Assembly: GCA_019973575.1 (NCBI GenBank)
Contig: BPUI01000001.1
Location: 2,864,342 to 2,928,341 of the forward strand
Reading direction: 5' to 3'
Length of the DNA stretch: 64,000 nt
From: Gemmatimonadetes bacterium T265
Lineage (GTDB): Bacteria > Gemmatimonadota > Gemmatimonadetes > Gemmatimonadales > Gemmatimonadaceae
This document shows, one piece after another, positions 1 to 64,000 of this stretch. The first letter of the stretch is position 1; each line of letters opens with the position of its first letter. The translations under genes were made by a program, and so were the position numbers. A model generated the notes under the pieces. The model worked only from the letters and a program-made list of their open reading frames with translations, did not search any database and was not told where the DNA came from.

Positions 1-908
1 GCGCCGACGGTCGGGATGAACTTGGTGAGCGCGGTGAGCACGCCCAGCGCGAGCGCGGCGCGCACGTGCAACCCGAGCAGGATGGCGGTCGTCGCCACGC
101 CGAGGACCGCCATGGTCAGCAGCTGCGCGACGAGCCAGCGCCGGAGGGCGATCGCGACCGAGGAGAGCACCGCCGCCCCACGCTCGCGCCGCTTGGCCGG
201 CAGGAGCGCGAGCACGCCGCGCGCGTACTGGGCCGGGTCGACGGCGAAGTAGAGCGCGAGGAAGATCGCGAGCAGCAGGCCGGTGAACGCGGCCACCGTC
301 GCGCGCACCACGCGCAGCGGGTCGCCGTGCCCCGCGCCGGCCGTGCGGATCCGCTCGACGAGTCGCGCGCGCAGCGCCGCGCCGACTACCGACGGCGGCT
401 GCCCCGCCGTCGGCTGCCCGACGGTCGGCCCGGCCTGGGGCGGAGCGACGACGGCCGGCGCGGGGGTGACGACGACGGTGTCGACCCGGTCCGCGGGCGC
501 GGCCGGGGCGCCGAGCACGAAGCGGAGTGGCCCCGTGTCGTGCGAGGCGAGCCAGGCGTCGAGCTGCCCGAGCGCGTCGGGCACGCGCGCCTGGATCTCC
601 GCCGACTGCCGCCGGAGCGTGGGCGCGAGCCACGCCCCCACGCCGCCGAGCACCGCACACGCGCCGACGACGATGAGCGCCGCGCCCGCCGCGCGCGGCA
701 CGCGGAACTTCGCGAGCCGCTCGGCGCCCGCCGCGGCGGGCAGTCCGAACAGCACGCCGAGGAACGCGACGAAGACGAGGTCGCGCACCTCCCAGAGCCC
801 GAGCGCGAGGGCGATCACGCCGAGCGCCGCCGCGGTGGCCGCGGCCGCGAAGCGGGCGATGCGGAGCGTCCCGGGCGGCGCGGACGGGTCGCGCACGGGC
901 TCGGTCAC
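1..908 (-). CDS. AI-2E family transporter (3' end beyond window edge)
   Basis: A polytopic membrane protein of the AI-2E/PerM family (PF01594), whose members export small molecules or act as ion antiporters; the substrate here cannot be told. The first 302 residues are visible. Two hydrophobic segments lie near the N terminus (about residues 10-50), then a short segment, a Pro/Thr-rich soluble stretch and further long hydrophobic segments. The visible end reads LTALTKFIPTVG, matching the family's conserved FIPxxG region. The GTG start at 908-906 shares GTGA with the stop of the upstream membrane protein gene, so the two are probably co-transcribed. The C-terminal part lies outside the window. 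Confidence 0.8.
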   Translation of the reverse strand, partial: MTEPVRDPSAPPGTLRIARFAAAATAAALGVIALALGLWEVRDLVFVAFLGVLFGLPAAAGAERLAKFRVPRAAGAALIVVGACAVLGGVGAWLAPTLRRQSAEIQARVPDALGQLDAWLASHDTGPLRFVLGAPAAPADRVDTVVVTPAPAVVAPPQAGPTVGQPTAGQPPSVVGAALRARLVERIRTAGAGHGDPLRVVRATVAAFTGLLLAIFLALYFAVDPAQYARGVLALLPAKRRERGAAVLSSVAIALRRWLVAQLLTMAVLGVATTAILLGLHVRAALALGVLTALTKFIPTVG

Positions 909-1720
909 AGGATGTTGACGGCGCGCGCGGCGAGCACCGCGACGGTGGAGAACGAAATGAGCGACTGGAGCATCATCAGCAGCTTCGCCCAGCGCGAGAG
1001 CACGGGGGCGTCGGTGGGCGAGAAGGCGGTACTCGTGTTGAAGGCGAGGAACAGATAGTCCACGAACTCCGGGCGCCAGTGCACCGCGCGAGCGCCCGCG
1101 CCGCCGTCCGCGTCGAGCGTCTGCTGGGGGAAGAGGAACGCGCCGCGCCAGGCCGTGTCGCGCGGGTGCGAGCGCGAGCGCGCGTGCGGGCCGCCGGCGT
1201 CGACCCGCCAGTACCACGACGCGAAGACGAGTATGTTCGCGAGCCAGAGCGCCGCCGCGGAGCGCAGGAGTGTCTCCGGCGCCTCGGCCTTCGTCGGTAG
1301 CGCGGCGACGAGCCGGATCAGCCCCGCGACGAGCGCTGTCGTCATCACTCCGAGCATCGCCACGCCGAACGCCTGGTTCCACCGGCTCTGCCGCATGCGA
1401 TGTGCGACGACGGTGGGGACGAGGAGCACGAGAACGATCGTCGGCAGGAGCCACGGCGGCCCGAGCGTGAGCGAGCCGGGGAGCGCGAAGTAGAGCAGGG
1501 CGACGCCGACCACCGCGAGCAGCGCCGGCCACCGCGGTTCGTGCGGCAGCGGCTGCGGCTCGGGGTGCGCGGGCACACGGGTGGCGGGGTGCGCCGGCGC
1601 GTGCGGCGCGAAGTGCCGGGGGTGCGGGGCGAGGTGGGTGGCCGCCGCGACGTCCGGGCCAGCGGCGTCCGGGCTGGCGGGGGCCGAGCCGGGGGCGGGC
1701 GGGCGGGGAGGCGCGGACAT
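905..1720 (-). CDS. DUF1345-like integral membrane protein
   Basis: 271 residues. The first 60 are Pro/Ala/His-rich and probably disordered. Four or more hydrophobic segments follow, at roughly 64-84, 86-104, 115-137 and 150-167, with a last pair at 220-268. The C-terminal part (a Phe/Tyr-rich helix, then SPTDAP, then a helix ending in ARAVNIL) resembles the end of DUF1345 membrane proteins, where an SDxxxxS motif precedes a helix ending in xxVNL. Function is unknown. It overlaps the AI-2E transporter gene downstream by 4 nt. Its ATG is divergent from the gene at 1776, with only 55 bp between them. Confidence 0.6.
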   Translation of the reverse strand: MSAPPRPPAPGSAPASPDAAGPDVAAATHLAPHPRHFAPHAPAHPATRVPAHPEPQPLPHEPRWPALLAVVGVALLYFALPGSLTLGPPWLLPTIVLVLLVPTVVAHRMRQSRWNQAFGVAMLGVMTTALVAGLIRLVAALPTKAEAPETLLRSAAALWLANILVFASWYWRVDAGGPHARSRSHPRDTAWRGAFLFPQQTLDADGGAGARAVHWRPEFVDYLFLAFNTSTAFSPTDAPVLSRWAKLLMMLQSLISFSTVAVLAARAVNIL

Positions 1721-1760
1721 GAACGACCGCTGTGCGCAAGGATGACACCGCCGGCCTCTC

Positions 1761-1766
1761 TATATT
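1761..1766 (+). promoter_or_regulatory. -10-like box TATATT with almost no leader
   Basis: TATATT lies 9 nt before the ATG at 1776. A transcript starting 6-8 nt after it would have almost no 5' leader, and there is no Shine-Dalgarno sequence. The same arrangement recurs at several other genes in the window. No clear -35 is seen. Confidence 0.4.
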
Positions 1767-1775
1767 GCGCAACGT

Positions 1776-2927
1776 ATGCCCGCGTCCCGCCGTCGCTCGG
1801 CCCGTCGCGCCCGCGGCGGAGTCGTCGCCGCGGGCGCGACGGCCGTGCTCCTTGTCGCCGCGCACGCCCGCGGGCGGGCCGCCGGCGCGCGGACAGGCGC
1901 ATGGGCGGCCGACGCCGCGCCGGTCGCCGAGTTCCTCGCCGTCGCCGGCGACTCCACGTACTGGGTGACGAGTGGGCCGGGCGGCGTCCACGTCCGCAGC
2001 GCACCGCTCTTCCTGACGCGCGCGGGCGGCCGCCTGACCGACGTGTACGTGGTTGACGACGGCGTGCGCTTCGAGGGGGCCGAGTTCTCGACGGTGCGCG
2101 TCTACCGCCGCGATCTCCTGCGCGGCGATAGCGCGCTCGTCGTCGGCGACGACGAGGTGCCCGGCATGGCGGTCCGCTACGCCGCCGCCCACCCCGGCGC
2201 GCGCGCGCTCGACGACGATGAGGACGCGGAGTCCGAACCGGCGCTCGTCGCGGAGCACGCGGTCGGGCTCGTGGCCGTGCACGGGCCGTTCGTCACGCTC
2301 GACCTGCGCACGACCGTCGATGGGCCGGACGCCGCACACCGCGAGGACTTACGTCGGCACGTCCTCGACCTGCGCAGCGGGCGCCCCGCCTCCCTCGCGG
2401 CACTCGGAGCCGCAGACCCCGACGCGCTCGTCGCGGCGGGGCGGCGCGCGTTCGCCGCCGCGGTCGCGACGCTCGATACCCTGCGCCCGGCCCCCGCCGA
2501 CGACAGCGCGGGCACGCGAGCCCGCACCGCGCTCGCGTCGCTGCGCTTCGACCCGGACAACTTCGGACTCGTCGCCGTCGGGGGCGCGCCGGCCGTGCAG
2601 TTCGTCGCGCGCGGATCCGACACCGACGGCGCGGTCACGCTCGCGCTCGCGCCCGTGCCCCTGCGAGCGGCCGGCAGCGCCGACGCGGAGCCCGCGTGGT
2701 GGACGGCCGACGTGCGCCCGCTCCTCCCCACCGCCGCGCCCGACGCCACGCGGCTGCTCGCGCGCGTGCTCGGCGGGGCGCCCGACGCGCGGGCCGAGTC
2801 GCTCGTCCGCCTCGATCAGCCCCCGGCCGACCCCGCCCTCCGCCGCGCGCTCCGCCGCGCCTTCGACGAGAGCACGCTGGCGGGCGACGCCGTGACGACG
2901 AGCGTCGCCCTGCGCCGCCATTGGTAG
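1776..2927 (+). CDS. Hypothetical exported protein
   Basis: 383 residues; I do not recognise a family. The N terminus has five arginines followed by a hydrophobic stretch (GGVVAAGATAVLLVAAHA, about 14-31), which fits a Sec signal or membrane anchor. The mature part is rich in Ala, Asp and Arg. An acidic cluster (DDDEDAESE) lies near residue 148. The AVGLVAVHGPFVTLDL segment and the regular beta-like pattern after it suggest a soluble domain related to DUF3298-type exported proteins, but I cannot support that firmly. Codon use is normal for the region. It starts from a nearly leaderless ATG. Confidence 0.55.
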   Translation: MPASRRRSARRARGGVVAAGATAVLLVAAHARGRAAGARTGAWAADAAPVAEFLAVAGDSTYWVTSGPGGVHVRSAPLFLTRAGGRLTDVYVVDDGVRFEGAEFSTVRVYRRDLLRGDSALVVGDDEVPGMAVRYAAAHPGARALDDDEDAESEPALVAEHAVGLVAVHGPFVTLDLRTTVDGPDAAHREDLRRHVLDLRSGRPASLAALGAADPDALVAAGRRAFAAAVATLDTLRPAPADDSAGTRARTALASLRFDPDNFGLVAVGGAPAVQFVARGSDTDGAVTLALAPVPLRAAGSADAEPAWWTADVRPLLPTAAPDATRLLARVLGGAPDARAESLVRLDQPPADPALRRALRRAFDESTLAGDAVTTSVALRRHW

Positions 2928-2977
2928 GCGACCTCCTTCGGCAGACCACCTTCCGGCCGTCCACCACTCCGCCCGCC

Positions 2978-3541
2978 ATGTCCCCGTACGCCCCGCGCAC
3001 CCCGCGCGAGAGCCAGCACGAGACCTCCGAGCTCATGATGCCCCAGGACGCCAACAACATGGGGCACGTGTTCGGGGGCGTTGTCCTGTCGATGATGGAC
3101 AAGGCCGCTGCCGTTGCCGCCATCCGCCACGCGCGGGCGACGTGCGTGACGGTGAGCATCGACCGCGTCGACTTCCGCGAGCCGATCCACGTCGGGGACC
3201 TGGTCGTGATGAAGGCGAGCGTGAACCACGTCGGCCGCACCTCGGTCGAGGTGGGCGTGCGCGTCGAGGCCGAGGAGCTGACGAGCGGGCGGCGGCGGCA
3301 CACCAACTCGTGCTATCTCACGTTCGTCGCCGTCGACCGCAACGGCCGCCCGATCGAGGTGCCGCCCCTCCACCCCGAGACGCCCGACGAGGTGCGGCGG
3401 GCCGCGGCCGCCGTCGAGCGCCGCCGGCGGCGCCTTGAGGAGCGTGACGCCGAGGGCCGCCGCGACCGGCAGGACGCGCACGCGCCGGACTCGCAGGCGC
3501 CGGCCGACGCGCGCCCGGACACGCGCCCCACGTTCGCCTAA
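2978..3541 (+). CDS. Acyl-CoA thioesterase (hotdog fold, YciA/BFIT type)
   Basis: Predicted cytosolic thioesterase that hydrolyses acyl-CoA to free acid and CoA. 187 residues. The hotdog core spans residues 10-135: TSELMMPQDANNMGHVFGG, with the Asn and following GHVFGG typical of the active-site helix region; then the segment around SMMDKAA; the strand VTVSIDRVDFREPIHVGDLV; and NSCYLTFVAVD. The C-terminal 45 residues are a charged, Arg/Glu/Asp-rich tail. I chose the ATG at 2978 because the hotdog homology begins soon after it; an upstream in-frame extension overlaps the previous gene. The stop codon TAA lies in a GCCTAACG motif. Nothing in the neighbourhood identifies the substrate. Confidence 0.85.
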   Translation: MSPYAPRTPRESQHETSELMMPQDANNMGHVFGGVVLSMMDKAAAVAAIRHARATCVTVSIDRVDFREPIHVGDLVVMKASVNHVGRTSVEVGVRVEAEELTSGRRRHTNSCYLTFVAVDRNGRPIEVPPLHPETPDEVRRAAAAVERRRRRLEERDAEGRRDRQDAHAPDSQAPADARPDTRPTFA

Positions 3542-3550
3542 CGTTCCCAC

Positions 3551-3994
3551 ATGCCGCCCACCCCGCCCACCTACACGCCGGCGTCGGCCAACGCCGCGCT
3601 GCCCTACGTGCGCCGCGTCGTCGCGGACCTCGTGCGCGACCACGCCGACTGGCGCGCGAGCGTCGCCGCGCTCGCCGCGGTGGAGGCCGCGCCGGGCGGG
3701 GACCCCGACGCGCCCGCGCTCCGCCGCCGCGCCGCCCGGCTCGCCGACGACGTCCGCGCCGCGCTCGCCGACCTCGCCGCGCTCGGCGTCGAGTGCAAGG
3801 GGCTCGACGTCGGCCTCGTCGACTTCCCCGCCGTGGTCGACGGCGTCCCCGCCTACCTCTGCTGGCAGCTCGGCGAGCCGACGGTCGCCTGGTGGCACCG
3901 GCGCGACGCCGGGTTCGCGGGACGGCGCCTGATCGCCGCTCCCGAGGCCCCCGCGGTCGCGCCCGCCGTGCTCGGCCCCGAGGTGACCGCGTGA
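3551..3994 (+). CDS. DUF2203 family protein
   Basis: 147 residues, soluble. It follows the DUF2203 pattern: YTPASANAALPYVRRVV at the N terminus, a charged helical middle, then GVECKGLDVGLVDFP and a strand ending in LCWQLGEPTVAWWH, with GFAGR near the end. The biochemical function of DUF2203 is unknown. It is followed with a 4-nt overlap (GTGA) by a second small gene, so the two are probably co-expressed and perhaps functionally linked. Confidence 0.85.
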   Translation: MPPTPPTYTPASANAALPYVRRVVADLVRDHADWRASVAALAAVEAAPGGDPDAPALRRRAARLADDVRAALADLAALGVECKGLDVGLVDFPAVVDGVPAYLCWQLGEPTVAWWHRRDAGFAGRRLIAAPEAPAVAPAVLGPEVTA

Positions 3995-4296
3995 TCTTCG
4001 GCGCCAAGCGCGTCAAGCCGCGCGCCTACCGGTCGCCCGACGGGCTGACCTGGACCGTGACCGCGCGCGCCCCCGGCGCGAGCACCGTGATGGTCGTCTT
4101 CCTGCACCCCGACCGCTCGACCACCGAGCGCGACCGCTACGGCTGGTGGGTGAGCGCCGGCCCCGAGGCCCGCGACGTCACCGCGCGGCTCGGTGCCGCC
4201 GAAGTCCTCGCGTCGCTCAGTGACACGAATCTGGCCGACCTGTTCCGCCGCTCGATGCCGATCGCGAACAACGTCCCGCGCTTCGAGTCGGCGTGA
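3991..4296 (+). CDS. Conserved hypothetical small protein
   Basis: 101 residues with a GTG start that overlaps the DUF2203 stop by 4 nt. The N-terminal two thirds read as alternating beta strands (WTVTARAPGASTVMVVFLHPD and RYGWWVSAGPEARDVTARL), followed by a helical C terminus ending NNVPRFESA. No signal peptide or membrane segment. I do not recognise a family. Its separate existence rests on frame continuity, normal codon bias and the coupled start. Confidence 0.65.
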   Translation: MIFGAKRVKPRAYRSPDGLTWTVTARAPGASTVMVVFLHPDRSTTERDRYGWWVSAGPEARDVTARLGAAEVLASLSDTNLADLFRRSMPIANNVPRFESA

Positions 4297-4311
4297 CGGC
4301 GGGGGCGGGCG

Positions 4312-5256
4312 TTAGGCCACCCCTTCCTCGTCCGCGAACCGCACCTCGATCTCGGTGCCGTCGCGGGCCGCGACCGTCGCCGGGAACACCGAGCGCGCCT
4401 CGGCCTCCAGCTCGCGGGCGTCGCGCGAGTAGCGGGCCGAGATGTGGGTGAGGACGAGCTGGCGCACGCCGGCCACGCGCGCGACCGTCGCGGCCTCACG
4501 CGCGGTCGAGTGGCCGGTCTCGAGCGCGCGTGGCCCTTCGTCGTCCGCGAACGTCGCCTCGTGGACGAGTAGGTCTGCGCCCTGAGCGGCGTCGACCGTG
4601 GCGGCGGACGGGCGCGTGTCGCCGGTGATGACGACGGTGCGCCCCGGACGCGTCGGTCCGACGAGTGTCGCCGGATCGATCACGCGGCCGTTGTCGAGGG
4701 TGACCGGCTCGCCGCGGTGGAGGCGGCCCCACGCGGGTCCTTCCGGCACGCCGAGCTCGCGCGCGAGCTCGGGGTTGAAGCGGCCGCGGCGGATCTCTTC
4801 GACGATCGCGTAGCCGACCGCCGCCGCGCCGGCGTGCTCGACCGGGTAGGGAACGATCGCGTAGCCCTTGCGGCGGACCGGCGTGCCCGGCTCGACCTCG
4901 AGGCACTCGATCGGAAAGCCGAGTCGGTCGATGTTCCCGCCGCCGAGCGCGACGATCTGGCGGAGCGTGCGGGCCGAGCCGCGGGGGCCCCAGAGGCGGA
5001 GGCGTTCGGTACGTCCGCCAAGCTGAAGCGTGCGTGTGAGGCCGATCACACCGAGTAGGTGGTCGGCGTGGGTGTGGGTGAAGAAGATGTCGCCAAGGCC
5101 GAACGAGGTGCCGTAGCGCATCATCTGCCGCTGGGTGCCCTCGCCGCAGTCGACGAGGAACGTCTCGCCCTCGCGGGTGACGGCGACGGACGCGACGTTG
5201 CGCTCCACCGTGGGGCGGCTCGCCGCGGTGCCGAGGAAGCGCAGGGTGAGCGACAT
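4312..5256 (-). CDS. rnz: Ribonuclease Z
   Basis: tRNA 3' processing endoribonuclease of the metallo-beta-lactamase fold, 314 residues (usual bacterial length about 305-320). The zinc-binding motif HTHADH lies at 61-66. Also present are the conserved opening LRFLGTAASRPT, DCGEGTQRQ, the GDTRPS, HEATF and GHSTAREAA motifs, and LTHISARY near the C terminus. I chose the ATG at 5256 because the fold begins immediately with MSLTLRFLG. A TACATT box lies 8 nt upstream and no Shine-Dalgarno is present, so the transcript may be leaderless. The reading frame is open 28 codons further upstream, without conserved sequence. The stop is a TAA inside GCCTAACG. Confidence 0.95.
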   Translation of the reverse strand: MSLTLRFLGTAASRPTVERNVASVAVTREGETFLVDCGEGTQRQMMRYGTSFGLGDIFFTHTHADHLLGVIGLTRTLQLGGRTERLRLWGPRGSARTLRQIVALGGGNIDRLGFPIECLEVEPGTPVRRKGYAIVPYPVEHAGAAAVGYAIVEEIRRGRFNPELARELGVPEGPAWGRLHRGEPVTLDNGRVIDPATLVGPTRPGRTVVITGDTRPSAATVDAAQGADLLVHEATFADDEGPRALETGHSTAREAATVARVAGVRQLVLTHISARYSRDARELEAEARSVFPATVAARDGTEIEVRFADEEGVA

Positions 5257-5264
5257 GGCCAGGC

Positions 5265-5270
5265 AATGTA
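5265..5270 (-). promoter_or_regulatory. -10-like box TACATT before rnz
   Basis: On the minus strand TACATT followed by GC stands 8 nt before the rnz ATG. With no Shine-Dalgarno present, this fits a leaderless start, as at 1761 and 9487. Confidence 0.4.
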
Positions 5271-5326
5271 GGCGCGGCGGCCCGGGGTCTGCACCGCGCG
5301 CCGGCCCACCTCTTATCTCTGAGCCA

Positions 5327-6241
5327 ATGGCGAGCAGCACGCAGACCGATTCATCACAGACCGACCCGCAGGCGCACGTCGACGCGTACCCGACGAAGAT
5401 GCCGGCGCTGCACCAGGAGGAGCCCGGGCAGGAGCGTGACCTGGAGTTGAAGCCGCAGTTCGAGGCGCCGACCTACAAGGCCGCGGGCAAGCTCGCGGGG
5501 AAGGCGGCGCTCGTGACCGGGGGTGATTCCGGGATCGGGCGTGCGGTCGCGGTGCTCTTTGCGCGGGAGGGGGCGGACGTCGCGATCGTGTACAAGCCCG
5601 AGGAGCAGGACGACGCCGAGGAGACGCGGCGGCACGTCGAGGGAGCGGGGCGGCGGTTCGTCGGGATCGCGGGCGACGTCAAAGACCCGGCGTTCGTGAT
5701 CGACGCCGTCGAGCGCGCCGTGCGCGAGCTCGGGAAGTTGGACGTGCTCGTCAACAACGCGGCGCACCAGAAAGACAAGAAGTCGCTCGAGGAGATCACC
5801 GACGAGGAGTGGGACAAGACGTTCCAGACGAACATCTACGCGTATTTCCGGTTCGCGCGGGCCGCGCTGAAGCACATGGGGGAGGGGGCGGCGATCATCA
5901 ACACCGGCTCCGAGACGGGGCTGCAGGGGAGCAAGGAGCTGCTCGACTATTCGGCTACGAAGGGAGCGATCCACGCGTTCACGAAGGCGCTCGCGCAGAA
6001 CCTCGTCGAGCGGAAGATCCGCGTGAACTGCGTCGCGCCGGGTCCGGTGTGGACGCCGCTCAACCCGCAGAGCAGCGAGGCGGAGAAGGTGGCCGAATTC
6101 GGGCAGAAAACGCCGATGCAGCGTCCGGCGCAGCCGGAGGAGATGGCGCCCGCGTACGTGTATTTCGCGTCGACAGCCGATTCGAGCTACGTGACGGGCG
6201 AGGTGCTCGCGTTGATGGGTGGGCAGACGACGGCGGGATGA
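5327..6241 (+). CDS. SDR oxidoreductase (YhdF/YghA, general stress protein 39 type)
   Basis: NAD(P)-dependent short-chain dehydrogenase, 304 residues. A roughly 50-residue N-terminal extension rich in Gln, Pro and Glu (QTDPQAHVDAYPTKMPALHQ) is typical of the GSP39 subgroup. The cofactor motif TGGDSGIG is at 64-71, followed by VNNAAHQ and the catalytic Tyr208 and Lys212 in YSATKGA, after the Ser of NTGSETGLQG. The C terminus ends GEVLALMGGQTTAG. Members respond to general or ethanol stress in Bacillus; the substrate is unknown. A TTATCT box lies 8 nt before the ATG, which again suggests a very short leader. The next gene is also of stress type. Confidence 0.9.
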   Translation: MASSTQTDSSQTDPQAHVDAYPTKMPALHQEEPGQERDLELKPQFEAPTYKAAGKLAGKAALVTGGDSGIGRAVAVLFAREGADVAIVYKPEEQDDAEETRRHVEGAGRRFVGIAGDVKDPAFVIDAVERAVRELGKLDVLVNNAAHQKDKKSLEEITDEEWDKTFQTNIYAYFRFARAALKHMGEGAAIINTGSETGLQGSKELLDYSATKGAIHAFTKALAQNLVERKIRVNCVAPGPVWTPLNPQSSEAEKVAEFGQKTPMQRPAQPEEMAPAYVYFASTADSSYVTGEVLALMGGQTTAG

Positions 6242-6386
6242 ACGTGTGTACGACCGCTGAGGCCGGCTGCGGCCCACCGTTTGCGACACAAGCTTTTGCA
6301 ACGGCAGTGCTACAGAGGGAAAGGCGGAGGTCGGTGAGGCGCTGGCCTTCGGGAGCGGTTTACGCAGGCGACGAGGGAGGCTCATC

Positions 6387-6734
6387 ATGGCGACGACGAT
6401 GACTGGAGACGCCGCGGCGCACGGGCACGCGGAGCAGGGCGGGTCGACGAGCGCGGGGAAGAGCCGCCGCGGGTTCGCGTCGATGGATCGGACGCGGCAG
6501 CGCGAGATCGCGAGCAAGGGCGGTCGTGCGGCGCACGCGAAGGGAACGGCGCACGAGTGGAGTTCGGACGAAGCGCGGACGGCGGGCCAGAAGGGCGGCA
6601 TCGTCGTCAGTCGCGACCGGACGCACATGGCGACGATCGGGCGCGAGGGCGGCGAGTCGCGGAGCCGGGCGAGCCGCGCGGCGCGCGGCGGCGACCGCGA
6701 GGTGACGCGCACCGTGGCGCGCGACGACGCGTGA
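6387..6734 (+). CDS. KGG-repeat stress-type protein
   Basis: 115 residues, hydrophilic, with no membrane segment. It has the con-10/YciG 'KGG' motifs: IASKGGRAAHAKGTAHEWSS, then AGQKGG and IGREGGESRSR, each a short helix ending in Lys/Glu-Gly-Gly. Proteins of this type are abundant under general or stationary-phase stress in bacteria, but their molecular role is unclear. A good Shine-Dalgarno, GGGAGG at 6375-6380, stands 6 nt before the ATG, unlike the leaderless neighbours. The SDR gene upstream is a plausible functional partner. Confidence 0.85.
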   Translation: MATTMTGDAAAHGHAEQGGSTSAGKSRRGFASMDRTRQREIASKGGRAAHAKGTAHEWSSDEARTAGQKGGIVVSRDRTHMATIGREGGESRSRASRAARGGDREVTRTVARDDA

Positions 6735-6769
6735 CGGCGGGCCATCAGCGCCGGGAGTAATGACGGCGC

Positions 6770-6797
6770 TTGACGCTCGTCGGGTTCATGCTAAGTT
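6770..6797 (+). promoter_or_regulatory. Promoter of tRNA-Ala
   Basis: TTGACG at 6770-6775 and TAAGTT at 6792-6797, separated by 16 nt, precede the tRNA by about 58 nt. This is one of the two clearest -35/-10 pairs in the window. Confidence 0.6.
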
Positions 6798-6854
6798 GAG
6801 GGGACGACGACGGCTGCTCTGGTGCCTTCCGGCCGGAGCGGCCCGTTGTCGCGC

Positions 6855-6927
6855 GGGGCTGTAGCTCAGCTGGGAGAGCGCTGCAATCGCACTGCAGAGG
6901 TCAGGGGTTCGATCCCCCTCAGCTCCA
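6855..6927 (+). tRNA. tRNA-Ala(CGC)
   Basis: A full cloverleaf. The acceptor stem GGGGCTG pairs with CAGCTCC and includes the G3-U70 pair that marks alanine tRNAs. The D arm is GCTCAGCTGGGAGAGC. The anticodon stem CTGCA/TGCAG encloses the loop ATCGCAC, so the anticodon is CGC (reads GCG, a frequent codon here). The T arm contains GGTTCGATCC. The discriminator is A and CCA is not encoded. Confidence 0.97.
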
Positions 6928-7059
6928 TCCGAATCCCGGTTACCGGGGTAGGACTGTAATCGTTTGTGTTCGTTGCCCGCCGCCGTTCGGTAGGACGGAG
7001 AGTTCCAATGACGGCGTGCGCGGCACGAACTCCGCCGGAGAATGGATTCGACGGCGTAG

Positions 7060-7090
7060 CGCCCCGCGCTCTTTTCGAGAGCGCGGGGCG
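7060..7090. terminator. Strong hairpin, likely bidirectional terminator
   Basis: A perfect 13-bp stem (CGCCCCGCGCTCT with its complement) and a 5-nt loop TTTCG, placed between the rightward tRNA-Ala unit and the end of the leftward lipoprotein gene. No long T tract. Confidence 0.6.
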
Positions 7091-7124
7091 TCGTGCGTTC
7101 GGGATCGGTCAGCGTGGGTAGGCG

Positions 7125-8429
7125 TCAGCGCGTGTAGGCCGCGTCGACGTCGGCGCGCAGGGCGCGGAGGACGTCGGCAAAGAAGCGATCCTCTTCCGAC
7201 TCGACCCGCGCGTCGAGGTCGGACATCGCCCGCGCGCCGATCGAGCCGAACCAGCGGACGAGCGTACTCTCCTCGACTGAGGTCTCGAACTCGCGGACGA
7301 GAAGGGTCGGGCCGGCGCTCGGGCCGGCGCCTGCGGCCGGGTCGCGGAGGGTGAGTGCGAGGTGCATCCCGGCCCCGGTGAACGGCCGGTTGAGCGCGCC
7401 GTTGATGAGGTGGCGCATGCCCAGCGGAATGTGCCAGCGCGGCGGGCGCCGCCAGTGGACGGACCAGCCGCGCTCGCGCCCGGTCCGGACGAAGGTGAGG
7501 TCGCCGACCAGTTGCTCCGCGCCGGTTTCGAAGAGGAGCACCTTAGTGAAGGCGTCGCTGCGGAGAAGGACGTTCTCGGGCAGCGGGCGCGGGGCGCCGT
7601 CGAGAGTCTGGAGTTGTCCGTCGCGCAGCCGGAGTCGGAGTTGCAGCGTGCCGCCGGCCGACCGCAGGTCGGCCCAGCGCGCGCCGCGTCCGTCCTCGAG
7701 CGCCATGCTCCAGCGCGTCCCGCCGACGTACTTGTCGACGTAGCGAGCGAACGCCGGGAGGCCGGCGGCGCGAAGTCGCTCGGGCCGCACGCCGAGGCGC
7801 AGGTCGACACGCGTCGTTCCGTCGCCGACCGTGGCGGTTTGGACGTCGTCGAGCGAGAAGAGGCGGCCGAGCGCGGCGGTGGTGCGCGGGAAGGTGGTCT
7901 GAAGTTCGGCGCGGACGGCCGGGGCGGGTTGCTCGAACCGGGCGAGGCCGGTGGTGAAAACTTCGGGGCCGGCCGCGGCGCGGAAGCGGCCGACGTTGTG
8001 CTCGACGCTCGTCGCCCACTGGTACGAGCCGTCGGCCGCGCGGGCGAGGCGGATGACATGGCGGCCATCGCCGAGCCGGTCGGGGAAGGGCGGGGCGGCG
8101 CGCGGGGTGAAGCGGTACTGACCGTCGACGACGGCGGCCTCGACTTCAAGGACGTGGGCGCCCTCGGGGGTAGTCGAGGTCCAGACGGCGTCGTCGTCGT
8201 AGACGCCGGACGGCGAGAGGGCGGAGCGGCTCAGCTTCTGGCGCGCGGTTTCGAAACGCGGGGCGCGTGCGACGTTGGTGAAGCGGTCGGCGAGGCTGGT
8301 GAAGAGGTCCGTGGCGCCGGCGCGGGCGGCCGCGGGCGAGGCGAAGCTCGTTGGCAGCGGGCCGGCGCAGGCCGCGAGCGCGAGGACGGTGAGTGGGGCG
8401 ACGCGGCGTGGGGACGGCAGGACGGGCAC
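7125..8429 (-). CDS. Hypothetical lipoprotein
   Basis: 434 residues. The GTG start at 8429 is preferred because it places a lipoprotein signal at the N terminus: VPVLPSPRRVAPLTVLALAAC, with LAAC as lipobox and Cys21 as the lipidated residue. The open frame continues upstream across the tRNA-Gln gene in antisense, which cannot be coding. The mature protein has many short hydrophobic/polar alternations and tryptophans (WRRPPRWHIPLGMRHL), suggesting a beta-rich secreted domain. I do not recognise the family. It is convergent with tRNA-Ala and divergent from tRNA-Gln. Confidence 0.7.
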   Translation of the reverse strand: MPVLPSPRRVAPLTVLALAACAGPLPTSFASPAAARAGATDLFTSLADRFTNVARAPRFETARQKLSRSALSPSGVYDDDAVWTSTTPEGAHVLEVEAAVVDGQYRFTPRAAPPFPDRLGDGRHVIRLARAADGSYQWATSVEHNVGRFRAAAGPEVFTTGLARFEQPAPAVRAELQTTFPRTTAALGRLFSLDDVQTATVGDGTTRVDLRLGVRPERLRAAGLPAFARYVDKYVGGTRWSMALEDGRGARWADLRSAGGTLQLRLRLRDGQLQTLDGAPRPLPENVLLRSDAFTKVLLFETGAEQLVGDLTFVRTGRERGWSVHWRRPPRWHIPLGMRHLINGALNRPFTGAGMHLALTLRDPAAGAGPSAGPTLLVREFETSVEESTLVRWFGSIGARAMSDLDARVESEEDRFFADVLRALRADVDAAYTR

Positions 8430-8439
8430 GGACCAGGGG

Positions 8440-8468
8440 TTGCGAGGGCTCCGGGGGACCGGTAGAAT
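8440..8468 (+). promoter_or_regulatory. Promoter of tRNA-Gln
   Basis: TTGCGA at 8440-8445 and TAGAAT at 8463-8468 with 17-nt spacing, about 33 nt before the tRNA. It overlaps the start region of the divergent lipoprotein gene. Confidence 0.6.
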
Positions 8469-8501
8469 AACCGGCCGCGCCGGAGAGGCGCGGCGTTGTG
8501 C

Positions 8502-8574
8502 TGCCCCTTGGTGTAACTGGCAACACGTCTGACTCTGGATCAGAAGAGTCCTGGTTCGAGCCCAGGAGGGGCAA
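8502..8574 (+). tRNA. tRNA-Gln(CTG), integration target
   Basis: The acceptor stem TGCCCCT pairs with AGGGGCA and the discriminator is A. The anticodon stem TCTGA/TCAGA encloses the loop CTCTGGA, so the anticodon is CTG. The T arm contains TGGTTCGAGCC. The 3' part, from the anticodon stem onward, is repeated at 19958-20010 and again at 21445-21484. The gene itself is intact, as expected when an integrated element carries in a replacement 3' end. Confidence 0.97.
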
Positions 8575-8581
8575 TGCGAAG
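8529..8581 (+). repeat. attL: left 53-bp direct repeat in tRNA-Gln
   Basis: Identical over 53 bp to 19958-20010. It starts at CTGACTCTGG in the anticodon arm, runs through the 3' end of the tRNA and extends 7 bases past the discriminator (TGCGAAG). Confidence 0.95.
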
Positions 8582-8614
8582 GGCCGCAAGCGCTTACGGT
8601 GCTGCGGCCCTTCG
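8578..8614 (+). terminator. Terminator after tRNA-Gln (element-derived copy)
   Basis: The stem AAGGGCCGCA...TGCGGCCCTT encloses CGCTTACGGTG-type loop sequence and is followed by CGGCTTTG. The equivalent hairpin after the right repeat has a different stem sequence. This one therefore presumably came in with the element. Confidence 0.6.
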
Positions 8615-8638
8615 GCTTTGTGAGGTGGCGCGGGGCGC

Positions 8639-8659
8639 GTGCGCCTACGGTGCGCCTAC
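8639..8659 (+). repeat. Left arm-type repeats (2 x GTGCGCCTAC)
   Basis: Two 10-bp direct repeats GTGCGCCTAC at 8639-8648 and 8650-8659, 1 nt apart. The same tandem pair in the same orientation occurs at 19833-19853 near the other end. Placement 58 bp inside the core repeat fits arm-type binding sites of a lambda-family integrase. Confidence 0.7.
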
Positions 8660-9480
8660 GCATTCATGAGTACGGGTGGATCCGCAGGCCGTGGTGGGTC
8701 GCCGAGCGCGCGCCAGGGGCCCCATTCGAGGGCGCCGAACTCCGGGTAGGCTGCGACGTTGAACTCCTGGGTTGCGAATGGATTGGGCTTGAAGTCGCGG
8801 TATGCCGGCGCCACAATGCCATCCTCCAACTGCTTGAGCGTGGCGAGGTCGACTACGCTTGGGAGCCGGCGATCCTCGGATGGCAACGCCGCTTCTCGCT
8901 GCAGCAGATCGGACAGGCGGATGAGCAGCCTGTGCAACTCGCTCTCATGAGCCGCGCGTTTTGTGTCTTCCCGAACGCGGGTGACAACGTCGGCGCGAAT
9001 GGCCTCCGAATCGACACGCCAGGTATAAAGGTCTTCCGGTAATCCTTCTTGGGCGAGCTCTGGCGCGTAGGCCTGTCTTAACGCCCGGTTTACCCATGCG
9101 GCGATGTCCGCCTCCAACTCGACTTCATCGCGGTCCTGCCCCCGGTAGCGCGGCGCGTCGCCACCGTCACCGAGTAGCAGCCAGTCCAGTGACACGCCGG
9201 TACGCTCGGCAAGCGTCCGCAACGTTGGCGACTCGGGTAGCCGGTTGCCGTTCAGGTAGTTGCTGACGAGCGACGGGGCGAGCCCGACGCGCTCCGCGAA
9301 AGCGCGCACGCTTGCAGTCCCCTTCAACGCCCGTAGCCGCTGGGCCACGCCGCGCCCCCACTCGCCCCCGCGGTGCTCGGCCTTGGCCTGCTTGGCCGTG
9401 CGCGGCTTCCGCGAGTTGGAGCACGGGGCGCCGCGCGCCGACGTGCGCGCAGCCAGTGTACGCGATTGCGAACGGGCCAT
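8656..9480 (-). CDS. XRE-family phage-type repressor
   Basis: 274 residues. A basic N-terminal extension (about 1-40, many Arg/Lys/Ala) precedes a helix-turn-helix domain at roughly 47-105: VAQRLRALKGTASVRAFAERVGLAP, SLVSNYLNGNRLPE and SLDWLLLGDGG. This is the classical lambda-CI/XRE layout, ending with the 'xxWLxxG' motif. The C-terminal half is helical and charged and resembles no peptidase domain. I infer a repressor controlling the divergent excisionase/replication operon. The ATG is preceded by TAGGTT at 9487-9492 with a 6-nt gap and no Shine-Dalgarno, so the mRNA is probably leaderless. The stop lies 6 bp beyond the left arm repeats. Confidence 0.85.
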   Translation of the reverse strand: MARSQSRTLAARTSARGAPCSNSRKPRTAKQAKAEHRGGEWGRGVAQRLRALKGTASVRAFAERVGLAPSLVSNYLNGNRLPESPTLRTLAERTGVSLDWLLLGDGGDAPRYRGQDRDEVELEADIAAWVNRALRQAYAPELAQEGLPEDLYTWRVDSEAIRADVVTRVREDTKRAAHESELHRLLIRLSDLLQREAALPSEDRRLPSVVDLATLKQLEDGIVAPAYRDFKPNPFATQEFNVAAYPEFGALEWGPWRALGDPPRPADPPVLMNA

Positions 9481-9486
9481 GTTCGC

Positions 9487-9492
9487 AACCTA
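9487..9492 (-). promoter_or_regulatory. -10-like box TAGGTT before the XRE repressor
   Basis: On the minus strand the order is TAGGTTGC, GAAC, ATG. The box ends 6 nt before the start codon. It lies in the 87-bp divergent control region between repressor and excisionase-like gene. Confidence 0.45.
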
Positions 9493-9567
9493 GCACAGTG
9501 TAGGAATGGGCAGGAATGCCCCGCGGTGCGATCGTCCGGCGTACCCTCAACCGGGAGATGCCTAACG

Positions 9568-9780
9568 ATGTTGCTAGACACAACGCAGGCGGCGGAGCGG
9601 TGCAAGCTCGCTCGTGCCACGCTCGCCAAGCTACGCGTGAACGGCGGGGGCCCGCAGTTTGTGAAGCTCGGCGCCAAGGTGCTGTACGACGACGCGGACC
9701 TGTCGGCCTGGATCGCCGCTCAGGGGAAGCGACGGTCCACGTCCGACGTGGGGGCGACAGGCGCGCCGCGTGCCGCGTGA
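9568..9780 (+). CDS. Excisionase-like MerR/HTH_17 DNA-binding protein
   Basis: 70 residues. The sequence LDTTQAAERCKLARATLAKL followed by GGGPQFVKLGAKVLYDDADL and SAWIAAQ is a typical winged-helix HTH_17 (AlpA/Xis-like) domain. Such small proteins bend DNA for excision or activate the integrase operon of integrated elements. GGGAG at 9553-9557 stands 10 nt before the ATG. The stop overlaps the GTG of the Prim-Pol gene (GTGA), so the gene leads a replication operon running to 12649. Confidence 0.85.
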   Translation: MLLDTTQAAERCKLARATLAKLRVNGGGPQFVKLGAKVLYDDADLSAWIAAQGKRRSTSDVGATGAPRAA

Positions 9781-10709
9781 GCGTTCACGACACAGTCCAG
9801 GCGCGCGCGGCCCGCGCGTACGCCCGCCGCGGCTGGCCCGTGTTCCCCTGCGTACCGGGTGGTAAGGTTCCGCTACTCCGCGACGGCTTCCACGGGGCGA
9901 GCTGTGACGCCGACACCGTGGCCCAGTGGTGGCGCGTCGAGCCGCGGGCGAACGTCGGGCTCGTCCCCGGCCGCTCAGCGCACGCGCACGACGGCGCGCC
10001 GGGAACCCTGCTCGTCCTCGACGTCGACGGCCCGCTCGGGCGCGCGACGGCCGCCGCACTCGGCGTGCCCGACGACGGCCCGGCGGCCGCGACCGGACGC
10101 CCGGACGGGGGCGAGCATCGGTATTTCTGGCTTCCCCGCGAGTATCGGGGGGCGCCGCTCGTCGTCGGCAACCGCGCGTTAGGCCCCGGGCTCGACGTCC
10201 GCCACGCGCGCGGCTACGTCGTCGCGCCGCCGAGTCGGCACCCGTCGGGCGCGCGGTATCAGTGGGTGCGCCACGGGCGCCCGCGCCCGCTTCCCCCGGC
10301 GGTCCTGACGCGGCTACTCGCACCTCCCGCGGTGGCGTCAACTGTAGGCGCAGACCGCCCGGCAACAGCGGCGCCGACTGCGGTGCAGCCGATCTCGGCA
10401 CAACGCCGTTCGGTCGGGCTCTGGCCCGCCGGTGCGGCCGCGCTCCGGCGCGCCGCGGCCTACGTCGCCCGGATGCCGCACGGCTTGGCCGACGGCCACG
10501 GGCGGAACGCGACCGCGTGGCGGCTGGCCGCCGTCCTGACGCACGGGTTCGTGCTCGACGCGGTCGACGTCGCGGCGGCGCTCGCCGCGTGGGACGCGGC
10601 CAACGTGCCCCCGCTCGGCGACGCGGCGCGGGCGCGCATCCTCGACAACGCACGGCGGTACGGCGCCCGGCCCGTGGCGCGCGCGGTGACAGGCGCGCGT
10701 GCCGCATGA
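9777..10709 (+). CDS. Bifunctional DNA primase/polymerase (Prim-Pol, AEP family)
   Basis: 310 residues. The N-terminal half is a Prim-Pol domain of the archaeo-eukaryotic primase superfamily (PF09250): AYARRGWPVFPCVPGGKVPL near the start, DADTVAQWW, then the acidic catalytic motif LVLDVDG (Asp82 and Asp84) and GGEHRYFW (His114). After about residue 200 comes a helical segment (RRAAAYVARMPHGLADGHGR) like the C-terminal part of plasmid/phage primases. It synthesises primers, and possibly DNA, for element replication together with the next gene. Coupled by GTGA to the gene before and ATGA to the helicase gene after. GC content is as high as the chromosome's. Confidence 0.9.
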   Translation: MSVHDTVQARAARAYARRGWPVFPCVPGGKVPLLRDGFHGASCDADTVAQWWRVEPRANVGLVPGRSAHAHDGAPGTLLVLDVDGPLGRATAAALGVPDDGPAAATGRPDGGEHRYFWLPREYRGAPLVVGNRALGPGLDVRHARGYVVAPPSRHPSGARYQWVRHGRPRPLPPAVLTRLLAPPAVASTVGADRPATAAPTAVQPISAQRRSVGLWPAGAAALRRAAAYVARMPHGLADGHGRNATAWRLAAVLTHGFVLDAVDVAAALAAWDAANVPPLGDAARARILDNARRYGARPVARAVTGARAA

Positions 10710-12649
10710 CGACGCCCCGGAACCCGCCTCCCGCGTGGGACGGCCCAAACCCGGCGGCCGCGCTGCTGGCCGACCGCGCCGCGGCGCTTGGCGCCGACGC
10801 GTGGGCGCGTACGGATCCCGCGGGCGCGTGGCGCGTCGTCGTGACGCCGCCCGCCGGGAAGGCCGCGCGCGCCGCGGTTGCCGTCTACCTCCCCGCCGAT
10901 GCGCTAGCGCCCGCCGTGCTCGACGCGCGCGATCTAGTGCAAACCGCGGCGCGCGCGGCGCTCGAATCGGCCGCACGCGGCGCGGGCCTCCCCGACGCGT
11001 CCCGCACGGGATTCGGAGACGCGGTGCGCGCGCTCGGCGCGCAGCTCGCGGAACGCCCGCGGGGCGCGGCACCCGACGCCGCCGGCGCGCGGCCCGGCGC
11101 TGGGTCCCCGATCACGTTCGACGACCCCGACCCGTGGCCGGACGCGGTGGACGGGGCGGCGCTGCTCGAGGACGTGGCCGCGTTCGTGGCCGCGCGCGTC
11201 GCGCTGCCCGCGGGCGCGGCCGACGTGTGCGCCCTCTGGCTGGCCGCGACCTACTGCCCCGACGTGTGGGCCGTCGCGTCCTACCTGCTCGTGCTCTCGG
11301 CGGCGCGGGGCTGCGGCAAGACGACGCTGCTCGACGTCCTGCACGCGCTCGCCCGGCGCGCCTTCTCGGCCGCTGACGCGTCCCCCGCGGCCCTCTTTCG
11401 TCTCATCGAGAAGGCACACCCGACGCTGTTCCTCGACGAGATCGACGCGTGGCTCACGGCCAAGCGCGAGGACGGGTTGGTGAACCTGCTCAACGCCGGC
11501 GCACGGCAGGGCGGGAAGGCGATGCGCTGCGCCGGCGAAGGCGCGGCGCTCGACGTCGCCGGGTTCGACGTGTTCGGCCCCAAGCTCTTGGCCGGGATCG
11601 CGCCCCAGCTCCCCGACGCCACGCGGTCTCGCTGCCTGGCGCTCCGCTTGGAGCGGGCCGACGCCGCGGAGCTCGACCGGCTCGTCCCGTTCTCGACGCG
11701 GCACCGGCCGCAAGCGGCGCCGCTCGCCGCCCGGCTCGGCCGCTGGACGGCGGACGCGCGCGACGGCGCGCCGGGGGCGACGGCCACGGGCGCGCCGCTC
11801 GCCGAATGGCCCCCCATGCCGCCCGGGCTGGCGGGGCGGGACGGGGAACCGTGGGTGCCGCTCTTCGCGGTGGCCGACGCCGCCGGCGGCCGATGGCCCG
11901 CGGCCGCACGCGCGGCCGTGGGGCTGCTGGCCGGGGGCGGTGTGGGCGAGGTGCGCGACCTCGACGAACTCTTGCTCGCCCACGTCGGCGACTACCTAGC
12001 GAGGTACCCAGGTGCGGACGGCCCCGCCGACGCCGGGGGCGTCGTACGCCTAGAGCCGCTGCGCGAGTGGCTGCGCGCGGACGACTGGCGGCCGTGGGCG
12101 ACCACGCCGGGCCGCGACGGACTGACGGTCCACAAGCTCGGCCGCGTGCTGCGCGACCGGTGGCGGGTGCCGACGGGTCAACGCCGGGCCGAGCGCGGCG
12201 CCGACGCCGAGAAGGTGCGCGGGTGCGACCGCGCCGCGCTCGCCGCCGTGGTCGCGCGCTACGTCGCGCCGCCCCTGGGCGAAGCGGGACAAGCGGGACC
12301 AAGCGGGTCAAGCAGGGCAAGCGGGACGGTCGCGCCGGCGTCGGCCGCGAGCGAGGGCGATGCCGGCGCCCCGGTTGTCCCGCTCGTCCCGGCCCGTCCC
12401 GCTTGTCCCACTTCCCCGAACAGGTACGGCGACGACGGGCGCGGGCGCGCCCGGCCCGGCGAGACGCGCGCCGCGGCCGTGCTCCGGGTGCTCGCCGGGC
12501 GGCCGGGGCTGCTGCTCGCCGAACTCGCCGACGCGCTCGGGTGGTCGCTAGACCGCGCGCGCGCCACGGTCGCGGCGCTCCGGCTGCGCGTCGCCGAGCG
12601 GGCGGACGGCCGGCTCTTCCTGACCGGCGCGCACGACGCGGCTGCCTAA
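10706..12649 (+). CDS. DUF3631-type helicase/ATPase of the replication module
   Basis: 647 residues. Walker A GCGKTT at 202-207 and Walker B LFLDEID at 241-247 mark a P-loop ATPase of the kind that follows Prim-Pol genes in integrated elements (DUF3631-like: HPTLFLDEIDAW and the later LRLERADAAELDRL). A basic helicase-associated region follows, with a helix-turn-helix-like segment near 470-510. A Gly/Ser/Pro-rich linker (about 525-575) is encoded by two opposed arrays of 9-bp repeats. A C-terminal winged helix (VLRVLAGRPGLLLAELADAL) closes the protein. It probably unwinds the element's origin. ATGA overlap with the primase gene. The stop TAA lies in GCCTAACG. Confidence 0.85.
   Translation: MTTPRNPPPAWDGPNPAAALLADRAAALGADAWARTDPAGAWRVVVTPPAGKAARAAVAVYLPADALAPAVLDARDLVQTAARAALESAARGAGLPDASRTGFGDAVRALGAQLAERPRGAAPDAAGARPGAGSPITFDDPDPWPDAVDGAALLEDVAAFVAARVALPAGAADVCALWLAATYCPDVWAVASYLLVLSAARGCGKTTLLDVLHALARRAFSAADASPAALFRLIEKAHPTLFLDEIDAWLTAKREDGLVNLLNAGARQGGKAMRCAGEGAALDVAGFDVFGPKLLAGIAPQLPDATRSRCLALRLERADAAELDRLVPFSTRHRPQAAPLAARLGRWTADARDGAPGATATGAPLAEWPPMPPGLAGRDGEPWVPLFAVADAAGGRWPAAARAAVGLLAGGGVGEVRDLDELLLAHVGDYLARYPGADGPADAGGVVRLEPLREWLRADDWRPWATTPGRDGLTVHKLGRVLRDRWRVPTGQRRAERGADAEKVRGCDRAALAAVVARYVAPPLGEAGQAGPSGSSRASGTVAPASAASEGDAGAPVVPLVPARPACPTSPNRYGDDGRGRARPGETRAAAVLRVLAGRPGLLLAELADALGWSLDRARATVAALRLRVAERADGRLFLTGAHDAAA
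12282..12327 (+). repeat. Tandem 9-bp repeats, five units (AAGCGGGAC)
   Basis: Units at 12282, 12291, 12301, 12310 and 12319; the first, second and fifth are exact AAGCGGGAC and the others vary by one or two bases. One extra base sits between the second and third. They lie inside the helicase gene's linker and face an inverted array 50 bp downstream. Confidence 0.85.
12377..12413 (-). repeat. Inverted array of the 9-bp repeat, four units
   Basis: GTCCCGCTC, GTCCCGGCC, GTCCCGCTT and GTCCCACTT at 12377, 12386, 12396 and 12405 are the reverse complement of the upstream AAGCGGGAC units. Together the arrays form a long imperfect inverted repeat within coding sequence. Confidence 0.85.
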
Positions 12650-12705
12650 CGTCGACGGCCCACGGACCCCACGGGCGGGGGTAGCTCTCGCTCGCGCACA
12701 GAGGG

Positions 12706-13173
12706 ATGACCTGCTGTGCGGCCCCGCGGCCTCCTACGCCGCACACCCCGACCGGCTACACGACCGAGCAATGGCACCCCGCGTTGTACGAGTGCGCGCG
12801 GGTGCTGAGAACCGGCGCCGAGCTCCGCGCCTGGCTCGCGCATCCGCAGGAGCCGCCGGGCGCGTACCCCCGCGAACCGCCCGCTCTGCGTCGGCACACG
12901 GGGCCGAAAACCGACGGTGAGAACAACGCCCCCCGCCGCACCGCAGATCGGCGTGCGGAATCCTACGCGAGCCGCGCGAGGCGCGGAACCCTATGCCAGC
13001 CGTCGGGCGCGCGAGACCCCATGACGCGCGGGCCCACGGCGAGACCCCATGACGGACCGCCCGGGGCGGCCCGTGTGGGGCCGAAAGTCTGTGGAGAAGT
13101 CTGCGGCGCGGACCTGACAAACCCCAACATCGGCGCGAACGCCGGCCAACCGCGGGGCGGCTGCGTGCGTTAG
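12706..13173 (+). CDS. Doubtful hypothetical protein
   Basis: 155 codons from an ATG directly abutting AGAGGG. Residues 15-65 (TTEQWHPALYECARVL, AELRAWLAHPQEPPGAYPRE) look protein-like. The second half is Arg/Pro/Gly-rich, spans the 16-bp direct repeats and looks like non-coding DNA read through. If real, only the N-terminal part is likely to be meaningful. Confidence 0.25.
   Translation: MTCCAAPRPPTPHTPTGYTTEQWHPALYECARVLRTGAELRAWLAHPQEPPGAYPREPPALRRHTGPKTDGENNAPRRTADRRAESYASRARRGTLCQPSGARDPMTRGPTARPHDGPPGAARVGPKVCGEVCGADLTNPNIGANAGQPRGGCVR
13011..13054 (+). repeat. 16-bp direct repeat (two copies)
   Basis: GCGAGACCCCATGACG occurs at 13011-13026 and 13039-13054, with a 28-bp period. The second lies in the interval just upstream of the zinc-ribbon gene. 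Could be a protein-binding site pair. Confidence 0.8.
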
Positions 13174-13252
13174 GCACTGGGCACGCCGCGTGCGGGTAAC
13201 ATCGGCGATCGGCGGACGATTTCGCAAAATCCCGACGGGGGCGCATCGCAAT

Positions 13253-13981
13253 ATGGGCGGCATCTTCTCGACGCGGTGGGACGGGCACGCGCGGCGCGCA
13301 GCGGTCGAAGAGGCGCCACTGAGGCTCGCCGCGCGGGACGTGAAGCGGGCGCACGGCACGCTACCCGCGGACCACGCGGCCGAAGGGGTGTGGGGGTGGC
13401 CGAACGGCTCGACGCTCGGCTACGCGCTCGGCGCGGTCGACTACGCCGGCCGGCGCACGTTGACGCTTACGTACGCGCTCGCCCCCGCGCCGGCTCCCCC
13501 GGCTGGGCGCGGACGCCGGCCCACGGGCGCCCCGACGCCGGCCGCCGACGCGGTACGCGTGTTCCTGTACGTCGTCGCCGAGCCGCAGCGTATAGGGGCG
13601 CGTGTCGCGGGGGCGCGGTGGTGGTTCTGGTGCCCGTTCTGCGACCGGAAGCGGGCCGCGGTTTACCTCGCACTCAGTGCGCGGTACTTCCGGTGCCGCG
13701 TGTGCGCGGGGCTCACGTATCTGTCCCGGCTCGGCGGGCCGACGGGCCGCGCCGACCGAGCGTGCCGGAAGGCGGCGCGGCGGCTCGGCGTCGACTACTT
13801 CGACTTCGGGCCGTGCGGATGGGCGCCGCGGCCGAAAGGAATGCGGACGGCCACGTACGCGCGCCGGCTCGTGGCGCTTGAGGCGGCGCACGAACGGCGC
13901 GACGCCCTATTCCTGGCCGGCGCCGCGCGCATCTTAGCGCGCTTCCCGACCCAGCACCTACGGCCCCTCCGACGCGCATGA
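13253..13981 (+). CDS. Mobile-element zinc-ribbon protein (MGGxxSxRW type)
   Basis: 242 residues. The start MGGIFSTRWDGH and the central WWFWCPFC...CRVCAGLTYLS match a family often met in phage-like islands that begin MGGFGSGRW and carry a zinc ribbon. The four ligands are Cys127, Cys130, Cys148 and Cys151. A Pro/Ala-rich segment precedes them and a basic helical tail follows. Function is unknown; a nucleic-acid-binding role is inferred from the ribbon and the basic tail. I chose the ATG at 13253 over one 63 nt upstream because of the family-like MGG start. Confidence 0.75.
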   Translation: MGGIFSTRWDGHARRAAVEEAPLRLAARDVKRAHGTLPADHAAEGVWGWPNGSTLGYALGAVDYAGRRTLTLTYALAPAPAPPAGRGRRPTGAPTPAADAVRVFLYVVAEPQRIGARVAGARWWFWCPFCDRKRAAVYLALSARYFRCRVCAGLTYLSRLGGPTGRADRACRKAARRLGVDYFDFGPCGWAPRPKGMRTATYARRLVALEAAHERRDALFLAGAARILARFPTQHLRPLRRA

Positions 13982-14041
13982 CGATACGTGCCCCCTTGCA
14001 CCGTGACGCGTCCCGGTTGCTCGCCACCCTCCCGGCCACCC

Positions 14042-14099
14042 CGCGCCCGTCGTGCATGCTACATCGCCGCCGCGCGATGTAGCATGCACGACGGGCGCG
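14042..14099. repeat. Perfect 26-bp inverted repeat with 6-nt loop
   Basis: Arms at 14042-14067 and 14074-14099 match without mismatch; the spacer is CGCCGC. The arm centre contains GTGCATGCTACATCGC. It sits between two convergent genes (zinc-ribbon and methyltransferase). There is no T tract on either side. Possible bidirectional terminator, replication hairpin or protein-binding site. Confidence 0.95.
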
Positions 14100-14196
14100 C
14101 GTTCGCGTGGGATCAGCATCCGCGGTACGCGACGGCACGCGACGAACGCCGCGGGCGTCTGCCACGGGACCTCGGGCCGATGCTCGGCGAGCGGCC

Positions 14197-15912
14197 TTAC
14201 AAGAACGAGCGTTGCTCGTCGCGCTCGCGCGCTCTGGGCGCCTGGCGCAGCGTCGCGTTCGTCTGCCGCGGCGCGGGCATCTGAACGCCTTTCCCACCGA
14301 GCAGTTCGGCCACAGTCAGAAGCTGCAGCCGCGGAAAGCGACCCCAATGTGCGGACTCGTAGAACCCGGCGCCGGCCGCCTCGCTGCGCATAGGTTTCGT
14401 CGGATCCTGCATTGAAATCAGTACGCCGATGGCCGCCTTATCGCGGTGCACGACGTGGCCGAGGTCACGCACATGCGCCGCCGAGACGTTGCCCGCCTTC
14501 ACGCTGAACACGATTTGCTTCGGAACGCCGCCCGCCGGGCCGTCGTGGAAGAAGAGCCGCCCGTCGACGCCCTTATCGGCGCCCTTCTTCTCATCAGCGG
14601 GGCGCGCACCGCACAGCCCCAACGCCCACCATTGGAATTGATAGGGGTCTGACGCCGCGAGCGCGACCGCGTCCTCGAGCGTGGTCGGCTCTCCGACTAC
14701 GCGGAAGCGGGCCGCCTCGCCGTATGTATCCGTTAGGCGTTTCTTCATCAAACTGACCGCTAGATACGTCAGGTCGACGCCAACCCACCTGCGCCCCAAC
14801 TTCTGTGCGGCGACGACCGCCGTGCCGCAACCGCAGAAGGGGTCAAGTACGACGTCTCCGGGGTTGCTGCTCACGGCGATGATCCGCTCGAGCAACGCCT
14901 CGGGCTTCTGCGTCGGGTAGCCGAGCCGCTCGGCCGACTGCGAGTGTAGCGCCTCGATGTCCGTCCACAGGTCCTGCAGGGGTACGCCCGGCATCTCGTC
15001 GAGAAACCGCTTGAACTCCGGCATCCCGTCGAACGTGTGCCGGATGCGGTTCTCGCGGGCGAACTGCCGCATGTTCTCGAGCGAGTAGGCCCAGAACCGC
15101 CCCGCGTACGGCGGCACCCCCTTGTACTCCCAGCCCTCTAGCGGCGCGAGGTGCTCGTCCTCGAGGTCGGCCTGCCAGCGCACCCGCAGCCCCGCTGGGC
15201 GTTTCACCCGCCACTCGTAGCTCACGTCGCCGCCGGGCTTCGCGGCGGTGAGGTTGTCGCGGCGGAACCGGCGCCCATCCTCGTCGACGAGGCGGTAGTC
15301 GCGCGCCACGTACGCCTCGTCGTAAGGCGTGTACTGCGTGTTCCACGTGTACGCCTCTCCCTTAGTGTAGAAGAGGAGCACGTCGTGAATGTGGCCGTAA
15401 TTCCGCCGGCCCTGCTTCGCATCGCTGTGCGCTCCGCTCCGCCGCCACGCGACTTCGGAGCGGAACCGGTGCGGCCCGAACACCGCATCGAGTAGAAGTT
15501 TGAGGTAGTGGGACGCGGTGGGGTCGCAGTGCAGGTACAGCGACCCGGTCGGCTTGAGCACGCGGTGAAGCTCCGCGAGCCGCGGGCACATCATCACGAG
15601 GTAGGCGAGCATGTCGGCCTCACTGACGACGGCCCGGAAGCCGACGAAGAGTTCGGCGAAGTGCCCCCCGGCGTCAACGATCGCGCGGAACGCCGCGGCG
15701 GCTGCCTCGTCCCAGTGCCACGTATCCTCGAACGCCCGCACCTGCGCCGCCGCCGCGCCGCCGCCCTTGGTCGAGAACAGGACGTTGTACGACGCGGCGG
15801 AGTTGAACGGCGGGTCGAGGTAGGCGAGGTCGACACTTTCGTCATCGACGTGGCGGCGCATCACGTCGAGGTTGTCACCGTAGTAGAGCGCGTTCGGGGC
15901 GGGCTGAGGCAT
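14197..15912 (-). CDS. DNA methyltransferase fused to restriction-endonuclease-like domain
   Basis: 571 residues. An amino-methyltransferase (N6-adenine or N4-cytosine) of the beta class: the catalytic motif DPPF is at 33-36 and comes before the S-adenosylmethionine motif DPFCGCGTA (Phe359 onward), with a target-recognition region between. The C-terminal 130 residues resemble an Mrr-like PD-(D/E)xK nuclease domain: KGVDGRLFF at 447-455, then FSVKAGNVSAAHVRDLG at about 469-485 and AIGVLISM. The acidic residue normally two before the Lys in (E/Q)xK is Ser here, so nuclease activity is uncertain. Probably a single-chain restriction-modification or self-protection enzyme. ATG at 15912 chosen because motif X (YYGDNLDV) follows at once. 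Confidence 0.85.
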   Translation of the reverse strand: MPQPAPNALYYGDNLDVMRRHVDDESVDLAYLDPPFNSAASYNVLFSTKGGGAAAAQVRAFEDTWHWDEAAAAAFRAIVDAGGHFAELFVGFRAVVSEADMLAYLVMMCPRLAELHRVLKPTGSLYLHCDPTASHYLKLLLDAVFGPHRFRSEVAWRRSGAHSDAKQGRRNYGHIHDVLLFYTKGEAYTWNTQYTPYDEAYVARDYRLVDEDGRRFRRDNLTAAKPGGDVSYEWRVKRPAGLRVRWQADLEDEHLAPLEGWEYKGVPPYAGRFWAYSLENMRQFARENRIRHTFDGMPEFKRFLDEMPGVPLQDLWTDIEALHSQSAERLGYPTQKPEALLERIIAVSSNPGDVVLDPFCGCGTAVVAAQKLGRRWVGVDLTYLAVSLMKKRLTDTYGEAARFRVVGEPTTLEDAVALAASDPYQFQWWALGLCGARPADEKKGADKGVDGRLFFHDGPAGGVPKQIVFSVKAGNVSAAHVRDLGHVVHRDKAAIGVLISMQDPTKPMRSEAAGAGFYESAHWGRFPRLQLLTVAELLGGKGVQMPAPRQTNATLRQAPRARERDEQRSFL

Positions 15913-16172
15913 AGCCGCAAGCTGCTGAGTTGACCGGACCCGTACAAGGCGACACGGCGGAACAGCTAACAACGCGACCACCCCGCCACACGGCGGCCGA
16001 CAACCTCGGCCGAGTGCCCGATGACAGCGACAGCGAGCACGGGGCGCCTACACTCCGCGCCGGCGCTGCGCAGACTTCCCCGCAAACTTTCGGGCGGCAC
16101 GTGGCGGACTTGCGCGCGGACTTCTCACCGGACTTGCGACCGGGCCTACGGGCGGCGGGCGACCGGTGGAGC

Positions 16173-16178
16173 TAGGTT
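16173..16178 (+). promoter_or_regulatory. -10-like box TAGGTT before the winged-helix gene
   Basis: TAGGTTGC, the same octamer as before the XRE gene, ends its hexamer 7 nt before the GTG at 16186. Leaderless start suspected. The 270-bp divergent region also serves the methyltransferase gene. Confidence 0.4.
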
Positions 16179-16185
16179 GCGCGGC

Positions 16186-16479
16186 GTGTCGACCAACCCG
16201 GACACACCCCGGGGCGCGCGGCGCCCGGACGTGCACTTGCTCGCGTTCTTGCTCGTCTGCCTCGAGCGGCAAGACGAGCACCGGGAACCGCTCGAGTTTG
16301 CCCCGCTCGCCGGCTACACGCCCGAACGGGTGAACGCGCACCTCGACGAACTTGCCGCCCGCGGTTACGCGATCGTCGCCCGCGTGCCCGGCCGCAAGTA
16401 CCGCGCTGCGGCACTGACCACCGACGGGCGCGGCTGGCTCGCCGATCACCGCGACGAGCTCTACTGGATGGACGACTAG
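16186..16479 (+). CDS. Small winged-helix protein
   Basis: 97 residues. VHLLAFLLVCLERQDEHREP begins a helical domain, then FAPLAGYTPERVNAHLDELA (helix-turn-helix) and ARGYAIVARVPGRKYRAAAL TTDGRGWL, a beta-wing of the MarR/ArsR sort. It ends in WMDD. The divergent position next to the methyltransferase suggests a controller protein for that gene, but this is inference from position only. The GTG at 16186 is preferred because the conserved-looking part starts there and a TAGGTT box precedes it. Confidence 0.65.
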   Translation: MSTNPDTPRGARRPDVHLLAFLLVCLERQDEHREPLEFAPLAGYTPERVNAHLDELAARGYAIVARVPGRKYRAAALTTDGRGWLADHRDELYWMDD

Positions 16480-16575
16480 CGGCGGACGTGTCGACCTCTG
16501 TTCCCGAATCCGCCGCGCGTGCGTCTGTGCCTCAACGCAACGCCGCATCAGGAAGCTGCTGTCCCTCCCCGGAAA

Positions 16576-16597
16576 CCCCGATCGCGCACGATCGGGG
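16576..16597 (+). terminator. Terminator after the winged-helix gene
   Basis: Stem CCCCGATCG, loop CGCA, complement CGATCGGGG, preceded by AAA and followed by CATTTCG. Short, GC-rich and placed 97 bp after the stop. Confidence 0.65.
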
Positions 16598-16678
16598 CAT
16601 TTCGCGCGTTGAACACTCTATCAACTACCCGGCCCGGCCCGCATGTTATCTGACCAGAGAGCCGAGAGGAGGTAGCAG

Positions 16679-17614
16679 TTGCGATACACAGTTGAACTTG
16701 AGGGCGCGGAGCGGCGGCAGATTGCCCTGCAGCTACCCCTCGCGTGGGAAATACTCGAGACGCTCGACAAGGGTGCCAAGCGTGCGCTTCGCTTACACAC
16801 GCAGGGGCGCAGCGAACTCACCGGCCGGTATCCAAGCGCGCTCGCGCCTGCCGCTGCGATCACCCTTATCGGGGCGCAAGAGGTACCCGCGCGTCTGACT
16901 CTCCGTGCGCCACGGATCGAGGAGTCGATCAGCGGGGCAGACTTGCTGCGCGACGTCCCGAAAGATGCCTCGGCGGTCGGCCTCTACGCTGACGCCGTTC
17001 GGGATGCACTCGAGGGCCGATCCGACAGCGACAACCTCGACGAGGGACTCGTCGCCGGCTTCAAGGATCTTGAAGGGGTATTCACCCGCGGTGTCGAGAG
17101 TGTGCGAATCACGAACGGACGCCCGGACGCAGTGCCAGTCGAGATCCGCCAAGACCAACTCGACGACCTGCGCAACTTCCGACTTCGCCACCCATCACCG
17201 CGCACCATGCGCCTTGTTGGGAAGCTGGACGTAATCCGTCACAGCGACAATGCGTTCACGCTGATCGTTGGAGGTGCAGCGATTCGTGGGGCTGCCGCTC
17301 CGAACGTCGAGCTACCACTGCAGGCTTTCTACGGCCAGACAGTCATCATGTCGGGCGTCGTGCACTTCAAAGGGTCGGGACGCGTGCTTCGCTTCGAGGC
17401 GCGGGACGTCGCGGCGCCAATGCCGCACGAGCTGTCGCTCTGGTCCGGCGAGCCGCGGCCGCTGTTCGGCACCGGCTCGGGCGTCGATACGCGCAAGCCG
17501 CAGGGCGCCCGCTCCGGGCTGAATGCGGTGTATGGGCGCTGGCCGATCCCGGGGAGTGACGCCGAAGTCGCCGAGGCTATTGCGTCCGTAAGTGCCCCGA
17601 CGGAGAGCGCGTGA
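16679..17614 (+). CDS. Unrecognised 311-aa protein, partner of a PIN-domain gene
   Basis: 311 residues from a TTG start with an excellent Shine-Dalgarno (GAGGAGGT, 6 nt away), unlike the leaderless genes nearby. No signal or membrane segment. Residues 1-80 form a mixed alpha/beta segment (RYTVELEGAERRQIALQLPL); residues 150-250 are beta-rich (RLVGKLDVIRHSDNAFTLIV, VIMSGVVHFKGSGRVLRFEA), suggesting an OB- or SH3-like fold. I do not recognise the family. The stop overlaps the PIN gene by 4 nt, so this may be the antidote or DNA-binding partner of a toxin-antitoxin-like pair. That is inference; classical VapB antitoxins are much shorter. Base composition is visibly less GC-rich than the neighbours. 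Confidence 0.7.
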   Translation: MRYTVELEGAERRQIALQLPLAWEILETLDKGAKRALRLHTQGRSELTGRYPSALAPAAAITLIGAQEVPARLTLRAPRIEESISGADLLRDVPKDASAVGLYADAVRDALEGRSDSDNLDEGLVAGFKDLEGVFTRGVESVRITNGRPDAVPVEIRQDQLDDLRNFRLRHPSPRTMRLVGKLDVIRHSDNAFTLIVGGAAIRGAAAPNVELPLQAFYGQTVIMSGVVHFKGSGRVLRFEARDVAAPMPHELSLWSGEPRPLFGTGSGVDTRKPQGARSGLNAVYGRWPIPGSDAEVAEAIASVSAPTESA

Positions 17615-18072
17615 GTATCGAAGACTCGCCGGTCGTGCTCGACGTAGGAGCGACGGTGCACCTGGCCAGGGGAGACGGATACGGCGCTGAACTCGATCGG
17701 CGATTCGCCCTGCTCGCGCGCCGCGTCGCACCGCTGATTTCAGCGGTTTCCGTTGGCGAGGTGCTCCGCGTCGCTCGCCGCCAGCGTCAAATCACGCGCG
17801 CGGAGCAGGTAACGGACGAAGCGGTTCAGCAGCTACTCTCAAACCTCAACGTCGTACCTGCAGAAGGCGCGGTGGCGCTCGAGTTCGCCCGACTCAGCGC
17901 GGCTCTGGACGACGCTGGAAATCGGCTCCACAACTCGGCGAAGGTGTGGGTAGCAGCGACGGCCGCAGCTACGCGGGGAGTTGTCGTGACCGACGACGTC
18001 GACTTTCGAGCATTCGGCGAGGAGGTGCGATGCGAAATCGTGGACGCGATGCCCTTCCTCGAAGCGGAGTAA
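17611..18072 (+). CDS. PIN-domain protein (VapC-like)
   Basis: 153 residues. It has the PIN-domain order VVLDVGATVHLARGD with Asp11, SAVSVGEVLRVARR with Glu50, and VVVTDDVDFRAF with Asp128/Asp129. The usual third acidic residue, two before the Trp of the xWVAATA motif, is Lys111 here, so either the alignment shifts or ribonuclease activity is reduced. VapC proteins are RNases that stop translation. The GTG start overlaps the previous stop (GTGA). Located in the cargo part of the integrated element, consistent with element maintenance or defence. Confidence 0.75.
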   Translation: MSIEDSPVVLDVGATVHLARGDGYGAELDRRFALLARRVAPLISAVSVGEVLRVARRQRQITRAEQVTDEAVQQLLSNLNVVPAEGAVALEFARLSAALDDAGNRLHNSAKVWVAATAAATRGVVVTDDVDFRAFGEEVRCEIVDAMPFLEAE

Positions 18073-18172
18073 CGTGGGTGGGACGTTGTAGGTAGCGGGA
18101 GACCCCGGACATGCGGCGTTACCGGTGGGAAGCGCGCTACGCACCGCGGACCCGCCGGACCCTCGCCGCGGC

Positions 18173-18364
18173 TCACCAACTTAGGAGCTCGGGGGCGCCG
18201 GGCAGCGCCCGCCACGCGTAGCACGCGCACGACGGGCACGCCACGAACGCGCGCCCCCACGGCCCCGCGATTGGCACGCGCCGGAGTTCGGCTGCCCGCC
18301 GGTGACACCGCGGGCACACGCGAACGGCCGGGCGCGGCTGTTCCGCCGGTGATCTTGGGTTCAC
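18173..18364 (-). CDS. 63-aa zinc-ribbon protein behind the integrase
   Basis: 63 residues from a GTG that overlaps the integrase stop (GTGA). It holds two Cys pairs, VCPRCHRRAAELRRV and VACPSCACYAW, forming a zinc ribbon, and ends in PELLSW. It is translationally coupled to the integrase and so may act with it or serve as a small element-encoded regulator. Too short for most gene finders. Supported by the overlap, the paired CxxC motifs and frame continuity. Confidence 0.6.
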   Translation of the reverse strand: MNPRSPAEQPRPAVRVCPRCHRRAAELRRVPIAGPWGRAFVACPSCACYAWRALPGAPELLSW

Positions 18365-19776
18365 GCGGGGCGTGCGAACCGCAGGAGGCGCGCGCCGCTC
18401 GCACCCTCGGATGCGGGCGCGCGTCCCGCAAGGGCTGCAGCGACGGCGCCGGACGTGAGCTCGGCGGCGCGCTTCCGGCTCGAATCGACGAGGTGCGCGT
18501 AGCGCGCCGTCGTCGCGCTGTCCATGTGGCCGAGTAACGCCCCGATCAAGGGAAGCGTCAACCCACCCGACGCGGCAACGCTGGCGAACGCGTGCCGCAA
18601 GTCGTGTAACCGCACTTCCGCCAATCCGGCCGCGTGGCGCGCCGCATCCCACACCCGCGCCGTGTCCGTAAAGTGTGCGCCGGGCTTCGCGCCGGGGAAT
18701 ACATACGGGTTGCCGGCCTGCCGGTGCGCCCGCATGGCATCGACGACGGCGAGCGCCGGCGCGCCGAGCTCGCGCACGCTGCGGCCTGTTTTAGTGTCGG
18801 CGAGTGTGGCGACGCCGCGCCCCAGGTCGACTGCATCCCAACGGAGCGTCAGGGCTTCGCGCTCGCGCCACCCGGACAGGAGGAGGAAGCGCAGCACCGC
18901 GATGGCTACCGGGTTCGCCGGGGCCGGCGCGCGTGCGCCGTCAGCCGCAGTCGCCTTCGTTCGGTGCTTGGCTGTAGCGGGCGTGGCGCGGCGGCGCTTG
19001 GTCGTGCGCGCCGTCGGCGGGGCAGGGAGCCCCGCGCGCTCCGCCGTGGCGAGCGCGGCACCGAGCGCGGCAAACTCGTCGTCCGTCAGGTAGCGCTCGC
19101 GCTTGTGCTCGGGGTAGGGCGCGACGTGGCGGCACGGGTTCGACCCGTCGGGCCGGTGCCCGTGCCGCTCGGCGTACGTGAACAGCGCGGACAGCGCGGC
19201 AAGCGCACGGTTCGCCATGTACGGGCGCGTCTTCATCCCCAGGTGGAGCGCGGCGACCTGTGCGCGGGTCACGTCGGCGACCTTATGGCGGCCGAGCGCG
19301 GCCCGCAGTTCGCCCGCGCGCTCGGCGCCCGCGTCCGGCCCGCGGCGCACCGGGACGAGGCCGAGCAAGCGCCGGTACTCGGCGACCGTCGACGCCTTCA
19401 ACTTCGCCGCGCCCTCGACGAGGAAGGCGTCAGCGAGCTCGGCAACCATCGGCGCGGCGACGCGGGACCGCACGGACGCGCGGCGGGCGTCGCGCGCGGC
19501 GGCCGCGCTGCCGGCGGTGGCGCGAACGCCCGCGGCCGCCGCCGCGAGCTTGCGAGCGTCGGCGATCGTGACCGCCCCGAACGTGCCGAGCGTGACGAAC
19601 CCGCGGCGGCCGCCCCGGCCGCCGACGGCTTCGCGCACGAAGAACGACGCCCGGCCGCTCGGCAGCACACGCACTCCGAGCGCCGGGGCATCGGCGTCGT
19701 ACACGGTCGCACCCGGGGGCAGGGCCCGGACGAAGGTGGGCGTTAGACGTTCCCGACGGGCTGGCGGGCGGGGCAT
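18361..19776 (-). CDS. int: Tyrosine recombinase integrase
   Basis: 471 residues, phage-type integrase of the P4/lambda group. An N-terminal DUF4102-like arm-binding domain (VYDADAPALGVRVLPSGRASFF) is followed by a core-binding helical region (about 110-230). The catalytic domain has Arg304 (GWRERE), His391 and Arg394 (HDLRHAF), His417 (LLGHMD) and the nucleophile Tyr426 (TTARYAHL). A low-complexity basic insert (KRRRATPATAKHRTKA) sits between the core and catalytic domains at about 258-285. It catalyses integration and excision at the tRNA-Gln core repeats. Start at 19776 because a longer frame lacks homology. It points away from the right end of the element. Confidence 0.95.
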   Translation of the reverse strand: MPRPPARRERLTPTFVRALPPGATVYDADAPALGVRVLPSGRASFFVREAVGGRGGRRGFVTLGTFGAVTIADARKLAAAAAGVRATAGSAAAARDARRASVRSRVAAPMVAELADAFLVEGAAKLKASTVAEYRRLLGLVPVRRGPDAGAERAGELRAALGRHKVADVTRAQVAALHLGMKTRPYMANRALAALSALFTYAERHGHRPDGSNPCRHVAPYPEHKRERYLTDDEFAALGAALATAERAGLPAPPTARTTKRRRATPATAKHRTKATAADGARAPAPANPVAIAVLRFLLLSGWREREALTLRWDAVDLGRGVATLADTKTGRSVRELGAPALAVVDAMRAHRQAGNPYVFPGAKPGAHFTDTARVWDAARHAAGLAEVRLHDLRHAFASVAASGGLTLPLIGALLGHMDSATTARYAHLVDSSRKRAAELTSGAVAAALAGRAPASEGASGARLLRFARPA

Positions 19777-19832
19777 AGATTCGAGGGCGCGGCGGACGTG
19801 CGCCTGGTCAAGGGAGAGCTGATAGGTGCACC

Positions 19833-19853
19833 GTGCGCCTACCGTGCGCCTAC
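19833..19853 (+). repeat. Right arm-type repeats (2 x GTGCGCCTAC)
   Basis: GTGCGCCTAC at 19833-19842 and 19844-19853, 1 nt apart, exactly as at the left end (8639-8659) and in the same orientation. They lie 57 bp upstream of the integrase start and 104 bp before the right core repeat. Confidence 0.75.
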
Positions 19854-19957
19854 CAATGTGGCACCCGTGGCGACGCACAGCAATGCCTAGCGAATCGCAA
19901 GCTATTATACCACAGCACTTACAGAACCGTCCGGTATCCCCAGTGACCCCGCGTTCC

Positions 19958-20010
19958 CTGACTCTGGATCAGAAGAGTCCTGGTTCGAGCCCAGGAGGGG
20001 CAATGCGAAG
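19958..20010 (+). repeat. attR: right 53-bp direct repeat (tRNA-Gln 3' part)
   Basis: Identical to 8529-8581. It lacks the 5' half of the tRNA and so is not a functional tRNA gene. Under the usual model this is the original 3' end of the target tRNA. Confidence 0.95.
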
Positions 20011-20045
20011 CCCGGCAAGCACGTAGTGTGCTGCCGGGCTTTCGT
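20008..20045 (+). terminator. Hairpin after attR, probable original tRNA terminator
   Basis: The stem AAGCCCGGCA pairs with TGCCGGGCTT and is followed by TCG. Same position relative to the core as the hairpin at 8578, but different stem bases. Confidence 0.55.
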
Positions 20046-20067
20046 TCGTCGCCGATGCCGGGCCTTG

Positions 20068-20087
20068 TGGTAAGCGGCTGGTAAGCG
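20068..20087 (+). repeat. Paired 9-bp repeats (2 x TGGTAAGCG)
   Basis: TGGTAAGCG at 20068-20076 and 20079-20087, 2 nt apart, 58 bp beyond the 20010 core edge. Their spacing and distance mimic the GTGCGCCTAC arm repeats of the first element (58 bp from its core), with different sequence. They may be arm sites of a second, now integrase-less element. Confidence 0.6.
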
Positions 20088-20203
20088 CGCGGCACGAATC
20101 GGCACGCGACGACGTGGCCCACAGGCGCGGCCGTGTCGAGCGGCCGGCACACCGCCTGCCCCGGCACGCCGGATCGAGTACCGCCCCTGTCCCTCTCTAC
20201 CGC

Positions 20204-21226
20204 ATGCCTGTCCACGATCACCCCCCATCCTCCGCCGCGGAGGTCGTCGACGTCGTTGCGCCCGACCGCGGCCTCGCCCCGGTCAGCGTCGTGATCCCGA
20301 CCTACCGGCGCGCCGAGTATCTGCAGGCGGCGCTCGACTCGGTGTTCGGCCAGACGCGGCCGCCGCGCGAGGTCATCGTCGTGGACGACGGCTCGCCCGA
20401 CGACACCGCGGCGCGCCTGGCGCCGCTCGCGCAGGCGGGGCGCATCCGCTACGTGCGCCAGGCGAACGCGGGCATGTCGGCCGCGCGCAACGCCGGGGCG
20501 GCACTCGCGACGAGCAAGTACCTGCTCTTCCTCGACGACGACGACCTGCTCGTCCCGACCGCACTCGCCTGGCTCGTCGACGAGATCGAGCGAGACCCCG
20601 CGGTCGGCTTCGTCTACGGCGACGCCGTCCTGTTCTCCGGCGCGGTGCCGCCGATCGAGGACGCGCCGGACGCGGTGGCGGCGCCCGCGGACCTCGCGGT
20701 GTTTCTGGTCTTCAATCGGATCGGATCGCCCGGACAGGCGCTCGTCCGCCGCGCGGCGTTCGAGGCGGTCGGGCGGTGGCGCAACCAGTTCACGAACGTG
20801 GAGGATTGGGACCTCTGGCTCAAGCTGCTCGCGCGCTACCCGGCCCGCGGCGCCCAACGGCCGGTGCTGGCGTACCGGCTGCACGAGCACAACATCTCGC
20901 GTAACATGGTCGGCAAGTACGTCTCGAGTCTCAGCATCGCGCGGCTGCACCTGGCGGCGCTGCCGCCGGACCGGCGGCCCATCGTGCAGGCCCTTTCACA
21001 TTCCCGGCTGCGCCGCTACCACGCGCCGCACCTGGCGGAGATGTTCGGCGCGGCACTGCGAGACCGGCAGTGGACGCGCGCGCGCCGGGCGGGGCTGACC
21101 TGGGTCCGGGCGTGGATGGTCGAAGGCACGGCCCTCGTTGCCATGAAGGCGCACCTGGTTCGCCAGGGGCGGTGGCGCCTCCATCCTGACGACCCGGCGC
21201 GCGCGCTCTACCTCACGCAGTACTAG
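20204..21226 (+). CDS. Family 2 glycosyltransferase
   Basis: 340 residues. The GT-A domain fills residues 25-230: VSVVIPTYRRAEYLQAALDS, then VIVVDDGSPDDTAARL, NAGMSAARNAGAALA and the DxD-type metal site FLDDDDLLVP. A Trp-rich acceptor region follows (FTNVEDWDLWLKLL). The C terminus is helical and basic. It transfers a sugar from a nucleotide-sugar donor; donor and acceptor are unknown. It has no operon partner; it lies alone between two tRNA-Gln 3' fragments, which suggests cargo of a mobile remnant. ATG at 20204 preferred over one 90 nt upstream. Confidence 0.85.
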   Translation: MPVHDHPPSSAAEVVDVVAPDRGLAPVSVVIPTYRRAEYLQAALDSVFGQTRPPREVIVVDDGSPDDTAARLAPLAQAGRIRYVRQANAGMSAARNAGAALATSKYLLFLDDDDLLVPTALAWLVDEIERDPAVGFVYGDAVLFSGAVPPIEDAPDAVAAPADLAVFLVFNRIGSPGQALVRRAAFEAVGRWRNQFTNVEDWDLWLKLLARYPARGAQRPVLAYRLHEHNISRNMVGKYVSSLSIARLHLAALPPDRRPIVQALSHSRLRRYHAPHLAEMFGAALRDRQWTRARRAGLTWVRAWMVEGTALVAMKAHLVRQGRWRLHPDDPARALYLTQY

Positions 21227-21444
21227 GAGAGTTGGCGACCGTGTTCCGCGCCCGTGCGGGCCCGTCGCGACCGTTCCCCCGACGCCGCAACGCTGCGGCA
21301 CGTAGAACGGCCGTATCGCGCTGCGCGTTGGGTATGATTTCTCGCGGCACCGTGCGGCAGGCACGCATCGAGATTCGGGCACCGACGCTCGGATCTCTCC
21401 CTTCAGCCGGCATTTCGTTGGTGGTGAGGCGCTCCGTTCCGCAC

Positions 21445-21484
21445 CTCTGGATCAGAAGAGTCCTGGTTCGAGCCCAGGAGGGGC
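21445..21484 (+). repeat. Third copy of the tRNA-Gln 3' part (40 bp)
   Basis: Exact match of 40 bp to the core of the 53-bp repeats, from CTCTGGATCAG to AGGAGGGGC. It diverges on both sides. It lacks the 5' tRNA half, so it is not a tRNA gene. Confidence 0.95.
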
Positions 21485-21525
21485 CCTACGTTGCGCCGCA
21501 CGCCCGCCGCCGTTCACCCCGGCCT

Positions 21526-21801
21526 CTACGCCCCGCCGGCCGTCCGACGCCGACTCCACCACCACCAGTCGCGTTGCTCCGCCGGCAGGTCCGGGTCGCG
21601 CGCCTGCGCCACCGCCGCCGCGAACACGTCGCGCACGCATGGGTCGTGGCGCACGCCCGTCACCACGCACAGCTCGTCGTAGAGCGCGTCGGGCTCGCAC
21701 GCGGCGAGCGCGTCGACACTCGTCACGCCAAGCCGCGCGAGGTCGCGGACGGTGGCCGGTCCGACCGAACGCAGGTCCCGCAGGCGCCGCGGGTTGCTCA
21801 C
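21526..21801 (-). CDS. Cdd1/'pathogenicity locus' helix-hairpin-helix protein
   Basis: 91 residues. RDLRSVGPATVRDLARLGVT forms a helix-hairpin-helix; ALYDELCVVTGVRHDPCVRDVFAAAVAQA and a Trp-rich end (RDWWWW) match PF11731 (Cdd1). The family's role is unknown; the HhH fold suggests nucleic-acid binding. The GTG overlaps the VOC gene stop (GTGA). It ends 42 bp right of the third tRNA fragment, so it belongs to the chromosome outside the insertions. Confidence 0.8.
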   Translation of the reverse strand: MSNPRRLRDLRSVGPATVRDLARLGVTSVDALAACEPDALYDELCVVTGVRHDPCVRDVFAAAVAQARDPDLPAEQRDWWWWSRRRTAGGA

Positions 21802-22202
21802 GCGCCCGCGCCCGGGGCGCGTTCGACATCCTGCGCGAACAGCACCACGTGTCCGCCCGGCTCGCGCCACCCGATCTCGTCGGCGCCGTAGAACGTGCGC
21901 CGGCGCGGCACGACGAGTTCCACGTCGGCGAGGGCGCGCGCGACGGCGTCGAGGTCGGTGACGTCAACGTAGAGCCCCGCCGAATGCCCGGCGCCGTCGC
22001 CGAGCGCGGCGGGCACGTCGTCGGCGAGGCTCGCGCGCGCTTGGTACATCAGCGTCGCGCCGTCGCGCTGCAGGAGGACGAAGCCGAGCGCGTCGCCGTG
22101 CGGCACCTGCGCGACGGGCGTGAAGCCGAGCCGGTCGACCCAGAACGGGAGCACCGGTTCGATGCGGTCGACGTGGAGGACAGGTGTGAGCGCGTGAATC
22201 AT
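21798..22202 (-). CDS. VOC-family (glyoxalase/bleomycin-resistance fold) protein
   Basis: 134 residues, one VOC module of two beta-alpha-beta-beta-beta units: LTPVLHVDRIEPVLPFWVDR at the start and GLYVDVTDLDAVARAL in the second half, ending with WREPGGHVVLFAQ. The metal-ligand His/Glu pattern is partly kept (His10, and Glu near WREPGGH). The substrate is unknown. ATG at 22202. It forms an operon with the Cdd1-like gene and perhaps the AraC-type gene, all on the same strand. Confidence 0.8.
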   Translation of the reverse strand: MIHALTPVLHVDRIEPVLPFWVDRLGFTPVAQVPHGDALGFVLLQRDGATLMYQARASLADDVPAALGDGAGHSAGLYVDVTDLDAVARALADVELVVPRRRTFYGADEIGWREPGGHVVLFAQDVERAPGAGA

Positions 22203-22269
22203 GATCGGGAACGCGTAAGCCGAAGTGGGCACCCCCGCCCCGGGCGTGGTCCCGAGGCGCCCACCCACG

Positions 22270-23151
22270 CTACGCGTCCGCCGCGGCTCCGTCTTGGGCG
22301 AATGGAACCACCTCGGCCGTCCGCCGCTCGCGCGCCCACGCGCTCGGCGTCAATCCGACGAGCGCCCGCACCTCCTCGATCAGGTGCGCCTGGTCGGCGT
22401 AGCCGTGCGCGTACGCGAGGGCGCCCCAGCAGACCTCCGCGTCGCGCCGCTCGAGCGCGCGCAGTCCGACGTGAAGCGCGCGGAGGCGTGCCACGCGGGC
22501 GAACGGCTTGGGCGCGAGCCCCACGTGCCGGACGAACTGCCGCGCGAGGTGCTGGCGCGACACGCCGAGCGCGCGACCCACGGCGGCGACGCGCGCTCGG
22601 CCGCCGCTCGCCTCGAACAGCCGCACCGCCCGGGTCACCGCGGCCGGCGGCGGCGCGAGCGGCGCGAGTCGGACCGCGAGCGCGGCGGCGACGCCCGACC
22701 GCGCGCCGTCGAGGTCGGGCACGCGCGCGAGCGGCGCGAGGAACTCCTCGGCGTTAGGCCACAGTGCGTCGAGCGGGACGCGGCCGTCGGCGAGGTCGGC
22801 GGCGGCGACGCCGAAGACGCGGCCCGCTACTTCGGGGCGGAGGCGTACGCCGACGTACGCGGTCGGCGCGGCGGTGCCGACGACGTGGGCGGTGGTCATC
22901 GTCCCTACCACCCAGGCCTCCGCCAGGGCGAGCGGCGCGGGCACGCCCCCGACGGCAGCCGGCCCGACGGGCGTGAAGCCGAGCACGACGTCGGTGCTCC
23001 CGTCCGGAAGGATGCGCCGGGGTCGCGCCGCGGGCCCGTTCCCGACACGCTCGTGTGACCAGAGTGCCGACACGACGGACGCGAGCGGCGCGGGCGGTCG
23101 CACCTCCGTGTAGGCGCGTGCGAAGGAGCCGCGGGCAAGGGCGGGGAGCAT
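22270..23151 (-). CDS. AraC-family transcriptional regulator (DUF6597-like N terminus)
   Basis: 293 residues. The N-terminal half holds an RILPDGSTDVVLGF motif and YVGVRLRPEVAGRVFGV, typical of DUF6597-type effector domains in AraC regulators. The C-terminal half is the HTH_18 domain: VGRALGVSRQHLARQFVRHVGLAPKPFARVARL and GALAYAHGYADQAHLIEEVR. The target and ligand are unknown. The ATG at 23151 was chosen because homology begins a few residues later; AGCTTGCG stands just before it, resembling the -10-like boxes at leaderless genes. A longer open frame upstream lacks conserved sequence. Confidence 0.85.
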   Translation of the reverse strand: MLPALARGSFARAYTEVRPPAPLASVVSALWSHERVGNGPAARPRRILPDGSTDVVLGFTPVGPAAVGGVPAPLALAEAWVVGTMTTAHVVGTAAPTAYVGVRLRPEVAGRVFGVAAADLADGRVPLDALWPNAEEFLAPLARVPDLDGARSGVAAALAVRLAPLAPPPAAVTRAVRLFEASGGRARVAAVGRALGVSRQHLARQFVRHVGLAPKPFARVARLRALHVGLRALERRDAEVCWGALAYAHGYADQAHLIEEVRALVGLTPSAWARERRTAEVVPFAQDGAAADA

Positions 23152-23279
23152 CCGCGCAAGCTGACACCCCACGGTCACTCCGACCACCTCGGCGCTGTGT
23201 TCAGCGGCGCGCCCCGGATGCGCGCCTGCGGCATCACCGTGCCGCACGGCAAGCCCACACGCGCGCCGAGACCGTGCCC

Positions 23280-24755
23280 TCACCGCCCCCCGTGCACGAC
23301 GAACCGTCCGCCCCGCTCGCCGGTCGGGCTCTGCCCCCGGCTGCTCGGGACGCCGTTGACCCACACCGCCGCGATCCCCGCCGCCGGCCGCCGCGGGTCC
23401 GCGTAGGTCGCCACGTCGCGGACTAACGCTGGGTCGAAGAGCACGAGGTCCGCCCAGTACCCCACGCGCACCTCGCCGCGGTCGGCGAGCCCGAAGCGCC
23501 GCGCCGGAAGCCCCGTCATCTTGTGCACTGCCTCCGTGAGCGGGAACAGCCCCAGGTCGCGGCAGTAGTGGCCGAGCACGCGCGGGAACGTGCCCCAGAG
23601 CCGCGGGTGCGGGCGCGGGTCGTGTGGCAGGCCGTCGGAGCCGATCACCGTCGCGGGGTGACTCAGGATGCGCCGAACGTCCGCTTCCGACATCGCGTGG
23701 TAGATCGCGCCCGCCGGCTGCAGCCGACGCGCCGCGTCGGCGAGCGTCGTCCGCCACGCCGCCGCGACCGCGGCCAGCGACCGGCCGCCCATCTCCGGGT
23801 GCGGGTCGGACCAGGTGATCGTGATCTCGTGCCGGTCCGTGACCTGGCCGAGGTCGAGCGTCGAGGAGCCGGCGGCGTAGGGGTAGCAGTCCCACCCGAC
23901 CGCGTCCTCGCCGGCCGGGTGGTCGCGGCGCGCCGCGTCGAACGCGGCGAGCAGCTCGCCGCTCCGACCCCAGTTATCGGGGCCGGCGCACTTGAGGTGC
24001 GAGACGGCCACCGGGACGCGCGCGTGCCGGCCGATCCGCACCGCCTCGTCGAGCGCGTCGAGGACCCCGGCGAACTCGTCCCGGACGTGCGTGGCGTAGA
24101 GCGCGCCCGCCTCTGCCAGCGGCTCGGCGAGTGCGAGCACCTCCGCCGTCGGGGCGTGGCGCGCGCTCGCGTACGCGAGCCCGGTGCTCAGGCCTAACGC
24201 GCCGCCGGCGAGCGCGTCGCGCAGCTCGGCGCGCATCGCCGCGATCTCGTCCGGCGTGGCGGCGCGGTCGAGGCGGTCCATGTGGTTCGCGCGGAGCGCC
24301 GTGTGCCCGACGAGCGCGGCCACGTTCACCGCGGGGCGCGCGCGCGTGACGGCCTCGCGGTACGACGCGAAGGTCGGGTAGCAGAAGTCCTCCGCCCGCC
24401 CCAGCAGGTTCATCGGGTCGGGCGGCGCGCCGCCCATGCGGGCTTCGAGGCGCACGGGCGCGGCGCTCACGCCGCAGTTGCCGACGACCACCGTCGTGAC
24501 GCCCTGCGACAGCTTGGGCCACATGTCCGGCGTGCGGACCACGCTCGTGTCGTCGTGCGTGTGCACGTCGATGAAACCCGGGCAGAGCACCAGCCCCGCG
24601 GCGTCGCACACGGCGTCGGCGCGCCACGCGCGCGCGTCGAGCGCGCCGACCGCGGCGATCCGGCCGCCCGCGAGCGCGACGTCGGCGCGCACGGCGGGGC
24701 CGCCCGTGCCGTCGACCACGGTGGCGTTGCGGATGAGCGTGTCGCAGCGTTGCAT
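23280..24755 (-). CDS. D-aminoacylase (N-acyl-D-amino-acid deacylase)
   Basis: Amidohydrolase-superfamily enzyme that removes the acyl group from N-acyl-D-amino acids; 491 residues, normal for the family. GFIDVHTHDD at about 60-69 carries the first metal-binding His pair; VGNCGVSAAP follows; YATHVRDE, SHLKCAGPDNWG and GSDGLPHDPRPHPRLWGTF are the family's metal and substrate motifs. C-terminal beta sandwich with VRVGYWADLVLFDP. SD GGGAG precedes the ATG. Divergent from the GntP permease gene with 45 bp between them, so uptake and deacylation are probably co-regulated. Confidence 0.9.
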   Translation of the reverse strand: MQRCDTLIRNATVVDGTGGPAVRADVALAGGRIAAVGALDARAWRADAVCDAAGLVLCPGFIDVHTHDDTSVVRTPDMWPKLSQGVTTVVVGNCGVSAAPVRLEARMGGAPPDPMNLLGRAEDFCYPTFASYREAVTRARPAVNVAALVGHTALRANHMDRLDRAATPDEIAAMRAELRDALAGGALGLSTGLAYASARHAPTAEVLALAEPLAEAGALYATHVRDEFAGVLDALDEAVRIGRHARVPVAVSHLKCAGPDNWGRSGELLAAFDAARRDHPAGEDAVGWDCYPYAAGSSTLDLGQVTDRHEITITWSDPHPEMGGRSLAAVAAAWRTTLADAARRLQPAGAIYHAMSEADVRRILSHPATVIGSDGLPHDPRPHPRLWGTFPRVLGHYCRDLGLFPLTEAVHKMTGLPARRFGLADRGEVRVGYWADLVLFDPALVRDVATYADPRRPAAGIAAVWVNGVPSSRGQSPTGERGGRFVVHGGR

Positions 24756-24800
24756 GCCGTCTCCCGCCAGTCGTCGAGTTCCGAACGTGATCCCCCGCGC

Positions 24801-26174
24801 GTGATCCAGGGCAACCTGCACGGTAATCTGCTGCTGCTCGCCGCGGCCGCGGCCGTCGTCGCGCTCGTGCTGCTCATCGCGCGGCTCAAGCTGCACCCGT
24901 TCCTCGCGCTCCTCGTCGTCTCGCTCGCCCTCGGCGTCGCGGCGGGGATGCCGCTCGGCAAGATCGTCGCGTCGTTCGAGGCCGGGGCGGGCGGCGCGCT
25001 CGGGCACATCGCCGTCGTCATCGCGCTCGGCACGATGTTGGGCAAGATGCTGGCGGAGTCCGGCGGGGCGGAGCAGATCGCGCACCGCGTGATCGCGGCG
25101 TTCGGCGCGCGCCACGTCCACTGGGCGATGGCGTGCGTCGCGTTCCTCGTCGGCGTCCCGGTGTTCTTCGACGTCGGCCTCGTGCTCCTCGCGCCGGTCG
25201 CGTTCGACCTCGCCCGGCGCACCGGCGCGTCGATGGTGCTCGTCGGGATCCCGATGGCCGCGGCGCTCAGCGTCGTGCACGGACTCGTCCCCCCGCACCC
25301 GGCCGCGCTCCTCGCCGTGACCGCGTACCACGCCGACATCGGCCGGACGATGCTCTACGCGCTCCTCGTCGGCCTGCCGACGGCGGCGCTCGCGGGGCCG
25401 GTGTTCGCGCGGCTCGTCGCCCCCCACGTCGCCGCACGCGTGGGCCCCGCCGCCGGCGGCGCGCTCGGCGCGGAGCTCACCGAGGAGGCGCCGGCGACAC
25501 GGCGGGGCGCGCGGCCCGGCTTCGGTGTCACGGTGGCGACGGTGCTGCTGCCCGTCGCGCTGATGCTGCTCGGCAACGCGGCCGACCTCGTCGCGCCCGC
25601 CGGGAGCGTGCCTAACGGCCTGCTCCGGCTCGCCGGCACGCCGGCCGTGGCGCTGCTCGTCGCGCTCCTCGTCAGCTTCCGCACCCTCGCGGGGCGTTTC
25701 GACCGCGAGACGATCCTCCGCTACACGGGCGAGTGCCTCGGCCCCGTCGCCCCGGTGATCCTCGTCGTCGGCGCGGGCGCGGGGTTCGGGCGCGTCCTCA
25801 CGGACGGCGGCGTGTCGGCCGCGGTGGTCGCGCTCGCGACGCACGCCCGCGTGCCGCCGCTCCTCCTCGGCTGGCTCGTCGCCGCGCTGATCCGCGTCGC
25901 CACGGGCTCCGCGACGGTCGCGATGACGACGGCGTGCGGCATCGCCGCGCCGGTCGCCGCGCGCGCGGCGGGGGTCTCGCCGGAGCTGATGGTACTCGCC
26001 ACGGGCGCGGGCTCGCTCGTCCTCTCGCACGTGAACGACGGCGGGTTCTGGCTCGTGAAGGAGTACTTCGGGCTCACGGTGGCCGACACGCTCCGTACGT
26101 GGACGGTGTGCGAGACGCTCATCTCGGTCGTCGCGCTCGCATTGACGCTGCTGCTCGCGTCGGCGCTCGCATAG
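24801..26174 (+). CDS. GntP-family permease
   Basis: 457 residues and about 12 transmembrane segments; the N-terminal helix is LLLLAAAAAVVALVLLIARL. The family pattern is clear: HPFLALLVVSLALGVAAGMP, GGALGHIAVVIALGTMLGKM, GVPVFFDVGLVLLAPVAFDL and SVVHGLVPPHPAAL. The C-terminal half contains the repeat ATGSATVAMTTACGIAAP and SHVNDGGFW. GntP carriers are proton symporters for gluconate, and some relatives carry D-serine. Beside a D-aminoacylase, uptake of a D-amino acid derivative is plausible. The GTG at 24801 is the first usable start; no Shine-Dalgarno. Confidence 0.85.
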   Translation: MIQGNLHGNLLLLAAAAAVVALVLLIARLKLHPFLALLVVSLALGVAAGMPLGKIVASFEAGAGGALGHIAVVIALGTMLGKMLAESGGAEQIAHRVIAAFGARHVHWAMACVAFLVGVPVFFDVGLVLLAPVAFDLARRTGASMVLVGIPMAAALSVVHGLVPPHPAALLAVTAYHADIGRTMLYALLVGLPTAALAGPVFARLVAPHVAARVGPAAGGALGAELTEEAPATRRGARPGFGVTVATVLLPVALMLLGNAADLVAPAGSVPNGLLRLAGTPAVALLVALLVSFRTLAGRFDRETILRYTGECLGPVAPVILVVGAGAGFGRVLTDGGVSAAVVALATHARVPPLLLGWLVAALIRVATGSATVAMTTACGIAAPVAARAAGVSPELMVLATGAGSLVLSHVNDGGFWLVKEYFGLTVADTLRTWTVCETLISVVALALTLLLASALA

Positions 26175-26234
26175 TGCGGCCGCGGCGTGTGGTCGCGCAC
26201 GAGCGCCGGGGTGCTCTTGACAGGTGCCGCGATT

Positions 26235-26268
26235 TGCTGATAATTCAGCACCGCTGAAAAATCAGCGG
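26235..26268 (+). promoter_or_regulatory. Two palindromic operators of BlaI type
   Basis: TGCTGA-TAAT-TCAGCA at 26235-26250 and CCGCTGA-AAAA-TCAGCGG at 26251-26268 lie side by side, 46 bp before the blaI start. They also contain the most AT-rich stretch of the region and so overlap a likely promoter. BlaI repressors bind such dyads; this suggests autoregulation. Confidence 0.75.
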
Positions 26269-26313
26269 GCGCTTCCGGCCGTTGCACCGTCCGTTCACCC
26301 CGCGCGCTCCGCC

Positions 26314-26712
26314 ATGTATCAGCCTCCCGAACGCCCCGCCCTGTCCCGACGCGAGCAGCAGGTGATGGACATCCTCCATCGCCGCGGCGAGGCCACGGTG
26401 GCCGAGATCATGGCCGAGTTGCCGGATCCGCCGACGTACTCGGCCGTGCGGTCGGTGCTGCGGATCCTCGGCGAGAAGGCGTTGATCCGCTACAAGGAAG
26501 ACGGCCCGCGCTACGTCTACTACCCGGCCCAGGCGCCGGAGACGGCGCGGGAGACCGCGCTCGCCCATGTAGTGAGCACGTATTTCGGCGGCTCGCCCGA
26601 ACAGGCCGTGACCGCGCTCCTCCGCATGTCGGACGTCGACCTCGGCGACGCGGAGGTCGCGCGCCTGCGCGACGCGATCCGGCGCGCGCGCGAGAGCGAC
26701 CGCGGACGGTGA
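26314..26712 (+). CDS. BlaI/MecI-family transcriptional repressor
   Basis: 132 residues, normal length. The N-terminal winged helix reads LSRREQQVMDILHRRGEATV AEIMAEL, then TYSAVRSVLRILGEKALI and a YYPAQAP wing; the C-terminal dimerisation helices include FGGSPEQAVTALL. Members repress until a BlaR1-type sensor cleaves them. The next gene, encoding the M56 peptidase, starts within this gene's stop (GTGA), the classical blaI-blaR1 arrangement. The two palindromes upstream, and a half-match before the second HEAT gene, are probable binding sites. Confidence 0.9.
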   Translation: MYQPPERPALSRREQQVMDILHRRGEATVAEIMAELPDPPTYSAVRSVLRILGEKALIRYKEDGPRYVYYPAQAPETARETALAHVVSTYFGGSPEQAVTALLRMSDVDLGDAEVARLRDAIRRARESDRGR

Positions 26713-28781
26713 GCGCCATGCACACGGCATCGGTACTCCTCTTCCTCGCCAAGACGACGCTCGTCCTCGTCGCGGCGCTCGGCGCGGCGCGCGTGTTGGG
26801 CCGCGCCCCGGCCGGCGCGCGCCATGTTGTGTGGCTCGTGACGCTCGGCGCGCTACTCTTTGTGGTCCCCGCGCTCGCGGTCTGGGCGCCTCTACGCCTA
26901 ACGGTGTGGCCGGCGGCGGCCGTCCTGCCCGCGCCGGCTTCGGACAACCCGTCGCGTCCCGTCGCCGTGCACCGGAACGTGCCGGTAGGTGACGACGCAG
27001 CCTCCGCGATCGGCCGCGAACTCGAGACGCCATCCACGACGACGGCCCCGTCGTCCAGTCAGGCACTCGCAGCGCCGCGCGCGCCGGACGTGGGATCCGT
27101 CCTGCTCGCGCTCTGGGCCGCAGTCGCGCTCGGGATCGGCGCTTCGCTCGTCGGGTCGTGGCTCGCAGTGCGGCGCATCGTGCGGCGCGCGCAGCCCCTC
27201 GACGCGCCCGAGTGGCGTGATCCGCTCTGGGAGATCGCCGACCGGTTCGGGCTCGACGAACCGCCGCGTCTCGTGCGCAGCGGCGACGCGAACATGCCGT
27301 TCGCCTGCGGGCTCGGGCGGCCGACGATCGTCCTCCCGGCGGCGTGCGACGGCTGGACGCTCGACCGCCGGCGCGCCGTGCTGCTGCACGAGGTCGCCCA
27401 CGTGCGCCGGCGCGATCTCGCGGGGCACACGCTCGCGCGCGTGGTCTGCGCCGTCTACTGGTTCCACCCGCTGGTCTGGACCGCGGCGAAGCGCCTGCGG
27501 GCCGAGAGCGAGCGCGCCTGTGACGACCTCGCCCTCGCCTGCGGGGCGCGGGCGGCGGACTACGCCGAGCACCTGTTGGACATCGTGACGTCGGTGCGCC
27601 GCGACGCGACGCCGGGTGTCGCGCTCGCGATGGCGCGCCGCACCGAGTTCGAGGGGCGCATGCTCGACATCCTCGACCCCGAGCGGTCGCGCGCCACGCC
27701 CACCCGCCGGCAACTCGTGCCGCTCGTCGGCACGCTCGCGCTGGTGACGATCGTGGTCGGTGCCGCGGCGCCCGCGTCGGCGGCGCCGCACTCGACCGCA
27801 CCGCGGCCGCGCGACACGACGGTCGTCCCGCCGTCGACGCGCGCCGTGGCAGCGGGCACTCTGGCGGCGCGCGAACCGGCCGCGTCCGTCGCGCCCCGGG
27901 CGGCGCGACCCGGGCCGCCCGAAGCACCCGCCGCGCGTCCGGCCGCGTCGAGCGCGCCGGCCGCGCCGCGCGGCGCCTCCGACGCGCCGCCCGCGGCACC
28001 ACCGGCCAACGTCAACGCCGACGTCCCCCGCGCCCGCGCGCCGGAGCACACGCCGCCGGACGACACGCGCGCCGAACTGCTCGCGAGGGTGCTGCGCGCC
28101 GACACGAGCGCCTCGCTCCGCCGGATCGCGGCGTGGGGGCTCGCCGAGTACGCGAACGTCCCGGCCGCGGTCGCGGCGCTCGCGACCGCGGTCCGCGGCG
28201 ACCGCGACGCGGCCGTGCGCGAGACGGCCGCGTGGGCGCTCGCCGAGGCCGACCGGGACGCCGCGGCGCGCGACATGTTAGGCGCCGCGCTCCGGGCCGA
28301 CGCCGACGCGCGGGTGCGCGAGACCGCCGCGTGGGCGTTAGGCACCGCGGGGGACGCCGCCGCCGCCGCCGCGCTCGCGGCCGCGCTCGGGGACGCGAGC
28401 CCGGCCGTCCGCGCCGCGGCCGTCTGGGGGCTCGGCAGCGTCGGGCCGCACGAGGCGCCGCGCGCGCTCGTCGCCCTGCTCGCCGACCGCGACCCGAAGG
28501 TGCGCCGGCTGACCGCGTGGGCGCTGTACACGATCGAGGACCCGGCCGCGGTGCCGGCACTCCAGGCCGCGCTCCGGACCGAGGCCGACCCCGAGCTGCG
28601 GATCGCCTACGTCCGCGCCCTCGCCGCACTCGGCGAGCAGTCGGTCGACGCCCTGCGCACCCTGCTCGACTCGCCCGACGCGCGGATCAAGGCGGCGGCG
28701 GTCCGCGCGCTCGCCGGCGCGGGCGGGAGCGGGTTCGACCCCTGGCCGTGGCCCTGGCCCCGGCCGCGCCCGTTCCCCTGA
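26709..28781 (+). CDS. M56 (BlaR1-like) membrane peptidase fused to HEAT repeats
   Basis: 690 residues. Membrane segments at the N terminus (LLFLAKTTLVLVAALGAARV, VVWLVTLGALLFVVPALAVW, about 145-165) precede the M56 zinc metallopeptidase core with HEVAH at 227-231 and YWFHPLVW, then a further segment near 335-360. In BlaR1 this is followed by a beta-lactam-binding domain; here a Pro/Ala-rich linker (about 360-455) leads instead to four or five HEAT repeats (VRETAAWALGT, VRAAAVWGLGS, VRRLTAWALYT). It ends in FDPWPWPWPRPRPFP. Presumably it senses a signal through the HEAT part and cleaves the neighbouring BlaI repressor. The GTG at 26709 is coupled; ATG at 26718 is possible. Confidence 0.85.
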   Translation: MSAMHTASVLLFLAKTTLVLVAALGAARVLGRAPAGARHVVWLVTLGALLFVVPALAVWAPLRLTVWPAAAVLPAPASDNPSRPVAVHRNVPVGDDAASAIGRELETPSTTTAPSSSQALAAPRAPDVGSVLLALWAAVALGIGASLVGSWLAVRRIVRRAQPLDAPEWRDPLWEIADRFGLDEPPRLVRSGDANMPFACGLGRPTIVLPAACDGWTLDRRRAVLLHEVAHVRRRDLAGHTLARVVCAVYWFHPLVWTAAKRLRAESERACDDLALACGARAADYAEHLLDIVTSVRRDATPGVALAMARRTEFEGRMLDILDPERSRATPTRRQLVPLVGTLALVTIVVGAAAPASAAPHSTAPRPRDTTVVPPSTRAVAAGTLAAREPAASVAPRAARPGPPEAPAARPAASSAPAAPRGASDAPPAAPPANVNADVPRARAPEHTPPDDTRAELLARVLRADTSASLRRIAAWGLAEYANVPAAVAALATAVRGDRDAAVRETAAWALAEADRDAAARDMLGAALRADADARVRETAAWALGTAGDAAAAAALAAALGDASPAVRAAAVWGLGSVGPHEAPRALVALLADRDPKVRRLTAWALYTIEDPAAVPALQAALRTEADPELRIAYVRALAALGEQSVDALRTLLDSPDARIKAAAVRALAGAGGSGFDPWPWPWPRPRPFP

Positions 28782-28794
28782 CGCCGTAGCCCGG

Positions 28795-28823
28795 AGGGCG
28801 TCGGGCGCGTCCCGGCGCCCTTT
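28795..28823 (+). terminator. Terminator after the M56-HEAT gene
   Basis: An 11-bp stem (AGGGCGTCGGG with one G-T wobble) and a 5-nt loop, followed by TTTGT. Placed 13 nt after the stop codon. Confidence 0.7.
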
Positions 28824-28838
28824 GTCAGTCCCCTTAAT

Positions 28839-28850
28839 GCTGATTTTTCA
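28839..28850 (+). promoter_or_regulatory. Half-matching BlaI operator before the second HEAT gene
   Basis: GCTGATTTTTCA is identical to 12 bases of the complement of the palindrome at 26251-26268. The right half-site then changes to ACC. It lies 43 bp before the ATG at 28894, at promoter distance. Confidence 0.55.
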
Positions 28851-28893
28851 ACCTAGCGGGCGCGCCCGACACGGCGCGCTGATCGGAGGCGTA

Positions 28894-30333
28894 ATGAGGC
28901 GCATGCTTGCGGTACTCGCGACCGGCGCGGCCGCGGTCCTGTCCGGACCGACGACGTCGAATACGCACGGACTCCCGGCGGCAACGCCGGCCGACGCCGC
29001 CCCGCTACCCGACGTCGGCGCGCTGCTCGCCGCCGCGCGCGGCGCGCCCCCGGTGCTCTGCGCGCTCGCCGCACGCGCGGTACGCGGCGGCGGTTGGGGC
29101 CGTGGGTGGGGCGGCGCGGACGCGCCCGCCCCGCCACTCGGGGGCGCGCGACCGACCGTGTTCGACGATGATGACGACGAATCGGACCGCCTTCCGGACG
29201 CCGCCCGCGACCGCCTGTTCGACGGGCTCGCCTCGGACGACGCGTGCGTACGCGAGCTGTCGGCCCGCCTGCTCGGCCGGCGCCGCGACCCGGGCGTCGT
29301 CGCACCACTCACCGCGCGGCTTAACGCGCCGAGTGCAGCGCTGCGCGCGGCGGCGGCGATGAGCCTCGGTCTCGCCGCGCCGGCGAGCGCCGTCGACCCG
29401 CTCGTCCGCGCGCTGCCTGACGCGTCCCCCGACGTGCGCGCGAACGCCGCGTGGGCGCTCGGCCGCATCCGGGATGGGAGGAGCCTTGCGGCGCTCGTCG
29501 CGCACGTGGGCGACGACCAGGCGATCGTCCGCGAAGCGGTCGTCGAGGCGGTCGGGCACGTCGACTCGGCCAGCACCGCGGCGCTGCTCGCGCGGGTGCT
29601 CCGGCAGGACCCCGCGCCGAACGTCCGCCGCGTCGCCGCGTGGGCGCTCGGCCAGGGCAGGGCGCGACGCGAGGACGCCGCGCAGCCGGCCGCGCCGGTC
29701 GTCCAGACGCTCGCCGAGGCGCTCGCCGAGGCGCTCGCGCGCGACGCCGACGCCGGCGTGCGGGAGATGGCCGCGTGGGCACTCGGCGAGCGCGGGCGCC
29801 GCGGCGGCAGCGCCGCGGCCGCGCTCGTCACCGCGCTCCGCGGCGACGTGAGCGACGTCGTGCGCGAGACCGCGGCCTGGGCGCTCGGCGAGTCGGAGGA
29901 CCGCGGGAGTGCGGGCGCCGTGGACGCGTTAGGCTCGGCCGCCGGCGGCGACCGGAGCGCGCGCGTGCGCGGGTCCGCGGCGTGGGCGCTCGGGCAGTTG
30001 GGGCGGCGGACGGCGCCCCCGGGGCTCCTCCGCGCCGTGCGCGACGACGACGCGGACGTGCGACTCAAGGCCGCGTGGGCCCTCGGCGAGGTCGAGGACC
30101 CGGCCGCGCAGCCGGCGGTGCAGGCGGCGCTCGCCCGCGAGACCGACCCCAACGCGCGCCGAGCGCTCGTGCGCGCGCTCGTGCAGTCGGGGGGGCGCTC
30201 GGAACAGGCGCTCGCCGGACTGCTCGGGTCCGGCGACCCGCGGGTGCGCGAAGCCGCGGTGCGCGGGCTCGTCGGCCGGGACGCGTTCGACCCGTGGCCG
30301 TGGCCCTGGCCGCGTCCGCGCCCCTTCCCGTGA
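28894..30333 (+). CDS. Secreted HEAT-repeat protein with Trp/Pro tail
   Basis: 479 residues. The ATG at 28894 has GGAGG 4 nt before it. A signal peptide is plausible (MRRMLAVLATGAAAVLSGP). A Gly/Trp and Asp-rich segment (DDDDDES) is followed by at least eight HEAT repeats with the consensus VRxxAAWALGE (for example VRRVAAWALGQ, VREMAAWALGE, VRETAAWALGE, VRLKAAWALGE). The final 15 residues FDPWPWPWPRPRPFP are identical to those of the M56-HEAT protein upstream. The role is unknown; repeats and tail suggest that both proteins contact the same partner. An operator half-match upstream places it in the BlaI regulon. Confidence 0.85.
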   Translation: MRRMLAVLATGAAAVLSGPTTSNTHGLPAATPADAAPLPDVGALLAAARGAPPVLCALAARAVRGGGWGRGWGGADAPAPPLGGARPTVFDDDDDESDRLPDAARDRLFDGLASDDACVRELSARLLGRRRDPGVVAPLTARLNAPSAALRAAAAMSLGLAAPASAVDPLVRALPDASPDVRANAAWALGRIRDGRSLAALVAHVGDDQAIVREAVVEAVGHVDSASTAALLARVLRQDPAPNVRRVAAWALGQGRARREDAAQPAAPVVQTLAEALAEALARDADAGVREMAAWALGERGRRGGSAAAALVTALRGDVSDVVRETAAWALGESEDRGSAGAVDALGSAAGGDRSARVRGSAAWALGQLGRRTAPPGLLRAVRDDDADVRLKAAWALGEVEDPAAQPAVQAALARETDPNARRALVRALVQSGGRSEQALAGLLGSGDPRVREAAVRGLVGRDAFDPWPWPWPRPRPFP

Positions 30334-30401
30334 GGCGCCCGCAACGTTCCGCGCTGCCGGCCTGTCGAACGGCCGTCCTCCTTCTTCCCGCCAACGCCCT
30401 C

Positions 30402-32972
30402 ATGCGAGCCGCCGCCTGCCTCCTCGCCGCCCTGGTGCCGGCCTGCCTGACGTCCCAGACGCTGGCGCGCGACAGCGTCGACCGCGCCGGCGCGTCCCCG
30501 GCCGGCGCGACGGCAATCGTCGCGACGCACGCGGCGACGCCGCCCGTGATCGACGGCCGCGACGACGACCCCGTCTGGCGCGCGGCCCGGCCGGTCACCG
30601 ACTTCGTGCAGTGGCGCCCCACCGAGGACAAGCCGCCGCGCTTCCGTACCGAGGCCCGCGTCGCGTACGACGCCGCGAACCTCTACGTCTTCGTCCGGGC
30701 GTTCGACCCGCACCCCGACTCGATCATCCGCATCCTCGAGCGTCGCGACACGTTCACGCCGTCGGACATGATCTGGCTGTTCGTGGACTCGTACCACGAC
30801 CACCGCACCGGCTACGAGTTCGGCGTGAACGCCGCGGGGGTGAAGATGGACCAGGCCATCTACGACGACGGCCGCGAGGACCAGGCGTGGGACGGCGTCT
30901 GGGAAGTGGCGACGCGTATCGACTCGCTGGGTTGGGCCGCCGAGTTCCGCATCCCGCTCTCGCAGCTCCGCTACGGCCGCGCGCGCGAGCACACGTTCGG
31001 CCTCACGATCGACCGCGACATCTACCGCTACCAGGAGCGCGTGAGCTGGCCGATCATCCGCCAGAGCCGGCCGGGGTTCGTCTCGCAGTTCGGCGAGCTG
31101 CGGGGGCTCGTGGACCTCGAGACGCCGCGGCGCTTCGAGGCGGTCCCGTACCTCGTGGCGCGCGCCGCCAACCAGCTCCGCGACAACCGGTTCACCACGA
31201 CGCCGGGCGCCTCGGTCGGCGGCGACTTCCGCTGGCGCGTCGCCTCGAACGTGGTGCTCGACGGCACGGTCAACCCCGACTTCGGGCAGGTCGAGAGCGA
31301 CCCCGCGGTGCTCAACCTGAGCGCGTACGAGACCTTCTTCGACGAGCGCCGCCCCTTCTTCGTCGCCGGGCGCGGGCTGTTCCGCTTCGACGTCAACTGC
31401 AACGCCGTTAACTGTGAGGGCGAGGGGCTGTACTACAGCCGGCGCATCGGCCGCACGCCGCAGCTCGCCGGCACCTACGGCGACACGGTGCCCCAGCAGC
31501 CCACCACCATCCTCGGCGCGGAGAAGCTGATCGGCACGTGGGCGAACGGGCTCTCGTTCGGGGTGCTCGACGCGACCACGAAGCGCGCCGCGGGCCCGGC
31601 CGACACCACGTACGAGCCGCTCACCAACTATGCCCTCGCCCGCGTGCGGCAGGACTTCCGCCAGGGGGCGAGCTCGATCGGCGCGATCCTCACCGCGGTG
31701 AACCGCGGACACGACCGCTACGCGGCGCCCTACCTGACCTCGGGCGCGTACGCCGGCGCCGTCGACGCGCGCCACCGCTTCTGGCACGACGTGTTCGAGG
31801 TCTCCGGCTCGCTCGACCGCAGCCTGGTCACGGGGAGCCGCGCGGCGATCGCCGCCGTCCAGTCGGACGCGGTGCACTACTTCCAGCGCCCGGACGCGCG
31901 GTTCGGCTACGACACGACGCGCACGAGCCTAACGGGCGACGCCGAGGAGTTGCGGCTCGCGAAGGTGAGCGGACTCCACCTGAACGCGGAGACGAGCTAC
32001 CAGCGCCGCTCCGCAGGCTTCGAGGTCAACGACCTCGGCTACCTGCGCCGCGCCGACGAGCAGAGCTGGAACACGTGGGCGGGCTTCGCCGACCGGCACG
32101 CGCGCGGACTGTACAACAGCTTCCGCTGGAACAACAACTGGTGGCAGTACTGGACCACCGCGGGGCTGCCGCTCGAGCGCGCCTACAACACGAACGTCCA
32201 CGTCACGCTGCGCAACAACTGGGGCGTCCACACGGGCGGCACGTTAGGCCAGATCGGCACCACGTTCGACGACCGGGCGGCGCGCGGCGGCCCGGCGGTA
32301 CGCCAGGACCCGTACCTCTCGCCCTGGCTCTCGGTCGGCGGCGACGACCGGCGGGCGCTCGTGCCGTACTGGAACATGAACGCGTTCCGGGGGAGTGGGG
32401 GGCGCCACCGGCAGTGGAACGTCGGGCCGGAGCTCGACGGCAAGTTCGGCGGCCGGTTCAGCAGCGCGCTGAGCGTGAACTACTCGCGCAACGTGGACGA
32501 CGCGCAGTGGTACGGGAACTACGCCGACTCGGCAGGCGCCACGCACTACACGTTCGCCCACCTGGCGCAGTCGACGACCTCGGCCACGCTGCGGATGAAC
32601 TACACCTTCACGCCGACGGTGTCGCTGCAGGTGTACGCCCAGCCATTCATGTCGAAAGGCACCTATAGCGACGTGCGGCAGCTCTCGGCGACGCCGCGCG
32701 CGGCGGCGTACGCGGCGCGCTACGCGCCGTACGCGAACCCGCCGGTGACCGCGGATCCGGGCGGGTTCGACTTCCGGGAGCTGCAGTCGAACGTCGTGTT
32801 CCGGTGGGAGTATGCGCCAGGGTCGACGCTCTTCCTGGTCTGGAACGAGGGGCGGCTGGGGAACGCGCAGACCGAGGGGTCGACGACGTTCGGCGGGGAC
32901 GTGCGCGGGCTGCTCCGGCTGCACCCCGCGAACACCGTCCTGGTGAAGCTGAGCTACTACCTGAATCGGTGA
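30402..32972 (+). CDS. DUF5916 outer-membrane-type protein with CBM9-like domain
   Basis: 856 residues with a signal peptide (RAAACLLAALVPACL, cleaved before about residue 22). Residues 45-230 form a carbohydrate-binding module 9-like beta sandwich (VIDGRDDDPVWRAARPVTDF, RTEARVAYDAANLYVFVRAF, YEFGVNAAGV). The rest is a DUF5916 beta-barrel-like region with its hallmark LDGTVNPDFGQVESDPAVLN followed by FFDERRPFFVAG, and ends in LVKLSYYLNR, a C-terminal aromatic strand as in outer-membrane proteins. Such proteins are common in Gemmatimonadota and Bacteroidota relatives; substrate unknown. Separate promoter likely, 68 bp after the HEAT gene. Confidence 0.9.
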   Translation: MRAAACLLAALVPACLTSQTLARDSVDRAGASPAGATAIVATHAATPPVIDGRDDDPVWRAARPVTDFVQWRPTEDKPPRFRTEARVAYDAANLYVFVRAFDPHPDSIIRILERRDTFTPSDMIWLFVDSYHDHRTGYEFGVNAAGVKMDQAIYDDGREDQAWDGVWEVATRIDSLGWAAEFRIPLSQLRYGRAREHTFGLTIDRDIYRYQERVSWPIIRQSRPGFVSQFGELRGLVDLETPRRFEAVPYLVARAANQLRDNRFTTTPGASVGGDFRWRVASNVVLDGTVNPDFGQVESDPAVLNLSAYETFFDERRPFFVAGRGLFRFDVNCNAVNCEGEGLYYSRRIGRTPQLAGTYGDTVPQQPTTILGAEKLIGTWANGLSFGVLDATTKRAAGPADTTYEPLTNYALARVRQDFRQGASSIGAILTAVNRGHDRYAAPYLTSGAYAGAVDARHRFWHDVFEVSGSLDRSLVTGSRAAIAAVQSDAVHYFQRPDARFGYDTTRTSLTGDAEELRLAKVSGLHLNAETSYQRRSAGFEVNDLGYLRRADEQSWNTWAGFADRHARGLYNSFRWNNNWWQYWTTAGLPLERAYNTNVHVTLRNNWGVHTGGTLGQIGTTFDDRAARGGPAVRQDPYLSPWLSVGGDDRRALVPYWNMNAFRGSGGRHRQWNVGPELDGKFGGRFSSALSVNYSRNVDDAQWYGNYADSAGATHYTFAHLAQSTTSATLRMNYTFTPTVSLQVYAQPFMSKGTYSDVRQLSATPRAAAYAARYAPYANPPVTADPGGFDFRELQSNVVFRWEYAPGSTLFLVWNEGRLGNAQTEGSTTFGGDVRGLLRLHPANTVLVKLSYYLNR

Positions 32973-33252
32973 CGCGCGCGACCTCGTGACGGGCGGGCGT
33001 GTCCTGAGCGGCGGGATCGTGCCGGGGGACGGTGGCGTTAGGTGAGGGGGAGCGCACCCGGCCGACGGCCGCTCCCGGTTACCATTGGCTTCGGCCCGAC
33101 GGCCACCCGTTCTCGACCGCCGCCACCCGCGCCTCCGCCCCACTGATGTCGATGCCCGACGACCACGAGCGTGGCCGTCCCGACCGATCCTTCGCCGGTG
33201 GCTGCCCCGCCGCGGCGTGGCCCGCCGGGCGCCGCGCGGCGCCGCCGACATC

Positions 33253-34770
33253 GTGAGCGCAGCGCCGACGCAGCGGCCCGCGCGGCCGCGCGCGGTCGAC
33301 GTCCTGATCGACGAGCTGCTCGACCGACTCGCCGCGCGCGTCGCCGACGCGGCCGAGCGGGCACGGGAGCGCCGCGGACCGGTGGTCGTGAGCGTCGTTG
33401 CGTCCGCCCCGGCGGTGGACCCGCTCGACGCGCTGGACGCGCTCGCGCGCGCTGCCGCGACCGACCGGATAATCGCCGGGGAGCTGGCCGCCGGGCGCAT
33501 GTACTGGACGCGTCCCGCGGACGCGTTCGCCCTCGCCGGCGTCGGCGCGGCGGCGACGCTCACCCCCGTCGGCTCCGACCGCTTCGCCGTCGCCGACCGC
33601 GCGCGGATCGCCCTCCTCGACGGCGCGCTCGTCGACGACCCGTCCGACGGCGCGCCGGGCGCGGGGCCGCTGTTCATGGGCGGGTTCGCGTTCGACCCCG
33701 CGGGGCCGCACGCCGCACACTGGGAGGGCTTTCCGAGCGCGCGCCTCACGCTGCCGCGCGTGCAGCTCGCGGCGGTCGACGACGCGGGGTGGATCACGGC
33801 GACGATGGTCGTCGGGCCCGACGGCGAGCCGGACGCGCCGCCCGCGGTCGTCGGGCGTCTCGTGCGGCAGCTGCTCGCGCCGCGCGGGGGGCCAGCGGCG
33901 GAGGACGTCACGGCGGCCGGGGACGGACCGCTCACCCTCACCGACGTCCTCCCCGCCGACGCCTGGCGCGGGCTGGTGCGCGACGCCGTGAGCGCAATCC
34001 GCGCGGACGCGTTCGAGAAGGTCGTCCTCGCCCGCGCGGTGCGGGCCGCCGCGGAACGCCCGTTCGCCGTCACGGCCGCGCTCCGGCAACTGCGCGGCGC
34101 CTACCCGGACTGCTACGTCTTCGGCTGCTGGGGCGCGGACGGGGCGGCGTTCGTCGGCGCGAGCCCCGAGCGCCTCGTCCGGCTCGACGGGCGCGAGGTG
34201 CGCGCGACCAGCCTCGCCGGCTCGGCGCCGCGCGGGGCGAACCCGGCCGACGACGCCGCGAACGCCGCCGCGCTGCTCGCGAACGCAAAGGACCGCGCGG
34301 AGCACGCGATCGTGCGCCGGGCGTTGGTCGGTGTGTTAGGCGAGCTGTGCGACGACGTGCGCGCGCCGCCCGAGCCGTCGCTGCGCACGCTCGCCAACGT
34401 GCACCACCTGCAGACCGACGTGCGCGCCCGGCTGCGCGCGGGCCGCTCGCTGCTCGACCTCGTCGCCCGGCTCCACCCCACGCCCGCCGTCGGCGGCGCC
34501 CCGCGCGAACCGGCGCGCCGCTTCCTCGCCGAGCGCGAATCCCTGGACCGCGGCTGGTACGCCGCCCCTATCGGGTGGGTGGGGCAGGGAGGCGGCGAGT
34601 TCGCCGTCGGGCTGCGGTCGGCGCTCGTCCGGGGTGACGCGGCGTGGCTGTTCGCGGGCTGCGGGATCGTCGCCGACTCCGACCCGGACGAGGAGTACGC
34701 GGAGTCGCGGACCAAGCTGCGCGCGATGGAGCGGGCGCTCGCCGCGGCGGCCGCGGACCGCAGGCCGTGA
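33253..34770 (+). CDS. menF: Isochorismate synthase
   Basis: First committed enzyme of menaquinone synthesis: chorismate to isochorismate. 505 residues. The catalytic half has FEKVVLARAV, the GCWGADGAAFVGASPERLV segment, TSLAGSAPRG, HLQTDVRARL, HPTPAVGG, RGWYAAPIGW and AGCGIVADSDPDEEY, all standard for the chorismate-using family and Mg-binding Glu residues. The N-terminal half is poorly conserved. The GTG at 33253 is the start I prefer, as the preceding frame is Arg/Pro-rich junk. Overlaps menD by 4 nt (GTGA). Confidence 0.92.
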   Translation: MSAAPTQRPARPRAVDVLIDELLDRLAARVADAAERARERRGPVVVSVVASAPAVDPLDALDALARAAATDRIIAGELAAGRMYWTRPADAFALAGVGAAATLTPVGSDRFAVADRARIALLDGALVDDPSDGAPGAGPLFMGGFAFDPAGPHAAHWEGFPSARLTLPRVQLAAVDDAGWITATMVVGPDGEPDAPPAVVGRLVRQLLAPRGGPAAEDVTAAGDGPLTLTDVLPADAWRGLVRDAVSAIRADAFEKVVLARAVRAAAERPFAVTAALRQLRGAYPDCYVFGCWGADGAAFVGASPERLVRLDGREVRATSLAGSAPRGANPADDAANAAALLANAKDRAEHAIVRRALVGVLGELCDDVRAPPEPSLRTLANVHHLQTDVRARLRAGRSLLDLVARLHPTPAVGGAPREPARRFLAERESLDRGWYAAPIGWVGQGGGEFAVGLRSALVRGDAAWLFAGCGIVADSDPDEEYAESRTKLRAMERALAAAAADRRP

Positions 34771-36677
34771 CGGAGCCGACCGCCGTCCCCGCCCCCCGGC
34801 CCGACCAGGCGGCCACCGCCTTCGTCGGCGCGTTCGTCGACGAGCTCGCGCGGGCCGGGGTGCGGCACGTCTGCGTCGCGCCGGGGTCGCGGTCGACGCC
34901 GCTCGCGCTCATGGTCGCCGAGCACCTGGCGCTCGAGACGTGGGTCCACCTCGACGAGCGGTCGGCCGCCTTCTTTGCGTTAGGCATGGCGCGCGCCTCG
35001 GGCGCGCCCGTCGCGCTACTCTGCACGTCCGGCTCGGCGGCGGCCAACTTCTTCCCCGCCGTGGTCGAGGCGCGCGCCGCGCGGATCCCGCTGCTCGTCT
35101 TCACCGCCGACCGCCCGCCCGAGCTGCACGACGTCGGCGCGGCGCAGACGATCGACCAGCACCGACTCTACGGCCCGCACGCGAAGTGGTCGGTCGACGT
35201 CGCACTCCCGGAGGCGTCGCCCGCGCTCGTCCGCTACGCGCGCGCGCTCGCCGGGCGCGCGGCGGCGCTCGCGGCGGCGACCCCCGCCGGGCCGGTGCAC
35301 CTCAACTTCCCGTTCCGCGAGCCGCTCGTCCCGGCGCCGGTCGCGCGGCCCGACGCCCTGTCCGCCGCGGACGCGCTGGCGTGGGACGGACGGGCGGGTG
35401 GCGCGCCGTGGGTCGCGGTGGCCGACGCGCCCCCCGCGCCGGACGCGGCGACCGCGCGGCGCCTCACCGCGCTGCTCGCCGGCGCGCGGCGGCCGCTCGT
35501 CGTCTGCGGCCCGCAGCCGGACCGGGCGCTCGCCGCGCCGCTTGCCGCGCTCGCGCGCGCGGCGGGCGCGCCGATGCTGGCCGACCCGCTGTCGCAGGCG
35601 CGGTGGGGTGCGCACCGCGCGGCCGCCGGTGACGAGACCGGCGACGCGACGTCCGACTGCGTGACCGTCGTGGACCGCTACGACGCCGCGCTCCGCGACG
35701 AGGCGACCGCCGTCGCGCTCGCGCCGGACGTCGTGCTGCGCGTCGGCGCGCTGCCGACCTCGAAGCCGCTGCTCCAGTACCTCGAACGCCACGGCGCGGC
35801 GCGGCAGGTCGTCGTCGACGCGGCGGGGTGGCCGGACCCGTCGCTGATGGCCGCGGAGGTCGTCCACGCCGACCCGCGCCGGCTGGCCGAGGCGGTCGTG
35901 GCCGCGTGGCCGCACGGGCGCGCGCCTGCCGACGCCGGGTGGCTCACGCGTTGGCGGCGGGTGGACGCGGCCGCCGGCGCGGCGCTCGCGCGCTACGTCG
36001 ACGCGTGCACCGAGCCATTCGACGGGCGCGCGCTGGCCGCGGCGGCGGCGCTGGTGCCCGCGGGCGGGACGCTCTTCGTGAGCAGCAGCATGCCGGTGCG
36101 CGACCTCGACGCCTTCGCCCCCGGCGACGCGCGCGCGCTCCGCGTGATGGCCAACCGCGGCGCGAACGGGATCGACGGCGTCGTCTCGACCGCGTTAGGC
36201 GCGGCCGCGGCGGCCCGGGCCGGCGGGGACGGCGGGCCGCTCGTGCTCGTGATCGGCGACCTCGCGTTCTACCACGACATGAACGGGCTGCTCGCCGCGA
36301 AGCTGCACGCCCTGGATGCCACGGTCGTGCTGCTCAACAACGACGGGGGCGGCATCTTTTCCTTCCTCCCCCAGGCGGCGCACCCGGCGCACTTCGAGCG
36401 GCTCTTCGGCACGCCGCACGGGCTCGACTTCGCGCCCGCGGCCGCACTCTACGGAGCGCGCTACACCCGGGCCGACACGTGGGACGCGTTCCGCGCGGGG
36501 GTCGCCGCCGGCGTCGGCGGGCGCGGGCTCCACGTCATCGAGCTGCGCACCGACCGCGCGCGCAACGTGGGGCTCCACCGCGCGGCGTGGGCGGCGGTGG
36601 CCGCCGCGGTCGGCGACGCGTTAGGCGATCGGCCCACGGACGCGCCGCCGACCGCCGCCGGGCGCGCGGAGGGTTGA
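34767..36677 (+). CDS. menD: SEPHCHC synthase (MenD)
   Basis: Thiamine-diphosphate enzyme that joins isochorismate and 2-oxoglutarate to SEPHCHC. 636 residues, slightly longer than E. coli MenD (556). VAPGSRSTPLALMVAEH, WVHLDERSAAFFALG and LLCTSGSAAANFFPAVVEA mark the N-terminal PYR domain; a central transhydrogenase-like domain follows; GDLAFYHDMNGLL and VLLNNDGGGIFSFLPQ mark the PP domain with its GDG/NN metal site. The GTG start overlaps the menF stop, and the stop overlaps the menH TTG. Strongly coupled operon. Confidence 0.95.
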   Translation: MTEPTAVPAPRPDQAATAFVGAFVDELARAGVRHVCVAPGSRSTPLALMVAEHLALETWVHLDERSAAFFALGMARASGAPVALLCTSGSAAANFFPAVVEARAARIPLLVFTADRPPELHDVGAAQTIDQHRLYGPHAKWSVDVALPEASPALVRYARALAGRAAALAAATPAGPVHLNFPFREPLVPAPVARPDALSAADALAWDGRAGGAPWVAVADAPPAPDAATARRLTALLAGARRPLVVCGPQPDRALAAPLAALARAAGAPMLADPLSQARWGAHRAAAGDETGDATSDCVTVVDRYDAALRDEATAVALAPDVVLRVGALPTSKPLLQYLERHGAARQVVVDAAGWPDPSLMAAEVVHADPRRLAEAVVAAWPHGRAPADAGWLTRWRRVDAAAGAALARYVDACTEPFDGRALAAAAALVPAGGTLFVSSSMPVRDLDAFAPGDARALRVMANRGANGIDGVVSTALGAAAAARAGGDGGPLVLVIGDLAFYHDMNGLLAAKLHALDATVVLLNNDGGGIFSFLPQAAHPAHFERLFGTPHGLDFAPAAALYGARYTRADTWDAFRAGVAAGVGGRGLHVIELRTDRARNVGLHRAAWAAVAAAVGDALGDRPTDAPPTAAGRAEG

Positions 36678-37546
36678 GCCGCACCGACGCCGGGGACGTC
36701 GACGTCGACGGCGGGCTCCGGCTGCACGTCGACCGCGCCGCCGGTCGGCCGGGCGGCGCGCCGCCGGTCCTGCTCCTGCACGGCTTCACGGGGTCGGGCG
36801 AGACGTGGCGGCCGCTCCGCGACGCGCTCGGGGGCGCGTATCCCACGCTCGCCGTTGACCTCCCCGGCCACGGACGGTCGGGCGCCCCCGCCGACCCGGC
36901 GCGCTACGCGCTCGACCGCACCGCCGACGACCTCGCGCGCGTCCTCGACGCCTGCGCCATCGACCGCGCCGCGGTGCTCGGCTACTCGTTCGGCGGCCGG
37001 GCGGCGCTGCGCCTCGCGCTCCGCCGGCCGGAGCGCGTCGCCGCACTCGTGCTCGAAAGCGCGTCGCCCGGGATCGCCGACCCGGCCGAACGGGCCGAGC
37101 GCGCCGCGGCCGACGCCGCACTGGCCGACGCGATCGAGCGCGACGGCGTGCCCGCGTTCGTCGACCGGTGGGAGCGGCTGCCGCTCTGGGCCAGTCAGGA
37201 CGCGATGCCGGCCGCGGTGCGCGCGCGGCTCCGCGGGGCGCGCCTCGCCAACGACGCGCGCGGGCTCGCCAACAGCCTGCGTGGCGCAGGCACCGGGGCC
37301 GACGCTCCCGTGCTCGACGCGCTCGGCGGACTCCGCATGCCCGCGCTCCTCGTCGCCGGCGCGCTCGACGCCAAGTACGTCGTGTTAGGCCGTGCGATGG
37401 CGGGCGCGCTGCCGGGGGCACGGCTCGCGGTGGTGCCCGGGGCGGGGCATGCGGTGCACCTGGAGCAGCCCGACGCGTTCGCCGGGCTCGTCCGGGCGTT
37501 CCTCGACGAGACGTTCCGCCGAGAGCCCGCTCCCCCGGGGGCGTGA
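36674..37546 (+). CDS. menH: SHCHC synthase, alpha/beta hydrolase (MenH)
   Basis: 290 residues. Alpha/beta hydrolase with LLLHGFTGSGETWRPL (oxyanion His-Gly), the nucleophile elbow GYSFGGRAAL with its Ser, LAVDLPGHGRS, and the catalytic His in VVPGAGHAVHLEQP. In this operon the likely reaction is elimination of pyruvate from SEPHCHC. TTG start within the TTGA overlap with menD. The 28-bp palindrome at its stop codon probably ends the operon. Confidence 0.9.
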   Translation: MSRTDAGDVDVDGGLRLHVDRAAGRPGGAPPVLLLHGFTGSGETWRPLRDALGGAYPTLAVDLPGHGRSGAPADPARYALDRTADDLARVLDACAIDRAAVLGYSFGGRAALRLALRRPERVAALVLESASPGIADPAERAERAAADAALADAIERDGVPAFVDRWERLPLWASQDAMPAAVRARLRGARLANDARGLANSLRGAGTGADAPVLDALGGLRMPALLVAGALDAKYVVLGRAMAGALPGARLAVVPGAGHAVHLEQPDAFAGLVRAFLDETFRREPAPPGA

Positions 37547-37564
37547 GCGCGCGCTCACGCCCCC
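37537..37564. terminator. 28-bp perfect palindrome, bidirectional terminator
   Basis: The arm GGGGGCGTGAGCGC is directly followed by its exact complement. It overlaps the menH stop codon and lies just before the end of the convergent DUF3761 gene. No T tract. Confidence 0.6.
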
Positions 37565-37589
37565 ACCGCGGGCCTCCCCGCCGCGCGTC

Positions 37590-38147
37590 TCAGGTCGCCA
37601 TCCACTTCGCCACGCCGCCGTGGCGCGAGCAGGCGCCGCGGTGTCCCTTCGCGTGCGAGTACATGCCATCCTTGCACTGCGCGACCGCGCCGGCCGGGTT
37701 GGCGTCGTCGGCCGCACCGCTGCCGCGGGCCGCCGGCGTGCGCGCGGCGCCGGCGGCCGACGCGACACTACGGTTCGCGGGGGCCGCGGTTGCCGCCCGA
37801 CTCGGCGCGGCTCCGGCGGGCGCGGCCGGCGCGGGCGCGACCCCGCCCGGGTTCGCCGAAGCCGTCGCGGCCGCCTTCGCCGCGGCGGTGCCGGGCGCGG
37901 CGACCGCCGCCACGCCGCCGTGCCGCGCGCACGCGCCGCGCCCCACCTTGCCGGTCGTGCCGTCCTTGCACGTCACGTTCGCGACCTTGGCCCCGCCGGG
38001 GGTCGCGGAGACGGCCGGCCCGGGCGGCAGCGTGGAGCCGGGGCGTGGCGCGGGCGACGCGGCGGGGGCCGGCGCCGCCTGCGCGTGCGCGGCCAGCGGG
38101 GCGATGCCGAGGACGGCGACGAGGGAGAACCCGAATCGAGCGCGCAT
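37590..38147 (-). CDS. DUF3761 protein with two cysteine/glycine-rich repeats
   Basis: 185 residues. A signal peptide ([23 protein letters not shown]) is clear, so the protein is exported. Two copies of the DUF3761 motif follow: [21 protein letters not shown] and [20 protein letters not shown], each with two Cys and a GACxxHGGV end, separated by an Ala/Pro-rich linker. Function unknown; the motif also occurs in secreted proteins of other bacteria. It is on the opposite strand to the men genes and so not part of that pathway. Confidence 0.85.
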
Positions 38148-38226
38148 GCGGCGAGACCTCCAGTACGGGGACGGGACGAGCCGTGTGCCCGACAACATAC
38201 GGCCCCGTCCGCCCCGCCGCCTCGCC

Positions 38227-38234
38227 TAGCTTTG
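38227..38234 (+). promoter_or_regulatory. -10-like box TAGCTTTG upstream of menB
   Basis: TAGCTTTG matches the TAnnTTTG form known for Bacteroidota primary-sigma promoters and stands 47 nt before the menB ATG. Inference; no -33 element is evident. Confidence 0.35.
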
Positions 38235-38281
38235 CGGGGCACCGCCCTCCGGCGCGGCGCGTCCCAACCCACACGACCGGC

Positions 38282-39106
38282 ATGAGCATCGACTGGCAGC
38301 CCATCAAGCCCTACACCGACATCCGCTACGAGCACGCGGCCGGCGAGGGCATCGCGAAGATCACCATCAACCGTCCCGAGGTGCGGAACGCCTTCCGCCC
38401 CGAGACGGTGGCCGAACTGATCGACGCCTTCGACCACGCGCGCGACGACCTCACGACGGGCGTCGTGCTGCTCACCGGCGAGGGCGACCTCGCCTTCTGC
38501 TCGGGCGGCGACCAGCGCGTGCGGGGCGAAGGGGGCTACGTCGGCGCCGATCAGGTGCCGCGCCTCAACATCCTCGACGTCCAGAAGCAGATCCGCTACC
38601 TGCCCAAGCCGGTGATCGCGGTCGTCGCCGGCTACGCGATCGGCGGCGGGCACGTGCTGCACCTCGTCTGCGACCTCACGATCGCGGCCGAGAACGCGCG
38701 GTTCGGGCAGACCGGGCCGATGGTCGGCAGCTTCGACGCCGGTTACGGCGCGAGCTACCTCGCGCGCGTCGTCGGGCACAAGAAGGCGCGCGAGATCTGG
38801 TACCTCTGCCGCCAGTACGACGCGCGGCAGGCGCTCGACATGGGGCTCGTGAACACCGTCGTCCCGCTGGAGCGGCTGCACGACGAGGCGGTCGCGTGGG
38901 CGCGCGAGGTGCTCGAGAAGAGCCCGATCGCACTCCGCTTCCTCAAGGCGGCGTTCAACGCCGACACGGACGGGCAGGCCGGCCTGCAGCAGCTCGCGGG
39001 CGATGCGACGCTGCTCTACTACCTCACCGAGGAGGCGAAGGAGGGGAAGAACGCGTTCCTCGAGAAGCGGAAGCCGGACTTCTCCAAGTTCCCGCGCTTC
39101 CCCTGA
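38282..39106 (+). CDS. menB: 1,4-dihydroxy-2-naphthoyl-CoA synthase
   Basis: Crotonase-fold enzyme that cyclises O-succinylbenzoyl-CoA. 274 residues, standard length. [71 protein letters not shown] and [10 protein letters not shown] are MenB signature segments, and the C terminus [13 protein letters not shown] is nearly invariant in MenB. ATG at 38282, own promoter likely, then menE follows with overlap. Confidence 0.96.
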
Positions 39107-40701
39107 GCGGCACACCCCTCCCGGACGCGCCACCGCCTAACGCCGTCGCGGGCGCGCCGCTCCCCGACTGGCTCGCGCACCGGGCGGCGTCCACCCCCGC
39201 GCGCCTCGCGCTCGTCGCGGGGGTCGGCGCGGGCGCGCGCGCGTGGAGCTTCGCCGAGCTCGACGCCGACGCGACGCGCGCGGCGGGCGCGCTGGCCGCG
39301 GCCGGCGTGCGGCCGGGGGACCGCGTGGCCACGCTGCTGCCCGACGGCGCCGCGCCGGCCGTGCTCGCGCACGCGGTCCCCCGGCTCGGCGCGACGCTCG
39401 TCCCGCTCAACGTGCGGCTCAGCGCGCCCGAGCTCGCCTGGCAGCTCGGCGACGCCACGCCGGGCGTGCTCGTCGCGGGGGCACGTACCGCCGCGCTCGC
39501 CGAGGAGGCGGCCCGCGACGCGCCTCACGTCCGCGTGCTTGCCTGGGACAGGCTCGACTACGCCGCGCCCGCGCCCGGGGTCCCGCTCCGCCTCGCACAC
39601 GACCCCGACGCGGTGCTCGCGATCCTCTACACGTCGGGCACGACCGGGCGGCCGAAGGGGGCGATGCTGACCGTCGGCAACTTCTGGTGGAGCGCCGTCG
39701 GCTCCGCGCTCAACCTCGGCGCGCGGGCGGACGACCGCTGGCTCGCTTGCCTGCCGCTCTTCCACGTCGGCGGGCTGTCGATCGTGCTGCGCGCGGCGGT
39801 CTTCGGGTTCGCCGCGCTCGTGCACGACGGCTTCGACGCGGCGGCCGTGAACCGCGCGATCGACGACGACGGTGTGACGATCGTCTCGGTCGTCGCCGTG
39901 ATGCTGGAGCGCATGCTCGACGCCCGCCGCGACGCCGCGGGCCGCGACCGCCCGTACCCGCCCTCGCTCCGCTGCGTCCTGCTCGGCGGCGGCCCGGCCC
40001 CGCGTCCGTTACTCGAGCGGTGCGCAGCGTTAGGCGTTCCGGTCGTCCAGACGTACGGCCTCACGGAGACCTGCTCGCAGGTGGCGACTCTCGCGCCCGA
40101 GGACGCGCTCCCCCGGCTCGGCGCCGCCGGGCGCGCGCTCTACCCCAACGCGCTCCGCGTCGTGGACGACGACGGGCGCGACGCGGCGCCGGGCGCGGCC
40201 GGGGCGATCCTCGTGCGCGGGCCGGTGGTCACGGCCGGCTACTGGGCGCGCCCCGACGCCACCGCGCGCGCGATCGTCGACGGGTGGCTGCACACGGGCG
40301 ACGTCGGGCGGCTGGACGCGGACGGCTACCTCTACGTGCTCGACCGGCGCGACGACCTCGTCGTGACCGGCGGCGAGAACGTCTACCCGGCCGAGGTCGA
40401 GGCCGCGCTGCTCGCCGACGCGCGGGTGGCGGAGGCGGCGGTCGTCGGGGTGCCCGACGCTACGTGGGGGCAGCGCGTCGTCGCCGTCGTGCGGCTCGCG
40501 GACGACGCGCCTAACGCGGCGGGGGAGGACGTCGCGGCCGCGCTGCGCGCCGGCTGCCGCGCGCGGCTCGCGGGGTACAAGGTCCCGCGCGAGGTGCGCG
40601 TCGTCGCGACCCCGCTGCCGCGCACGGCCGCGGGAAAGCTGCGGCGCGCGGCGGTGCGCGAGGCGCTCCGCGCGCCGCCGGGATCCGACGCCACGCCGTG
40701 A
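39103..40701 (+). CDS. menE: O-succinylbenzoate-CoA ligase (probable CTG start)
   Basis: Adenylate-forming ligase that activates O-succinylbenzoate for MenB; about 532 residues. P-loop-like [58 protein letters not shown] and the C-terminal Lys motif ([10 protein letters not shown], then RTAAGKLRR) are all present. The frame has no ATG, GTG or TTG near its 5' end. The only placing that mirrors the other operon overlaps is CTG at 39103-39105 inside CTGA, overlapping the menB stop by 4 nt. I infer a CTG start; if it is wrong, no canonical start would keep the N terminus. Confidence 0.9.
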
Positions 40702-40735
40702 GCGCGTCGGCGGCGTTGGCCGCGGGCGCCCCGGC

Positions 40736-41485
40736 TCACACCATCCCGCCGTTCGCGCGCAGGACCTGCCCGTTGACCCAGCCCCCGTCCGGTCCGGCGA
40801 GAAAGGACACGACCGCCGCGATCTCCTCGGGCGTGCCGAGTCGACCGAACGGGTTCATCTGCGCGATCCGGTTCACCAGCTCCGGCGACTTGCCGTCCAG
40901 AAACAGCTCGGTCGCGGTCGCGCCCGGCGCGACCGCGTTCACGGTGATCGAGCGCCCGCGCAACTCCTTCGCGAGGATCGCAGTCATCGTTTCGACGGCG
41001 GCCTTGGTCGCCGCGTAGACGCCGTACGTCTCGAGGCGCGTGCCGACGACGCTGGTCGAGAAGTTCACGATTCGTCCGCCGTCTCGGAGGCGCCGGGCGG
41101 CCTCCCGCAGGCCGTTGAACGTGCCCTTGAGGTTGACCGCGATCTGGCGGTCGAAGAGCGCGTCGTCGCTCTCGGCGATCGGGGCGAGTTGCATGACGCC
41201 CGCGTTGTTGACGAGCACGTCGACGCCGCCGAAGGCGCGCTCCGTCTCGTCGAACAGGCGCCGCACCGCCGCCGGGTCGCCGACGTCGGCCTGCACCACG
41301 ATGGCCCGCCCGCCGCTCGACGCGACGCCCCGTGCGAGCGCCTCGGCCGCCCCGGCGCTCCCCGCGTAGTTGATCGCCACGGCGAAGCCGTCGCGCGCCA
41401 GCCGTTCCGCGATCGCCGCGCCGATGCCCCGCGAGGCCCCGGTCACGACGGCCGCCCTGCCGTTGCCGTCCGTCGCTCCGCTCAT
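40736..41485 (-). CDS. SDR-family oxidoreductase (FabG-like)
   Basis: 249 residues. TGASRGIGAAIAERLARDG is the NAD(P)-binding motif; VDVLVNNAGVMQLAP, the catalytic Ser in VNFSTSVVGT and Tyr/Lys in YGVYAATKAAVE follow, and the end GGWVNGQVLRANGGMV is typical of sugar- or ketoacyl-reducing SDRs. The substrate is unknown. A good Shine-Dalgarno (AAGGGGA) precedes the ATG. It ends against menE on the opposite strand. Confidence 0.9.
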   Translation of the reverse strand: MSGATDGNGRAAVVTGASRGIGAAIAERLARDGFAVAINYAGSAGAAEALARGVASSGGRAIVVQADVGDPAAVRRLFDETERAFGGVDVLVNNAGVMQLAPIAESDDALFDRQIAVNLKGTFNGLREAARRLRDGGRIVNFSTSVVGTRLETYGVYAATKAAVETMTAILAKELRGRSITVNAVAPGATATELFLDGKSPELVNRIAQMNPFGRLGTPEEIAAVVSFLAGPDGGWVNGQVLRANGGMV

Positions 41486-41600
41486 CGTTCCCCTTGCTGT
41501 GGCCGGCGCTGGCGGCCGGCGGTGTCATCTCGGCGCGTGTCGTCGGAATCATAGTCGCACCTGACCCTCCACCGTCGGAGCGCCGGCCGGCGCCGCCACA

Positions 41601-42860
41601 TCACGCGCCGACCAGCCGCGCCGCGAGTGCGAGCAGGAGCGCCGGCGGCATGACGAGGAGGCCGACCCGGAGGAAGCGCCCGAAGCCGACGTCCTGCCCC
41701 TCGCGGCGGACGGCCGCGAGCCACAGGATCGTGGCCAGCGACCCGGTGACCGACAGGTTGGGGCCGAGGTCGACCCCGATCAGGAGCGCGTCGGTGACGG
41801 CCGGCGGGGGGTGCGCCTGCGCGAGCGTCGCGCTGGCGACCAGGCCGGCGGGCAGGTTGTTCATGAAGTTGGAGGCGACCGCGAGCGCGACGCCCGCGGC
41901 CCACGGCGTGCCGGCCGGCGACGCGTGCACGCCCGCGCGCAGCACGGCCGCGAGCTGCCGGATCACGCCCGTCCGGTCCAGCGCCTCGACCAGCACGAAC
42001 AGCCCCGCGACGAGGGGGAGCACGGCCCAGGCGATCCCGCGGAGCACGGGCGCGGGCGAGCTCCGCGTCCGCACGAGGACCGCCGCCGCGGTGAGCACGC
42101 CCATCGCCGCCGTGGGGACGCCGAGCGGCCGGTCGAGCGCCGAGGCGGCGAGCAGCACGACGGCGGTGAGCGCGATCCCGGCGAGCGCGCCCCGCCCGCC
42201 GGCGGTGAGCGGCGGCGCCCCGATGCCGCCCTCGCAGCGCGCGCCGAGCCGCCGCCCCGCGGTTAGGCGGAGCGCCGCGTAGGTCGCGGCGACCGAGAGC
42301 GCCGACGGCAGCGCGAACGCCGCCAGCCAACGGCCTAACGGCGGCACGCGGCCGCCGTAGAGCACGAGGTTGGCCGGGTTCGAGATCGGCAGGACGAAGC
42401 TCGCCGCGTTCGCGACGAAGGCGCACACGAGCACGTACGGCAGCGGGTCCACCCGCGCCCGCCGCGCCGCGGCGAACACCGCGGGCGTGAGCACGACCGC
42501 CGTCGCGTCGTTGGAGAGCAGGGCGGTGACGACCGTCCCGACCGCGTAGACGAGCAGGAAGAGCCGCCGCGGCGAGCCGCCGGCCCGGGCGACGGCGAGC
42601 GCCGCGACGGTGTCGAACAGCCCCTCGCGCCGGGCGATCTCCGACAGCAGCATCATCCCCGTCAGAAAGAAATAGACGTCGAGCCCCTTGCCGACACCCG
42701 CGGCGGCGACGCGGGCGGGCAGCAGCCCGAGGGCGACGAGGAGGACCGCGCCGGACACGGCCCACACGGCCTCGGGGAGCTTCCACGGGCGCGCGATCAC
42801 GCCGGCGGTGGCGAGCGCCACGACGCCCCAGGTCAGGCCGTCGGCGACGGGGGCGGTCAC
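41601..42860 (-). CDS. ArsB/ion-transporter-superfamily membrane protein
   Basis: 419 residues, about 11-12 transmembrane segments. WAVSGAVLLVALGLLPARVA, LDVYFFLTGMMLLSEIARRE, TALLSNDATAVVLTPAVFAA and SFVLPISNPANLVLYGG follow the ArsB/NhaD pattern, and the second inverted half repeats it with ASNFMNNLPAGLVAS. ArsB pumps arsenite; related carriers move sodium or dicarboxylates. No arsR or arsC lies near, so the substrate is open. GTG at 42860 is the start; an upstream open frame is only shadow. Confidence 0.8.
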   Translation of the reverse strand: MTAPVADGLTWGVVALATAGVIARPWKLPEAVWAVSGAVLLVALGLLPARVAAAGVGKGLDVYFFLTGMMLLSEIARREGLFDTVAALAVARAGGSPRRLFLLVYAVGTVVTALLSNDATAVVLTPAVFAAARRARVDPLPYVLVCAFVANAASFVLPISNPANLVLYGGRVPPLGRWLAAFALPSALSVAATYAALRLTAGRRLGARCEGGIGAPPLTAGGRGALAGIALTAVVLLAASALDRPLGVPTAAMGVLTAAAVLVRTRSSPAPVLRGIAWAVLPLVAGLFVLVEALDRTGVIRQLAAVLRAGVHASPAGTPWAAGVALAVASNFMNNLPAGLVASATLAQAHPPPAVTDALLIGVDLGPNLSVTGSLATILWLAAVRREGQDVGFGRFLRVGLLVMPPALLLALAARLVGA

Positions 42861-43086
42861 GCGCCGGACGGCGGCACGTGCGGCATCAGCGGCAAGGCGA
42901 TCGGGAGTCGAAGTGTGGGACGACCGCGTGCGCGGCCACGGGGTGCGGCCGAAAGCAGCCGCCGTGCCGGGGGGTACGTATCTTCGTCCACCCGCTCGCG
43001 CCGTCGCCCCGGCACCGCCGGACCACGTCCCCCACCACCCGCCCCGCCGCGTGCCGTCGTCCCCCGCCCGCCTAACGAACAGTCCG

Positions 43087-44568
43087 GTGCCTTGGTCGCG
43101 GCCGCGGTCCGCCCGGCCCGTCCGGCTCGCGCGGCTGATCGTCGCCTGCGCACTGGGCGGCGCGTGCGCGCGCGACCGGCCGGGCGCCACCGCGGCGGCC
43201 TCCGCGGGCGGGGCGTCTGCGAACGCACCGGCGCCGCCCCCGGCGCCGCTTTCCCGGTTCACGGTCCCGCTCGACTACGACGTCACGCCGGTGCTCGCGA
43301 TCGTCGAGCGCGCGGTCCCGCGCACGTTCGGGTCGCTCGACCAGGTGCACCAGGTCGGCAACGACGCGCGCAAGCACTTCGCCTACGCGGCCACCCGCGC
43401 CCCGTTCGTCGTGACGATCGACGGCCCCGAGGTGCACCTCCGCACCACGCTCGCCTACGCCGCCCGCGGCTACTACCGCACGCCGCTCGGCGCCACGCTG
43501 CACGCCGGCTGCGGCGCGGACGACGACCCCGCGCGCCGCCCGCACGTCGTCGTCGAACTCGTCGCGCCGCTCACCCTCGCGCCCAACTGGCACCTCCACT
43601 CGGAGTCGCGCCTCGCCGGCCTCGCGCCCGCGTCGACCGGGCCCGCCGACCGGTGCCGCGTAGGAATCATCAACATGGACGTCACCGACCGCGTGATCGA
43701 CGCCGCGCGCCGGGCGCTCGCCACGCAGATGCCGGCGATCGACCGCAAGGTGGCCGGCGTCGACCTCACGCCGCAGGCGACCGGGTGGTGGCGCGCGCTC
43801 AACCGCCCCATCCGCCTCACCGACGGCGTCTGGCTCCTGCTCGGCCCGCAGACCCTGCGCGAGGGGCGCGTCGGCGGCTCGGGGCACCTGCTGGCCGTCG
43901 AGGCCGGGCTCGACGCCTTCCCGAAGATCGTCACGGGCGCCGAGCCGCAGGTGCAGACGCCCCCGCTGCCAGCGCTCGCGCGCGGGGTCGGAACGCCGGG
44001 CTTCCGCGTCCGGCTCCAGGGCGTCGTCGACTACGCGACGGCGTCGCGCGCGGTCACCGCCGCGGTGCGCGGCCGCTCGGTGACGCGGGCGGGCCAGACG
44101 ATCACGGTCGGCGCCGTGACCGCCGCCCCCGCGGCAGGCGGCCGCCTAACACTCACCGTCGCGTTCGCGGGCGACGCCAGCGGAACGCTGCGCTTCGTCG
44201 GCACGCCACGCCTCGACCGGAGCGCGGGGCAGCTCGTCGTCCCCGACCTGGACTACGACCTCGCGACCGACAGCCGCCTCGTGAACGCGGCGGCGTGGAT
44301 CGGTTCCGACGCGCTCCGCCGCCTCTTCCGCGAACGGGCACGCGTGCCGCTCGCGCCGGCGCTCGACCGCGGACGCGCGCTCCTCCTGAGCGGACTCAAC
44401 CGCACGGTCGCCGACGTGCTCACGCTCTCGGCCACCGTCGACTCGGTCGCCGTGGAGAGCGTGCACGTCACCGCGCCCGGGCTCGTCGTGCAGGCGAGCG
44501 CGTCGGGGCAGGCGCGCGTCTCGGTCCGGCAGCGCGGTGGCGTGTCGTCCGGTCGCCGCGTCGGGTGA
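43087..44568 (+). CDS. DUF4403 family protein, probable lipoprotein
   Basis: 493 residues. A basic N terminus is followed by LARLIVACALGGAC, with Cys27 as a possible lipidation site although the box is imperfect. The rest shows the DUF4403 pattern: PLDYDVTPVLAIVERAVPRTFG near the start, a long beta-rich middle with YAARGYYRTPLGATLHAG, and a repeated second half (FRVRLQGVVDYATASRAV). Such proteins are outer-membrane-associated and unexplained. The GTG at 43087 was preferred; the one at 43051 is also possible. Overlaps the kinase gene by 1 nt (TGATG). Confidence 0.7.
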   Translation: MPWSRPRSARPVRLARLIVACALGGACARDRPGATAAASAGGASANAPAPPPAPLSRFTVPLDYDVTPVLAIVERAVPRTFGSLDQVHQVGNDARKHFAYAATRAPFVVTIDGPEVHLRTTLAYAARGYYRTPLGATLHAGCGADDDPARRPHVVVELVAPLTLAPNWHLHSESRLAGLAPASTGPADRCRVGIINMDVTDRVIDAARRALATQMPAIDRKVAGVDLTPQATGWWRALNRPIRLTDGVWLLLGPQTLREGRVGGSGHLLAVEAGLDAFPKIVTGAEPQVQTPPLPALARGVGTPGFRVRLQGVVDYATASRAVTAAVRGRSVTRAGQTITVGAVTAAPAAGGRLTLTVAFAGDASGTLRFVGTPRLDRSAGQLVVPDLDYDLATDSRLVNAAAWIGSDALRRLFRERARVPLAPALDRGRALLLSGLNRTVADVLTLSATVDSVAVESVHVTAPGLVVQASASGQARVSVRQRGGVSSGRRVG

Positions 44569-45083
44569 TGCCACTCCTGATCGCCTTCGCCGGACTGCCC
44601 GGGGCGGGCAAGACCACGCTCGCCCGCGCCGTCGCCCGCCACCTCGCCGCGACGTACCTGCGGATCGACACGATCGAGCAAGCACTCCGGTCCGTCGGCA
44701 CGCTCCCGGCCGGCGTCGTCACCGAAGGGTACGTGGTCGCGTACCGCGTCGCGGCCGACAACCTGGCGCTCGGGCGCGCCGTCGTCGCCGACTCGGTGAA
44801 CCCGCTCGACCTGACGCGCGACGCGTGGCGGGACGTGGCCGCGGCGGCCGGGGCCCGGCTGGTCGACGTCGAGGTCGTCTGCTCGGACCGGGCGGAGCAC
44901 CGCCGCCGGGTCGAGACGCGCGCGAACGACGTTCCGGGCCTCACGTACCCGACGTGGGACGCGGTGGCCGCGCGCGAGTACCACGCGTGGGACCGGCCCC
45001 GGCTCGTGGTCGACACCGCGGGCCGGGACGTCGCGTCGTGCGTGGAGGAGCTCGTTAGGCGGCTTCCGCACCGCCCCACGTGA
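44568..45083 (+). CDS. P-loop kinase (AAA_33/zeta-toxin-like)
   Basis: 171 residues. Walker A GLPGAGKTT at 9-17; RIDTIEQALRSVG after it; DSVNPLDLTRDAWRDV and VCSDRAEHRRRVETR in the lid region. This is the AAA_33 type of small kinase or phosphotransferase, with a possible antibiotic or metabolite substrate. The ATG overlaps the preceding stop by 1 nt. Not close enough to classical zeta toxins to call it one. Confidence 0.75.
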   Translation: MPLLIAFAGLPGAGKTTLARAVARHLAATYLRIDTIEQALRSVGTLPAGVVTEGYVVAYRVAADNLALGRAVVADSVNPLDLTRDAWRDVAAAAGARLVDVEVVCSDRAEHRRRVETRANDVPGLTYPTWDAVAAREYHAWDRPRLVVDTAGRDVASCVEELVRRLPHRPT

Positions 45084-45487
45084 CGCCGGGCGGGCGTCGG
45101 GCACCGCATCGTCGGCCGCCAACACGCTGCCGTCCGACGCGCCAGCTCGGGCCCGAGCCGGCATGAGCGCGCCGGAGACAGTCCAGAGCGGTGCACTGCA
45201 CATCAGCTCCTGACTGTTCGTTCCCGCACACCCGCGTCCCACCATCGGACGCCCGGCCGGGTGCAGCCGCCGGTTTCCGACCCGCGCGCGGTGCGTAAGT
45301 CGTTGCCACGCAACAGGCATCCACCGAACGTCCGCGCACGGCGCGCTGGGCCACTTTTTCCATCCTGAACACACCCGGCGGGCCGCCCACCGTCGCCGCC
45401 GCGCGATCCGCGCGAGACGGGTATCCCCGCACGGGCGCGACAGGTACACGACAACCCGCGGTCACCCCGCGCGACCTCGGCCCGCCG
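45084..45487. other. 404-bp intergenic region, no gene seen
   Basis: Open frames here on the minus strand are shadow frames, Arg-rich and without starts. The only AT-richer points are CATTTTTCC-like runs near 45353. A promoter for the permease gene at 45488 is presumably here but I cannot point to it. Confidence 0.4.
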
Positions 45488-47926
45488 ATGCCCGACCTCC
45501 CGCACGACCTCCGATTCGCGCTCCGCGGCTTCCGCCGCACACCGGGCGTCTTCGTCACCGCGGTGAGCATCCTCGCGCTCGGCATCGGGATGTCGGTCGC
45601 GATGTTCAGCGTGTTCCGGACGGTGCTCGTGCGGCGGCTGCCCGTCGTCGACCAGGACCGCGTCGTCGTGATGTGGACGTACGCGTCCGACCCCAAGACC
45701 GACGTCGCGACGGGGACGAAAGACCTGTCCGTCGTGCGGCAGGAGTCACGGACGATGCGCGCGGTCGCCGCCGTCGCGCACTGGCCGGCGACGTCCTCGC
45801 CGTTTGCGTACGGCGAGCGGTCGGTCGAGCTCAACCGCGCGATGGCGACGGGCAACTTCTTCGACGTCCTCGGCGCCCGGCCGGCGCTCGGCCGCCTGTT
45901 CCGCCCGAGCGACGACGAGGTCCCCGGGTCGTCGCCCGGGGACTCGCACGTACCCCGCGCGCTCGTGCTCAGCTACCGCGCCTGGCGGGAGAAGTTCGGC
46001 GGCGACTCCTCGGTCGTCGGCCGCCACCTCGTCGAGCCGCTGCTTCGCACCGACTACACGATCGTCGGCGTCGCGCCGCCCGGGCTCGCCTACCCCGAGG
46101 GCGCGGACTACTGGATCCCGATGTGGTCCGGGTGGCAGTCCGAAGTCTCGGCGTTCGCGGTCGCGCGACTCGCGCCGAGCGCGACGGTCGCGGCCGCGCG
46201 CGCGGAGTACCTCGCGATCGAGCAACGCCTCGCGCCGGCGCTCCACCTGCGCGGCGCGCACGCCGCGACGTTCGCCGACACGGTGCTCGGCGACGCCCGC
46301 CCCGTGCTCGCGCTGCTCACGTCGGCCGTCGCGCTCCTGCTCCTCATCGCGTGCCTGAACGTCGGCACCTTGTTGCTGCTGCGCGCCGCGACGCGCGCGC
46401 GCGAGCTCGCCGTGCGCCGCGCCCTGGGCGCGGGCTTCGGCGACCTCCTGCGACCGCTCGTCGTCGAGGCACTCGTGATCGCGTCGGCCGGCGGGGTCCT
46501 CGGCGGTGGCGTGGCGGTCGCGGCGCTGCGCCTGCTCGTCGCGTACGCGCCGCCGAACGTGCCACGCCTGGACGAGGTGCGCCTTGCCGGCGCACCGATC
46601 GGCGCCGCGGCGGCGGTCACCGGGTTCGCCGTGCTGCTCTTCGGCGTCGCGCCCGCGCTCCTCGTCGCCCGCGGTCCGCTCGCCGCGCCACTCCGGCTCG
46701 ACGCGCGTGCCGGGAGCGAGACGTCGCGGCGCCGCCGCGTGCGCCACACGCTCGTCGCCGCGCAGATGGCGCTCGCGATGGTGATGCTCGGCGGCGCGGC
46801 GCTCCTCGCGCGCAGCCTGGAGCGGCTCGAACGCCAGGACACCGGCTTCGTGAGCGACCGCCTGTCGGTGCTCTGGTACTCCTGGAACGCCCAGCGCGAC
46901 GACTCCACGGCAAGAATAGTAGCGCTCGGCGACCGACTGCTCCGCCGCGTGCGCGCGGTCCCCGGCGTGACGGCGGCGACGCCCCTCGTCGTGCCGCCGA
47001 TGCTCGGGAACGGCGTCTGGCAGGTGCGGTACGCGGTCGAGGGGCCGTTCGCGACCGGCGCGGGGGCGAACCCGATCTTCGCGACCGAGATGATCGGGCC
47101 CGAGTTCTTCGCGACGTTCGGCGTGCCGCTCGTGCGCGGGCGCGCGTTCACCGCGCGCGACGACGGATCGGCGCCGCTCGTGGCGATCGTGAGCGCGTCC
47201 GTCGCGCGCCGGCTCTGGCCGGGGCGTGACCCGATCGGCCAGCGCCTCCGCGTGCCGAACGCGACGCCCGCGGGCATGATCGGCGGCGACGCGTGGCGGA
47301 CCGTGGTCGGCGTGGCGCACGACACACACCTGCGCACGCTGCGCGACGCGTCACCGATGGTCTTCCTTCCCTCGCTGCAGGGCGACTGGCAGGGGTCGAT
47401 CGCGATCCGCAGTGCGGTCGATCTACCGGCCTTGCTGCCGGCCCTCCGCACCGCGGGCCGCGAGGTCGATCCCGACGTCGCGCTCTGGGATTCTCAGACC
47501 ATGGACGAGATCCTCGCCGAGCCGCTCGCGCAGCCGCGGCTCGGCGCGCTGTTGACGTCGAGCTTCGGCCTCGTCGCGCTGCTCCTCGCCGCGATCGGGT
47601 TGTTCGGCGTCATGGCGTCGCTGGTCCGCGACCAGGCGCGCGAGTTCGGGATCCGCCTCGCGCTCGGTGCGCCGCCGCGGCGCGTGCGGCTGGACGTGCT
47701 CCGGCGGGCCGGGCTCGTCGCCGGGTCTGGCGCGGCCGTCGGATTCGTGGCGGCGCTCGCGACGTCGCGGCTGCTCACGACGCTGCTCTTCGACGTGAGT
47801 CCGACGGACCCGGTCGCGCTCGGCGGCGCGTGCCTCGTGCTGCTCGGCGTCGCGACGGCGGCGGCGTACCTGCCCGCGCGGCACGCCACGGCGATCGATC
47901 CGGTCCAGACGCTCCGCGCGGAGTGA
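45488..47926 (+). CDS. ADOP-type ABC transporter permease (MacB/FtsX-like)
   Basis: 812 residues, two FtsX-like halves. It begins DLRFALRGFRRTPGVFVTAV and LALGIGMSVAMFSVFRTVLV, the ADOP family start; a MacB periplasmic core domain follows; then LLLIACLNVGTLLLLRAATR, and the second half ends with LFGVMASLVRDQAREFGIRL and the typical C terminus GTAxYLPARHATAIDPVQTLR. No ATPase gene is adjacent, as usual for ADOP orphans. Substrate unknown. Confidence 0.9.
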   Translation: MPDLPHDLRFALRGFRRTPGVFVTAVSILALGIGMSVAMFSVFRTVLVRRLPVVDQDRVVVMWTYASDPKTDVATGTKDLSVVRQESRTMRAVAAVAHWPATSSPFAYGERSVELNRAMATGNFFDVLGARPALGRLFRPSDDEVPGSSPGDSHVPRALVLSYRAWREKFGGDSSVVGRHLVEPLLRTDYTIVGVAPPGLAYPEGADYWIPMWSGWQSEVSAFAVARLAPSATVAAARAEYLAIEQRLAPALHLRGAHAATFADTVLGDARPVLALLTSAVALLLLIACLNVGTLLLLRAATRARELAVRRALGAGFGDLLRPLVVEALVIASAGGVLGGGVAVAALRLLVAYAPPNVPRLDEVRLAGAPIGAAAAVTGFAVLLFGVAPALLVARGPLAAPLRLDARAGSETSRRRRVRHTLVAAQMALAMVMLGGAALLARSLERLERQDTGFVSDRLSVLWYSWNAQRDDSTARIVALGDRLLRRVRAVPGVTAATPLVVPPMLGNGVWQVRYAVEGPFATGAGANPIFATEMIGPEFFATFGVPLVRGRAFTARDDGSAPLVAIVSASVARRLWPGRDPIGQRLRVPNATPAGMIGGDAWRTVVGVAHDTHLRTLRDASPMVFLPSLQGDWQGSIAIRSAVDLPALLPALRTAGREVDPDVALWDSQTMDEILAEPLAQPRLGALLTSSFGLVALLLAAIGLFGVMASLVRDQAREFGIRLALGAPPRRVRLDVLRRAGLVAGSGAAVGFVAALATSRLLTTLLFDVSPTDPVALGGACLVLLGVATAAAYLPARHATAIDPVQTLRAE

Positions 47927-47957
47927 AGTGAGTCGAGCGTTCGAGCCGCCGATCGCG

Positions 47958-50537
47958 TCACCGCGTCCCGGCGAGCTTGAGCACGTCGTTCACCACCCCG
48001 CCCGCGGTCACGTCGACCCCCGCCCCCGGCCCGGTGATCACGAGTGGGTTCGTCCGGTACCGCCGCGTCGTGATGCTGAACTGGTTGTCCGTCCCCGAGA
48101 GGTTCGCGAGCGGGTCCCCCGCCGGCACCGCCGCGAGCCCGACGCGCACACGACCGCGCGACACGGACACGCGGTAGCGCAGCACGAGCCCGCGCGCCGC
48201 CGCCTCGGCCACGCGCGCCGCCCAGCCCGCGTCGAGCGCGCGCTCGCCTAACGCGCGCGCCAGGAAGGCGTCGAGCGGCAGGTCGCGCAGCTCCGCGGGG
48301 ACGAGCGACTCGACCGGCACGTCGGCCGGCTCGCCGCGCCAGCCGAGCAGCCGCGCGAGGATGATCGCCTTGCGCGCGACGTCCGCGCCCGAGAGGTCGT
48401 CGCGCGGGTCGGGCTCGGTGTAGCCGAGCGCCATCGCGCGGCCGAGCGCGTCGGAGAACGCCACCCCGCGACCGAGTTCGCCGAACAGGTAGCCTAACGT
48501 CCCCGACGGGCACCCCTCGATCCGCAGCACGCGGTCGCCCGACTCGCGGAGCTTGTGCAGCGTGTCGAGCAGCGGCAGTCCCGCGCCGACCGTCGCCTCG
48601 TGCAGCACGCGCCGCCCGCCCGCGGCCGCGGCGCGTGCGAGCCCGTCGGTCGCGGCGGTGTCGTCGGCGAGCGGGCGCTTGTTGGCGAGCACGAGGTCCA
48701 TGCCGTGGCGCACCGCGGCCTCGAGCACCGCGCCCGTGTCGCCCGCCGTGAGGTCCACCAGCACGGGGCGCGAGAGCGCGTGCCCCGCGATCGCGCCGAG
48801 CGCCGCGTCGGCCGACGCGCGCGTCCCGCGCGGCTGGTCGGCGAGCGCCGCGCCGCCCCGCTTCGCGCGCGCCAGCGCGGCGACGCGCTCCGGGGAGAGC
48901 CCGCGCGGGTCGAACACGTACCCGCTCCGGTCGATCACCGCGACCACGCGCACGCGCGCCGGCGGCGCCGCGAGTTGCCGCGCCACCGCCCGCCCGACGC
49001 TGCCGAAGCCGAGCAGGACGACGTCGGCCGGGGTGGCCGGGTGCCGCGCGCCCGGCGAGCCGCCGCCGATCTTGTCGAGCCGGAACGCCGCGTGCACCGC
49101 CCGCTGCGACGCCGCCGCGTCGGCCGCGTCGACGACCACCGAGATGTTGAGCTCCGAGGCGCCCTGCGCGATCGCGACGACGTTGACGCCGGCCTCGCCT
49201 AACGCGTCGAAGAGCCGCCCCGCCACGCCGGGCGTCCCCGCCATCCCCAGCCCGACGATCGCGACCGTCGCCACCCCGCGGCGCGCGCCGACGGCGTCGA
49301 CCTCGCGCCGGGCGAGCTCGGGCGCGAACGCCGCGGCGAGCGCCCGCTCCGCGGCGTCGGCCGCCGCCCCGGGCACGACGAGGCAGATCGACTGCTCCGA
49401 CGACGCCTGCGAGATGAGCGACACCGACACGCCCGCCCGCTCGAGCGCGACGAACGCGCGCGCGGCCATCCCCGGCACGCCGATCATCCCCGCGCCCGCG
49501 ATCGTCACGAGCGCCTGCTCGGCGACCGCGCTCAGCGCCTTCACCGGCGCCGCCGCACGGGCCGACGCGCCCGCCCGCCGCGCCGCGCGCCGCGGCGGCC
49601 GCACGACGATCTCGGTCCCCGGCGCCGCGGGGTCGGCGAGCGGGCGCACGAAGACGCGCGTCCCGCGCCCCGACGCGCCGGCGATCGGCACGAGCGCCCG
49701 CGGGTGCAGCACCTTCGCGCCGTAGTACGCGAGCTCGGCCGCCTCCCGCGCGTGCAACACGGGGATCAGCCGCGCCTCGGGCACCACACGCGGGTCCGCG
49801 GTCAGGAAGCCGGGCACGTCCTTCCAGAGCACCACCGCCGGCGCCCGGAGCGCCGCGGCGAGCACCGTCGCCGTCAGGTCCGAGCCGCCGCGGCCTAACG
49901 TGACCGTCGCGCCGTCGGGGGCGCCGGCCAGGAAGCCGGGCACCACGGGCACGGCCCCGCGCTCGAGCAGCGGCCCCAGCGCCGCGGCGGCGCACGCCGC
50001 GGTGCGCTCCAGGTCCGGGGCGGCCGCGCCGTGCCGCGCGTCGGCCCGCACGACCGCCGTCGCGTCCACGAACACCGCCTCCACGCCGGCCCCGCCGAGC
50101 GCCGCCGTGAGGCACCGCGCCGCGACCCGCTCGCCGCGCGCGACGACGAGGTCCGAGACGGCCGGCGTCAGCTCGCGCAGGGCGAGCAGCCCGTCGACGA
50201 TCCGGTCGAGATCGTCGAACTCGGCCGCCACCGCGTCCCGCAGCGCCTCCCCCGCGGCCGCGTCGGGCGCCACGCCCGCGACGACCTCGGCGTGCTGTGC
50301 CCGCAGCGCCGCCGCGCCCGCGCGGGCCGCGTCGCGGTCACCGCCCGCCGCCGCCCGCGCGACCGCGAGCAACGCGTCGGTCACGCCGCGCATCGCCGAG
50401 GCGACCGCGACCACCGGCCGCGGCGCGTCGGCCGCGATCCTCGCGGCATGCCGGACGGCCGCGGCGTCGGCGAGCGCGGCGCCGCCGAACTTGTGCACCG
50501 TGGGTCGAACGGCCGGCTGCGGACGAAGTTCGGGCAT
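47958..50537 (-). CDS. thrA: Bifunctional aspartate kinase / homoserine dehydrogenase
   Basis: 859 residues, fused like E. coli ThrA. Kinase domain 1-320: VHKFGGAALADA, TLGRGGSDLTATVLAAAL, VPGFLTADPRVVPEARLIP, GAKVLHPRAL. Two ACT domains at about 345-490 (IAGAGMIGVPGMAARAFVAL and VNVVAIAQGASELNISVVVD), which in the E. coli enzyme mediate threonine inhibition. Dehydrogenase 500-859: LLGFGSVGRAVARQL, LANKRPLADD, EGCPSGTLGYLFGELGRG and GYTEPDPRDDLSG, ending VTAGGVVNDVLKLAGTR. Convergent with the ADOP gene. Confidence 0.96.
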   Translation of the reverse strand: MPELRPQPAVRPTVHKFGGAALADAAAVRHAARIAADAPRPVVAVASAMRGVTDALLAVARAAAGGDRDAARAGAAALRAQHAEVVAGVAPDAAAGEALRDAVAAEFDDLDRIVDGLLALRELTPAVSDLVVARGERVAARCLTAALGGAGVEAVFVDATAVVRADARHGAAAPDLERTAACAAAALGPLLERGAVPVVPGFLAGAPDGATVTLGRGGSDLTATVLAAALRAPAVVLWKDVPGFLTADPRVVPEARLIPVLHAREAAELAYYGAKVLHPRALVPIAGASGRGTRVFVRPLADPAAPGTEIVVRPPRRAARRAGASARAAAPVKALSAVAEQALVTIAGAGMIGVPGMAARAFVALERAGVSVSLISQASSEQSICLVVPGAAADAAERALAAAFAPELARREVDAVGARRGVATVAIVGLGMAGTPGVAGRLFDALGEAGVNVVAIAQGASELNISVVVDAADAAASQRAVHAAFRLDKIGGGSPGARHPATPADVVLLGFGSVGRAVARQLAAPPARVRVVAVIDRSGYVFDPRGLSPERVAALARAKRGGAALADQPRGTRASADAALGAIAGHALSRPVLVDLTAGDTGAVLEAAVRHGMDLVLANKRPLADDTAATDGLARAAAAGGRRVLHEATVGAGLPLLDTLHKLRESGDRVLRIEGCPSGTLGYLFGELGRGVAFSDALGRAMALGYTEPDPRDDLSGADVARKAIILARLLGWRGEPADVPVESLVPAELRDLPLDAFLARALGERALDAGWAARVAEAAARGLVLRYRVSVSRGRVRVGLAAVPAGDPLANLSGTDNQFSITTRRYRTNPLVITGPGAGVDVTAGGVVNDVLKLAGTR

Positions 50538-50681
50538 GACGCGGAGGGCGATTCGGGAGGCACGCAGGACGACCGTCCGCCGTGCGCCACCCGCCCGGGC
50601 CGCGGGCGAGTGGCGACGTGCAAAGATCCCTCCGCCCGGCGGGTCGCGGTACTGCCCCGGGCTCCCGGGGCGCCGTCGACG

Positions 50682-51504
50682 TCAAGCGCCGCTGACCGCC
50701 ACCGTCAGCGCGGCCGTCATCCCGCTCGTGACGTCGCCCGTGATCGTCGCCAGCTCGAGCGCCGCGCCGTCGCTGAATACGAGGTCCGTCGAGAGCGACG
50801 TGCTCGCCAGGTTCTTCACACTCTGCGCGTAGCCGGACGTCGCGTACACGAGGTCGCACGCGGACTTGGGCATCGCGATCTGCGACGTTGCGACCTTGTT
50901 CTTCACGTCCGTCGCCGCGCTTAGGCTCGGGTAGACCTCGAAGTGGATGTGCGGCCAGCGCCCCGAGTAGCACGCCGGGAAGATGGACGTGAACGTGACC
51001 TTGCCGCCGCTGTCGGTCGCCTGCACGCCGCGCAGGTAGTTCTGGTTCGTCACGCCCGCCCCGTAGAGCGAGTACAGGCCGGTCCGGTCGCAGTGCCACA
51101 GGTAGACCGCGCGGTCGGCGAGTACCCCGCAGCTCGACGCCGACACGAGCGTGAGCTCGATCGTGAGCGGCACGCCGACCGCGGTGCCGCTCGCGCCGCC
51201 GAAGCTCGAGCGGATGTCGCTCCGCACCACGCCGGTCAGGTTGAGCACGTCCGGACCGTTCGAGCCGTCGCCCGGGTAGGGCCCCGAGGTCTCCTCGGGG
51301 ATCTGGGTGCACGTGCCGCTCGAACTGCTCGAGCCACCGGTCGAGGTTGAGCATGCTGAGGCCCGCGCCGAACTTCGCGGCCATGCGCAGCAGCCGGCGG
51401 CGGTCGACGACCTGACCCGTCGCGATCAGGTCGCGGTGCAGGCCGCCGTGGTCGTCGTGGTCGTGCTCCTCGTGCTGGTCGGGACCGATCGTCAGAAAAC
51501 GCAT
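50682..51504 (-). pseudogene. Intradiol ring-cleavage dioxygenase-like gene with a frameshift
   Basis: The N-terminal part runs from the ATG at 51504: MRFLTIGPDQHEEHDHDDH, then a twin-arginine-like signal (DRRRLLRMAAKFGAGL). The remainder reads in another frame: SACSTSTGGSSSSSGTCTQI, PEETSGPYPGDGSNG, WHCDRTGLYSLYGAG, NYLRGVQATDSGGKVTFTSI and RWPHIHFEVYPS, an intradiol dioxygenase-like fold with its Tyr and HxH Fe ligands. The switch at about 51350-51375 needs one extra base in the DNA. Neither part alone is a complete protein. Either a real loss of function, a sequencing error, or programmed +1 slippage. The second-frame stretch has no start codon before codon GTG at 51248. Confidence 0.7.
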
Positions 51505-51613
51505 CTCGGGAGGCTCCGAAAGGCGGGGGACAGGCCGGCGCCGCGTGCGGTGTGGCCGCCCCGTCTGTGGGGAGTACCCTCCGCGCGCGTCGTGGCCGCG
51601 GGCTGGACCGGTG

Positions 51614-51630
51614 ATACCCCGGAGGGGTAT
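51614..51630. promoter_or_regulatory. CsoR-type operator palindrome
   Basis: ATACCCC-GGA-GGGGTAT, perfect 7-bp arms. It is directly followed by ATT, so the right arm forms part of the TATATT -10 box (51628-51633), 11 nt before the start of the repressor gene. The C/G-run dyad matches sites known for CsoR-family repressors. Confidence 0.75.
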
Positions 51631-51644
51631 ATTCACGACAATAC

Positions 51645-51956
51645 ATGTCTGACCACCCCACCGTCCCGCGCACGGCCGTCGCCGTCGACCCCGAGGCGAA
51701 GGCGCGCAACCAGAAGCGCCTGCGTCGCATCGAAGGGCAGGTGCGCGGCATCCAGCAGATGGTCGAGGACGACCGCTACTGCGCCGACGTCCTCACCCAG
51801 ATCGCCGCCGTCCAGGCCGCGCTGCGCGCCGTCGGGCGCGAGCTCATGCGCAACCACCTGAAGCACTGCGCGGCGGCCGCGGTACGCGGGACTCCGGCCG
51901 AGGCGGCGGCGATGTACGACGAACTCACCGACTTGATGTCCAAGCACGCGCGGTAG
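51645..51956 (+). CDS. csoR: CsoR/RcnR-family metal-sensing repressor
   Basis: 103 residues, all-helical CsoR fold. [20 protein letters not shown] starts the fold; the Cu(I) ligands are Cys46, His71 and Cys75 (YCADVLTQ and NHLKHC). In the presence of copper such repressors release the operator; the palindrome sits in this gene's own promoter, so control of itself and the copA gene is expected. The same strand continues into copA after 22 bp. Confidence 0.9.
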
Positions 51957-51978
51957 CGCGGGCGAGGAGGGCAGGAGC

Positions 51979-54504
51979 ATGACAGCGATCGACGACGCGC
52001 CGCGCGCCGACGCCAGCCGCGTCGACCTCCCGATCACCGGAATGACGTGCGCGGCCTGCGCGCGTCGCGTCGAGACGAAACTCGGCCGCGCCCCGGGCGT
52101 CCGGCGCGCCGCGGTCAACTTCGCCACCGCCCGCGCCACGGTCGAGTACGACCCCGACGCGACCGGCACGCGCCAGCTCGTCGGCACGGTCCGGGACGTC
52201 GGCTACGGCGTGACCGGCACCGCGCGCGCCGAGTTCGTCGTCGACGACTCCGCCCGCCCGTCCGGCTCGGCCGCCCCGCTCGAACGGCGGCTGACGGCGA
52301 TCCCGGGCGTGGTCGACGCCGGCTTCGACCCCGCGACGATGCGGGTGTGGGCCGAGTACCTGCCGAGCGCGACCGACGCGACGCACGTCCGGCGCGAGAT
52401 CGAAGCGTTCGGCTACGATGTGCATCCGGCGGCGCGTGCCGCCGACGAGGCGACGGCGGTCGACGCCGAGGCCGCCGCGCGGACGGACGAAGTGCGCGCG
52501 CTCCGGCGGCGATTCGCGGTCGCGGCCGTGCTCTCGCTCCCGGTGCTCGCGCTCGCGATGGCGCACGGGCGCGTCCCGCTGTTCGACCGGCCGTGGATCA
52601 ACTGGCTGCAGCTCGCGCTCACGACGCCCGTGGTGCTCTACAGCGGGCGCCAGTTCTACCGCGGCGCGTGGGCGGCCTTCCGGCACCGCGCGGCCGACAT
52701 GAACACGCTCATCGCGGTCGGCACCGGCACGGCGTACCTCTACTCGGTCGCGGCTACGGTCGCCCCGGGCGCGGTCACTGGCGGAGCGGGGCGCGGCCCG
52801 GCGGCCGGCACGCACGGCGCGCCCGTCTACTTCGAGGCCGCGGGCGTGATCGTCGCGCTCGTCCTGTTAGGCCGCCTGCTCGAGGCGCGCGCGAAGGGGC
52901 GGGCGGGCGACGCCGTCCGACGGCTCGCCGGGCTGCAGGCGCGGACCGCGCGCGTGGTCCGGGCGGGCGCGGAGGTCGACGTGGCGGTCGAGGCCGTCGT
53001 CCCGGGCGACGTCGTGGTCGTCCGCCCGGGCGAGAAGATCCCCGTCGACGGCCGCGTCCTCGCCGGGACGTCGGCCGTGGACGAGTCGATGCTGACGGGC
53101 GAGTCGCTCCCCGTCGAAAAGGGGCCCGGCGACGCCGTGTTCGGCGCGACGGTGAACGCGACGGGCAGCTTCCGCTTCGAGGTCACGAAGGTCGGGCGCG
53201 ACACGGCGCTCCAGCAGATCGTGCGGCTCGTCGAGGACGCGCAGGGCGCGAAGGCGCCGATCGCGCGGCTCGCCGACGTCGTGAGCGGGATCTTCACGCC
53301 GGTCGTCCTCTGCGTCGCGATCGCGACGTTCGTCGGCTGGTTCGTCCTCTCCCCGCCGGAGGTCCGCCTCGCGGCGGCGCTCGTCAACTTCGTCGCCGTG
53401 CTCATCATCGCCTGCCCCTGCGCGCTCGGCCTCGCCACGCCCACGGCGATCATGGTCGGCACCGGGCGCGGCGCCGAGCTCGGGGTGCTGATCAAGGGCG
53501 GCGACGCGCTCGAGACGGCGCACCGGCTCCGGACGCTCGTCCTCGACAAAACGGGCACGATCACCGAGGGGCGCCCCGCGCTCGCCGACGTCGTCACGTT
53601 AGGCGCGGAGTCGGGGGACGAGGTGCTCCGCCTCGCGGCGAGCGCGGAGCGGGGGAGCGAGCACCCGGTCGGCGCCGCGCTCGTGCGGGGCGCGGAGGCC
53701 CGCGGGCTCCGGCTCGCCGACGCGACGGCGTTCGCCGCGCTCCCCGGCCACGGCATCGAGGCGACGGTCGACGGCCGCCGCGTGCTGGCCGGCACCGCGA
53801 AGCTGCTCGCCAGCCGGGGCGTCGACGCGGCCCCGGCCGATTCGCTCGCCGCCGCGCTCGCGGCCGCGGGGACGACGCCCGTCCACGTCGCCGTCGACGG
53901 GCGCATCGCGGGGCTGGTCGCCGTCGCCGACCGGGTGCGGCCCGAGGCGCGCGCCGCGGTGGCGGCCCTGAAAGGGCTGGGACTCGACGTCGTCATGATG
54001 ACCGGCGACACGCGGCACGCGGCGGCGGTCGTCGCGCGGCAGGTCGGGATCGACCGGGTGCTGGCCGAGGCGCTACCGGCAGAGAAGGCGGCCGAAGTAA
54101 AGCGGCTGCAGCAGGCCGACGGGCGCCGCGTCGGGATGGTCGGCGACGGCATCAACGACGCCCCGGCGCTCGCGCAGGCCGACGTCGGCATCGCGATCGG
54201 GACCGGCACCGACGTCGCGATGGAAGCGAGCGACGTCACGCTCGTGCGCGGCGACCTCTGGGGCGTCGTCACCGCGCTCGCCCTCTCGCGCGCGACGATC
54301 CGGACGGTGCGGCAGAACCTGTTCTGGGCGTTCGTCTACAACGCGGTCGGGATCCCGATCGCCGCCGGGCTGCTCTACCCGCTCACCGGATGGCTGCTGT
54401 CGCCGGTGCTCGCGAGCGCGGCGATGAGCGTGTCGAGCGTCAGCGTCGTCGCGAACAGCCTGCGCCTGCGGCGCTTCCGGGCGCCGGCGGCGCGCGCCCG
54501 GTGA
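51979..54504 (+). CDS. copA: Copper-translocating P-type ATPase
   Basis: 841 residues, P1B ATPase. One functional heavy-metal domain has GMTCAAC (Cys24, Cys27); the second such domain (about 85-150) lacks its CxxC. The transmembrane metal site is CPC at 479-481 ([17 protein letters not shown]); DKTGTITEG with Asp523 is the phosphorylation site; the TGES-like motif [15 protein letters not shown] at about 674-677 and [10 protein letters not shown] at 722 onward are present. It exports Cu(I) out of the cytosol. The SD region GGAGGGCAGG stands 9 nt before the ATG. The stop overlaps the next gene by 4 nt. Confidence 0.95.
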
Positions 54505-54695
54505 GCGCGCCGTCGATGCTCGGGCTGTCGCGCGACGTTCCAACGCTGGACGCGACCGCGTGGGCGGTGCTCGTCGGCGGCGTCGCGCTGATCGCGCTCG
54601 TGGTCTGGTACTTCTTCGGCGAGCGCGAGCCCGCCCGCGTGCCGACGACCCGCGACGTCCCGAGCGCCGAACGCGACCCGCGCGCGGCCCCGTGA
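54501..54695 (+). CDS. Small membrane protein coupled to copA
   Basis: 64 residues from a GTG that overlaps the copA stop (GTGA). A single membrane segment [20 protein letters not shown] lies at about 23-42, followed by a charged tail. No known motif. Coupling to copA suggests a role with copper handling, similar in position and size to small CcoS- or CopZ-neighbour proteins, but no copper-ligand motif is present. Confidence 0.6.
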
Positions 54696-55176
54696 CGCGC
54701 CCGTCATGCCCGGCCCGCGCTGCGTCGGTTTCGCGACAGGGCCCGTTGCGCGGCCGCTACCGGCCGAATACGTAGCGGCGGTGACGCGCCCCGAACTGGG
54801 CGCGTCTGCATAGCGGCGGACCCCGGCGTTCGGCGCCGGGCGGGGGGCCAAGCGGCCCCCCGCCCGGCCATGTTAGGCGCGCCGGGAGGGCCGTCGCGGG
54901 CCGCGCCGCCCCGCGGCCGATTGCGTAAGTTTCGGTCGTACTGCGACTTACGTAACAGCTGTCACCGGCGACGCCGGAAGGCGGACGTGGCCGGTCGCGG
55001 GGCGCCGGTGCACGTCGCAACATTCTGCCACGTACGCAGTACATCACTGGACGGACCGCCCCGGTCCGTGCTTTGCCCGTACGCCTCCACGTTACGGCCG
55101 ACCGCCGGCGGTGACGTCCTCTCGATCGCATCGATCGTCTGGTGCGCTGGCCTCGCCCTTGACCCCGCAGAGTTTC
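54696..55176. other. 481-bp intergenic region, terminator plus promoter sequence
   Basis: Holds the copper-operon terminator at 54836-54867 and a TAAGTT box at 54926-54931 (in TGCGTAAGTTTCGG), plus an inverted pair TGCGTAAG/CTTACGTA about 25 bp apart. No convincing gene on either strand. Confidence 0.5.
54836..54867. terminator. Hairpin terminator after the copper genes
   Basis: Perfect 14-bp stem (CCGGGCGGGGGGCC with its complement) and a 4-nt loop AAGC. Very stable. No T tract. Confidence 0.6.
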
Positions 55177-56028
55177 ATGAAGCACCTCATGCCTGCTGTC
55201 GCGGCCGTGGGAGTGGGAGTGTTCGCCGTCCCGGCGTTCGCCCAGTCGTCGTGCGACTCGCTCGCCCGTCCCCGCACGGCCGCGTACGCGGCGGTCGGCG
55301 CGCGGCACCAGGTGCTCGCCCCACGAGACGCGTCGCCGGCGGGCACGGCCCGCCTCACGACGCGCCGCGTCCGGATGGCGGACGGGAGCGTCCGGGTGCA
55401 GAAGTCCGTCACGAGGTCCGGCGTCCGCGTGAGCAAGGCGAAGCCGGGCGCCTGCCCGGTCGTTGCGGCCGCGCCGGCGACGACGTCCGACGGCGCCGTC
55501 GGCGACGTGGCGCCGACGCCCGCGCCGTCGGCGCCTGCGCCGGTCGTCGCCCCCGGTGAGGTCGTCGCGCCGATCCTCCCGACCGTCGGCGGCCGCGTCG
55601 GACTGCCGCTCCTCGCCGGTCTCCTCCTCGGCGGGACGGCGATCGCGGTCGGCTCCCACACGCCGACCAGCTCCACGACGACGCCCACCGCGGGCAGCGG
55701 GACCGGCGCGGGTGGTGGGACAGGGACCGGCGGCGGTACCACCGGCGGCGGCACCACGGGTGGCACCGGCGGCGGAACGGGCGGCACGGGGGGTACCGGC
55801 GGCGGTGGGGGCGGGACCGGTGGCGGCGGCGGTGCGGGCACCGGAGGGGGGGGCACCGGAGGGGGGGCCACCGGCGGCGGGGGAACCGGCGGAGGTGGGA
55901 CCGGGGGCGGCGGCACGGGTGGGGGGGGCACCGGCGGGGGAGGCACGGTCGTTCCCGAACCAACCACCGTCATGCTGACGCTCGGCGGCCTCGTCATGCT
56001 GGCCGGCGTCGCGCGCAGGCGGCGCTGA
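55177..56028 (+). CDS. PEP-CTERM exported protein with Gly/Thr-rich region
   Basis: 283 residues. A signal peptide (MPAVAAVGVGVFAVPAFAQ) leads; a Val/Ala-rich soluble part follows, then a central hydrophobic stretch LPLLAGLLLGGTAIAVG (about 145-162), a Gly/Thr-rich low-complexity region (about 175-255) of GGGGT-like units, and the C-terminal sorting signal VPEPTTVMLTLGGLVMLAGVARRRR, which matches the PEP-CTERM pattern (VPEP, hydrophobic helix, Arg tail). Such proteins are handled by an exosortase and linked to extracellular polysaccharide; no exosortase gene is in the window. ATG at 55177 chosen, as the signal starts there. Confidence 0.85.
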   Translation: MKHLMPAVAAVGVGVFAVPAFAQSSCDSLARPRTAAYAAVGARHQVLAPRDASPAGTARLTTRRVRMADGSVRVQKSVTRSGVRVSKAKPGACPVVAAAPATTSDGAVGDVAPTPAPSAPAPVVAPGEVVAPILPTVGGRVGLPLLAGLLLGGTAIAVGSHTPTSSTTTPTAGSGTGAGGGTGTGGGTTGGGTTGGTGGGTGGTGGTGGGGGGTGGGGGAGTGGGGTGGGATGGGGTGGGGTGGGGTGGGGTGGGGTVVPEPTTVMLTLGGLVMLAGVARRRR

Positions 56029-56480
56029 CGCGGTTCGTCGGGCGCCGAAACCACACGACCCCACGCGGGGCGGCATCGCGCGATGCCGCCCCGCTTCGCA
56101 TCCGCGAGTCGCGCCGCCACGCCGATTCGCGGGCCCGACGTCCAGCCGGTCGATCCGGCGAGCCGGACTAACGCGGACTCGTGTCGGGGGCGACTGGCGG
56201 TCGCGCCGAGTGCGGGTGGACCGCCACCGGCGGCGAGCGCCTCGCGGGGGTGGCGGCTCTCCGCCCGTCGTCCGCCCCGCGAGAGCGGGGGCCACCGCCG
56301 CCCTACGTCGGCGCCCGACGCACGCGCGAGTCGCCCGGACGGCCCCCCGCGAACGCGCGGGACGTAAGTTTCGACGCGTCCGCCGGGCGCGGCTCGCCCG
56401 GACGGCGTCCCGCCGGGCCGCTAGGCGGTGCCGCGGCGCGGGCCGCCCCCCGCGCCTCCCCCCGTCCTCCGTACTCCGAC
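56029..56480. other. 452-bp interval, terminator and promoter-like box
   Basis: Contains the 30-bp palindrome below and a TAAGTTTC box at 56365-56372, 109 nt before the Dabb ATG. Open frames across it are GC-rich shadow frames. No gene called. Confidence 0.4.
56065..56094. terminator. 30-bp palindromic terminator after the PEP-CTERM gene
   Basis: GCGGGGCGGCATCGC directly followed by its exact complement, 36 bp after the stop and followed by TTCGC. Confidence 0.65.
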
Positions 56481-56792
56481 ATGTTCATCCACGCCGTGTA
56501 CTTCTGGCTCCGCGACGACCTGACGCCCGCGGAGCGCGCGCAGGTCGTCGCCGGCATCCACGCGCTGCGCGGCATCGACGGCGTTCAGCAGGGCTACGTC
56601 GGCGTGCCGGCCCCCACCGACCGGCCCGTCATCGACCGGAGCTACTCGTACGCCCTCGTGCTCGCCTTCGCCGACCAGGCGGCGCACGACGCGTATCAGG
56701 TCCACCCCGTGCACGACCGCTTCCGCGACGAGTGTTCCCGGTACTGGCATACGGTGCGCATCTACGATTCGGTGACCGCGGACGGCGCGTGA
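56481..56792 (+). CDS. Dabb-domain (stress-responsive A/B barrel) protein
   Basis: 103 residues. MFIHAVYFWLRDDLTPAERA, then GVQQGYVGVPAPTDRPVIDR, YSYALVLAFADQAAHDAYQV and a His pair near HPVHDRF, match the Dabb fold (PF07876): ferredoxin-like dimers, some with haem- or stress-related roles. Function here unknown. Confidence 0.85.
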   Translation: MFIHAVYFWLRDDLTPAERAQVVAGIHALRGIDGVQQGYVGVPAPTDRPVIDRSYSYALVLAFADQAAHDAYQVHPVHDRFRDECSRYWHTVRIYDSVTADGA

Positions 56793-56850
56793 GACACCCG
56801 ACGCGGCCGCCGCCCGCACGTCGGCCCGACACCCCGCCCCGGGTGGTTCG

Positions 56851-57291
56851 ATGACGTCCTTCGCGCTGCGGCGGTGGGCACCGCGCCACCTGCTCCTCGC
56901 CTGGTGCGGGTACTGGCTGGCGCTCGTCGTCGCGGTGCTCGGCCTGCCCGCGTTCATGGTCTGGCGGCTCACGCACGACCCGGGGCGGCACGGGGGCGTC
57001 CAGGCGGGGCTGACGAACGACGTGGTCGCGCTGACCGTCACGGAGAACGGCGCGGTGCGTTGGGCCGGCAGCACGACGCTGCTGGTCATCGCCCTGTGGT
57101 TCGCCCTCCCGCCGTTGCTGCTCTTCGTCGCGTGGTGGCGCGCCCGGCCCGTCCACGACGCACACCCTCCCGCGGGAACGGCGGGCGAGCGCGCGGCCCC
57201 CCTGCTCGGCGGCGCCCGCGTGCCCGGCTCGGCGGCCGGTCCCGCGCGCACGACGCCGGTCGGCGGGTCAGAGCGCGTGCGTTCGGAATAG
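56851..57291 (+). CDS. Hypothetical two-helix membrane protein
   Basis: 146 residues with two transmembrane segments: about 14-38 (HLLLAWCGYWLALVVAVLGL) and 76-95 (TTLLVIALWFALPPLLLFVA). A short loop between and a hydrophilic Pro/Ala/Gly-rich C-terminal tail. No family recognised. Its 3' end overlaps that of the convergent gene by 24 bp. Confidence 0.6.
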   Translation: MTSFALRRWAPRHLLLAWCGYWLALVVAVLGLPAFMVWRLTHDPGRHGGVQAGLTNDVVALTVTENGAVRWAGSTTLLVIALWFALPPLLLFVAWWRARPVHDAHPPAGTAGERAAPLLGGARVPGSAAGPARTTPVGGSERVRSE

Positions 57292-58317
57292 CGCGACCCG
57301 GAGGGCCCCGCGATCGACCGCGCGCCGGGCGTCCCAGTCGCCCGCGAGCGCCGCGGCGTGCCGTGCCGCGTCCTCGGCGAGCGCGCGCCAACCGAGGCGT
57401 CCGCGCCGCCGCGCATCGCTCAGCTGCCAGAACGGGACGAGGTCGGCGAGCGCGACGAGGTCGGCCAACCGCGCGAGTGCAAGAGGAGCGGGCGACGGGA
57501 GGGGCGCCGTTTCGCCGACGTGGCCGGCGAGCAGGTGGACGAGCGCGACACGCGCCGTGAACCGACGCTGGTCCGCCGTTGCGGTCCCGGCGCGGAGCAA
57601 CCGGTACCGGCCGAAGAACGGCGGCGTGAGCACGGCGCGCGAGCCGGCCGGCAGGTCGTCGAGCGCGTGGACCGCGATCCCGTGCCGGCGCAGGAGGTCG
57701 TCGAGGCCGGCGTCGTCGAGCGGCGCGAAGAGGCCGTCGTAGCCGGGCGCGGCGCGCTGCAACGCGCGGACGAGCGCGGCCGCCGCGTCCACGAGCGTCG
57801 CATCGGTCGAGTCGGTGCCCGGGGGCGAAGTCGGGTCCGAACGCGGGGCGGCGAAATCACCCCGCGCCACGCGCGCCCGCAGCTGGTATGCGGCGGGGGG
57901 AAGGACACGTCCGGCCGCGCGCGCCGCAGAGGCCGCAACGTCGAGCACGCCGCGGCGCAGCGCGGCCGTCACCACGTCGTCGCCGGCGACGGCGGCCACC
58001 GTCGCCCCTAATACGGCCACGAACGACGACGCCTCGGTCGACGTCCTGGGTACGTCGGCGGCGGGCGCCGCGCCCCTCCCCGCGGGCTCCGCCGACGCCG
58101 CGCGCCGGAGCGCCCGCAGCATCCCCGCTTCGAGCCCGAGCGCGCGGGCGAGGGCCGGCGCACACTCGGCCGGCAGCAGGGCGGGGCGGGCGAGCGCGGC
58201 GCGAAGCCCGCCGACCGTGAGACCGAGCGTGTCGGCGAGCTGGTGGGCGTCGACGTCGCCCGCCTCGGTCGCGGCGTCCAGCCGATCGAGGAGCGAGGCG
58301 GCGGGAGGAGAGGACAT
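57268..58317 (-). CDS. HTH protein with degenerate ImmA/IrrE-like peptidase region
   Basis: 349 residues. The N terminus (DVDAHQLADTLGLTVGGLRA) looks like a helix-turn-helix. The C-terminal half holds VALVHLLAGHV with His261 and His266, reminiscent of the HExxH zinc-peptidase motif of ImmA/IrrE, but the Glu is missing. An Ala-rich middle. The fusion resembles XRE-IrrE proteins whose catalytic residues have been lost, so it may act only as a regulator. TAGCTT stands 13 nt before the ATG. Its 3' end overlaps that of the rightward gene at 57291. Confidence 0.4.
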   Translation of the reverse strand: MSSPPAASLLDRLDAATEAGDVDAHQLADTLGLTVGGLRAALARPALLPAECAPALARALGLEAGMLRALRRAASAEPAGRGAAPAADVPRTSTEASSFVAVLGATVAAVAGDDVVTAALRRGVLDVAASAARAAGRVLPPAAYQLRARVARGDFAAPRSDPTSPPGTDSTDATLVDAAAALVRALQRAAPGYDGLFAPLDDAGLDDLLRRHGIAVHALDDLPAGSRAVLTPPFFGRYRLLRAGTATADQRRFTARVALVHLLAGHVGETAPLPSPAPLALARLADLVALADLVPFWQLSDARRRGRLGWRALAEDAARHAAALAGDWDARRAVDRGALRVALFRTHAL

Positions 58318-58388
58318 AGGGCGAGCGCGGAAGCTAGCGGGGCCTCAGCATCGGTCGTCGGTGGCGCGTCGCCACCCCGCGTCCCGTC

Positions 58389-59192
58389 CTAGCGCCGCGT
58401 CGCCGCCGGCGCGTGCGCGAGCCGAGGCACCACGGCGCCCGGGAACTCCGCCCCCGCCCCGTCCTCGACCGCCCGCCGGCCTAACGCCTGCACCGCCTCG
58501 CGGTACCCGCCGAGCGTGCCCACGTCGACGTACGTCTCCCCCGCGCGCACCCCGCGCGCCCGGCCGCCCTCCGCCAGCCACGCGTTGACGAGCGTGCCGA
58601 AGTACTCGTCCGCCTGCTCGCGCGCGAGCCAGAGCGCGTGCAGCTCGCGCAGGATCGCGCCCGTCAGCTTGAACGCCCCCCACACCCACGCCGTACTCGG
58701 CGCCGCCTGCTTCACCTGGATCTCGACCACCGCGCCCTCCGCGTCCGTCACGACGGCGTCGAAGACCTCGGGGTGCTCGACCGGGAAGAGCAGGAACGAG
58801 AGCGCGTCGTCGGGCAGCGCGCGGAAGCCGTCGACCGGGAACCACACCGTGTCGGGAAGGCCGACGAGCACCTGGTCCTCGGGTGGGATCATCGGCAGCG
58901 CCCGGAAGAGCGCGTCGCAGAGCCCGGCGGGCTGCGGCTGCACCGTGAACGACACGTGCGCCTGGCACGCGGAGCCGCCGTAGTAGGCGAGGATGTCGGC
59001 CTTGCCGGGCGAGACGACGAAGCAGACGCGCGTCGCCCCGCCGCGCACCATGCGCTCGACGAGGTACTCGCTCACCGCCCGCGGGCGCTCGACGCCGCCG
59101 TCGACGCGGCTGCCGACCGGGAGCAACTCCTTCGAGAAGGCGAGCGGCTGGATGCGCGTGCCCGCGCCCGCGGCCGGGATGATCCCCCACAC
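58389..59192 (-). CDS. Nucleotidyltransferase (glucose-1-phosphate thymidylyltransferase-like)
   Basis: 267 residues. IIPAAGAGTRIQPLAFSKELLPVGS is the nucleotide-binding motif with its Arg and Lys; QVLVGLPDTVWFP has the acidic metal-site residue; ETYVDVGTLGGYREAVQAL is the C-terminal end of the fold. It joins a sugar 1-phosphate with a nucleotide. The sugar cannot be told. Starts 4 nt after the stop of the glycosyltransferase gene and probably shares its transcript. Confidence 0.85.
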   Translation of the reverse strand: MWGIIPAAGAGTRIQPLAFSKELLPVGSRVDGGVERPRAVSEYLVERMVRGGATRVCFVVSPGKADILAYYGGSACQAHVSFTVQPQPAGLCDALFRALPMIPPEDQVLVGLPDTVWFPVDGFRALPDDALSFLLFPVEHPEVFDAVVTDAEGAVVEIQVKQAAPSTAWVWGAFKLTGAILRELHALWLAREQADEYFGTLVNAWLAEGGRARGVRAGETYVDVGTLGGYREAVQALGRRAVEDGAGAEFPGAVVPRLAHAPAATRR

Positions 59193-59196
59193 GGGC

Positions 59197-60324
59197 TCAG
59201 CCCTCCACGGCGGCGAGGGCGGCCGCGGGCGCGGTCCGGCGGGCCGCGTCCGCGGCCGTGCCCTCGAGCGCGGCGACGAGCTCTCGCGCGCGCCGGTCCG
59301 CGGTGTGCTCCTCGAGCGTGCGCGCGCGGGCGCGGTCGGCGATGGCCCGCAACTCGGCGTCCGGCCGGTCGAGCGCCGCGAGCGCGTCCTCGGCCGACCC
59401 GGCGACGAGGATTTCGTCGCCAGGCGAGAAGAAGGCGTCGAGGCCGTCCCACGTGTCGGTGAGGATCGGGACGCCGCACGCCGCGGCCTCGAACAGCCGC
59501 CCCGACGGGCACCAGCCCATCGCCGCCATCGCGCCGCGCGTCGTGTTGAGCGTGAGGCGGCTCGACGCGTAGAACGCGGGGTGGTCGGCGGGAGGCAGGT
59601 GCGCGAGGTACCAGGTGTTGGGCGTCCACGCGAAGTCGGCCGGGTACTGCGACCCCGCGAGCACGAACTTCGCCCCCGGGCGCCGCCGGGCCGGCTCGAG
59701 GAAGAGCGCGTCGACCGCGCCCTGCCGGTCGGCCGCGTACGTGCCGATGTACGACAGGTCCGAGCGCCAGTCCGCGCGCGGCGCCGCGGGGCGGTGCACC
59801 GCGGGGTCGACCGAACCGTAGAGCGGGGCCACGCGCCGCGCGCCGAGCCGCGTGCCGAGCGCGTCGAGCGCGCGGCCGCCCGTGTAGCTCAGCACGAGGT
59901 CGAACGCGCCGAGCCCCTCGGCCGGCAGGTAGGGCACGACCTCGCCCGCGTCGAGGCGGGCGAAGGTCACCGGCGTGTCGAGGTCGTAGAACGTCGCGAG
60001 CGGGCCGCCGGCGTCGCGGGCCTCGACCATCACGGCCGCGGCGTCGACCGCGTCGGGGCAGTACGAGGTCGTCATCGCCACGTCGGCGTCGGCGAGCGCG
60101 CGGCGGGCGCGGTCGCGCACGTCCTCCCACGACGCATACAGCACGAGCTCCCCGGCGGGGAGCTCGGTGACGTCGCGGTGCGCGGCGTAGTACGACACGT
60201 CGCGTTCGAAGAAGGTGACCGCGTGGCCCTGGCGGGCGAGCGCGTGGATCAGCGCGCGCCAGAGCGTGGCGTGCCCGTTGCCCCACGACGAACTGACCGT
60301 GAGTCCAAAGACTACGAGTCGCAT
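59197..60324 (-). CDS. CgeB-like glycosyltransferase (GT-B, DUF3880)
   Basis: 375 residues. VFGLTVSSSWGNGHATLWRA and LARQGHAVTFFERDVSYYA start the first Rossmann domain; DLSYIGTYAADRQGAVDALF and LTLNTTRGAMAAMGWCPSGR, FEAAACGVPILTDTWDGLDA and the terminal EHTADRRARELVAA mark the CgeB/spore-protein YkvP family. It transfers a sugar to an unknown acceptor. The gene is divergent from the epimerase operon with 147 bp between, a shared control region for sugar metabolism. Confidence 0.9.
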   Translation of the reverse strand: MRLVVFGLTVSSSWGNGHATLWRALIHALARQGHAVTFFERDVSYYAAHRDVTELPAGELVLYASWEDVRDRARRALADADVAMTTSYCPDAVDAAAVMVEARDAGGPLATFYDLDTPVTFARLDAGEVVPYLPAEGLGAFDLVLSYTGGRALDALGTRLGARRVAPLYGSVDPAVHRPAAPRADWRSDLSYIGTYAADRQGAVDALFLEPARRRPGAKFVLAGSQYPADFAWTPNTWYLAHLPPADHPAFYASSRLTLNTTRGAMAAMGWCPSGRLFEAAACGVPILTDTWDGLDAFFSPGDEILVAGSAEDALAALDRPDAELRAIADRARARTLEEHTADRRARELVAALEGTAADAARRTAPAAALAAVEG

Positions 60325-60471
60325 AGCCGGGGAAAGTGCAAGGTTTGTACGCGGGCCGCATCCCCCGGGACGCGCGGATATGGCGAAAGCGGGTCCGAGG
60401 GGCTACTTACAGTGCTTCTACATAGCTGCCCGGATAGCCGCTCGGTCACTCCAACCCTCATCACCACGTTC

Positions 60472-61614
60472 ATGGGGCAATCGATCCTGATCACGGGAGG
60501 CGCGGGTTTCATCGGCTCGCACCTCGCGGACGAGTTGTTGCGCACCGGCCACCGGGTCCGCGCGCTCGACAACCTCGCGCCCCAGGTGCACGGCGCCGCC
60601 GCGGCGGCCGAGGGGCGTCGCCCCGACTACCTCGACCCCGAGGTCGAGCTGGTGGTGGGCGACGTGCGCGACGCGGCCGCCGTGCGCCGCGCACTCGACG
60701 GGATCGACGCGGTCTATCACTTCGCCGCGGCCGTGGGCGTCGGGCAGAGCATGTACGAGATCGCCCACTACACCGACGTGAACAACATGGGCACGGCGGT
60801 GCTGTTGGAGGCGATGCTCGCGCGGCAGAAGACGCGTCCCTTCGCGCGCCTCGTCGTCGCGTCGAGCATGTCGCTCTACGGCGAGGGGCTCTACGCGCGC
60901 CCCGACGGGCAGGTCGTCGCCGCGGTCGAGCGCTCGCGCGAGCAACTCGCCGGCGGCAATTGGGAGACGCGCGACGCCGACGGGCACGTGCTCACGCCGC
61001 TCCCGACGCCCGAATCCAAGGCGCCGTCGCTCGCCTCGGTATACGCGCTCTCCAAGTACGACCAGGAGCGGCTCTGCCTGATGACCGGGCGCGCCTACGG
61101 CATCCCGACGGCGGCGATGCGCTTCTTCAACGTGTACGGCACGCGCCAGGCGCTCTCCAACCCGTACACGGGCGTGCTCGCGATCTTCGCCGCGCGCCTG
61201 CTCAACGACCGCGCCCCGGTGCTCTTCGAGGACGGCCTGCAGCAGCGCGACTTCGTCAGCGTCTACGACGTCGCGCGCGCCTGCCGCCTGGCGCTCGACG
61301 CGGCGGGGGTGGACGGCGAGACGATCAACGTCGGCTCGGGCCACCGCTACACGGTGCGCGAGATCGCCGAGCGGCTCGCGGGGGTGATGGGCAAGGGCTA
61401 CCTCGCCCCGGAGGTGACGGGCAAGTACCGCGTCGGCGACATCCGGCACTGCGTGGCCGACGTCACGCGCGCGCGCGATTTGTTGGGCTACGCGCCCCAG
61501 GTCGACTTCGACGAGGGGCTGCGCGAGCTGGCGCAGTGGGTCGACGGCCAGACCGCGGAGGACCGGGTGGCCGAGGCGAGCGCGGAACTCGCGGCGCGGG
61601 GGCTCACGGTATGA
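60472..61614 (+). CDS. NAD-dependent sugar epimerase/dehydratase (SDR-E type)
   Basis: 380 residues. ILITGGAGFIGSHLADELLR is the NAD motif; VYHFAAAVGVGQSMY, SSMSLYGEGLYA, then Tyr and Lys in SVYALSKYDQERLC form the active site; MRFFNVYGTRQALSNPYTGV is typical of the UDP-/CDP-sugar epimerases. It ends VDGQTAEDRVAEASAELAAR. First gene of a rightward operon whose neighbours overlap by 4 nt. Confidence 0.9.
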   Translation: MGQSILITGGAGFIGSHLADELLRTGHRVRALDNLAPQVHGAAAAAEGRRPDYLDPEVELVVGDVRDAAAVRRALDGIDAVYHFAAAVGVGQSMYEIAHYTDVNNMGTAVLLEAMLARQKTRPFARLVVASSMSLYGEGLYARPDGQVVAAVERSREQLAGGNWETRDADGHVLTPLPTPESKAPSLASVYALSKYDQERLCLMTGRAYGIPTAAMRFFNVYGTRQALSNPYTGVLAIFAARLLNDRAPVLFEDGLQQRDFVSVYDVARACRLALDAAGVDGETINVGSGHRYTVREIAERLAGVMGKGYLAPEVTGKYRVGDIRHCVADVTRARDLLGYAPQVDFDEGLRELAQWVDGQTAEDRVAEASAELAARGLTV

Positions 61615-62744
61615 GCGCGCGCGACAGCGACCGCCCGACGCTGATCACCGGCGGCGCGGGCTTCGTCGGCTGCAACCTCGCCGACCGGCTGCTGCGCGAC
61701 GGCCGGCGCGTGGTGGTGTTCGACAACCTCTCGCGCGCGGGCGTGGAGCGGAACCTTGCCTGGCTGCGCGCGACGCACGGCGAGCGCGTCGCGTTCGTCC
61801 AGGGCGACGTGCGCGACCGCGCCGCCGTCGCGCGCGCGGTCCGGCCGCCTAACGGCGCGCCCGTGGCCGACGTCTTCCACTTCGCCGCGCAGGTCGCCGT
61901 GACGACGTCGCTCGTCGACCCGGTCGACGACTTCGAGGTCAACGCGCGCGGCACGCTGCACGTGCTCGAGGCGGTGCGCGCCGCGGCCGGGGCGGCGGGG
62001 GCACCGATCCCCGTGCTCTTTACGAGCACGAACAAGGTGTACGGCGAACTGGCCGACGTGGCCGAATCGACGGGGGCGGGCGGGGGGCGGCGCTATGTGC
62101 CGGCCGACGCGTCGCTCGCCGCGTCGGGCATCGGCGAGGCGCGCCCGCTCGACTTCCACTCGCCCTACGGCTGCTCGAAGGGCACGGCCGACCAGTACGT
62201 GTGCGACTACGCGCGCTCGTTCGGGGTGCCCGCCGTAGTCTTCCGGATGAGCTGCATCTACGGCCCGCGGCAGTTCGGCACCGAGGACCAGGGGTGGGTC
62301 GCGCACTTCCTCATCCGCGCGCTGCGCGGCGAGCCGATCACGCTCTACGGCGACGGGCTGCAGGTGCGCGACGTGCTCTTCGTCGGCGACCTCGTCGAGG
62401 CGTTCCTCCTGGCGCGCGCGAACGTCGGGCGGCTCGCCGGGCGCGCCTTCAACATCGGCGGCGGCCCGGCGAACACGACGTCGCTGCTCGAACTCGTCGA
62501 GCGGTTAGGCGCCCTCGTCGGCCGCCGGCCGCGCGTGTCGTTCGAGGGGTGGCGCACGGGCGACCAGAAGTGGTACGTGAGCGACGTGCGCGCCTTCGGC
62601 GGCGCGACGGGGTGGGCGCCGCGCACCTCGCTCGACGCGGGGCTCGCGCGGCTGCACGCGTGGCTCGGCAGCGCGGAGGCGGGCGTCGCCGCCGGCGCCG
62701 CGGCGGCCGAGCCCGAGGCGGAGCTGGCGGGGGCGCGGGCGTGA
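61611..62744 (+). CDS. NAD-dependent epimerase (CDP-paratose 2-epimerase-like)
   Basis: 377 residues. LITGGAGFVGCNLADRLLRD, FHFAAQVAVTTSLVDPVDDF, FTSTNKVYGELADVAEST, the Tyr/Lys in SPYGCSKGTADQYVCDYA and RMSCIYGPRQFGTEDQGWVA follow the RfbE (CDP-tyvelose) type. It could make an epimerised deoxy-sugar, but the nucleotide and sugar are unknown. ATG overlaps the previous stop (ATGA), and its stop overlaps the next gene's GTG. Confidence 0.88.
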   Translation: MSARDSDRPTLITGGAGFVGCNLADRLLRDGRRVVVFDNLSRAGVERNLAWLRATHGERVAFVQGDVRDRAAVARAVRPPNGAPVADVFHFAAQVAVTTSLVDPVDDFEVNARGTLHVLEAVRAAAGAAGAPIPVLFTSTNKVYGELADVAESTGAGGGRRYVPADASLAASGIGEARPLDFHSPYGCSKGTADQYVCDYARSFGVPAVVFRMSCIYGPRQFGTEDQGWVAHFLIRALRGEPITLYGDGLQVRDVLFVGDLVEAFLLARANVGRLAGRAFNIGGGPANTTSLLELVERLGALVGRRPRVSFEGWRTGDQKWYVSDVRAFGGATGWAPRTSLDAGLARLHAWLGSAEAGVAAGAAAAEPEAELAGARA

Positions 62745-63712
62745 GCCAGGCGTTAGGCGCGGCGGCGATCCTCGCCGCGCCGGGCGTCGTGCGCGTCGAG
62801 CCGGGCCCGCCCCCCGCGCCCGGCCCCGGCGAGGTGCGCGTGCGGCTCGAAGGCAGCGGCGTCTGCGCGTCCAACCTGCCGATGTGGGAGGGGCGCGAGT
62901 GGTTCACCTACCCCGCGCCGCCCGGGAACCCGGGGCACGAGGGGTGGGGCACGGTCGACGCGTTAGGCGACGGCGTGACCGGCCTCGCCGTCGGCCAGCG
63001 CGTCGCGGCGCTCTCCTACGCGGCGTACGCCACGCACGACGTCGCGAAGGCGGACGCGGTCGTCCCGCTCCCGGCCGCGCTCGACGGCCGCCCCTTCCCG
63101 GGCGAGCCGCTCGGCTGCGCGATGAACATCCTCGCGCGCGGCGACGTGCGCCCCGGCCAGGACGTCGCCGTCGTCGGCGTCGGCTTCCTCGGCGCACTCC
63201 TCTGCCGCCTCGCCGCGAACGCCGGCGCGCGCGTGATCGCCGTGTCGCGCCGCGCGTTCTCGCTCGACGTCGCACGCCAGTTCGGCGCGCACGACACGGT
63301 GCCGATGGACGACCACGCGCGCGTGATCGAGCGCGTGAAGGCGCTCACCGGCGGCAAGTTCTGCGAGCGCGTCTTCGAGTGCGTCGGCCTGCAGTGGCCG
63401 CTCGACCTCGCGGGCGAGCTCACGGCCGAGCGCGGCCGGCTCGTCGTCGCGGGCTTCCACCAGGACGGGCCGCGGCAGGTGAACATGTTCCTCTGGAACT
63501 GGCGCGGGCTCGACGTCGTGAACGCCCACGAGCGCGACCCCGCGGCCTACGTCGCGGGGATCCGCGCGGCGGTCGACGCGGTCGCGTCCGGCGCGCTCGA
63601 CCCCGCGCCGCTCTACACGCACCGCTACCCGCTCGACGCGTTAGGCGACGCGTTCGAGGCGACGCGCACGCGCCCCGACGGGTTCCTCAAGGCGCTGGTG
63701 ACCACGGCGTGA
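62741..63712 (+). CDS. MDR-family zinc-type alcohol dehydrogenase-like protein
   Basis: 323 residues. GEVRVRLEGSGVCASNLPMW (Cys as the first zinc ligand, with Asn where most have Asp), PGNPGHEGWGTV, VAVVGVGFLGALLCRLAANA as the NAD(P) fold, and ECVGLQWPLDLAGEL, HQDGPRQVNMF. The structural-zinc Cys cluster is absent, as in some sugar-type dehydrogenases. GTG overlap on both sides. Probably a step in the deoxy-sugar pathway of the operon. Confidence 0.85.
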   Translation: MSQALGAAAILAAPGVVRVEPGPPPAPGPGEVRVRLEGSGVCASNLPMWEGREWFTYPAPPGNPGHEGWGTVDALGDGVTGLAVGQRVAALSYAAYATHDVAKADAVVPLPAALDGRPFPGEPLGCAMNILARGDVRPGQDVAVVGVGFLGALLCRLAANAGARVIAVSRRAFSLDVARQFGAHDTVPMDDHARVIERVKALTGGKFCERVFECVGLQWPLDLAGELTAERGRLVVAGFHQDGPRQVNMFLWNWRGLDVVNAHERDPAAYVAGIRAAVDAVASGALDPAPLYTHRYPLDALGDAFEATRTRPDGFLKALVTTA

Positions 63713-64000
63713 CCCCGCCCGCGACCGGCGCCCGGCGCCCGCGGCTCGGCTTCCTCGGCACGGGGTGGATCGGGCGCAACCGGCTGGAGGCGATCGCCGC
63801 CGACGGCGCGGCCGACGTCGTCGCCGTGAGCGACCCGTCGCCCGAGGCGGCGGCACGGGCCGCGGCCGCGGCGCCGGGCGCGGCCCTCGTCGACTCGCTC
63901 GACGCCCTGCTCGCGCTCGGCCTCGACGGCGTCGTGATCGCGACGCCGAGCGCGCTGCACGCGGCGCAGGCGGTCGCCGCGCTCGAGCGCGGGGCGGCCG
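63709..64000 (+). CDS. Gfo/Idh/MocA-family oxidoreductase (start; continues beyond window)
   Basis: At least 97 residues are visible. LGFLGTGWIGRNRLEAIAAD is the NAD(P) binding start; ADVVAVSDPSPEAAARAAAA and LDGVVIATPSALHAAQAV follow the family pattern. The GTG overlaps the preceding stop (GTGA). The C-terminal alpha/beta domain lies outside. It probably acts on a sugar intermediate in this operon. Confidence 0.9.
   Translation, partial: MTPPATGARRPRLGFLGTGWIGRNRLEAIAADGAADVVAVSDPSPEAAARAAAAAPGAALVDSLDALLALGLDGVVIATPSALHAAQAVAALERGAA

Follow-up and report, generated by a model that had tools for sequence, protein, structure and literature searches.

A BlaI/M56 module of Gemmatimonadaceae with a HEAT-repeat sensor, a free HEAT protein bearing the same Trp/Pro/Arg tail and a candidate DUF5916 regulon

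Switches of the BlaI/BlaR1 type turn on penicillin resistance in other bacteria, and most of what is known about systems that pair BlaI with an M56 protease concerns beta-lactam switches, PetRP being the copper case. The anatomy of BlaR1 has been described in Staphylococcus aureus, where the EL1 loop is displaced by the beta-lactam (PMC9834060), and the operator of BlaI, MecI and CopY is TACA-NN-TGTA (PMC7253601). PetRP mediates a copper response and controls plastocyanin and cytochrome c6 (PMC7896320). Here we describe a locus with a different sensor, a soluble twin of that sensor, an operator code of its own and a traceable regulon, in a phylum whose envelope biology has been little studied. 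The hosts are soil bacteria of the family Gemmatimonadaceae. No description of a system combining M56, HEAT and BlaI was found in the paper library searched, which leaves most subscription journals outside, and the locus is a real and conserved, apparently undescribed variant of the BlaI/M56 systems.

The genes of the locus lie on the plus strand of the window (the whole stretch of DNA analysed, 64,000 nucleotides long). The blaI gene (26314..26712) encodes a BlaI/MecI/CopY-family repressor of 132 residues, in which a profile search found Penicillinase_R (PF03965) at E 2.9e-24 (86 bits against a cut-off of 22.6). The following gene (26709..28781), whose GTG start overlaps the blaI stop codon, encodes a BlaR1-like M56 membrane zinc protease of 690 residues with a HEAT sensor (M56-HEAT); Peptidase_M56 (E 7e-33, 114.5 bits against a cut-off of 31) and HEAT_2 (E 4e-35) were found in this same protein. 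A paralogue of the sensor domain is encoded next (28894..30333), a HEAT-repeat protein of 479 residues with a signal peptide, predicted to be periplasmic, in which HEAT_2 reached E 1e-67. Beginning 68 nucleotides past the end of this gene, 30402..32972 encodes a DUF5916/CBM9-like protein of 856 residues, a predicted outer-membrane beta-barrel and a candidate output of the regulon. An earlier note on this DNA had described a BlaI-M56 locus, with the M56 protein joined to HEAT repeats and an exported HEAT protein encoded by the next gene. The profile search confirmed these genes and domains, and both a signal-peptide-like start and HEAT_2 were seen in the second HEAT protein; all three genes were borne out, but the DUF5916 gene behind them had been left out of that account. 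Elsewhere in the window, positions 55726-55946 form a GGCGGCACCGGC-type tandem array whose units measure 15, 30 and 45 bp.

The protease motifs of M56-HEAT are HEVAH at residues 227-231 and E268-R-A-C-D272, and H227, E228, H231, E268 and D272 are invariant in the M56-HEAT alignment. The structural model (mean pLDDT 69, pTM 0.40) has helices at residues 2-29, 35-66, 128-160 and 333-352, giving three N-terminal transmembrane segments and a fourth after the protease, followed by a disordered linker (about 353-450), a HEAT solenoid (about 453-668) and the Trp/Pro/Arg tail. The protein is predicted to comprise four transmembrane helices, a cytosolic protease and a C-terminal extracytoplasmic sensor, an order of parts that matches the anatomy of S. 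aureus BlaR1 (PMC9834060). The BlaR1 structure 8ext_A was among the structural matches of the model (E 3.7e-5). In the free HEAT protein the solenoid is longer than in the sensor and is accompanied by an additional conserved segment at the N-terminus; both HEAT parts would be periplasmic. HEAT solenoids are peptide-binding scaffolds, and the nearest folds in a structure search were generic solenoids, designed alphaReps and importins. Structure and sequence searches gave no specific HEAT ligand, returning generic repeat scaffolds only. In a quick tree of the HEAT parts, the 32 sensor HEATs and the 34 free HEATs were split across one branch, with moderate support for the dividing branches (72 and 92), and the tailless sister systems stood apart. 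This two-sided arrangement suggests that the twin arose once, is old, and that both proteins retained the tail.

Full-length relatives of the HEAT protein were found in about 35 genomes from more than 15 genera in a search of 179 Gemmatimonadaceae genomes, nearly always with M56-HEAT and blaI genes just upstream, and the same gene set was also present in other families of the order. Orphan tailed HEAT genes occurred at L051 (G016:C4:790000-801000) and L193 (G234:C55), with neither an adjoining blaI-M56 pair nor operators, which shows that the free HEAT protein can be maintained in the absence of this sensor. In two genomes the HEAT-type module is directly preceded by a further blaI-M56 pair of a different type (L017:814-3693 and L085:8-2827), which has no HEAT tail and ends in VNGDIVLNRASR. 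In the class-level relatives L197-L201 the M56-HEAT sensor has a tail rich in Pro and Arg (PRPQPRPRPRP...), its HEAT partner is short and tailless, and the GYTGA operator is absent; these sensor tails possibly represent an earlier state of the tail.

Both proteins of the window end in FDPWPWPWPRPRPFP, encoded on the plus strand at 28734..28778 in the M56-HEAT gene and at 30286..30330 in the free HEAT gene. The two coding stretches differ at 5 of 45 nucleotides, all synonymously, and the 90 nucleotides directly 5' of them are 31% identical without gaps. That the two proteins share their 15 final residues, as had been stated earlier, is correct and their sharing of a tail extends to relatives, but word-for-word identity is confined to this genome. 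Since the relatives' tails are alike but differ at a few positions, the exact identity in the window is an extreme local case of a trait of the family. At least five closing X-Pro dipeptides were present in 64 of the 65 tails read. Free HEAT tails carry Arg at dipeptides 2 and 3 and Trp at dipeptide 6 (33/33), and sensor tails carry Arg at dipeptide 2 (31/31) and mostly Glu, Gln or Asp, otherwise Arg, at dipeptide 3; taking all matching tails, Arg stands at dipeptide 2 in 64/64 and Trp at dipeptide 6 in 61/64. In the free HEAT protein conservation is highest in the tail (98% against 70% for the repeats, nine proteins), and in seven sensors the corresponding values are 84% and 71%.

A degenerate DNA pattern for the tail, run over the 179 genomes, located Trp-Pro tails on the M56-HEAT and HEAT genes only, and the spread over unrelated proteins that the earlier note had set against its own proposal failed to appear. 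The other matches of the pattern look like chance, the reversed pattern giving a similar yield. Among the matches rejected, those to WPRPRPRP in G132 and G142 were microsatellite-like and in other reading frames. As the best-conserved segment of its protein and one restricted to two genes, the tail can be ruled out as a chance or low-complexity product. In AlphaFold models it is without structure, at low confidence. Its conservation would fit a common partner bound by both proteins through the tail.

The blaI operon is preceded by a sigma-70-type promoter, TTGACA-16-GATAAT (26217..26244, plus strand), which matches at 11 of 12 positions and is the only such site in 26100-30500 (mean of 0.0 in shuffles). 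Its -10 lies inside dyad 1, GCTGATAATTCAGC (26236..26249), and beside dyad 2, GCTGAAAAATCAGC (26253..26266), which is 17 bp from dyad 1, so that two dyads cover or flank the -10 of a near-perfect promoter. Dyad 3, GCTGATTTTTCAAC (28839..28852), lies upstream of the HEAT gene. All are exact matches to GYTGAWWWWTCARC and are assigned to neither strand; these 3 matches in the window (0 expected by chance) are also the only sites in the whole 5.63-Mb genome, in which the reversed-pattern control gave 0. They account for the palindromes before blaI, and for the 12 bases recurring before the second HEAT gene, that the sequence had already brought to attention. This shared 12-mer, GCTGATTTTTCA, has one further copy in the genome, which was ruled out as an operator as it lies inside a coding sequence (by eye, that of a succinate dehydrogenase cytochrome b subunit). 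Between the M56 and HEAT genes, folding revealed a terminator-like GC hairpin with a short run of T behind it (28790..28826, plus strand); it falls below a strict terminator scan, and a similar hairpin stands ahead of the HEAT-gene dyad in most relatives. The combination of terminator-like hairpin and operator suggests that the HEAT gene has its own control point.

This layout recurs in nearly every relative, with two dyads, usually 17 bp apart, before blaI and one before the HEAT gene. Tandem dyads were present in 23 of 31 genomes chosen as carriers of tailed genes and in 0 of 12 genomes without such genes (reversed control, 0); G016, which retains only the HEAT gene of the set, has no operator site. 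At nearly all loci TTGACA is fixed at -21 from the TGA of the first dyad (mean of 5.5 out of 6 matches, 27 loci), and no canonical -35 was found at this offset before the HEAT-gene dyad in the loci compared. The canonical BlaI operator, TACANNTGTA, was absent from the locus even when 1 mismatch was allowed. We infer that the dyads are bound by the BlaI of this locus.

Across 20 genomes, exact operators were found at 17 places outside the locus. At 7 of these places a DUF5916/CBM9 protein is encoded by the next gene, an association for which chance is about 1e-12 given 2 to 12 family matches per genome; it is therefore not due to chance. Most of the dispersed DUF5916 promoters also have TTGAC upstream of the dyad. 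In addition, the gene immediately after the HEAT gene is a DUF5916 gene in the window and at L065, L066, L077, L084, L188 and L192, and the family is thus linked to the module along two independent lines. In the window the DUF5916 gene lacks a separate operator and would have to be transcribed from the promoter of the HEAT gene; its product is probably located in the outer membrane. No literature on DUF5916 was found in the same paper library. Genes for MacB-FtsX permeases, an M16 peptidase and a serine hydrolase of beta-lactamase fold are among those behind the other dispersed operators, and with 10 of 17 before other kinds of gene the theme of the regulon is loose. The regulon had first been proposed from the dyads of the window, and phylogenetic footprinting strongly supports it, with dyads before blaI and the HEAT gene and dispersed ones before DUF5916. 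Two individual sites may be mentioned: the operator-promoters of L113 (G054:C5:378129) and L112 (G030:C1:20436) are near-identical, with DUF5916 behind L112 and missing behind L113, and L114 (G022:C1:4323569, in a genome of 4,636,964 bp on a single contig) has its operator before a 245-residue protein matching no Pfam family.

We consider it fairly probable that this BlaI/M56 module, by means of a sensor made of HEAT repeats and tail, controls an envelope regulon including DUF5916, and that the free HEAT protein damps the response as a decoy. The BlaI repressor would sit on the GYTGAWWWWTCARC dyads covering the -10 of its own promoter, on the single dyad before the HEAT gene and, in relatives, on those preceding DUF5916 genes at other places. 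Signal engagement by the HEAT-plus-tail sensor would lead the cytosolic zinc protease to inactivate BlaI, presumably by proteolysis as in BlaR1 systems. Three products would then rise: the sensor, its free periplasmic copy with the same tail, and the DUF5916/CBM9 outer-membrane protein. The free HEAT protein would most likely compete with the sensor for a common tail-binding partner, and the response would be damped. In proposing this we infer a signal, a partner shared by the tails and a negative direction of feedback. Because the free HEAT protein would be made from its own control point and would share tail and solenoid ligands with the sensor, a feedback decoy is the simplest reading, with a co-receptor as its main rival; the orphan HEAT protein of G016, which persists without the sensor, counts against a pure decoy.

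As a co-receptor, the free HEAT protein would be the primary ligand-binding protein and, after taking up ligand or being released by an envelope partner, would dock on the sensor HEAT and activate the protease, with the tails mediating the docking or filling each other's grooves. The presence of HEAT repeats and tail on both proteins is consistent with this, as are the longer solenoid and extra N-terminal segment of the free protein and the fact that HEAT/ARM solenoids of nearest fold (importins, designed armadillo proteins) have grooves that bind extended peptides; given the free HEAT protein without this sensor in G016, however, we regard it as possible but rather unlikely. An equally tentative proposal is that the membrane-bound HEAT protein and its free counterpart together monitor either the condition of the outer membrane or a periplasmic peptide, by docking of the tail in each other's groove or in that of a common partner, and in this way determine how much DUF5916 is made. 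If true, such a mutually tail-docking HEAT pair would be a new sensing principle for BlaI/M56 systems. Alternatively, the tail may have no specific partner and serve as an anchor to the membrane or cell wall, or as an exopeptidase cap, on two envelope proteins of common descent, which would leave the regulon unchanged. Its low complexity, the XP-rich tails of other composition in class-level relatives (PRPQPRPRP) and the shared descent of the two HEAT parts would all suit this, but the composition is constrained at dipeptides 2 and 6, and a general anchor or cap would predict tails on other proteins, of which none was found in the 179 genomes; we find it rather unlikely.

Another possibility is that the tail acts as a pseudo-ligand, occupying the HEAT groove of its own chain or of a dimer partner until a Pro/Trp/Arg-rich peptide displaces it. 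The signal sensed would in that case be proline-rich antimicrobial peptides, which we assume the tail to resemble. The alternation of X-Pro with invariant Arg and Trp favours this idea, the displacement of EL1 by beta-lactam in BlaR1 provides a parallel (PMC9834060), and dispersed operators before MacB-FtsX and M16 genes would fit. We nevertheless judge it improbable, as the tail is unstructured in the low-confidence AlphaFold models and the MacB-FtsX and M16 targets are few, each in one or two genomes. The dyads could also be the site of another regulator, the BlaI of this locus being uninvolved: they are unlike the TACA-NN-TGTA operator of BlaI, MecI and CopY (PMC7253601), which is absent here. 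Yet their position is autoregulatory, their presence tracks this blaI gene across genomes and their tandem placement over the promoter resembles that of known BlaI and CopY operators (PMC7253601), making this reading very improbable. Returning to the BlaI-controlled regulon with a damping free HEAT protein, the locus offers a regulatory handle on DUF5916, and what the sensors detect becomes testable in cultured strains.

Among known proteins, PBS-lyase-type HEAT proteins (CpcE/F, NblB) and alphaRep scaffolds come nearest to the HEAT part in solved fold and in sequence, with scores far below curated cut-offs and the repeat type alone in common. The tailless M56-HEAT modules of Gemmatimonadota (L081-L083, L086, L087; also L197-L201, whose sensor tails are P-R-rich) likewise consist of blaI, M56-HEAT and a short HEAT gene and at L083 and L086 have DUF5916 next door, as in the window; unlike the window, they lack the Trp-Pro tail on the free HEAT protein and the GYTGAWWWWTCARC operator, and they form separate clades in the HEAT tree. 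Of the kinds already known, BlaI-BlaR1 and PetR-PetP come closest to the locus. The cyanobacterial PetR-PetP system also combines a BlaI-like repressor and a BlaR1-like protease with a signal other than beta-lactams and a small regulon, whereas a HEAT domain, a tail and a free sensor copy are unmentioned in the account of PetRP (PMC7896320); neither petE nor petJ was among the neighbour genes inspected. With BlaI-BlaR1 and MecI-MecR1 of Staphylococcus and Bacillus, the locus has in common a repressor beside an M56 membrane protease with HExxH and ExxxD motifs, as well as, by the model, four transmembrane helices with a TM2-TM3 loop, a C-terminal extracytoplasmic sensor and two dyads before the operon. 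A penicillin-binding sensor domain is absent from the protein (BlaR1 equivalog score of 76 against a cut-off of 400), and because the beta-lactam sensor and the TACANNTGTA operator are both missing, the locus is not a BlaR1 system proper. By analogy, it would work like one, but with a HEAT solenoid and Trp/Pro/Arg tail as its sensor instead of a penicillin-binding domain, a free second copy of that sensor, GYTGA-W4-TCARC instead of TACA-NN-TGTA as its operator and, as its associated output, DUF5916 in place of beta-lactamase.
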